This document shows positions 1 to 26,721 of a stretch of 26,721 nucleotides of DNA, piece after piece (within the stretch, counting starts at the first letter, position 1; each line of letters starts with the position of its first letter). A program made the position numbers and the translations under genes. Location of the stretch: positions 1-26,721 of the IMG/VR virus record IMGVR_UViG_3300046817_000598; one strand, given 5' to 3'. Origin of the DNA: a virus. The notes beneath the pieces are model-generated. The model saw nothing but the letters and a program-made list of their open reading frames with translations, had not been told where the DNA came from and did not search any database.

Positions 1-1215
1 GCTCGGCGTGATCCCCAGCAGCTTGACCAGCGGGATACCGCTGACGCTTGCCATCTGTTCCTGAGATTGCGCCTGGAGCTTGTCGAGCCCGGCGATCGGC
101 GCGGCCACGTTGGAGAACTCTTCGGTCGCCTTGTTGATCACCTGAAGGCCGCGGTTGTCGCGGAAGAGCGCGGCCGCCTGGGCGCGGCGCAGCACCTTGT
201 TCATGCCCTCAGCATCGAGCGTGGCGCCCATGTCGGTTGCGAGGATCATCACGCTGAAGCTGTGGATCAGGTCGCTGACCGATTGGCGGGTGCGCAGCCA
301 ATTCTGCACGTAGGGCATCGCCATCTGGCTGAGGCTGAGCCCACCGAACGCATAGGCCGGCTTCAGCAGATCGGGCATCGGGCGGCCGATGAACGTCAAC
401 AGGCGCGAGGCGTGGACGCGCCGCTGCATCACCGCCCAGGTCACGGGGACGTAGAAGTTCTCGGCCAGCGGGTCGCTCGAATTGTAGTCGAGCGGGTAAC
501 TCCACATGGGCTCGACCACGCGGAAGCCCTTCAGCGATCCCCTGGCGATCTTCGCGGGCTCCAGCATGAGCGGCGTCGCCAGCTCGGGCGCGTCGCTGCT
601 GGTCCCGACGTCGATGTAGAGCTGCGAGCGGCCCATGAAGCCGTCCAGCTCGGCCGCCCTATGGAAGCGCTCGCGCACGCGGAAGCGCTCGATCGCCCCG
701 TTCAGGTCATCGACCTTCTGGGTCTTGTCCTCGCCGTCGCTGATCGATGAGACCCTGATCCACTTGCGGGTCAGCTCTTCGGCGATCGTCTCGCTGATCT
801 TGCGGTACTCGGGGCGCTGCGACAGTTCGGCGAGGAACGGATAGCCCAGGAAGCCGATGCCCTGGGTCATCAGCGCGCCGCCGATCTGGAGCGCATGGGC
901 GCCCACGGCGTTGTCCCAATCCTGGGCGATGGCGATCGCTTCGTCCATCGCCAGCTTGGCGTCGTCGCCGCCGGCCGCATCGACACCGAGCGCCCCGAAG
1001 CCGGCGGGCGGCTTGTAGGCCCTGAAGATATCCTTCGGGTCCATGCGCGGGACGTGGCTGTAGGGGACCAGCTCGGCGTCTGACCCGAGCCCGCCCATGA
1101 GCGCGTCGAGCCCGGTGCGGGTCCACTCTGGGCCGCGCACCGGCTGCGTCCAGCGGGCGCTCGCGACTACGCGATAGGGCTGCTGGGCGGCGAACACGCC
1201 GGCATCGTCAGCCAT
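1..1215 (-). CDS. Phage portal protein, DUF1073 type (3' end cut by window edge)
   Basis: This would form the dodecameric portal at the capsid vertex, the DNA channel on which terminase docks. 405 codons are visible from ATG at 1215 to the window edge with no stop, so the C-terminus is missing. The family call comes from overall resemblance to DUF1073 portals: an N-terminal arm, a segment around residues 110-150 (ALMTQGIGFLGYPFLAELSQ), then WSYPLDYNSSDPLAENFYVP near residues 245-265 and SRLLTFIGRPMPDLLKP. It lies directly downstream of the terminase large subunit and a tiny membrane protein, the usual packaging order. The start overlaps the upstream stop (TGATG). Databases often label this family 'anti-CBASS Acb1 family' because some members carry a C-terminal Acb1-like domain; that part is outside this window, so I make no such claim. 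Confidence 0.85.
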   Translation of the reverse strand, partial: MADDAGVFAAQQPYRVVASARWTQPVRGPEWTRTGLDALMGGLGSDAELVPYSHVPRMDPKDIFRAYKPPAGFGALGVDAAGGDDAKLAMDEAIAIAQDWDNAVGAHALQIGGALMTQGIGFLGYPFLAELSQRPEYRKISETIAEELTRKWIRVSSISDGEDKTQKVDDLNGAIERFRVRERFHRAAELDGFMGRSQLYIDVGTSSDAPELATPLMLEPAKIARGSLKGFRVVEPMWSYPLDYNSSDPLAENFYVPVTWAVMQRRVHASRLLTFIGRPMPDLLKPAYAFGGLSLSQMAMPYVQNWLRTRQSVSDLIHSFSVMILATDMGATLDAEGMNKVLRRAQAAALFRDNRGLQVINKATEEFSNVAAPIAGLDKLQAQSQEQMASVSGIPLVKLLGITPS

Positions 1216-1385
1216 CAGCGCTTGCTCCCGCCGCCGCCTTGGTTGGGCGGCCTACCTGGGCCGCCCCTTGAGCGCATGTGCGGCCCAGACACGATGGAGA
1301 CGACCACCAGCATCGCGCCAAGCCCCAGCGCGATGAAGCCGACAACCTGCGCCGCCACGCCGAGAAGGTGAAGCGCGACCGCCAT
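1215..1385 (-). CDS. Small single-pass membrane protein between terminase and portal
   Basis: A 56-aa ORF fills the gap between the terminase large subunit and the portal exactly. Its ATG shares one base with the terminase stop (TGATG at 1383-1387), and its own TGA shares one base with the portal start. Residues about 9-33 form one hydrophobic helix (LGVAAQVVGFIALGLGAMLV). A short basic, glycine-rich tail follows (RSRGGPGRPPNQGGGGSKR). I do not recognise the family. Perfect coupling on both sides supports real translation. A role in portal or membrane interaction is only a guess. Confidence 0.6.
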   Translation of the reverse strand: MAVALHLLGVAAQVVGFIALGLGAMLVVVSIVSGPHMRSRGGPGRPPNQGGGGSKR

Positions 1386-3055
1386 CAGATTTTCGCCATC
1401 GCGTCATCGGTGATGATGATCGGCAGGGCGTCGTCTTCAGCGAACTCCATCATCGCCCCGTCCGCCAGATTCGGGGACTTCGCCCCATCCGGCTTCTTGT
1501 CTACCACCACTTTACCGGCGACGTTAATCGTGAAGGTGGGCTGCGACAGCTCGGCGACGAGCTGCAAGTGCGCCGGCCCCGCCTCGCTGCTGATGCTGAT
1601 CAGCGCATTGATATCGACCGGCCGGCGCTGGTCAGCCGGGAGTTTCAGGTCTTCGATCGCCCGGTAGGTCGCCTGGAACCGCTGGCGCAGCCTCCACCAA
1701 TCCTGCGCCTTGCGGTTCATGAAGAAGTCTTCGTTCAGCCGGCCCTTCACGTCTTCGCGCTCGGGCTGAAGCACGCCGGCCGATCCGCGGTATGCGATCA
1801 CTTCGACCTTGCGGCCGCCCTTCTCGACGCGCCGCTCATTGATCACCCGCGCGTCGCCGCGGCAGGCTGAGCCGATCCCGTCCGCGTCGTACTTGAACCC
1901 CTCCAGCCCCAGCGTGTCAGCCAGGAAGAAGGCGTGTTCGGTGGTCGCGAAGGTGTCGGACCCCTTACCGGACCAGCTCTCGATGTAGTCGATGATCACG
2001 CCACGCCGGGCGATGAAGGCGTTGCGGTCGGCCCCTTCGTCGGCGACGTCGAGCGATCCGCGCCGGCGGCCGTGGCCCAGCAGCTCAAGCTTGCGGTGGG
2101 CGTCGATCGCCGATCGGACCCAGGTCCCAGGGATCAGCACGCGCTCGACGGCGGCCGTGTAGTCGCGATCGACCTCCTGGGCCAGCACGACGGGATCGAG
2201 TTCGTCCTGCTGCTTCAGATACCAAGCATCATCCTTCCGCGGATCGTCGCGCCAATCGAAGATGAAGACGTCGATCTTGCCGCCCCAGCGCCGGGCCGCG
2301 AAGGCGTTCGCCATGCCGTTGACGCTCGACAGATCGATGCGGCAATTCGTGGTCTGGCTGAGCGACGCCTCGATGAGCTGGGGACGCGCCACATGCGCGG
2401 ATTCGTCAACGAAGAAGATGGCCGTGCGGTCGCCGCGGCCGATGTTGTCGCCCGCCTCCCCGGTCATCGTGGCCCCCGTTAGCGGGAAGGCGAGGCGCAT
2501 GTGCGCGGCGTGCTTGCGGCGGTCCCATCCCCCCCGGAACTCGCGGGGCAGGTAGTGGACGAACTGGCGGGCTTTCCAGAAGAGGCTCTTCGGGTTGTCC
2601 GCGTCATCGACGTACTCTTCCTTGCGGGAGCCGAAGCCGATCGCCATCCCAGGAATGTGCAGGCACAGCGACGCGGCGAAGGCGACGGTCAGCCAGCTCA
2701 TCCCCATGTCGCGGCTCTTCTCGACCAAGCCGGGCTTGCGGCCGCGCCAGTGCGCCATCACGAAGTCGATGAACTCGCGCTGCTTGGGGAAGAGGATGAA
2801 GGGGATCACCGCCGGCAGATCGCGCTCAAGGTTGCGCGGATCGACGGTCACGCCCCAATCGTTGATGAAGTCGGCCGGGTTCTCGCGGTAGTAGCGGCGC
2901 AGCGTCGGCAGGACGGTGGGCTCTAGGCCCTCTTCGATCTCGCGCGCCATCTCGGCGCGCAGCCATTGCAGCCGGCGCGTCCGCCGATCGAACACGTCCA
3001 CATAGTCGGGGTTCTTCCAATCGAAGGCGAAGGGAAGACCGGAGCCGTCAGCCAT
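1385..3055 (-). CDS. terL: Terminase large subunit (ATPase and nuclease)
   Basis: This is the motor that pumps DNA into the prohead through the portal and cuts concatemers. The 556-aa length is typical. A Walker A-like loop is seen at residues 112-121 (EKSRDMGMSW), the deviant form common in TerL. Walker B plus the catalytic acid is at 213-218 (IFFVDE). A coupling-type motif DLSSVNG lies near 241-247. The C-terminal RNase H-like nuclease begins with LDVADEG at 335-341, where D336 is a likely metal ligand, and further acidic residues follow (KYDADGIGS near 389). ATG at 3055 lies 6 nt after a 20-codon mini-ORF. The stop overlaps the next gene. Neighbouring TerS (3747-4511) and portal confirm the assignment. 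Confidence 0.93.
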   Translation of the reverse strand: MADGSGLPFAFDWKNPDYVDVFDRRTRRLQWLRAEMAREIEEGLEPTVLPTLRRYYRENPADFINDWGVTVDPRNLERDLPAVIPFILFPKQREFIDFVMAHWRGRKPGLVEKSRDMGMSWLTVAFAASLCLHIPGMAIGFGSRKEEYVDDADNPKSLFWKARQFVHYLPREFRGGWDRRKHAAHMRLAFPLTGATMTGEAGDNIGRGDRTAIFFVDESAHVARPQLIEASLSQTTNCRIDLSSVNGMANAFAARRWGGKIDVFIFDWRDDPRKDDAWYLKQQDELDPVVLAQEVDRDYTAAVERVLIPGTWVRSAIDAHRKLELLGHGRRRGSLDVADEGADRNAFIARRGVIIDYIESWSGKGSDTFATTEHAFFLADTLGLEGFKYDADGIGSACRGDARVINERRVEKGGRKVEVIAYRGSAGVLQPEREDVKGRLNEDFFMNRKAQDWWRLRQRFQATYRAIEDLKLPADQRRPVDINALISISSEAGPAHLQLVAELSQPTFTINVAGKVVVDKKPDGAKSPNLADGAMMEFAEDDALPIIITDDAMAKI

Positions 3056-3061
3056 GCCCGT

Positions 3062-3124
3062 TCATGGCGCGTGTCGCGGCCAAGGCCAAGCGGGGCAGAT
3101 GATCGCCAGCAGCAGCCAGATCAT
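3062..3124 (-). CDS. Possible 20-aa hydrophobic mini-protein
   Basis: A 20-codon ORF (begins MIWLLLAIICPAWPWP) starts with ATGA overlapping the deformylase stop and ends 6 nt before the terminase large subunit ATG. It bridges a 65-nt gap that would otherwise break translational coupling. Its product would be very hydrophobic. It could be a real micro-protein, a coupling leader peptide that feeds ribosomes into the terminase gene, or chance. There is no family support. Confidence 0.3.
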   Translation of the reverse strand: MIWLLLAIICPAWPWPRHAP

Positions 3125-3747
3125 GCTCGCATCGCCCCCAGCAACCGTTCGCGCTCCCACACATGGGCCGGAACGAAGTCGGGCAGCGTGCGCCCGTCAA
3201 GGTGATCGAGTTCGTGCTGGTAGGCGTGCGCCTCGCGGCCCCACAGATTGCGCTCGATCGGCGCGCCGGTCATCGACGTGAAGCGGACCTTGACGCCCTC
3301 GCTGCGATAGACGTTGAGGAACACGCCGGGGTAGCTCAGACAGCCCTCGCTGACCTTCTTGCGAGCGCCCAGGCGGACGCCGATCGACGGGTTGAAGCCG
3401 CCGGTCATCGACGTGAAGCGGACCTTGACGCCCAGGCGGACGCCGATCGACGGGTTGAAGCACACCAGCCCGGCCGCCGGGCCGAGCGCGATGCAGAAGA
3501 CCCGGCGCATGATGCCGATCTGCGGCGCGGCCAGCCCGACGCCGCCGGCCTTGCGCATGGTCAGGTTCAGCAGCTCGGCCAGCTCGCGGCGCTCGCCCAG
3601 CTCGTTAGCTGCGCCGCCGTCTATGTCGCCTCCGCCACCGAAGACCCACGGCTTGCACCGCTCGTGCAGGCGCGGGTCGCCGTCCTTCAGGATCAGGGGG
3701 CTGGTGTCGCCGAGCCCATACGTCAGCCCCGATCGATGCTCGACCAT
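3121..3747 (-). CDS. def: Peptide deformylase with internal 21-residue duplication
   Basis: Peptide deformylase removes the N-formyl group from nascent proteins, using a metal ion. All three motifs are present: motif I GVGLAAPQ (69-76), motif II EGCLS (134-138, metal ligand C136) and motif III HELDH (178-182, two His ligands and catalytic E179). The product is 208 aa. Between motifs I and II the protein reads FNPSIGVRLG (97-106), VKVRFTSMTG (107-116), then FNPSIGVRLG again (118-127). VKVRFTSMTG recurs at 152-161, where it fits the family fold. Removing 21 residues restores about 39 residues from motif I Gln to motif II Cys, close to the bacterial enzyme's 40. The gene sits between the two terminase genes with overlaps on both sides. 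Phage deformylases are known, mainly from marine phages. The extra segment may be a loop or may impair folding. Confidence 0.9.
   Translation of the reverse strand: MVEHRSGLTYGLGDTSPLILKDGDPRLHERCKPWVFGGGGDIDGGAANELGERRELAELLNLTMRKAGGVGLAAPQIGIMRRVFCIALGPAAGLVCFNPSIGVRLGVKVRFTSMTGGFNPSIGVRLGARKKVSEGCLSYPGVFLNVYRSEGVKVRFTSMTGAPIERNLWGREAHAYQHELDHLDGRTLPDFVPAHVWERERLLGAMRA
3264..3461. repeat. Interleaved direct repeats inside the deformylase gene
   Basis: Two sequences are each present twice. Repeat R1 (35 bp) is at 3264-3298 and 3399-3433. Repeat R2 (33 bp) is at 3366-3398 and 3429-3461. The second copy of R1 is wedged between the two R2 copies and shares 5 bp (CGCCC) with the second R2 copy. 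Net effect: 63 bp extra, a multiple of three. Copies are identical to the base where I aligned them by eye, which implies a recent event or an assembly artefact. Confidence 0.9.
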
Positions 3748-4511
3748 CAGCTTCCCTCGATCATGCGCAGATACACGCGACTCGCCTCCTGCGGGTCGTC
3801 AGACGTTACATTGCGCATAGCTTCGTCCGATGATCCAGGGGGCGCGCCGTTGGCGCCGTCCTTCAGCATCCCTAGCTTGCGGGCGATCAGCTCCAGCGCC
3901 TTCTCGCGGCTGTGCATCTTCACCACCACGTCGCCGTTCTTGATATCGACGCCTTCGTAGACGGCGCGGGCCGCCGGGCTCAGCTTGCGGGTGTCCTTCA
4001 CCACCAGCCGCGACTGACCATCACCGAAGCACTCCGCGCAGCTCGGGTTGATCGGCTTGCGCACGTCGTAGCCAACGCCGCCCAGCTCGGGGAAATCGGG
4101 CAGGATGAGCGGCTGACCCTCCTTCGCACGCGCGGTGATCTGCTTGACCTTGAAGTCGTAGTCGCGCCGCCGGGCCGAGCGCTGGCCGGGCGTCTCCTGG
4201 GGATCGTCGTTTGGGCTCCAGCACCAGGGGCAACAGACGCGCTGCACTTCGGCGATTTCGTTGCGGTCCACCGTGGCGATCTGCGCCCACATGCGGGTCA
4301 GGTCGCGCGCCTCCAGTTCCGTGACTTCGCGCAGCGCCAGCGCCCGGCGCACGATTTCGGCTTGCACTTCAACTTTCTTCAACAGGCGGGTGGCGATCGT
4401 CCCGGCGCTCCCCGGCGTCAGGGAGGGCTTCACAGTCAGCATCGCCCGCAGCCCGTTGAACTCGGTCAGGTAGGCGTCAACGAACGCGGACTCTCGCTGG
4501 GTCAGGGCCAT
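3747..4511 (-). CDS. terS: Terminase small subunit
   Basis: TerS recognises the packaging site on phage DNA and hands it to TerL. The product is 254 aa. Its N-terminus (LTQRESAFVDAYL, then MLTVKPSLTPGSAGTIATRLLKKVEVQAEI) matches the Terminase_2 helix-turn-helix pattern, in which 'Q..F...YL' is followed by ribosome-like 'A...L...PEV...I'. A central insertion holds four spaced cysteines (CCPWCW near 93-98 and CAEC near 158-161), suggesting a zinc site, a variant seen in some phage TerS. The C-terminal region (VVKMHSREKALELIARKLGM) is typical of the family. It overlaps the deformylase start by 1 nt. The start at 4511 lies 9 nt after the upstream stop. Confidence 0.85.
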   Translation of the reverse strand: MALTQRESAFVDAYLTEFNGLRAMLTVKPSLTPGSAGTIATRLLKKVEVQAEIVRRALALREVTELEARDLTRMWAQIATVDRNEIAEVQRVCCPWCWSPNDDPQETPGQRSARRRDYDFKVKQITARAKEGQPLILPDFPELGGVGYDVRKPINPSCAECFGDGQSRLVVKDTRKLSPAARAVYEGVDIKNGDVVVKMHSREKALELIARKLGMLKDGANGAPPGSSDEAMRNVTSDDPQEASRVYLRMIEGS

Positions 4512-4520
4512 GCGGCGAGG

Positions 4521-5363
4521 TTAGCCAGCGTCGGGCGCGGGCTCAACTCCGAGCGCCACCCGACACTCCCGCGCCATCTCAAGATTGGCGTCGGCCTTGG
4601 CGTTCCCCTCTTCGGTCCCCTTGGCGCGGTGCAGCTCGGCGTAGTGTTCGAACTGCCCGGCGCAGCGGGTCAGGGTCTCGGTCATCAGCGCGATCCCCTT
4701 GGCAAGCCTCTCGCCCCCGACCAGCCGTCCCCCACAGTGACCGCGCTTGGCGCAGGCGGCCGGCGTGTAGCACTTGCCCCCGTTCGGACACTCGCGCAGC
4801 GCCAGCGAGCCAGCGTTCAGCTCGGTGTAGTCCGCGATCGACTCCGATGCGCGACGGAAGGCTTCATCGAGCGCTGCGGCTGGGCGGGGCGCGAAGCGAT
4901 CAGGCTCGAGTCCCGCGTTGGTCATCCGCGTCGCCTGGGCTTGGCTTTCCAGCGGGATCGGGATCGGCAGGCGTGCGGTCAGCAGCGCCCACAGCGCGCG
5001 AACGTCGTCGCCGTCCACCGCCTCATCGAACTCGACAAGTAGCGTGCGAGCCCGCGTCGGTAGCCGCTCGACGCACAGCGGAAGCGGCAAGCGGTAGTGG
5101 CCGAAGACCGCGCCATTCTCGGCGACGCCGGCGGGCGCTGGGTCCATGCCGGCTGGCGGTGCGGTATCCGGGGCGGGTCCAAGCTCCTGCGTTCGACGCG
5201 CTTCGTGGCCCCCGTCCGCCTTCAGGTGCGCCGGCGTCTGCGCCTCCTTCAGGTCTTCGGCCAGCAGCCCGAGCGCATAGTCGGCTGTGGCGTGCGGGCC
5301 GATCCGGTTGCGCGTCGAGCTGATGGCGCGAAGGATCGTCGCGATGGTGGTCTGGTCGCTCAT
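4521..5363 (-). CDS. Unknown 280-aa protein with Cys cluster
   Basis: I do not recognise this gene. The frame stays open upstream, but ATG at 5363 overlaps the HNH stop (ATGA), which is the local rule, so I start there. The N-terminus (about 1-45) looks helical (IATILRAISSTRNRIGPHATADYALGLLAEDL). A low-complexity Ala/Pro/Gly stretch follows (about 50-85). The C-terminal part has a Cys/His cluster, CPNGGKC ... CAKRGHC (about residues 195-215), that could bind one zinc ion, followed by helices. It lies upstream of terS in the same transcript, so a packaging or DNA-binding role is conceivable but unproven. Confidence 0.65.
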   Translation of the reverse strand: MSDQTTIATILRAISSTRNRIGPHATADYALGLLAEDLKEAQTPAHLKADGGHEARRTQELGPAPDTAPPAGMDPAPAGVAENGAVFGHYRLPLPLCVERLPTRARTLLVEFDEAVDGDDVRALWALLTARLPIPIPLESQAQATRMTNAGLEPDRFAPRPAAALDEAFRRASESIADYTELNAGSLALRECPNGGKCYTPAACAKRGHCGGRLVGGERLAKGIALMTETLTRCAGQFEHYAELHRAKGTEEGNAKADANLEMARECRVALGVEPAPDAG

Positions 5364-5731
5364 TGGATTCTCCCTAGGTTGATGGCGTGCTGGAGGGCTG
5401 AGGCGATGAAGGCGGCGCGCTCGCGCTGGCGCTCCATCTTGCGCTGCTGGTTGACCGCCTGGGTCACGGTCTCGACGTGATCGGGGCAGACGCAGAGCGT
5501 GAAGTTGCACAGGTGGTCTTCGTGATGACCGGGGACGTGGCCCTTGCCGAACATCACCGCGGCGACGATGTGGGCGCGCCGGGTGCGGCCATCGACCCAG
5601 AAGGAGCCGTACCACGTCTTGTTGCCCTTCCCGCGCGATCGGCCGCCTAGCCAAATCCAGCAGCCGCTCGGGTGCTTCATGACGTAGGACATGAAGCGGC
5701 GCTTGTCGTCGTCGGTGAAGCGGAAGGTCAT
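5360..5731 (-). CDS. HNH endonuclease
   Basis: A 123-aa protein of the HNH nuclease fold, which cuts DNA using a beta-beta-alpha-metal site. The visible core starts at CWIWLGGRSRGKGNKTWYGSF. It continues with RRAHIVAAVMFGK, then HHEDHLCNFTLCVCPDHVE, corresponding to the H...C/N...C.NP.H pattern of HNH_3-type proteins. A charged helix follows. ATG at 5731 overlaps the methyltransferase stop (ATGA); an upstream in-frame ATG at 5776 would overlap that gene by 48 nt and is less likely. HNH proteins next to terminases often assist DNA cutting during packaging. A solitary homing-type nuclease is the alternative. Confidence 0.82.
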   Translation of the reverse strand: MTFRFTDDDKRRFMSYVMKHPSGCWIWLGGRSRGKGNKTWYGSFWVDGRTRRAHIVAAVMFGKGHVPGHHEDHLCNFTLCVCPDHVETVTQAVNQQRKMERQRERAAFIASALQHAINLGRIQ

Positions 5732-6318
5732 AGGCTCAGCCCCCCCTCTTCGATCTGGTCGCCCCAGGACTCCCATCCGGCCCGGCGCTGGCGGGCGAAC
5801 AGCTCCAGCCTGGGGCCGCCGACCATCGCCTCGATCCGGTCATACAGCTCGGGCGGCTTCTCGCTGTGGCCGCCGCGCATGGCATAGATGATCTGTTCGA
5901 CGCCGCCGCTGAGCCGCTTCGGGTGGCCGCGCGTGAACAGCCACACCTGTTCGCCCTGCTTGCGGGACCAGTGGCCGAGACCGGGGACCGGCCAGCCTCC
6001 CTTGCGGGTCTTGACCCACCAATGGACGTCGGTCTTGAACTTGAACCCCCAGGCGGCGCCCAGCTCCAGCGTTTGCGCAAGGTGCGGGCCGAACGTCCAG
6101 ACGTAGAGGGCGCAGTCTCGGGCGGCGACGCTGGCGACGTCGAGCCGCTTCAGGTCGGCGAGGCTCACGGACTCGTAGAGCCGATCGGGCCGGCGGCTCG
6201 GGATCGTCGGGCCGCTGTAGGACATGAAGCGCCACGGCGGATCGGCGAGGATCACGCCGAAGGGTCCAGCCGGGAGCGGCGCGAAGGCGTGGGGCTCGAC
6301 GGTGGCGGCCGCGCTCAT
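5728..6318 (-). CDS. MT-A70 family adenine-N6 DNA methyltransferase
   Basis: Predicted to transfer a methyl group from S-adenosylmethionine to N6 of adenine, probably in phage DNA to evade host restriction. The product is 196 aa. The catalytic DPPW motif is at residues 26-29 (GVILADPPWRF). Downstream come the family pattern ALYVWTFGPHLAQTLEL, WVKTRKGGW and EQVWLFTRGHPKRL, and the terminal helix KPPELYDRIEAMVGGPRLELFARQ, which is highly characteristic. It overlaps DUF1376 upstream (ATGA at 6315-6318) and HNH downstream. No cognate restriction enzyme is in view, so it acts as an orphan methyltransferase. Confidence 0.93.
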   Translation of the reverse strand: MSAAATVEPHAFAPLPAGPFGVILADPPWRFMSYSGPTIPSRRPDRLYESVSLADLKRLDVASVAARDCALYVWTFGPHLAQTLELGAAWGFKFKTDVHWWVKTRKGGWPVPGLGHWSRKQGEQVWLFTRGHPKRLSGGVEQIIYAMRGGHSEKPPELYDRIEAMVGGPRLELFARQRRAGWESWGDQIEEGGLSL

Positions 6319-6929
6319 TCGGGCATCCTCTTGGTCTTCATCGTGGCGGCGAGGGCGCGCAGCTCGGCCTGCATCGTCGCCTTCTCTTCTGGCGTCATCG
6401 ACGCTTCAGCCGCCTTCGCCTGGGCGTGACGCGGATCGCCCACCGGCAGCGAATCCGCGCTCGCGCCCTGAAGGTGAAAGACTTTCCCCGAAGGGGAGTC
6501 TTTCACTTCAGGTGAAGGTGATGGTGATGTGCAGGGTTTAAGCACACCTTCAAGCAATGCTTGAGTGGTGCTTGAAGCAGCCTTTTTCGCGGCCTTGGCC
6601 CGTCCGCCCTTCGCCGCACGCTCGACGTAAGCCATCTTCCTAGCGACCGCACCGCGCAGCTCGCGCTCGACCCGTTTGTGGGTCCACACACCGAGCGCGA
6701 CCACGAAGAAGACGGCCAGCGCCGGGCGCATCAAGCGCCAGCGTGCCGGCGAGACACCGACGATCCGCGCCAAGCGGCGATCGTCGTCAGGCGGCGCGCC
6801 ACGGCGCCAGTAGTGGCGGACGAGTCGCCAATAAGCGCCGTCTTCCTCGCATGTCAGGTCCGCGGTGTCGGCGTCCCAATCGCCGACGAAGACGGGCATC
6901 CATGCCTTGACGTCTTCGGCCCCGGCCAC
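6315..6929 (-). CDS. DUF1376 (YdaU-like) protein, probable replication factor
   Basis: 204 aa from a GTG start at 6929. The N-terminus carries the DUF1376 signature: a W.P.FVGDW motif (WMPVFVGDW, 10-18), then TADLTCEEDGAYWRLVRHYW (about 22-41) and a DD.. LA.IVGVSPARW segment. DUF1376 proteins usually sit in phage replication modules beside helicase-loader or DnaA-like genes, as here, where a DnaA-domain protein ends 4 nt upstream. After about residue 85 the protein is basic and Ala/Lys rich (VERAAKGGRAKAAKKAA), then low complexity (CTSPSPSPEVKDSPSGK). The DNA of that middle segment holds a strong hairpin (6468-6511) and a palindromic heptamer array (6538-6575) with visibly lower GC than its surroundings. 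Function is inferred from family and context. Confidence 0.8.
   Translation of the reverse strand: MAGAEDVKAWMPVFVGDWDADTADLTCEEDGAYWRLVRHYWRRGAPPDDDRRLARIVGVSPARWRLMRPALAVFFVVALGVWTHKRVERELRGAVARKMAYVERAAKGGRAKAAKKAASSTTQALLEGVLKPCTSPSPSPEVKDSPSGKVFHLQGASADSLPVGDPRHAQAKAAEASMTPEEKATMQAELRALAATMKTKRMPE
6468..6511 (-). other. Stable RNA hairpin with cUUCGg tetraloop inside the DUF1376 gene
   Basis: On the leftward transcript two arms pair over 19 bp in three blocks: 6507-6511 with 6468-6472, 6497-6506 with 6474-6483, and 6493-6496 with 6486-6489. The interruptions are a 1-nt bulge (6473) and a 2-nt bulge (6484-6485). The tip reads CCCC-TTC-GGGG, that is a C(UUCG)G tetraloop. No U-run follows, so it is not a simple terminator. 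Confidence 0.75.
6538..6575. repeat. Palindromic TGCTTGA heptamer array (origin- or operator-like)
   Basis: Four copies of a 7-mer lie in 38 bp: TTAAGCA at 6538-6544 (one mismatch), TCAAGCA at 6550-6556, TGCTTGA at 6558-6564 and TGCTTGA at 6569-6575. The first two are inverted relative to the last two. Copies 3 and 4 are 11 bp apart, about one helical turn; copies 2 and 3 form a perfect 15-bp palindrome around one central base. It lies in coding DNA of the DUF1376 replication-type gene. Confidence 0.55.
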
Positions 6930-6933
6930 CGGA

Positions 6934-7275
6934 TCACGCGCGAGGGCGAGGGTAGGGGAGTCCGTTCAGCTCACAGTGTCGGCGGATGCCGTGCAGGACG
7001 GTGGTGTGATCCCGGCCGCCCAGGCGGCGGCCTATCTGCGGCAGGCTCATCTTGGTGAGGCGCGCCAGATCGTAGCAGGCTTCGAACCGGGCGCGGGCGT
7101 GCGGCCTGATCCGGCTGTCGCTGATCAGGATTCCGAAGCCCAGGTTGTGCTTGTCGGCGGCCGCCTGGATTATCGCCCGCCAGCCTGGAGCGCCGCGTGG
7201 CTGTGGAGAATTATGAGCCCAACCCAAGCTGTAGTTGGCGGACTCGATCTGAACCTCTAAATGTAGATCGATCAT
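6934..7275 (-). CDS. DnaA domain IV (C-terminal DNA-binding) protein
   Basis: A 113-aa protein carrying the DnaA C-terminal helix-turn-helix. The signature SLPQIGRRLGGRDHTTVLHG lies at residues 77-96 and matches the DnaA family pattern of a regulatory helix then GGRDHTTV, which reads DnaA boxes. A preceding helix (RARFEACYDLARLTKMSL) also fits domain IV. There is no AAA+ ATPase domain, so it cannot unwind DNA alone. It may mark the phage origin, recruit the host initiator, or compete with host DnaA. The start is well supported: ATG at 7275 follows a strong Shine-Dalgarno TTTAGGAGAA about 7 nt upstream. It is the first gene after a 94-nt leader, and DUF1376 begins 4 nt after its stop. Confidence 0.85.
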   Translation of the reverse strand: MIDLHLEVQIESANYSLGWAHNSPQPRGAPGWRAIIQAAADKHNLGFGILISDSRIRPHARARFEACYDLARLTKMSLPQIGRRLGGRDHTTVLHGIRRHCELNGLPYPRPRA

Positions 7276-7369
7276 GGCGCGTTCTCCTAAAGCGATGCGC
7301 TCTCAGTAGCCCCCGCGGCGCTCGCAACGTCGCGGGGGTTTTCACATTGCGGCGGCCCGCTGGCCGCGT
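7276..7369 (-). promoter_or_regulatory. Leader between the two DnaA-like genes, with strong hairpin
   Basis: This is the only real gap in the leftward operon between 8254 and the left edge. It holds an 8-bp GC hairpin (7310-7317 pairing with 7331-7338, 13-nt loop) and then the strong ribosome-binding site of the next gene. On the plus strand the hairpin is followed by TTTT (7339-7342) and looks like a rightward intrinsic terminator; on the leftward transcript it is a bare structured leader. I see no convincing promoter in it. Confidence 0.5.
7310..7342 (+). terminator. Rightward-facing terminator-like hairpin
   Basis: An 8-bp CCCCCGCG/CGCGGGGG stem with a 13-nt loop is followed by TTTT on the plus strand. 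No rightward gene precedes it in the window, so if functional it would stop antisense transcription into the replication genes. Confidence 0.4.
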
Positions 7370-7663
7370 CTAGGCCCCGACACTCAGGTTCTTGTGGGCG
7401 CGCCGCGGCTGGTATCCTTCGGCCCGCGCGCGATAGCTGTGCAGGCGGTTTCGCGAGACCCCGAACCACCGGGCGATCTGGTCGAGCCCATAGCGCGGCT
7501 TGCCGTCCACGGTCAGCTCGGCCACCGCCTGCATGGCGATCGACCGGGCGCGGACCTCGCCGGCGATCCGGCGGTGCGGACTCAGCACGGTCTCGGGCTC
7601 GACTTCGCAGCGAGCGGCCACGCGCTCGATCACGCGGCGGACGGTCTCGGGGATTTCGCTCAT
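7370..7663 (-). CDS. Divergent DnaA domain IV-like helix-turn-helix protein
   Basis: A 97-aa DNA-binding protein. Its layout follows DnaA domain IV: RRVIERVAARCEVEPETVLS, then PHRRIAGEVRARSIAMQAVA (the family's 'R...v..AR.iAm.l' helix), then a second helix-turn-helix YGLDQIARWFGVSRNRLHSY. The position of GGRDHTTV is occupied by GVSRNRLHSY, so the box-reading loop differs and the target is probably not a standard DnaA box. A generic helix-turn-helix regulator is the alternative. ATG at 7663 overlaps the VRR-NUC stop (ATGA); longer in-frame starts would run deep into that gene. It is the immediate upstream neighbour of the canonical DnaA-domain gene. Confidence 0.7.
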   Translation of the reverse strand: MSEIPETVRRVIERVAARCEVEPETVLSPHRRIAGEVRARSIAMQAVAELTVDGKPRYGLDQIARWFGVSRNRLHSYRARAEGYQPRRAHKNLSVGA

Positions 7664-8238
7664 CGCTTCAGGATCACTCCGCTCGGCAGAATCGTTGCGT
7701 GCAGCGTAACGCCCCAGGCGCGCAAGGTGCGCTCGACCTCTTCGACGGTGCGGGCTTCGGCCCAGCTCCAGCCGACCGCGGCCATGTCGCGGCCGAAGGT
7801 CTCTTGCTCGCCGGTCAGCGTGTTCTTGCCGGCCTTCAGCTCGATCGTCCCGAAGTTCGGGAATTGGAGCTGCGCGCCCGAGCGCCAGATGAAATGCAGA
7901 TCGTGGACGCCGGGCGTCAGCCCCATCGCCTTGAAGCGGCCAGCCTGGGCTTTCGAGAGGTTGCCGCCGTTGGGGCAGAACCACACCCGGTCAGGTCTCT
8001 TCAGCGCCAGCCGCAGGAACTCGATCGTGTGCGCCTGAAGCGTCTCTTCCGGCTGCGAACGGTGAGCCCCAGCCCTTCGCCGGGCTCCAGTGGTGGGGGC
8101 TGTCGCCGCGCCGCCCAGGCTCCGCGCAATCGCGGCGGCCAGTTTCGCGTTCCCAGGTGCAGCGGCGCCAGCAGTAGGCGACGCCGGGGTTGATCGTGCG
8201 CGGGTCAAGGTGGCGACACTCGCCGCACGTCGGACCAT
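7660..8238 (-). CDS. VRR-NUC domain nuclease (start uncertain)
   Basis: The C-terminal ~115 residues form a VRR-NUC domain, a PD-(D/E)XK-type nuclease fold found in phage proteins and in FAN1. Visible core: the PEETLQAHTIEFL helix, VWFCPNGG, GLTPGVHDLHFIW (catalytic Asp) and GTIELKAGKNTLTGEQ, with E-x-K (ELK) followed by the Q-containing helix. Phage VRR-NUC proteins usually act in Holliday-junction or flap processing. No ATG, GTG or TTG lies close upstream of the domain. The nearest in-frame starts are TTG at 8208 and ATG at 8238 (used here) or 8355, all of which overlap the Cys-rich ORF in another frame. Codon use suggests true coding in this frame begins near 8075. See the finding on a possible frameshift. 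Confidence 0.75.
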   Translation of the reverse strand: MVRRAASVATLTRARSTPASPTAGAAAPGNAKLAAAIARSLGGAATAPTTGARRRAGAHRSQPEETLQAHTIEFLRLALKRPDRVWFCPNGGNLSKAQAGRFKAMGLTPGVHDLHFIWRSGAQLQFPNFGTIELKAGKNTLTGEQETFGRDMAAVGWSWAEARTVEEVERTLRAWGVTLHATILPSGVILKR

Positions 8239-8254
8239 CGTCAGCGCTGGACAT
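7991..8254 (-). CDS. Small Cys-rich (zinc-ribbon-like) ORF, overlapping VRR-NUC
   Basis: An 87-codon ORF whose first ~50 residues look coding: CGECRHLD near residues 10-17, CWRRC near 28-32 and DCAE near 42-45, spaced like small phage zinc-binding proteins. GC at third codon positions is high until about residue 60 (SPAKGW). It then drops while the +1 frame (VRR-NUC) takes over. So either the true stop has been lost, or the two form a frameshifted fusion. It would be the first gene of the leftward operon; a GC hairpin lies just 4 nt before its ATG, and I see no clear Shine-Dalgarno. Confidence 0.5.
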   Translation of the reverse strand: MSSADDGPTCGECRHLDPRTINPGVAYCWRRCTWERETGRRDCAEPGRRGDSPHHWSPAKGWGSPFAAGRDASGAHDRVPAAGAEET

Positions 8255-8258
8255 GGAG

Positions 8259-8290
8259 GCGGCCGCGCCCCGTAGGAGAGGCGCGGCCGC
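8259..8290. repeat. Perfect 11-bp inverted repeat upstream of the leftward operon
   Basis: GCGGCCGCGCC at 8259-8269 pairs with its exact complement at 8280-8290, with a 10-nt loop. It ends 4 nt before the ATG at 8254 and would fold over the ribosome-binding region on the leftward mRNA. No T-run follows on either strand. Confidence 0.7.
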
Positions 8291-8345
8291 TTGGCCGCAG
8301 GACAACGCTTTTGAGGGCGGGGAAGAGCCCGGCGACCCGAGTCGG

Positions 8346-8375
8346 TGGATAGCATCGCCGGCGGCGCGTGTGCAA
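8346..8375 (-). promoter_or_regulatory. Candidate leftward promoter
   Basis: On the minus strand TTGCAC (8375-8370) is followed 18 nt later by TATCCA (8351-8346). The -35 is near consensus and the -10 is weak. The position, about 95 nt upstream of the first leftward ORF, is sensible. Sequence judgement only. Confidence 0.3.
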
Positions 8376-8418
8376 CATAAGCCCCTCATGCGCCCTGGAA
8401 TCGTCCACCGTCAAGCCA

Positions 8419-8435
8419 TGTCACGCCTGTTGACA
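8419..8435. promoter_or_regulatory. Operator-like inverted repeat TGTCA-N7-TGACA
   Basis: TGTCA (8419-8423) and TGACA (8431-8435) are inverted copies with a 7-bp spacer, centres 12 bp apart. The right half is part of the candidate -35 of the rightward promoter, so a bound protein would block it. Confidence 0.4.
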
Positions 8436-8459
8436 CGCCGGGTAGGCTCGGCGCACAGA
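8430..8459 (+). promoter_or_regulatory. Candidate rightward early promoter
   Basis: A perfect -35 hexamer TTGACA at 8430-8435 has a weak -10 (CACAGA at 8454-8459, 18-nt spacer). It is about 40 nt upstream of the first rightward ATG (8501), which has AGGGAA as ribosome-binding site at 8488-8493. The rest of 8255-8500 shows no gene. Confidence 0.4.
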
Positions 8460-8500
8460 TCGGGAGCCGGCGGGAAGCCGGGTGAGTAGGGAACACGCAC

Positions 8501-8755
8501 ATGAAAGAGACCACGCCGCCGCGTCTGGAAATGACCGTGTGGGTCGGCGACGATCCCGCCTCGATGCGCTTCAGCACCGCCAGCCTGGGGAGTTCGTTCC
8601 TGACCATCAGCAAGCCCGGCGACGTGACCGCGGCGATCCTGCTGATCGGGTTCAGCGCCGACAGCGCGCTTCCGATGCTGGAACGGCTGCGCGACGCTGC
8701 GGCCGAGCATATCAAGACTCTCAAGGCGGCCACGCCGCCCGCACTGGTGGGCTGA
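8501..8755 (+). CDS. Unknown 84-aa early protein
   Basis: First gene of the rightward operon. ATG at 8501 has AGGGAA 7 nt upstream. The product (84 aa) reads as a small compact domain: beta-rich first half (LEMTVWVGDDPASMRFSTA, FLTISKPGDVTAAILLIGF), then a helix rich in charged residues (PMLERLRDAAAEHIKTL). I do not recognise it. Being the promoter-proximal early gene, it could be a host-takeover or regulatory protein; that is position-based inference only. Confidence 0.6.
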   Translation: MKETTPPRLEMTVWVGDDPASMRFSTASLGSSFLTISKPGDVTAAILLIGFSADSALPMLERLRDAAAEHIKTLKAATPPALVG

Positions 8756-8758
8756 ACC

Positions 8759-8980
8759 ATGCCTTCGCCGATCAACGATTACTTCCGCGACAACAACGAC
8801 GAGCGGATCGCCTGCACGATGGAATACGACAAGGCGATGGAGTTGCCCGACACGACCGTGGGCGATCCGTTCTATGCGATCAGCGAGCGCGACCGGGCGA
8901 TGCTTGCCTGGGTCGAGCGTTGGGGCGCGAAGCTCCGCGACTATGTTTCGCCCTTCGCTGCGCACGCGCCGCGGCCATGA
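8759..8980 (+). CDS. Unknown 73-aa early protein
   Basis: A short acidic protein (begins MPSPINDYFRDNNDERIAC) starting 3 nt after the previous stop. Its TGA overlaps the ATG of the sliding clamp gene (ATGA at 8977-8980), so the two are translationally coupled. No domain is recognised. The middle contains a short helix with aromatic residues (MLAWVERWGAKLRDYV). Confidence 0.6.
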   Translation: MPSPINDYFRDNNDERIACTMEYDKAMELPDTTVGDPFYAISERDRAMLAWVERWGAKLRDYVSPFAAHAPRP

Positions 8981-10116
8981 AGTTCACCATCGAGCGCAAG
9001 AGCGCCCACGCCGCGATGACGGCGCTGCACGGGACGGTTCTCAGCCGCACCACCATCCCGATCCTTCAGAACGTGCTGATCACCGCCCGCGACGGGCTCT
9101 TGAGCCTGACGGTCACGGACCTTGACCAGTGCGTCACCTTCGCCGTCGCCGACGCGCAGATCGCCGTCGAGGGCGCGACCACCGTCGCGTTCGGCAAGCT
9201 GCGCGATATCGTGGGCGTCAGCCCCCAGGGCGGCGAACTCGCCTTCAGCAAGGCCGACACGCGACTCAGCGTCATGTGCGGCGGCTCGCGCTACGCGCTG
9301 CCCCAGCTCCCGGCCAGCGACTTCCCGGTGCTGAGCGCCGAAGCCACCGCCGCCAGCTTCACGATCGAGGCGCGGGTGCTGCATCGCCTGCTAGTCGCCG
9401 GCGGGTTCGCCGCGGCGTCCGACAAGGATGCGCGCGGCTACCTGCGCAGCGTCTATCTGCACACCCCGACGCCCGACACGATCCGCGTCGTCTCGACGGA
9501 CAGCTTTCGCTTCACCTACTGCGAGGCGGCCGCTCCAGCGGGCTTCGCGTGGGAGCGGGGTACGATGCTCAGCCCCGCGTCGGCCGCCACCATCGAGCGG
9601 CTACTGAGCAACGTAGCCCCCGATGCCGAAGTGAGCGTCGAGCTGGCCCCTGAGCGGGCCGTGCTGGGGATAGGGCAGGCAACCCTGGTGACGAAGGTCA
9701 TAGACGGCTCTTATCCGGCCTATGACCGGGTGATCCCGCGCGAGTTCGTCGCCGAGCTGACGATGGACGTCGATCTGCTCGACACCGCCATCAAGCGCGC
9801 TCAGATCATGGGCGACACCCGCACCGGCCGCGTGGCGATGGCGATCGAGCCGGGAACCTTGCGCTTCCGCGCCGCCAACGTGGACGGCGGCGAGGCGATC
9901 GATGACGTGGCGATCGACTACGACGGCGAGTCGATCGGGCTCGGCGTCAACGGCCAGTGGTTCCGCGAGCTGCTGAGCTACGTCACCACCGAGTCGGTGA
10001 TCCTGCGCTTCGCCAACTTCGCCGGCGCAACCTCACGCGAGACATTAGCCGTGACATTCCGTTCGACGTCTGATAACCCGGATTGGTACGGATTGTTGGC
10101 GCCCCGAGCGAACTGA
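8977..10116 (+). CDS. dnaN: DNA polymerase III beta subunit (sliding clamp)
   Basis: Predicted ring-shaped clamp that tethers polymerase III to DNA. The 379 aa make it full length (cellular clamps are about 366-380). Features: N-terminal MKFTIERKSAHAAMTALHGTV; the clamp hallmark SRTTIPILQNVLI (26-38), where cellular clamps have R.T.PIL.N; FGKLRDIV and LPQLPASDFPVL in the first domain; a central VIDGSYPAYDRVIP, matching the cellular G.FP.Y..VIP; and in the third domain MAIEPGTLRFRAAN and the ending FRSTSDNPDWYGLLAPRAN, where cellular clamps end with the P.R region lining the partner pocket. ATG at 8977 overlaps the upstream stop; longer in-frame readings upstream cross two other genes. A phage-borne clamp is uncommon and suggests use of host polymerase III on phage DNA. 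Confidence 0.93.
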   Translation: MKFTIERKSAHAAMTALHGTVLSRTTIPILQNVLITARDGLLSLTVTDLDQCVTFAVADAQIAVEGATTVAFGKLRDIVGVSPQGGELAFSKADTRLSVMCGGSRYALPQLPASDFPVLSAEATAASFTIEARVLHRLLVAGGFAAASDKDARGYLRSVYLHTPTPDTIRVVSTDSFRFTYCEAAAPAGFAWERGTMLSPASAATIERLLSNVAPDAEVSVELAPERAVLGIGQATLVTKVIDGSYPAYDRVIPREFVAELTMDVDLLDTAIKRAQIMGDTRTGRVAMAIEPGTLRFRAANVDGGEAIDDVAIDYDGESIGLGVNGQWFRELLSYVTTESVILRFANFAGATSRETLAVTFRSTSDNPDWYGLLAPRAN

Positions 10117-10147
10117 GGGGGCGCGCTGCTGCTGGGGAGCCGCTGAA

Positions 10148-10342
10148 ATGATCGCCTACCGCTGCGACGGCAAGGACTGCGACACCGAGGCCCACGACCG
10201 GCCCCCTGCCGATTGGGTGTCGATCACCCCTCGGCGCGGGGCCGGCGAAGACAAGGCGGTCATCGGTCCCGGCACGCTGCACTTCTGCGCCCGATGCTGG
10301 CGGCGACTCTGCGCGCTGATCCGCACGGGAGGCGCGACATGA
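10148..10342 (+). CDS. Small Cys-containing protein (possible zinc ribbon)
   Basis: 64 aa. Two cysteine pairs are visible: CDGKDC near residues 6-11 and CARCW near 47-51, which is a C-x4-C / C-x2-C zinc-ribbon layout. In between it is WVSITPRR and a DKAVIGPGTLHF strand. Similar short proteins are frequent in alphaproteobacterial phages. The stop overlaps the next start (ATGA). Confidence 0.65.
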   Translation: MIAYRCDGKDCDTEAHDRPPADWVSITPRRGAGEDKAVIGPGTLHFCARCWRRLCALIRTGGAT

Positions 10343-10665
10343 CCACCTACCGATCGAGCGATGGGCGCGAGCATGTCATATCTGACATGGCGAACGGCCA
10401 CCTTCACAATGCCCTCGCGCGACTGTTCGATGACGCCCGCGGCCGCGGCGAGGATTACCGGCGCGAAGAGCGCGAGGCGCTGCTGGCCGAAGTGGTGCGC
10501 CGGGCCGAAGCCGAAGACGTCACGCTGCTGTCAGACGATGATCTGGTGGCGCGTTATCGTCGGTACGACCAAGCCCCGTGGAAGGGCGCGCTCGACAAGG
10601 CGTTCGCCGCCATCCGTGGCGAGGCGGCGAGGCGGGACGCAGCGCGGGGAGACGTCGGGACATGA
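10339..10665 (+). CDS. Unknown 108-aa charged helical protein
   Basis: Starts at ATG 10339 overlapping the previous stop. The first half looks like a small conserved phage domain: TTYRSSDGREHVISDMANGHLHNALARLF, where 'M...HL.N....' resembles short proteins from other phages. The rest is a charged helix (RREEREALLAEVVRRAEAE) and a C-terminal basic stretch. No function assigned. It overlaps the next gene by 4 nt. Confidence 0.6.
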   Translation: MTTYRSSDGREHVISDMANGHLHNALARLFDDARGRGEDYRREEREALLAEVVRRAEAEDVTLLSDDDLVARYRRYDQAPWKGALDKAFAAIRGEAARRDAARGDVGT

Positions 10666-10883
10666 TCACGGACGATGACCGCCGCGCGCTTAACCACCTG
10701 TTGAGGGTTGACCCCGAAGAGTGGGCGCTCTGCCCGCCGTGCTTCGCCCCGAACAAAGCCTGCTGGGACCATGAGACCCGCGGGCTCATCGAGCTGCGCC
10801 GCACCACCATCAACGGGCAAGCCCGCACCATGATGAAGCTGACCGCCTTCGGGCGCATCTGCCTCAGAGACAAGATTAGCTGA
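10662..10883 (+). CDS. Small unknown protein with CPPC motif
   Basis: 73 aa from ATG 10662, overlapping the previous stop. CPPCFAPNKACW (about 25-36) carries three cysteines. The rest alternates strand-like pieces (GLIELRRTTINGQARTMMKLT) reminiscent of a small winged domain. No family is recognised. Confidence 0.55.
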   Translation: MITDDDRRALNHLLRVDPEEWALCPPCFAPNKACWDHETRGLIELRRTTINGQARTMMKLTAFGRICLRDKIS

Positions 10884-10898
10884 AAGGGAAGATCAGCC

Positions 10899-11771
10899 AT
10901 GACCTACGACGTTGACAATCCTGGGCTCGGGCATAACGCCCCGCCCCTCGCGGACCAGCTCGCCATCGCCTACTCGGTGACGCAGCTCGCCGAAGACCAC
11001 GCGCCGCTCGCCGGCCAAGTCGCCGCGCTGGTGGCGCAGGCGGCCGGGATCGTCGCCGTCGATAACCCCGACGACAATCAGGTTGCCGCCGCCGCGGTGA
11101 TCGCGCTGCGCGATCTGACCAAGATCGTTGACGACACGCACGATGCCGTCAAAGCGCCGGTGCTGAACGCCGGCCGCAACGTCGATGCGTTCTTCAACGG
11201 GCTGAACCAATCCAGCGGCCGCGTCGGGCCGCTCACCGGCCACAAACGCCGGATCGAGGCGCTGATCAGCGGCTACGGCTTCCGTGTGGCCCAGGCCGAG
11301 CGCGAGCGCGCCCGGCTGGCGGCGGAAGCCGAGCGCAAGAAGGCGCAGGCGGCGGCCGACGCCGCGGCGGCCCAGGAAGCGGCGAACAAGCCCCAGGTGG
11401 CCGAAATCATCCTCGACTCGGCGATGAAGAATGAACGGATCGCCGACGCCCTCGACCAGCGCGCCAGCGGGCCGGTGCAGGAAGTCGCCCGCACCCGCAC
11501 GCCGGTCGCCACCACCGGCGTCCGCGCACAGAAGGGGTTTGCGGTCGAAGACCCGGCGGCGCTGCGCGCCTCGCTCGGCCCACTGGGCGCCAGCTTCACG
11601 GCCGACGCGCTGGCGGCGGCGCTGCGCAAGTACCGCGCCGACTCCGAAGCGTTCGCCGAGTGGAAGTTCCGCGACGATGACCAGCACGCCCAGCGCCGCG
11701 TCGTGGTTCCGGCCCAGCCGATCCCCGGCGTGGTGTTCTTCATCGACTACCTGGGAAGCGTGAGGGCGTGA
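10899..11771 (+). CDS. Coiled-coil phage protein with GHN N-terminus
   Basis: 290 aa. The N-terminus (NPGLGHNAPPLADQLA) matches the GHN..PP opening common to several alphaproteobacterial phage proteins. A helical region follows, then a long charged Ala/Glu/Arg coiled coil at about 128-170 (AQAERERARLAAEAERKKAQ and on), then a globular tail (about 200-290) ending in VVVPAQPIPGVVFFIDYLG. It lies in the recombination operon upstream of the RecE-like and RecT genes, where Gam-like or single-strand-binding accessory proteins often sit; I cannot tell which. It follows a 15-nt gap from the previous gene, with a ribosome-binding site (AAGGGAAGA) upstream of ATG 10899. Confidence 0.65.
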   Translation: MTYDVDNPGLGHNAPPLADQLAIAYSVTQLAEDHAPLAGQVAALVAQAAGIVAVDNPDDNQVAAAAVIALRDLTKIVDDTHDAVKAPVLNAGRNVDAFFNGLNQSSGRVGPLTGHKRRIEALISGYGFRVAQAERERARLAAEAERKKAQAAADAAAAQEAANKPQVAEIILDSAMKNERIADALDQRASGPVQEVARTRTPVATTGVRAQKGFAVEDPAALRASLGPLGASFTADALAAALRKYRADSEAFAEWKFRDDDQHAQRRVVVPAQPIPGVVFFIDYLGSVRA

Positions 11772-12004
11772 TGACCCTCGACGGCTTCGCCTACCTCAGC
11801 GTTCGCCGCGATGGCATCTACGTCCGCGCCAACGCCTCGCGCGACTTCGCGCACACCCACGATCTGATCAGCTTCCCGGTGCGTGTAACGGGACAGTTGC
11901 AGGGACATTCACACCGCTGTAAGCGGGTGATCAGCCCGAAGGCCGCCGGGCCGGTCCACGTCGGGCAGACGGTCGAGCTGTTGCTGGAGCTGCAACCTTG
12001 CTGA
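11771..12004 (+). CDS. Unknown 77-aa beta-rich protein
   Basis: ATG at 11771 shares a base with the previous TGA; a GTG at 11768 in the same frame is also possible. The 77-aa product is beta-rich (DGFAYLSVRRDGIYVRANAS, LISFPVRVTGQLQG, VHVGQTVELLLELQP) and may adopt a small barrel. No family is recognised. It overlaps the next gene, which starts at 11998. Confidence 0.55.
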   Translation: MTLDGFAYLSVRRDGIYVRANASRDFAHTHDLISFPVRVTGQLQGHSHRCKRVISPKAAGPVHVGQTVELLLELQPC

Positions 12005-12552
12005 CCGACCTCCCCTCCGCCGCGAAGGCGCTGCTGGAAATGGTCGATCTGCTGATCGCCAACGCGCCGCCGTCCATCCCAAGCGGTCACGTGCTGGAGC
12101 CCTACGCCGACCGTCTGCGCCTCGCCCTCTCCCAACCCCCAGCGCTTCCGGGGCGGGAGGAGCTAACTGACCAAGAGGTTGACCGCGCACTGGCGGTGTT
12201 CAAGGCCGAGCTGCCGGAACTTGCCACCGCCCCCGAGTGGAAGCGCGCGCAGCGGGCCGGGATGCGCGCGGCCCTCGCCCTCCACCCAGCCCGAGCGGAG
12301 GAGTGGCGGCCGATTGAGGAAGCGCCGAGGGACGGGACGCCGGTCGATCTGTGGGTCGAGTGGCCGCCCGAGTCTGGCCCTGACAAGCCCGAGGCGCACG
12401 GTTCGCGCTATGCCAACTCGCGGTTCGACATCGAGTACACAGAGTGGGTGCTTGGAACTGCGGGCTTCAGGGAGAGCCAGTACGCGGTCAGACCGCGCAT
12501 CACCCACTTCCGCGACCTCCCCCCACCACCAAAGCCCGAGGTCGAAGGATGA
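11998..12552 (+). CDS. DUF551-like phage protein
   Basis: 184 aa, apparently from a TTG start at 11998 that overlaps the preceding stop. The second half contains the DUF551-type layout: EEWRPIEEAPRDGTPVDLWV (about 100-119) followed 50 residues later by RITHFRDLPPPP. In DUF551 this corresponds to a W..i...P.dg..V motif and a closing W..LP.PP. The first half is helical and Ala-rich. Function is unknown in the family. It ends with ATGA overlap to the next gene. Confidence 0.65.
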   Translation: MLTDLPSAAKALLEMVDLLIANAPPSIPSGHVLEPYADRLRLALSQPPALPGREELTDQEVDRALAVFKAELPELATAPEWKRAQRAGMRAALALHPARAEEWRPIEEAPRDGTPVDLWVEWPPESGPDKPEAHGSRYANSRFDIEYTEWVLGTAGFRESQYAVRPRITHFRDLPPPPKPEVEG

Positions 12553-12713
12553 GCGAGCGCCACCCGCTCGATACGTGCAAGTGCGGCGACTACCGCCGTC
12601 AGCACGTCGATGGCGTCGGGCGCTGCAAGCTCGAAGAACTCTGCACGCCCACGCCCTGTCAGAAGTTCCGGCTATCCCGCGCCTACGAAGCCGAGCCCCA
12701 TGCTGATTCCTGA
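12549..12713 (+). CDS. Small Cys-rich protein
   Basis: 54 aa beginning MSERHPLDTCKCGDYRRQHV, then CKLEELC and CQKF. Five to six cysteines plus histidines in 40 residues suggest a zinc-binding knuckle. ATG at 12549 overlaps the previous stop and its own TGA lies 11 nt inside the next gene. No family is recognised beyond phage zinc-binding small proteins. Confidence 0.6.
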   Translation: MSERHPLDTCKCGDYRRQHVDGVGRCKLEELCTPTPCQKFRLSRAYEAEPHADS

Positions 12714-13845
12714 CGGCATTTGGCTTGATCTTCCGCACGAAGCCCACGTCGCCGACCCGGCGCTGGGCTCCGGCGATCTGAAGCAACTCCTGATCAACCC
12801 GGTCTTCTGGCATGGGTCGCAGCGCAATCCGACGTGGCGGCGCATCCTCGCGGACTCCAAGCCCCTGAAGAAGCGGGAGTCCGAAGCGGCCGGCAAGCGG
12901 TTCGGCTCATGCCTGCATACCGCCGTCATCGAGCCCGACCAATTCGATGCGCGCTACTTCGTGCGCCCGCCGCGGCCCGATCTGCCCTCCACCAAGGAAC
13001 AGATGGCCGACGCCCTGCGCGCGATCGGCCAGACACCGCCGAGCATGGGGCGCAAGGCGATCGAGTTCGAAGCCGCCTGCGCCGCCTGGGGGATCGAGCT
13101 GGCGGATAGCTGGGACGTGCGAGTCGCCGAGCTGGCGGACGGGCGCGACGTCATCAGCGAGACCACCCGGCAGTCGGTCGAGCTGACCGCCCGCGTGGTC
13201 GATCGCCACAGCGAGGCGCGCAAGTTCCTTTCGAGCGGCCGGGCCGAAGTCTCGATGTTCTGGACCGACGAACACGGCGACCGCTACAAGGCGCGCTTCG
13301 ACTACCTGCGCATCCGCACGCTGGCCGATCTGAAGACCTTCGCCAACGCCCAGGGCGGCGACACGATCGCCGTCTTCAACGCCTCCCGCGAGAAGTTCGC
13401 CTATGAGGTTCAGGCGGCCTACTACATGGAGGCGCGGACCACGATCCTCCCCGAGTTGGTGGCGAAGCGGAAGATTTGGCGCGGGATGCCCGAGCCCGGC
13501 GAGGATGGCGCCGTCTTCGCCCGGCCGCCCACCGCCGACGATCTGGCGTTCTTCGACAAGGTGGCCGACTTCACCGACCCGTCGTGGTGGTGGGTCGCGG
13601 TCTCGACCCAGGGGATTCCCGAGTGCGACACGATCGAGTTCCCCACCGGGCTGATCGCGTTCTCATCCGCCAAGGTGCAGGCCGATCTGGCGCGCGAGAA
13701 CTACCGGGTGATGCGCGAGCGCTTCGGCCAAGACGACGCCGAAATGTGGGTCGCCGATCGCGGGCTGCTGCGCCTGACCGAGTTCAACTTTACCCGCCGT
13801 AGCCTCGATCGAGGCGCGGTGCTACACGAGTCAATCACGTCCTGA
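12700..13845 (+). CDS. RecE-like PD-(D/E)XK exonuclease
   Basis: A 381-aa nuclease paired with RecT. Phage RecE-type enzymes chew one strand of double-stranded ends so RecT can anneal the remaining strand. Signature pieces: GKRFGSCLHTAVIEPDQFD near 65-83 (conserved 'G...H..ll.P..F'); KARFDYL (198-204) giving the first Asp D201; LADLKT (208-213) giving D210 and K212; and YEVQAAYYMEA (235-245), the QxxxY-type helix. This is the RecE/PDDEXK-family order. ATG at 12700 was chosen because it lies near the end of the preceding gene (14-nt overlap); longer readings cross that gene. RecT follows 14 nt after. Confidence 0.85.
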   Translation: MLIPDGIWLDLPHEAHVADPALGSGDLKQLLINPVFWHGSQRNPTWRRILADSKPLKKRESEAAGKRFGSCLHTAVIEPDQFDARYFVRPPRPDLPSTKEQMADALRAIGQTPPSMGRKAIEFEAACAAWGIELADSWDVRVAELADGRDVISETTRQSVELTARVVDRHSEARKFLSSGRAEVSMFWTDEHGDRYKARFDYLRIRTLADLKTFANAQGGDTIAVFNASREKFAYEVQAAYYMEARTTILPELVAKRKIWRGMPEPGEDGAVFARPPTADDLAFFDKVADFTDPSWWWVAVSTQGIPECDTIEFPTGLIAFSSAKVQADLARENYRVMRERFGQDDAEMWVADRGLLRLTEFNFTRRSLDRGAVLHESITS

Positions 13846-13859
13846 AGGGAAGCAAGACG

Positions 13860-14912
13860 ATGGCCGAACCTGCCGAACTCGATCCGATCGATGAGCCCGA
13901 GACCCACCTTCCGGCGCTCGCCGAGCCCAGCCGCGTAGCGGTCATCACGCGCGACGCGGCCTTCATGCCGGCCGCCTGGGAAGATCTGGAACGCGCCGCC
14001 TCGCTGGTCGCCACCGCGCCGGGGATGGCGCCCCAGCTTCGCCGGCCGGAAGCGGCGATGTTCATCGCCTATCAGGCTGCGCGCTTCGGGGCCGATCCGG
14101 TCGCCCTGGCGTCGAAGACCTACTTCACCGGGGCCGGCGACAAGGAACGCATCGGCTATGAGGCGCAATGGGTCATGGCGCTGATCGAGTCCGACCCCCT
14201 GCTGCAAGAGCCGCTGGCCTACGATTACGGCTATGCCGACCCGGCGCGGCCGCTGGCGCTCGGGCGCTTCGTGCGCGTCACCGGCAAGCTGCTGGCCCGC
14301 ACCGGCCGCGTGGTTACGCGCCAGATCACCACGCCGACCGTCGCGCAGATCGGCGTCAAGAACTCGCCGCTATGGTTCAGTGACGCCGATCAGCAGCTCG
14401 CCTACTACGGCGCGCGCGCATGGGCGCGGCGTCACCGGCCGGCGCGCATCCTGGGGCTCTATACGCGCGAGGAAATCGCGGTGCTGGAGTCCCCCGCCGG
14501 GCGCCCGGCGCTCTTCGAAGAGGAAGACGCGCCCGAGTTCGACACCATCCCGCCGACCGACGCGCAGACCAAGGCCGGCGAGCGGTGGGAGGCGAAGGCG
14601 AGCGGCAAGCAGGACAGCCGCGACCCGCGCGACGCGCCGGACAATGGAGGGCCTTTTAAAGGGCCCGATAATTCCCCCGCGCCGCCCCCGGACTCCACCG
14701 GCAACCAGCCCGACGACATGGACTCGATCAAGGCGTGGGCCGAAGCCGAGCGCGTGCGGATCATCGCGCTGGACGATCCTGCGGTGATCGCGACGCAGGG
14801 CGAGGCCCTTGTGGCCGATCGGCGCTTCAAGCGCCTGATCGCCTATGCCCGCGCCGACGCCAAGCGCATCGACAAGTCGATCGCCAACCGGATCGATGAG
14901 CTGAACCAATGA
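13860..14912 (+). CDS. recT: RecT-family single-strand annealing protein
   Basis: A 350-aa protein that would coat and anneal single strands produced by the upstream nuclease. RecT features: an N-terminal helix with MFIAYQAARFGADPVALASKTYF, IGYEAQWVMALI (99-110), and the strongly typical C-terminal block KNSPLWFSDADQQLAYYGAR, followed by PARILGLYTREEI (194-206). After about 215 comes an acidic, proline-rich linker (SGKQDSRDPRDAPDNGGPFKG), then a separate helical tail (about 280-350) not part of the core. A ribosome-binding site (GAAGGGA) precedes ATG 13860. The next gene overlaps by 4 nt. Confidence 0.88.
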   Translation: MAEPAELDPIDEPETHLPALAEPSRVAVITRDAAFMPAAWEDLERAASLVATAPGMAPQLRRPEAAMFIAYQAARFGADPVALASKTYFTGAGDKERIGYEAQWVMALIESDPLLQEPLAYDYGYADPARPLALGRFVRVTGKLLARTGRVVTRQITTPTVAQIGVKNSPLWFSDADQQLAYYGARAWARRHRPARILGLYTREEIAVLESPAGRPALFEEEDAPEFDTIPPTDAQTKAGERWEAKASGKQDSRDPRDAPDNGGPFKGPDNSPAPPPDSTGNQPDDMDSIKAWAEAERVRIIALDDPAVIATQGEALVADRRFKRLIAYARADAKRIDKSIANRIDELNQ

Positions 14913-15598
14913 GCCGGCTTGACGAGCTGATCGCCGAGCTGCCGCCGTTGATGGCATTGCTCGACCGTGACCCGCGCGGCTACCCGGTCCCGTGGTTCGT
15001 GGACCGCGCCGCGCCGCTGCACAACGGCGGCCCCGACTTCAGGATCATGGACGGCAACCATCTTCGGCAAGCGATCCGCGAGCGCCGGTGCTGGGTCTGC
15101 GGCCGCCCGCTGCGCAGCGAGACGGGGACCTACGTCATCGGCCCCATGTGCGCGATCAACCGCGTCACGGCCGAGCCGCCGTGTCATCTGGCGTGCGCCC
15201 GCTGGAGCGCCCGCGCCTGCCCGTTCCTCAGCCAGCCGAAGCGCATCCGCGACGACGTGGGGATGCCGATCGAGGCGACGGTCGCGGGGATCGGGATTCA
15301 GCGCAACCCCGGCGTCACGTTGCTTTGGACGGGCAAGGGGACGCCGTTCCACCCGCCCGATCTGATCCACGCGGTCGGCCGGGCGAAGGGCCGCCGCGGC
15401 GTGCTGTTCAGCCTGGGCGACCCCGAAGCGCTTGAGTGGTGGGCGAACGGCCGCGTGGCGACGCGCGAAGAAGTCCTGACGTCGATCGAGACCGGGCTCC
15501 CGGTGCTGATGCAAACGGCCGAGCTGGAGGGCTCGGCCGCTGTCTACGATCTTGGGCGTCAGGTGGAGCGCGGGCTGAGGCTGGTCCCCGCAGCGTGA
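14909..15598 (+). CDS. Conserved phage protein with zinc-like Cys motifs
   Basis: 229 aa. The N-terminal half is a strongly recognisable conserved phage pattern: RDPRGYPVPWFVDRAAPLHN, PDFRIMDGNHL, CWVCGRPL (cysteine pair), YVIGPMCAINRVTAEPPCHL and ARACPFLSQPKR, with six or more Cys in an arrangement suggesting two zinc sites. Homologues occur next to recombination and replication genes in alphaproteobacterial phages, with no proven role. ATG at 14909 overlaps the RecT stop; TGA overlaps the next ATG. Confidence 0.8.
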   Translation: MSRLDELIAELPPLMALLDRDPRGYPVPWFVDRAAPLHNGGPDFRIMDGNHLRQAIRERRCWVCGRPLRSETGTYVIGPMCAINRVTAEPPCHLACARWSARACPFLSQPKRIRDDVGMPIEATVAGIGIQRNPGVTLLWTGKGTPFHPPDLIHAVGRAKGRRGVLFSLGDPEALEWWANGRVATREEVLTSIETGLPVLMQTAELEGSAAVYDLGRQVERGLRLVPAA

Positions 15599-15789
15599 TG
15601 CAGCACGATCTGTTCGCGCTCGCTGACGATGCCGATCGGCGGTGCGGAACGTGCGTCCACCGCAACGCCGCCCGCGAAGACGACACCGGCCCGTGCGCCC
15701 CGTTCCCGGTAGCGCACGGGCCGGATGATCCGCCCTGCGATTGGTGGTTCGCGAAGACCCAGCTTCGCGCCTCGCTCTACGGTCGCTAG
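15598..15789 (+). CDS. Small Cys-rich protein ending the early operon
   Basis: 63 aa: MQHDLFALADDADRRCGTCV, then C...C (GPCAPFPVAHGP; DPPCDWWF). The CGTC pair resembles the CGEC pair at 8227-ish on the opposite strand. Its TAG (15787-15789) overlaps the TAG of the convergent gene inside a CTAG palindrome, leaving no room for a terminator between the two operons. Confidence 0.65.
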   Translation: MQHDLFALADDADRRCGTCVHRNAAREDDTGPCAPFPVAHGPDDPPCDWWFAKTQLRASLYGR

Positions 15790-16130
15790 TACGCCATCCC
15801 GCCGTCCAGGGCGTCGGCGGCGATCCAGCCGGCGCGCATCTTCGCCTTCACCACCAGATCGGGGCGGCGACCGGCGTTGCGATCCTCTTCGTTCCAAAGG
15901 TCGGCCAGCGCGCAGAGCTGGCTGAAGGCGTAGCTGCGCTCGGCGGTCTTGCCGTTCTTCCCGAGCCGCCAGATTTGTACCAGCGGCATCGCCACCTTGC
16001 CGCGGTCTCGGTTGCGCGCGTGGAAGGCGGTCTTGTGGGCGGTCTCGCAGAAGCGCTGGCGCCCGTGGTGGGCTTTGAAGCGCTGACCGCACTCAGGGCA
16101 GATGCGGTTCGGTGCGACGATGGTCGCCAT
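15786..16130 (-). CDS. Zinc-ribbon protein, 114 aa
   Basis: ATG at 16130 has GGAGGAA about 4 nt upstream, a convincing ribosome-binding site. The N-terminus is a classic phage zinc ribbon: ICPECGQRF ... RQRFCETAHKTAFHARNRDRGK, which matches small proteins common in alphaproteobacterial phages (CPECG..F.....R..FC...C..AF..R). The last half (WRLGKNGKTAERSYAFSQLC) is helical and closes at Y114. Function unknown; probably nucleic-acid binding. Convergent with the preceding early operon; see the CTAG finding. Confidence 0.75.
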   Translation of the reverse strand: MATIVAPNRICPECGQRFKAHHGRQRFCETAHKTAFHARNRDRGKVAMPLVQIWRLGKNGKTAERSYAFSQLCALADLWNEEDRNAGRRPDLVVKAKMRAGWIAADALDGGMAY

Positions 16131-16318
16131 CAATTCCTCCGAAGTTGAGCGGCGTCCCAGGCGGCGAGCGCCGGGAGCGCGATGTAGAGAAGCGCGAGCC
16201 CGGCGACGCAGCCGGCCGCGCGCCATGGGCGCCGGTGGGCGATGCTGTCAGCCAGCCCGGCCAGCAGCAGCGCGGTGGGGCCGGCGATGACCAGCCCGAT
16301 GATCAGGGCGCGGCTCAT
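16130..16318 (-). CDS. Small two-helix membrane protein
   Basis: 62 aa with two hydrophobic spans (about 4-24, LIIGLVIAGPTALLLAGL, and 34-52, AGCVAGLALLYIALPALAAW) separated by a short basic loop (HRRPWRA). Holin-like topology, but it lies outside the late lysis cassette and is transcribed from an early-type promoter. It could be a membrane-active early protein. Start overlap ATGA with the upstream ORF; stop shares a base with the next start. Confidence 0.6.
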   Translation of the reverse strand: MSRALIIGLVIAGPTALLLAGLADSIAHRRPWRAAGCVAGLALLYIALPALAAWDAAQLRRN

Positions 16319-16509
16319 GCCGCCTCCCCGACCGCGCCACAGACATAACCCGCTACGAAGGCGTTTCTGATGACGCGCTCCAACTCATCCCAGGAAATCG
16401 GGGGCGGCTGAGCGTTCTTCCCCGACCGAAGCTTGACGACGGCGACTGAGCCCGCCGCGTGCAGGATGGCGAGCCTGGAGCCCGCGAGCCGTGCCTTCTC
16501 GATGTTCAT
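16315..16509 (-). CDS. Unknown 64-aa protein heading a leftward cassette
   Basis: 64 aa from ATG 16509 (GGGAATGGG upstream). The first gene of the three-gene leftward cassette, about 45 nt downstream of a good promoter. No domain is recognised; the middle reads SVAVVKLRSGKNAQPPPISW, then a helix (DELERVIRNAFVAGYVCG). Confidence 0.55.
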   Translation of the reverse strand: MNIEKARLAGSRLAILHAAGSVAVVKLRSGKNAQPPPISWDELERVIRNAFVAGYVCGAVGEAA

Positions 16510-16553
16510 GGTCCCATTCCCTACGTCGCGCGGGCTTCCCTTCCCGCGCCCTC

Positions 16554-16582
16554 ACTATGATGCAACGTAGCCCCCGTTGCAA
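16554..16582 (-). promoter_or_regulatory. Leftward promoter with overlapping operator-like repeat
   Basis: On the minus strand TTGCAA (16582-16577), 17-nt spacer, CATAGT (16559-16554). A perfect 7-bp inverted repeat TGCAACG (16561-16567 / 16575-16581) sits between and over these elements, so a dimeric regulator bound there would compete with RNA polymerase. The region 16510-16670 otherwise holds only this promoter and the terminator. Confidence 0.55.
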
Positions 16583-16604
16583 CAGGGAATGTGGGTCAGA
16601 GCGC

Positions 16605-16639
16605 AAAAAAGCGCCGGCGGCTCAGAGACCGCCGGCGCT
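16605..16639 (-). terminator. Strong intrinsic terminator of the late operon
   Basis: On the leftward strand an 11-bp perfect stem (16629-16639 with 16610-16620, 8-nt loop) is followed by TTTTTT (from 16610-16605). It lies 31 nt after the last late-gene stop. Confidence 0.88.
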
Positions 16640-16670
16640 CCCTTGCCGACTGCTGGGCGTCCAGCGCCCG

Positions 16671-17240
16671 TTAGGACGTGGAGGCTTGCGATGCGTCGCC
16701 GGTTGCGGCGGCGGACGCATCAGCCGGCGCGGCTGGTTGCGTGGTGTCGGGCTGGCCGCTGGTCGCGGTGATCGGGCCGCCGGGGAGCGGCGCGTTGATC
16801 TGGTCGGCGGTGGCGGCAGGCTGCGCGGACTCGGCCGTTGGGGCTGGCGCGGGACCGGGAGTCGCCGCCGGCTGGCCGAGCGCGGCAATCTGCGTGTCCA
16901 GATCGACCAGCTCGGCATTGATCGCATCGACGGCGGACTGCTTGGCGAGCCCCGAGACGTCGGGGATATCGGTCTTCAGCGCGAAGGCGGACGTGTCCAC
17001 CGGCGCGCCGAGCGCATCGACCTTCGCCTTCAGGTCGGCGAGCGCTTGCTGGTCGGCCGCCTCCTGGGTCTTCGCGTCGGCCACGGCTTGTTCCAGTGTC
17101 GCCAGCTCGGCGGTGAACTCTTCGTCATCGCCGGCGAGCTTGCGGGCGAAAGCGAGAAGGGCATCGAACATGATCAGGATTCCCACGGCTTCGGCTGCTA
17201 GAGCGCCGCGGCCGAAGCCCTTCCCGCGACGCCGGTTCAT
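16671..17240 (-). CDS. Coiled-coil, Ala/Pro-rich protein at the end of the late operon
   Basis: 189 aa if started at ATG 17240 (overlaps the lipoprotein stop), or 166 aa from ATG 17171. The region MFDALLAFARKLAGDDEEFT leads into a predicted coiled coil (about 50-100: LATLEQAVADAKTQEAADQQ and onward). The last 70 residues are low-complexity Ala/Pro/Thr (AATPGPAPAPTAESAQPAAT). No family is recognised. It lies just downstream of the lysis genes, where tail-accessory or lysis-accessory proteins can occur. Confidence 0.55.
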   Translation of the reverse strand: MNRRRGKGFGRGALAAEAVGILIMFDALLAFARKLAGDDEEFTAELATLEQAVADAKTQEAADQQALADLKAKVDALGAPVDTSAFALKTDIPDVSGLAKQSAVDAINAELVDLDTQIAALGQPAATPGPAPAPTAESAQPAATADQINAPLPGGPITATSGQPDTTQPAAPADASAAATGDASQASTS

Positions 17241-17479
17241 TGGCCGATGCACGCGCGATCGGCGTCGCGCATCCGCTTGTAGTCGGTGATCATCGTCGCC
17301 ACCGGCGAGCCGGGGTCAAGCGTCGCGAGCTGCGCCGCCGCGGCCGCCTCCTGGGCGGGCGTGTAGGGCTTCAGGGGGACGCACTTCGTGGACACGGCAA
17401 CCTGCTGGTGGGCGCAGGCGGCCGCGGTCAGCAGCGCGCCGATCGCCGCGAAGGTTGCCAAGTGCTGAAGCCGCGTCAT
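17237..17479 (-). CDS. Lipoprotein, o-spanin-like
   Basis: An 80-aa protein with a lipoprotein signal: MTRLQHLATFAAIGALLTAA followed by Cys22. The mature part has VAVSTKCVPLKPYTPAQEAA and a DYKRMRDADRAC tail. This form recurs in alphaproteobacterial prophage lysis cassettes and is a plausible outer-membrane spanin (Rz1-like), which fuses inner and outer membranes in the last lysis step. The proposed partner is the immediately upstream membrane protein (TGATG overlap). Function is inferred from topology and position. Confidence 0.65.
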   Translation of the reverse strand: MTRLQHLATFAAIGALLTAAACAHQQVAVSTKCVPLKPYTPAQEAAAAAQLATLDPGSPVATMITDYKRMRDADRACIGQ

Positions 17480-17718
17480 CAGAAGGTCCCGCCCTTCAGG
17501 CTGTCGATCGTCTCGGCGGTCGTCGTCGGCGCGTTCGCCTCAGCCTGGGCTTCCGCCGCCAGCGTCAACGCGCTCGCCGTGGTCACGGTTGCAGCGGCCG
17601 ACGCTGCGCCGGCCGCCCGGTCCTGATTCTGCTTGATCCACAGCCCGAGCCCGGCGGCCAGCGCCAAGACGACGGTGTTCAGGACCGGGACCAGAATCGA
17701 GGCGAGCTGAGCCCACAT
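17479..17718 (-). CDS. Small membrane protein, possible i-spanin or holin accessory
   Basis: 79 aa with one N-terminal membrane span (about 7-28, ASILVPVLNTVVLALAAGLG) and a low-complexity Ala/Thr periplasmic or cytosolic tail. It lies between the holin and the lipoprotein, overlapping the latter. That position and topology fit an inner-membrane spanin partner, but the tail is short and lacks a clear coiled coil, so a second holin-like protein is equally possible. Confidence 0.5.
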   Translation of the reverse strand: MWAQLASILVPVLNTVVLALAAGLGLWIKQNQDRAAGAASAAATVTTASALTLAAEAQAEANAPTTTAETIDSLKGGTF

Positions 17719-17725
17719 GAGGGCA

Positions 17726-18151
17726 TCAGCCGGCCGGTGCGGACGGCGGCGGCGCGGCCGGGACCGAGCCCAGCTTCGCAGTCACCAAGTCGCTGACGTG
17801 GGCTGGCGTGATCCCCAGCTTCGACAAGGTGTCGGGCAGCTTGCTGACGACGTAGTTCACCGCCTGCGCCTGGAGGGCATTGCTGACCGCGATCTTGTCG
17901 CCGCTGGCGATCTTGGCGCCCAGGGTTTGCTGGGCGAAGCCGATCCCGCGATCGACGGCGCCCAGCACGTTCGCGAAGAGCTGGCTTTGCGTCGAGACGT
18001 GGAAGTAGGTCGCCACCCGCGAGCCCAGCCACGCGACGACCGCGGTCAGAACGAGCCCGGCGAATTGCAGGAGCAAGTTCAGGATCGGCGACAGATCGAT
18101 GGTGGCGGCGGTCGCCGTAGCGGTGGCGGCGAGGATCAGCAGAAAGTGCAT
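17726..18151 (-). CDS. LLH-type phage holin
   Basis: 141 aa. N-terminal hydrophobic segment(s) (about 1-50, including LSPILNLLLQFAGLVLTAVV), then an amphipathic region with the features of LLH-family holins: VLGAVDRGIGFAQQTLGAKI, where family members have 'AV..AEQ..G....K', followed by a helix that ends in KLGITPAHVSDLV and an Ala/Pro tail. Holins make lesions in the inner membrane to time lysis. It is preceded by the putative peptidoglycan enzyme and followed by spanin-like genes. Confidence 0.75.
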   Translation of the reverse strand: MHFLLILAATATATAATIDLSPILNLLLQFAGLVLTAVVAWLGSRVATYFHVSTQSQLFANVLGAVDRGIGFAQQTLGAKIASGDKIAVSNALQAQAVNYVVSKLPDTLSKLGITPAHVSDLVTAKLGSVPAAPPPSAPAG

Positions 18152-18166
18152 GGTGGGGATGGTCCC

Positions 18167-18535
18167 TTAGTTGATGACCTCAAGCCAGCGGTCCCCGCTG
18201 ACGATGATCGCTTGGCGAAGCGCGCGGCCCAGGATGATGCAGCCGTGGCTGGCGCTATGATCCAGCTCGGCGTTGTCGCCGTGAATGAAGAACGCCGAGC
18301 GGCCGCGCGTGTCTGTTTCGTCACTCGGCTCCAGCGGCATCGCCAGCGGGCCAAGATGGTCAGGCGGGTTCAGCGGGTCCGCGATCGTCCAATTCCCGGT
18401 CGGGATCGGGCCGACGCCCTCGACGCCGGTCAGCGCCGGGTTGTTCAGCCCCGATCGCCGACCCGAGTAGCCCGACCCCTCATATTCGGAGTCGTGCCAC
18501 AGCTTGCCGGTGCTGATCTGGTAGCGCCACGCCAT
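18167..18535 (-). CDS. L,D-transpeptidase-like (DUF2778/Tlde1-type) enzyme
   Basis: 122 aa from ATG 18535 (a GTG at 18544 is possible). The N-terminus MAWRYQISTGKLWH and GYSG match DUF2778-type proteins. The catalytic stretch is complete: FFIHGDN (83-88, His85) and SHGCI (96-100, catalytic Cys99), with GPIPTGNW (42-49) between. Such enzymes modify or cut peptide stems of peptidoglycan; one relative, Tlde1, is a type VI secretion toxin that cleaves stem peptides. Located beside the holin, this is the only peptidoglycan enzyme in view, so it is the best candidate endolysin here. No signal peptide is seen, consistent with holin-dependent release. Confidence 0.75.
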   Translation of the reverse strand: MAWRYQISTGKLWHDSEYEGSGYSGRRSGLNNPALTGVEGVGPIPTGNWTIADPLNPPDHLGPLAMPLEPSDETDTRGRSAFFIHGDNAELDHSASHGCIILGRALRQAIIVSGDRWLEVIN

Positions 18536-18569
18536 GAGCGTCACGCTTAACGTGCGGGAAGCGAGTCGG

Positions 18570-19010
18570 CTAGCCCTGCGAAGCTTGGCGCTGGCGCACT
18601 ACCTCACGGGCGAACGTGCGCCCCTCATCGAGAAGGTTGCGGGTCACGGCGCGAATGTCGCCGGCCATGACCTTCATCGAATCGTCGGTGTTCTTCGTGC
18701 GCTCGGCGATCGTGGCGACCTCGCGCCCGATCCCCTTCAACTCGCTGACGTCTGTTTCCACGGCCTTCAGCCTCGCGCTGAGTTGTCCGAACCAGAAGAA
18801 CGCCCCGATCAGCGCGACGATCCCAGGGACCGCGGCAATAGCGGTCGATACCCAAGACTGCACGGTTGAAACCCCCCACGCGATCAACGCCAGCGTTCGT
18901 CCTGATTTGCTTGATTTTGCCTGCGGAGACAAGAGCGCAGACGTCGCGCCGCCGATCGGCGCGGCGGCTCCAGGCTGCGCGTCGATCTTGGCGATCTGAG
19001 GGCCGGTCAT
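18570..19010 (-). CDS. Membrane-anchored coiled-coil protein
   Basis: 146 aa from ATG 19010, which shares a base with the tail-fibre stop. A Ser/Ala-rich N-terminus, a membrane span (about 53-75, WVSTAIAAVPGIVALIGAFF), then a coiled coil (about 76-110, LKAVETDVSELKGIGREVAT) and a basic C-terminus. The layout resembles lysis-accessory proteins of the XhlA/holin-antiholin class with the order of parts reversed. Function unproven. Confidence 0.6.
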   Translation of the reverse strand: MTGPQIAKIDAQPGAAAPIGGATSALLSPQAKSSKSGRTLALIAWGVSTVQSWVSTAIAAVPGIVALIGAFFWFGQLSARLKAVETDVSELKGIGREVATIAERTKNTDDSMKVMAGDIRAVTRNLLDEGRTFAREVVRQRQASQG

Positions 19011-19942
19011 CAGTTGCCGAAGGCGCCCCATGTGATTCCGTCGATATGGCCGGGCGTCGAGCTGGTGCCTTGACAGAAGAACTCCAGAATCGACGGCGTG
19101 CTGCCGTTGGTGGTCTGAACCCAAAGGTCTTCCAGCGCCGACGCGACATTGTTGTAGGCATTGCCCCAGGTCGCGAAGACGTTGTTCGGAAAGCCGGTCG
19201 GCAGGGTAATGCTCTGCGAGCCTTCCGCGGTGATGTGGCGCGTGGTGGTCCCGAACTTCAGGATGAAGCCGAACATGGTCAGCGTGTATTCCACGGTGTC
19301 GCTGTTCGAGTCCGTGGCGACCGAGAAGCCGCCCAGCGCGCTAAGCGTCTGGCTTGCGCTCAGCCATGCGCCGTTGCCGGCCGCCAGTGCGCCGAAGACG
19401 CCCGCGGCGGGCGCGCTGATGATCTGGCCGCCGCCGACGATATGCGCCTGCATCATCGCCGCGGTGATCACATCGTTGGCGATGACGTTCGCGCCGGCTG
19501 GGCCGGTCACGTCGCCGGCGAGCGAAGCACCGGCGAGCGTTGTCCAATTGGCCGGGCTCCCGCCGTCAGGGTCCGTTCCATTGTTCTCGGCGGTCGAGAC
19601 CCACACCAGCCCCGGCGTCACCGACGACATGAGCATCGCGCCCTTCGGGTAGCCGCCGATCGCCGCCGAGAAGCCAGAATCGTAGATGATCGGGCCGCCA
19701 GCGGCCTGCCACTGAGACCACTTGGTGATCTGGTTGAAGATGCCGTTCGCGTCCTGCCCGAACGGCGCGATGCCGCCCGAACCGGACGGGTCGAAGGTCA
19801 GCGGCGGGAAGCCATCGGTGAGCGAGGCCGCGCCCGGCGTGATGCCGATCTGCGAGGCGACCGGGATCGGCCGGATGAACCCGCCGCCCGCGCCGTTGGC
19901 CCAGGGGATCGGGAACTTGGTGGGGACGGCGCTCGACAGCAT
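19010..19942 (-). CDS. Tail fibre protein, gp53-like
   Basis: 310 aa. The N-terminus carries the tail-fibre attachment pattern: FDPSGSGGIAPFGQDANGIF, then NQITKWSQWQAAGGPIIYDS and IGGYPKGAML (typical 'Q..Y....IGGYP.G'). Next is WVSTAENNGTDPD. The C-terminus is beta-rich and ends TSSTPGHIDGITWGAFGN, typical of a gp53-like fibre tip. Fibres give host-receptor contact. It overlaps the giant adhesin/baseplate gene by one codon (TGATG at 19940-19944) and is transcribed with it. Confidence 0.82.
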   Translation of the reverse strand: MLSSAVPTKFPIPWANGAGGGFIRPIPVASQIGITPGAASLTDGFPPLTFDPSGSGGIAPFGQDANGIFNQITKWSQWQAAGGPIIYDSGFSAAIGGYPKGAMLMSSVTPGLVWVSTAENNGTDPDGGSPANWTTLAGASLAGDVTGPAGANVIANDVITAAMMQAHIVGGGQIISAPAAGVFGALAAGNGAWLSASQTLSALGGFSVATDSNSDTVEYTLTMFGFILKFGTTTRHITAEGSQSITLPTGFPNNVFATWGNAYNNVASALEDLWVQTTNGSTPSILEFFCQGTSSTPGHIDGITWGAFGN

Positions 19943-22539
19943 CAGCTTTGAACCACGGTTGCGGTGACGCCGGCCGGCGTCGGAAGGATTCCGGCCGAGC
20001 TGACAATAGCAAGCTCCACCGGGGTAAGGGGAAACTCAAACTCATAGGTCATCGTCATGTCGCCGCCATCGGTCACGAAGGCGTCGCCGCGACCGGGGAA
20101 GAGCGTCAGCAGGATCGAATTCAGCCCTGGGATCGAGCCGTCAGTGATGTTGGCGAGCGCCTTGGCGAAGATCAACAGGCGGAAGGCGTCATCGGTGAGC
20201 GGGAAGGCGCTCGACGCGGTGTCGCCGCGGAACCACGGCGCCTGTCCCCAGGGCGTGCGGTCAGGATCGCCCGCCTCTTCGAAGCCAAGATAAGAGCCGG
20301 CGCTCGGGACCTCGATGATCCGGCTGCACCCGACGATCCGGCCCCAAATGTCGAGCCCGATCCCCTCAGCGGTCTCGACGTTCCAGATCAGGTTGAAGAA
20401 GGCGTCGAGCTGGGGACCGGGGTCGATATAGCTGGCGAGATTCGCCACGATCTGAAGGATGACCGGGCTCGCCTGATACTGGCTGATGACGGTGGCGCGC
20501 CAATCGAACGGCGGCGTCGCAAGGTCGATCGCGGCTGGGGCGATGCCGTCGAACACCAGATGGCCGGGGCTGGTGACGATCCGACTAACTGGCGTGATGG
20601 TCGGCGAGTCGCTCGCGCCGACGAAGACCATGTGGCCCGCCGCCGGATTGGGCGCGGGCGGGTTCAGCGTGCTGGGCGTCTCGCCGGCGAAGACCAGATC
20701 GCCGGGGGGCGGACTGATGATGCTGACCGGCGTAAAGGCCAGGATGATCGCGCCGGTCGCGCCAGCGCCGCCGGTGCGGTTGCCGCTGGTGATTTCATCG
20801 TTGCCGGCGCCCGCGCCGCCGCCGAAGTTTCCGCCCGCGCCGCCGTTTCCGCGGCCGCCGGAAGAGCCGCCGCCGCCGCCGGCCCCGATCGGGCCGCCCG
20901 CGGTCAGCGTAAAGTCCGCGCCCGTCCCGCCAAAGCCGCCGGCAGTCTCGACGGTGCTGTTTTGAAGCGCGCCGCCGCCACCACCGCCCAGAGTGCCGGC
21001 GCTCGGGAAGTTTACGCCGCCTGCGGCCCCGCCGACACCGGCCGCATTGTTGCCACCGTTGCCGGTGCTGTCGCCCGCGACGCCGTTGGCGCCATTGGTC
21101 CCCGATCCGCCGCCGCCCGATCCGCCGCCGCCCGAGCCGTTGAAGCCCGAAGCCGCGCGAACACCATTGCCGCCGTCCCCCTGGGGTCCACCCGCGGCCC
21201 CGCCAGACGCCGCGCCACTGGCGCCGGCCGTGCCTGCGCCGCCGGTTCCCCCGTTGTGCTTGACCGAGCCGACACCAGACGATGCGGCCCCGCCCGCAGC
21301 CCCGCCGGCATAACCGCCCTCACCGCCCTTCGCCCCAACGCCGGATGCGCCAAGGTTGGCGCCATTGAACCATGTGTCGCCGCCGTCCGTGCCTGCGCCG
21401 CCCGAGCTTGTCCCTGGTGTTCCCGAAGCGCCGACCATGTACGGCGCGTAGGCCCCGGTGGCTGAGACGTTGGTCGCTGACGAGTACGCGCCCGCGCCGC
21501 CGCCGTTCAGACCGCCGTCAGTGTGGACGCCCGCGCCGCCGCCAGCCCCGAGCGTGCGGACGGTATTGCTCAGCGAGAAGTCGGCCGGAAGAGGGAACCC
21601 GCGCAGCGTGGTCAGGGCTTCGCTGCTGACTGTCGAGGATTGGCTGAGGTTGTAAGTGCCGGTCCCGCCGACCCCGGTCCCGTAACTGGCGATGTAGGTG
21701 TTCGCGGTGACGCCTGCCCCGTAGACGAACGTCCCCACCGAGAGGAACCCGGTGATCGCCGTGACGGTCAGGACGGTCCCGGCGATCGAGCCGGTGAGCG
21801 CGGACGTGGGGACACCGCTGTCCAGCAGCGCCGCGACGACTCCAGTGCTGTTCCGGCCCAGCTCGATGTAGCCGCCCGTTCGGGCGCTGATCGACGCGCC
21901 GGTGACGACGGTGGTGCTGCTTACAGTTGCGCCGCCCGTGACCGTGCGGTGGCCGCCGGCCGCGAAGCTGCGATTGGCGAAGGCGTTGTTTCCGGTCCCG
22001 TTCTGAGCCGCGTCCTGGGTCCAGCCGGTGTTCCCGCTCCAATCCAGCGCGAGCGATGCGCCCGATTGACCGTTGAAGGAACACAGCACCAGCGACGTGT
22101 TCGTGCTGGTGGTCAGCGAGCCCAGCGCGTAGTTGGAGCCGCCGCCTAGGCCGCTCTTGTCTTCATCGTTGAGCGTGATTGTCTGGAAATCTTGCCAGAA
22201 GTACCCGGTTACGCCGCTGATTTCCCAGGTCTCGGCAGACCATTCGAGGTTAGTGCTTGAGGCGTCGAACGCCTCTACCTGAACCGAGCTGAGCGCATAC
22301 TTGAAATAGACCGCGATATTCCACTCGCGCTGCTGTTTCCAATAAAGAAGCGACCAGCCGTTGATCGCGACCGGCATGACCGGGCCGGGCTCAGCGGTCC
22401 CGGCGGCGTTATTGTTGCGCTGGTAGGAGAAGGCGACCAGCAGGTTGTCGTCAGTTGGCGGCGACGTCCAGTCGGTCGTCGGCTGGCTGGAGGCTGAGCC
22501 GGCCGCAACTCCTTTGGATTGAACAACGGCAAGGGCCAT
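19942..22539 (-). CDS. Giant Gly-rich adhesin fused to a DUF2612 baseplate domain
   Basis: 865 aa, in four visible parts. (1) About 1-245: a beta-rich domain of unknown family ([30 protein letters not shown]). (2) 249-311: a small beta module ([12 protein letters not shown] ... [15 protein letters not shown]) shared with the baseplate J protein. (3) 330-595: about 265 residues of Gly-rich sequence with runs such as [17 protein letters not shown], resembling polyglycine-II adhesins such as phage S16 gp38; then three short repeats (GDLVFAG, GHMVFVG, GHLVFDG at about 613-665). (4) 680-865: a DUF2612-type domain ([28 protein letters not shown]). DUF2612 proteins belong to the baseplate/tail tip, so the gene is a baseplate protein carrying its own adhesin. 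It overlaps the tail fibre start. Confidence 0.8.
20755..21552 (-). other. DNA encoding the 265-residue Gly-rich segment
   Basis: GGC/GGT/GGG-rich codons run for ~800 bp (21552 down to 20755). I see no exact tandem nucleotide repeat unit, so it is protein low complexity rather than DNA satellite. Confidence 0.75.
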
Positions 22540-22554
22540 GCCCGCCCTTCCGTT

Positions 22555-23019
22555 TTAGTTGCCCGAGAGGGTTTCGATCCCGGCGATCACGAACTCAAGC
22601 GGCCCGGCCGCGAAGGTGACGGAACCGCCGGAAGTGTCCATGTCGCAGAAGCACATCAGGTCTTTATTCGTGGCGGTGAAGTCGAAGATGGCGAGGTACT
22701 TGAAGGTGATCGAGCCGGTCAGCGTCCACAGCAGGTTGGCAGAGTTCCAAGTGACGAGGCCGCTCGAAATCCCCAGCGTGACGCTGGTGAGGCTAAGCCC
22801 GCCCGCGGTGTAGCCGCTCGCGGTCGGCAATTCGGCGGTCAGGTCCCCGTAGCGGCATTGACCCGAGCCGCCGACGAAGGTCGGATCGATCGCCTGGGCC
22901 GACGTCATCAGCACCGCTTTGAAGGTGTCGGACGTCAGGTTGAGCTGAACGCCGGCCCCGCCGACCAATATCTTCAGCTTCGCCGCGTCGAAGATTTTGA
23001 ACGGACCCTGAACGGCCAT
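22555..23019 (-). CDS. Small beta-rich structural protein
   Basis: 154 aa. MAVQGPFKIFDAAKLKILVG opening and beta-rich continuation (DTFKAVLMTSAQAID ... YGDLTAELPTASGYTAGGLS ... VTWNSANLLWTLTGSITFK) match a family of phage proteins found near tail/fibre genes, often called putative tail fibre or hypothetical structural protein. Good ribosome-binding site (GGGGAG) upstream of ATG 23019. A decoration or fibre-accessory role is likely but unproven. Confidence 0.7.
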   Translation of the reverse strand: MAVQGPFKIFDAAKLKILVGGAGVQLNLTSDTFKAVLMTSAQAIDPTFVGGSGQCRYGDLTAELPTASGYTAGGLSLTSVTLGISSGLVTWNSANLLWTLTGSITFKYLAIFDFTATNKDLMCFCDMDTSGGSVTFAAGPLEFVIAGIETLSGN

Positions 23020-23067
23020 TGCGACTCCCCATGCCGCACCGCGGCGGCCGAAACATTAGCGAAGCTG

Positions 23068-24489
23068 TTAGACCAGCGCCAGAGACACGTCGGCCGCGTT
23101 GATGGTCGGAACCTGATCGATGCCGACCGTGAGCGAGTTCAGGGCCGGAAGCACCGACGTCATCGCCTCCGAACTGACGGTCTGGCTGAGGCTGAGGTTG
23201 TAGGTCCCCGTCCCGCCCGAGCCCGAGCCCAGCGAGGCGATGATGGTCCCCGGCGACACGCCAGCGCCCAGCACCGTCTGGCCCACCGCCAGCGCGCCCG
23301 ACGCAACGGCGGTGACGGTCATCACGGTCCCGGCGATCGACGCCGTGAAGCTGGCGCCCGGCGACACCGGAGAGCCGATCAGGATCGAGACGATGTTGAC
23401 CCAGGAGCCCAGCGCGGCGATCGGCGCATAGTAGCGCGAGGCGAAGAGCGTCGAGCCGATCCGCGCACGCGAGCCGCCGTCCGCGCCTGAGAAGGCGGCG
23501 ATGATGGCGTTCGTCACCAGCGTTTGCGCGGTGGCCGGGACGTTGGCGTTGTTCTGGAGCGTCACCGCGAAGAGGATCGGCGTCGGCGTCGGCCGTTCGA
23601 AGTTGATCGTGTAGGGGACGGGCGACGTATAGAGCGGGTTGGCGTCGAAAGCGGTGACGGCCGTGTTGCCGTAGGTTGCGCATCCTGGCGCCTTCTTGAG
23701 AAGGATCGCTTGGGCGACGTCCAGATCAGCGCCGCCCTCGACGCTGATGAAGATCGCGTGGGCCGGGATCGTGACGCCGCCGATCGTAACCGGCGAGCCG
23801 GTCCCGTTGTTGTAGCCGAAGAAGTCCAGCACGCCGGGAACGGCCGCCACCGCGCCGATCACCGCGCCGATCGCCCCGACGCTGTTGACCGCCACCGACT
23901 CCTCGCGCCGGAACTCGAAATCTTCGCGGGTCTCGATGTTCTCCCCGATAACACCATCGGCGGGGTTGTTGATCGTGTCCCATCCGGGGATCGCCTGATA
24001 GATCCTGCTGAGGCTGTTGGCGGGGCAAGGAATCGGGCCGGCGGTCGCGCAGGCGAACGGGAGCGTGATCGAGCCCCCGGAAGGGATCAGCCCCCCCGTG
24101 GTGCAGACATAGAGATTCCCGTCTGTCGCCTTGGCGATCGAGCCGGTGGGAATCGGCGTGTTCACCAGCCCGGTGCATAGCGCCTGCACGACGGTCGCCT
24201 GGGCGGGCTTGCGGGTCAGGAAGTAGATGCGCGCGATGGCGTCCTGCATCCGGCCGCTGGCGAAGGCCGGGTCAACCTGCTGGGTGTAGAAGGTGAACAG
24301 GTCGTAGAAGTCGCCGATGATCGCCGTCAGCGAGCTGGCGAGCTGGCCCTGCGGCGTTTCGAGGTTTTCGTTCAGGTTCCCGCCGAATGCCGCCTGGAGG
24401 TCGGCCAGCACGCCGGCGAGGATCGCGGACTCCGGCGGTGAGACGAAGCCGGTAGGACCGAAGGCCGGGACGGGGACGTTCGTGGTCAT
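23068..24489 (-). CDS. Baseplate J-like protein (gp47-type)
   Basis: 473 aa, the wedge protein that joins tail spike and fibres to the contractile baseplate (P2 gpJ / Mu gp47 class). Features: [20 protein letters not shown], then [20 protein letters not shown], a beta section with [25 protein letters not shown], and [20 protein letters not shown], a run very typical of baseplate J proteins ('A.aI...ka.G..t.G'). A beta module is inserted near the C-terminus (about 379-445). Overlap with gp25 upstream is 3-nt spacing. Baseplate J plus gp25, Gp138 and gpD define a contractile (myovirus) tail. Confidence 0.88.
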
Positions 24490-24492
24490 GCG

Positions 24493-24843
24493 CTAGAGCC
24501 CTACCGGGAGCGTGATGCCGCTGTTCGTAGTCACCTGAACTTGGCCCTTCACCTTACGCGCGGTGATCGAATCGATGAAGGCCGCGGCCGCGACGGTCTC
24601 GGGGACGGTCAGCGCCGCGGTGACGAACCGCGCCTTCAGGAAGGCTACCGGGGGCTGCGAGCCGAGAATCTGCTGGAAATAGGGGACGCCCTTGGTGGTG
24701 TCGTACCAGAGTTCGCCCTTGAACAGCTTCAGGGCCGAGCCGACGTCCTGGGCGATCGAGTAGGGGTTGCTGGCGCGGGCCATGTTCCCGTTCGCGTCGA
24801 GCGTCAGGTCCCAGGTCGCCTGATCGAGTAGCAGCGTGTCCAC
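24493..24843 (-). CDS. Baseplate wedge protein, gp25-like
   Basis: 116 aa from GTG at 24843, preceded by a good site (GAGGGGG); longer in-frame starts would overlap the upstream gene. Sequence pattern: LLLDQATWDLTLDANGNMAR ... SIAQDVGSALKLFKGELWYD ... GVPYFQQILGSQPP, typical of T4 gp25-like / P2 gpW-type wedge proteins (a long helix, then 'T..GE...dp..G.P'). It begins the wedge assembly together with baseplate J. Confidence 0.82.
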   Translation of the reverse strand: MDTLLLDQATWDLTLDANGNMARASNPYSIAQDVGSALKLFKGELWYDTTKGVPYFQQILGSQPPVAFLKARFVTAALTVPETVAAAAFIDSITARKVKGQVQVTTNSGITLPVGL

Positions 24844-24853
24844 GGTCGCCCCC

Positions 24854-25222
24854 TCAGATCGGCGGGATGCTGATGCTACAGCCGCCACCGATTCGGCTTG
24901 CCGCGTTGTTGATCGCCGTCGTCAGGCTGGCGACCGCCGCCGTCAGCTCGGTGAGCTGCGTCGCGTACTTCGCGTAGGGCGCGTACATATTGGTGAAGAC
25001 GGTGATCGTCCCGGTGATCCAACTGATGCAGCTCGCCAGATCGGTTGGCGCGGTAAGCAGCCCGGCCAGCGGCGCCAGAAGCGCCTGCTGGGTCGCGATG
25101 AAGCTGTTGACGCCGCTGAGCTGGCCGAAGGCGCGATCGACCAGCGTTTGCAGCTCGGCGCACGAGTCGGTGTTCTCGATCTGCTGGGTCAGGTTCGTGA
25201 AGAAGTCGGCGTTGAAGCTCAT
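24854..25222 (-). CDS. Unknown 122-aa baseplate-operon protein
   Basis: ATG at 25222 overlaps the Gp138-like stop (ATGA). Longer in-frame readings extend deep into that gene and are rejected. Entirely helical with Ser/Thr/Ala character (MSFNADFFTNLTQQIENTDS ... LVDRAFGQLSGVNSFIATQQ) and a short Cys-containing tail (GGGCSIS). I do not recognise the family; its place between spike and wedge genes suggests a structural or chaperone role. Confidence 0.6.
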   Translation of the reverse strand: MSFNADFFTNLTQQIENTDSCAELQTLVDRAFGQLSGVNSFIATQQALLAPLAGLLTAPTDLASCISWITGTITVFTNMYAPYAKYATQLTELTAAVASLTTAINNAASRIGGGCSISIPPI

Positions 25223-25821
25223 GTGACGTCCGTGATGATGCCGGCGACGACGGTGACGATCTGGCCGGTCCCGGTAGGGAAGCTTCCCGACCAGCCGCTT
25301 CCGACCGTGACATTGCCCGAGAACGCGACGCCGGGCGACTCGACGTCGATCCCGCCGGCGAAGGCGAGGTACTGCGTCGGGACGGTGTTCAGGAAGCCCC
25401 CGAGATAGAGCGCATCGGACGGGCTGAAGCGCCGGCGCGATCCGGGGTTGGCGGCCGCCTTGTTGGCGACCACGCTCGAAATGTCGTGATCGGCGAAGAC
25501 CGCGATCCCCAGGTCGCCGACCACCGGATCGAGGATGATCGCATTCGCGCCGCCCTGGGCGCGGAAGTAGGGGACGCCGAAGATCGTCCCGTGCGGCGTC
25601 GCCTGATCCTGCCCGTCGAGCTGGTTGACCAAGGGCTGCACGTCCACGGTCCCGGCAAGCGCCACAGCGCCACCGCCGCCGGTGACGGCGATCACCTTGA
25701 CCAGCGTCGCCGTCCAGAGCTGGCCGGTCATCGCCTTGATCAGGAAGGCGATCGCGTTGAAGTGCGAGCCCATGTCCGCGGGGCGCGCGAGCCCGAGATA
25801 GTCCTGATCCGAGCCGGCCAT
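25219..25821 (-). CDS. Baseplate spike/assembly protein, Gp138 N-terminal type
   Basis: 200 aa. The first half has the OB-fold pattern of baseplate assembly V / Gp138 proteins: FLIKAMTGQLWTATLVKVIA ... AGTVDVQPLVNQLDGQDQ ... GTIFGVPYFRAQGGANAI ... DPVVGDLGIAVFADHDISSV ('ivp..GD.gi..F..rd....'). The second half is beta-rich (GSGWSGSFPTGTGQIVTVVA) like a spike tip. Forms the central spike on the hub. ATG adjacent to the upstream stop (ATG 25821, TAG 25822-25824). Confidence 0.85.
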   Translation of the reverse strand: MAGSDQDYLGLARPADMGSHFNAIAFLIKAMTGQLWTATLVKVIAVTGGGGAVALAGTVDVQPLVNQLDGQDQATPHGTIFGVPYFRAQGGANAIILDPVVGDLGIAVFADHDISSVVANKAAANPGSRRRFSPSDALYLGGFLNTVPTQYLAFAGGIDVESPGVAFSGNVTVGSGWSGSFPTGTGQIVTVVAGIITDVT

Positions 25822-26718
25822 CTACTGCCCCCCGGCCAGCGGCGTCTGATGCCCCAGCACGTTGCAGCTCACCGTCGAGTACCACGGGCCTTCCGGGTCT
25901 TCGGACTCGATATCGTGCAGCAGGTTGAACACCTGCCACGTCCCGTTGGCGTTGGGGACCGAGCTGGTGATCGCCACCGTCCCGCCGACGATGATCTTCG
26001 GGTTGAAGATCGACTTCAGCACGATGCCGTTCTCGATCCACGTCGGGTAGGAGACCAGCCCCGTGTCGGGGCCGATCGCCGGCGGGTTGCCCTGCCGCTG
26101 ACCGTCCTTCGGCCAGATGGCGAGCGTGTTCACGCCGCCGGGCTGATCGTCCATGACGATGTTGATCCCGGCGTTGGCCGCGACCGTGTAGGCTTGCTCG
26201 CGCGCCGTCCCCGAGAGGTACTGATTGCTGAGCTGGACGCTGACGCCGTTGTTTTCGAAGGTGTAGCCCATCTGCCCGGCGAGGGTCTGAAGGATGGTGG
26301 CGACGTCGGCCGAGCCCTTGAAGCTGGTCGGCGCGATCGGCTTGAGGTTTTCGAGAAGCCCCTGGTGGGCGCTGATCTGCACCTTGGCGTCGGGCGCGTT
26401 GGTGTAGTCGCTCCATGCCATGTCGATCGTGCCGATGTAGCAGATCGCCATCCCCGCCTCATCGTCGCCGGCGCTGATCGTGATCGTATTGTTGCGCCCG
26501 GCGGTCAGCACCTTGCCAAGCGTGCTGATCTGGTTGGCGACCTTCGGGTCGAGGCCGTAGACGTCCACGTTCGCGGTCGCCATGCCGAGCCCGCCGGCCT
26601 TGCTGATGGTGGCGTGGACGCGAAGCCCGGTGACGTCCACGGCGTTCATCCCGCTGTCGCCGAACGAGCCCGTTCCAAGCTGGAACTTCAGGTCGATCTT
26701 CCGGCGGACGAAGCTCAC
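25822..26718 (-). CDS. Baseplate hub protein, phage late control D-like (start may lie outside window)
   Basis: 298 aa from a GTG at 26718, 3 nt from the window edge; the frame stays open to the edge, so a further upstream start is possible. Pattern: N-terminal strand-rich region (NAVDVTGLRVHATISKAGGLG ... ATANVDVYGLD), then ICYIGTIDMAWSDY ... DAKVQISAHQGLLENL ... ATILQTLAGQMGYTFENNGV, which resembles T4 gp27/P2 gpD-type hubs (four-domain ring). It seats the Gp138-like spike, encoded next. Confidence 0.75.
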   Translation of the reverse strand: MSFVRRKIDLKFQLGTGSFGDSGMNAVDVTGLRVHATISKAGGLGMATANVDVYGLDPKVANQISTLGKVLTAGRNNTITISAGDDEAGMAICYIGTIDMAWSDYTNAPDAKVQISAHQGLLENLKPIAPTSFKGSADVATILQTLAGQMGYTFENNGVSVQLSNQYLSGTAREQAYTVAANAGINIVMDDQPGGVNTLAIWPKDGQRQGNPPAIGPDTGLVSYPTWIENGIVLKSIFNPKIIVGGTVAITSSVPNANGTWQVFNLLHDIESEDPEGPWYSTVSCNVLGHQTPLAGGQ

Positions 26719-26721
26719 CGC

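Follow-up and report, generated by a model that had tools for sequence, protein, structure and literature searches.

Two ATPase-free DnaA domain IV proteins beside a phage DUF1376 gene that contains a candidate replication origin

Gene order at the locus

The window analysed here is a 26,721-base phage record from IMG/VR. Its minus strand carries two adjacent genes for proteins with a DnaA domain IV, P0001 and P0002 (Table 1). The transcription order on this strand is nuclease-like protein, P0002, P0001, DUF1376 protein, MT-A70 methyltransferase and HNH endonuclease, and then the terminase genes. An operon on the plus strand encodes a full sliding clamp (DnaN), a RecE-like exonuclease and a RecT-like annealing protein. 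The first-pass annotation had placed a DUF1376 gene beside the DnaA-like pair and a full DnaN in the rightward operon, and profile matches confirm both assignments. The surroundings of the pair are of replication type, as had been proposed. They include the clamp, the RecE/RecT-like genes and the DUF1376 gene, annotated as 'primosomal protein' (PHROG) or as 'DNA replication protein O'.

Table 1. Genes and sequence features of the locus (window coordinates).
Feature	Position	Strand	Remarks
MT-A70 methyltransferase	5728-6318	-	after DUF1376 in transcription order
DUF1376 protein	6315..6929	-	PF07120 E 8e-22; phrog_3992 E 1e-19
Hairpin GTGAAAGACT-N13-AGTCTTTCAC	6474..6506	-	in DUF1376 gene; inner CCCC/GGGG stem
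CATCACCATCACCTTCACCT tract (TCACC)	6510..6529	-	beside the iteron-like repeats; codes SPSPSP
Iteron-like repeats	6540..6579	-	five AAGCA/TGCTT in 40 bp; candidate origin, inside DUF1376 gene
P0001	6934..7275	-	DnaA domain IV, strict type, 113 aa
P0002	7370..7663	-	DnaA domain IV, divergent type, 97 aa
Nuclease-like protein	7660..8031	-	phrog_824; upstream of P0002, co-directional; orthologue in L003
DnaN sliding clamp	8977..10116	+	379 aa; three DNA_pol3_beta domains; phrog_947 E 5e-50

The tandem arrangement of two DnaA domain IV genes was identified only in the window and in L003, a relative of 54 kb. Loss of this adjacency in relatives had been named beforehand as a refuting result, and the one close relative keeps the two genes side by side. 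A GC-rich hairpin lies between the P0002 and P0001 genes at 7310-7342 (CCCCCGCG-N13-CGCGGGGG, with the stem-loop at 7310..7338), with TTTT then following on the plus strand. Its stem is preserved in L003 via a compensatory C-G to G-C change. The region directly upstream of P0002 appears to be an insertion or deletion hot spot, as judged by comparison of the two records: DNA methyltransferase and PAPS-reductase-like genes lie around the nuclease-like gene in L003 (3724-6004) and are absent from the window (7660-8400). Elsewhere, the phage peptide deformylase (3121-3747, minus strand) differs from its L003 orthologue by an internal duplication, with VKVRFTSMTGGFNPSIGVRLG inserted behind FNPSIGVRLG. 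The extra stretch resembles a patchwork copied from sequence further downstream, or may be an artefact of assembly.

The two DnaA domain IV proteins

P0001 is a member of the Bac_DnaA_C family (PF08299; 57.9 bits, E 1e-15, gathering cut-off 31.5 bits) and matches domain IV of E. coli DnaA (1j1v) with an E value of 1.3e-8. The recognition motif RDHTT is intact (GGRDHTTVLH). These matches bear out the initial description of a canonical, ATPase-free DnaA C-terminal domain with the motif GGRDHTTV. E. coli DnaA contacts TnCACA through the helix that begins at residue 434 and the TTA half of the box through R399, and its T435M and R399A variants are defective in box binding (PMC5742627). P0001 retains the residues for reading the TnCACA half of a DnaA box. 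The minor-groove arginine equivalent to R399 is present in P0001 and missing from its relative, P0006; because of this absence, classical box binding may be weakened. The pair shares the fold of bacterial DnaA, and P0001 shares its DHTT residues. Unlike bacterial DnaA, however, the pair lacks the AAA+ ATPase and domain I, and would not oligomerise or melt DNA by the known mechanism.

The P0001 orthologue in L003 is 74% identical (dN/dS 0.47), and the helix-turn-helix (HTH) is mostly unchanged. The P0001 gene opens (about 7200-7275, minus strand) with 20 codons that are AT-rich and rare (CTA CAT TTA) and whose wobble sites are nearly identical in L003. Together, the rare codons and the conserved wobble sites suggest an overlapping DNA or RNA signal at the gene start.

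P0002 scores below the PF08299 cut-off (22.3 bits against 31.5 bits; E 1.4e-4), but this is still its best Pfam match, with HTH_23 weaker (E 0.017). Its orthologue was recovered by a profile of phage DnaA domain IV sequences (E 9.7e-5). Structure prediction, which the first-pass annotation had suggested, gave an AF2 model with a pLDDT of 76, built on two sequences only. The first six Foldseek hits of this model are all DnaA domain IV structures (probability 1.00, TM about 0.66), and VIA comparison with six DnaA entries gave Z scores of 9.8-11.3, the next unrelated fold reaching 5.6. P0002 is thus assigned to the DnaA domain IV fold, its matches there standing well clear of those to other HTH folds. 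A clear score in an unrelated HTH family, which the first-pass annotation had named as a refuting result, was not obtained.

The sequence of P0002 reads GVSRNRLHSY where P0001 has GRDHTTVLHG (RDHTT replaced by VSRNR), and there is a 'DGKP' insertion ahead of the HTH. SRNR replaces the DHTT major-groove residues in the P0002 proteins of both phages, and thus P0002 should not read the DnaA box. The earlier prediction that the altered loop confers a different DNA target is upheld in the sense of a probably different, or lost, specificity. The L003 orthologue is 91% identical and its altered helix is nearly identical. With a dN/dS of 0.24 (0.47 for P0001), P0002 is under purifying selection. The P0002 profile finds a Caulobacteraceae homologue (L222, E 1.5e-6) that has the same unusual DGKP/DGRP insertion before the HTH and retains DHTT. 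Given this shared insertion, P0002 probably derives from a DHTT-bearing lineage in which the motif was later lost. Relatives of P0002 were not identified in annotated phages and plasmids, and were found in one contig only among viral contigs.

P0002 had been described as a divergent copy of its neighbour. Membership in the same fold family stands, but a recent duplication is not supported: direct comparison of P0001 and P0002 gave no significant alignment (BLASTP E 2.2; hhalign probability 37).

Among 160 DUF1376 loci fetched irrespective of DnaA, a single strict DnaA domain IV gene occurs near DUF1376 in 20 (a few of them near-duplicates, such as L013/L014), and two copies occur in none. The linked gene is on the same strand in 20/20 and within 1.5 kb in 19/20, and D-H is retained in every strict copy. 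Genes of the P0001 type accompany the DUF1376 gene in many alphaproteobacterial phages. In one locus (L013, 84-701), the DnaA domain IV protein beside DUF1376 is fused to an extra N-terminal helix-turn-helix (HTH_38). Rhizobium phage RHph_N28_2 (MN988516) resembles the window in having a stand-alone strict DnaA domain IV gene immediately beside DUF1376, annotated as 'chromosomal replication initiator DnaA-like domain-containing protein', and resembles L003 in having PAPS-reductase and methyltransferase genes nearby. Unlike the window, it encodes one DnaA domain IV protein of 191 aa with a long N-terminal part, downstream of DUF1376. The survey and this annotated phage make the link between strict DnaA domain IV proteins and DUF1376 a recurrent one that is already present in public annotation. 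It is the second, re-programmed copy that appears to be peculiar to this phage group.

Repeats and hairpins within DUF1376 genes

In the AF2 model of the DUF1376 protein (pLDDT 85), a long helix comes after a domain whose secondary structure resembles a winged helix. Foldseek matches are to mixed winged-helix proteins and are all weak (best E 0.03). Five AAGCA/TGCTT repeats lie in the gene just 3' of the sequence for the conserved domain, where synonymous-codon shuffles give 0.67 on average (p 0.005, the lowest possible). The repeats are coding sequence as well, and the shuffles account for composition and for the protein sequence, though not for all codon constraints. In the alignment of the window with L003, this stretch is almost identical in DNA sequence, wobble positions included, while the flanks vary. 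The repeats lie inside the gene of a candidate initiator, next to its putative DNA-binding domain, and are more conserved than coding requires. A hairpin follows the repeats and the TCACC tract. L003 has GGGAATAACG...CGTTATTCCC in its place, and the stems of relatives differ there. An Rfam match of the in-gene hairpin to sR38 (E 0.015, far below the cut-off) was discarded, leaving no family assignment.

We surveyed other DUF1376 genes for such features. The AAGCA motif had been picked from the window and L003 before other genes were tested; clusters of AAGCA/TGCTT 3' of the domain reach the lowest possible p of synonymous-codon shuffles in 30/166 genes. Repeats of any sequence do so in 66/166, where about 1.6 would be expected (near-duplicates were kept in both of these tests). 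Significant clusters lie mostly 0-110 nt past the end of the domain. The units vary among phages (GCAATGCTCCAA, TATAGTTGAAGG, ACCTATAGGTAA and others), and the position is constant. A TCACC-like tract follows the repeats in many of the iteron-bearing genes.

The loci were collected by pattern scans, and near-duplicates among them were reduced for the hairpin and CTRACG tests, which left 131 or 130 genes. Inverted repeats reach the lowest p in 35/130 genes (5 expected). The sequence CTRACG, 100-320 nt after the domain, is flanked by perfect stems of at least 5 bp in 22/38 cases, compared to 4/619 elsewhere on the same strand (p 5e-27) and 3/481 on the other strand. Hairpins with this loop were found in L036, L047, L049, L059, L075, L112, L118, L148, L151, L161, L171 and other loci; those listed sit about 146-272 nt past the end of the domain, with a fixed loop and freely varying stems. 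Three of these loci (L059, L112, L148) have two CTRACG hairpins in tandem, 21 nt apart. No Rfam match to the CTRACG hairpin was found. Repeats and hairpins also occur in DUF1376 genes of phages without DnaA domain IV neighbours.

Inverted repeats (TGTTCAAACA/TGTTTGAACA) are present at the corresponding post-domain place in ydaU, the DUF1376 gene of the E. coli Rac prophage (L172 2860-2913, Rac-SA53). Rac carries an active origin, oriJ (PMC3945230), and a link between it and the ydaU repeats is possible. We do not use ydaU as proof of an in-gene origin because the literature that we found does not place oriJ in this gene.

The layout can be likened to that of lambda, where the origin lies inside gene O and is built of in-gene repeats (PMC7466680). 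In-gene repeats likewise served as evidence for the O-like protein of Pseudomonas phage MD8 (PMC8508860). The likeness between DUF1376 and lambda O is one of layout, and we make no claim of homology. In lambda the repeats are mid-gene, whereas in DUF1376 genes they are just 3' of the conserved domain. The DUF1376 repeats are also shorter than those of ori-lambda (units of 11-12 bp or less), and are associated with the TCACC tract and often with a CTRACG-loop hairpin. The repeats, tract and hairpin are a better origin candidate than DnaA boxes. Against this candidate, the array in the window consists of five short repeats only, and its hairpin, with a TTC loop, is outside the CTRACG class.

DnaA boxes, replication genes and possible roles

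With one mismatch to the consensus tolerated, the window has 6 DnaA boxes where 5.7 would be expected, and L003 shows no excess either. Exact boxes within 2.5 kb of DUF1376 in 22 loci that carry DnaA domain IV genes number 3, where 2.9 are expected. DnaA boxes were therefore rejected as a sign of a DnaA-recognised origin at these loci. A DnaA AAA+ ATPase (PF00308) was not identified in the window or in the 54-kb L003 record, both possibly fragments, in agreement with the first description of the pair as lacking an ATPase. Clamp-loader delta-prime (PF13177), DnaB helicase and a DnaC/IstB loader are also absent from these two possibly fragmentary records. The clamp resembles the full-length, alphaproteobacterial DnaN proteins of Rhizobium phage 16-3 and Aurantimonas phage AmM-1, with identities of about 30-33%. 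In the survey, a clamp gene lies within about 5-6 kb of DUF1376 in three cases only: this phage, L003 and, as a weak case, L112.

The first-pass annotation had joined these genes into a module in which DnaA-fold proteins recognise the origin and the phage then loads its own clamp. The first step is not favoured by the box counts, and a better candidate origin lies inside the DUF1376 gene. The second is at odds with the missing delta-prime, DnaB and DnaC/IstB genes and with the confinement of clamp-DUF1376 proximity to this group and L112. Thus, because boxes, loader, helicase and clamp linkage are all wanting, the proposed chain is unsupported beyond co-location.

Our leading explanation, which we hold at slightly less than even confidence, is that DUF1376 is an initiator with an in-gene origin and that the DnaA domain IV pair are ATPase-free accessories. 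The DUF1376 protein would most likely act on the repeats, TCACC tract and hairpin in its own gene, in the manner of lambda O. It would recruit the helicase, polymerase and clamp loader of the host, and the phage would supply the clamp. P0001 and P0002 would bind DNA as accessories, unable to melt it in the way of DnaA. The most likely role of P0001 is to compete with host DnaA at DnaA-type sites, or to steer it there; host sites are plausible targets because the box-reading residues are kept and the phage itself has no excess of boxes. P0002 probably binds another sequence as a regulator, similar to GafY (see below). The steady association of P0001-type genes with DUF1376 suggests that P0001 serves replication somehow. 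A point against the model is that this linkage to the initiator gene is left without explanation if P0001 targets host DnaA boxes.

We rank this role in a DUF1376-driven module first, and control of transcription is a strong rival. We found only two phage-derived, stand-alone DnaA domain IV proteins that have been characterised, GafA and GafY, and both are transcription activators (PMC6363796, PMC9632790, PMC11150451). For this reason P0001 and P0002 are best read as accessory regulators or competitors at DnaA sites, and not as the initiator. GafA, which has an N-terminal domain like the DnaA DNA-binding domain, directly activates gene transfer agent (GTA) genes (PMC6363796). GafY, a homologue of DnaA domain IV, binds promoters together with IHF, and is proposed not to act at oriC (PMC9632790, PMC11150451). 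Like the pair studied here, GafY (Caulobacter) and GafA (Rhodobacter) have the DnaA domain IV fold, lack the ATPase and belong to alphaproteobacterial phage-derived elements. GafY-like Caulobacteraceae proteins have RDRTT or LNRATA in place of RDHTT, so that they and P0002 both have an altered recognition motif; one of them, having lost DHTT, scores 24.4 bits against PF08299, close to the 22.3 bits of P0002. P0002 is thus of their kind, a DnaA domain IV fold probably redirected to a different target sequence.

It is possible, although in our estimation not probable, that both proteins are late- or early-gene activators of this kind with no part in replication, which would fit the lack of box excess in the phage. 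However, P0002 shows no specific affinity to GafY over other DnaA domain IV sequences, and differs from it in the DGKP insertion and the helix, as does P0001 in having DHTT. GafY pairs with GafZ (DUF6456, PF20057), and P0002 has no such partner in the window or L003 records (possibly fragments). A weak phmmer match to GafZ at 12869-13183 overlaps the exonuclease gene in a different reading frame, and we discarded it. Strict DnaA domain IV genes also accompany DUF1376, which a general late activator need not do.

A further, more doubtful explanation is that P0001 takes over the host, as a minimal DnaA-box binder that would occupy oriC and stop or mistime host initiation, with P0002 a partner or a leftover copy that drifts towards another function. 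D-H is kept across phages, yet DnaA boxes are not enriched near the module, so the specificity of P0001-type proteins may be for host DNA. The low dN/dS of P0002 points to purifying selection and not to drift. This explanation overlaps with the DUF1376 module; host-directed and accessory roles are not exclusive, and our confidences in them overlap for this reason.

The in-gene features may alternatively be a property of the mRNA or peptide, with a role in control of translation or transcription or a product of low-complexity linker evolution, and not an origin. The repeats and hairpins are transcribed and translated, the SPSPSP and SNAS-type linkers are of low complexity, and the CTRACG loops presumably resemble stable RNA tetraloops. 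We consider this unlikely, as the repeats and hairpins exceed synonymous shuffles and the repeats keep their position although their units differ. G-U pairs are also not favoured over A-C mismatches (3 versus 5), a count that gives no sign that the hairpin acts as RNA and does not discriminate between RNA and DNA. Least probable is that the phage origin is recognised by the DnaA-like pair, which would open replication there before the clamp is loaded: despite the DnaA fold within a phage module, the replication-type neighbours, the same-strand linkage to DUF1376 and the retention of the pair in L003, the ATPase is absent, DnaA boxes show no excess, and neither record yielded a clamp-loader delta-prime subunit, a helicase or a helicase loader. 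The repeats and hairpins point to DUF1376, and they also occur where DnaA domain IV neighbours are lacking.

Stand-alone DnaA domain IV proteins of phages are annotated as 'DnaA' or 'replication initiator', and we found no study of their role in replication in the literature. The strict and re-programmed copies side by side provide a clean test of domain IV acting alone. More tentatively, DUF1376 may be a widespread family of phage initiators with in-gene origins (rapidly evolving iterons together with a TCACC tract and a single or double hairpin with the fixed CTRACG loop). In Alphaproteobacteria, the module may have acquired DnaA domain IV satellites, the first specific for host-type DnaA sites and the second for a new target, which would couple or uncouple phage replication and host DnaA. 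The in-gene repeats and CTRACG hairpins predict where replication starts in a large and little-studied group of temperate phages. This prediction of an in-gene origin can be tested by synonymous recoding, and would offer a cheap model for many related viruses.
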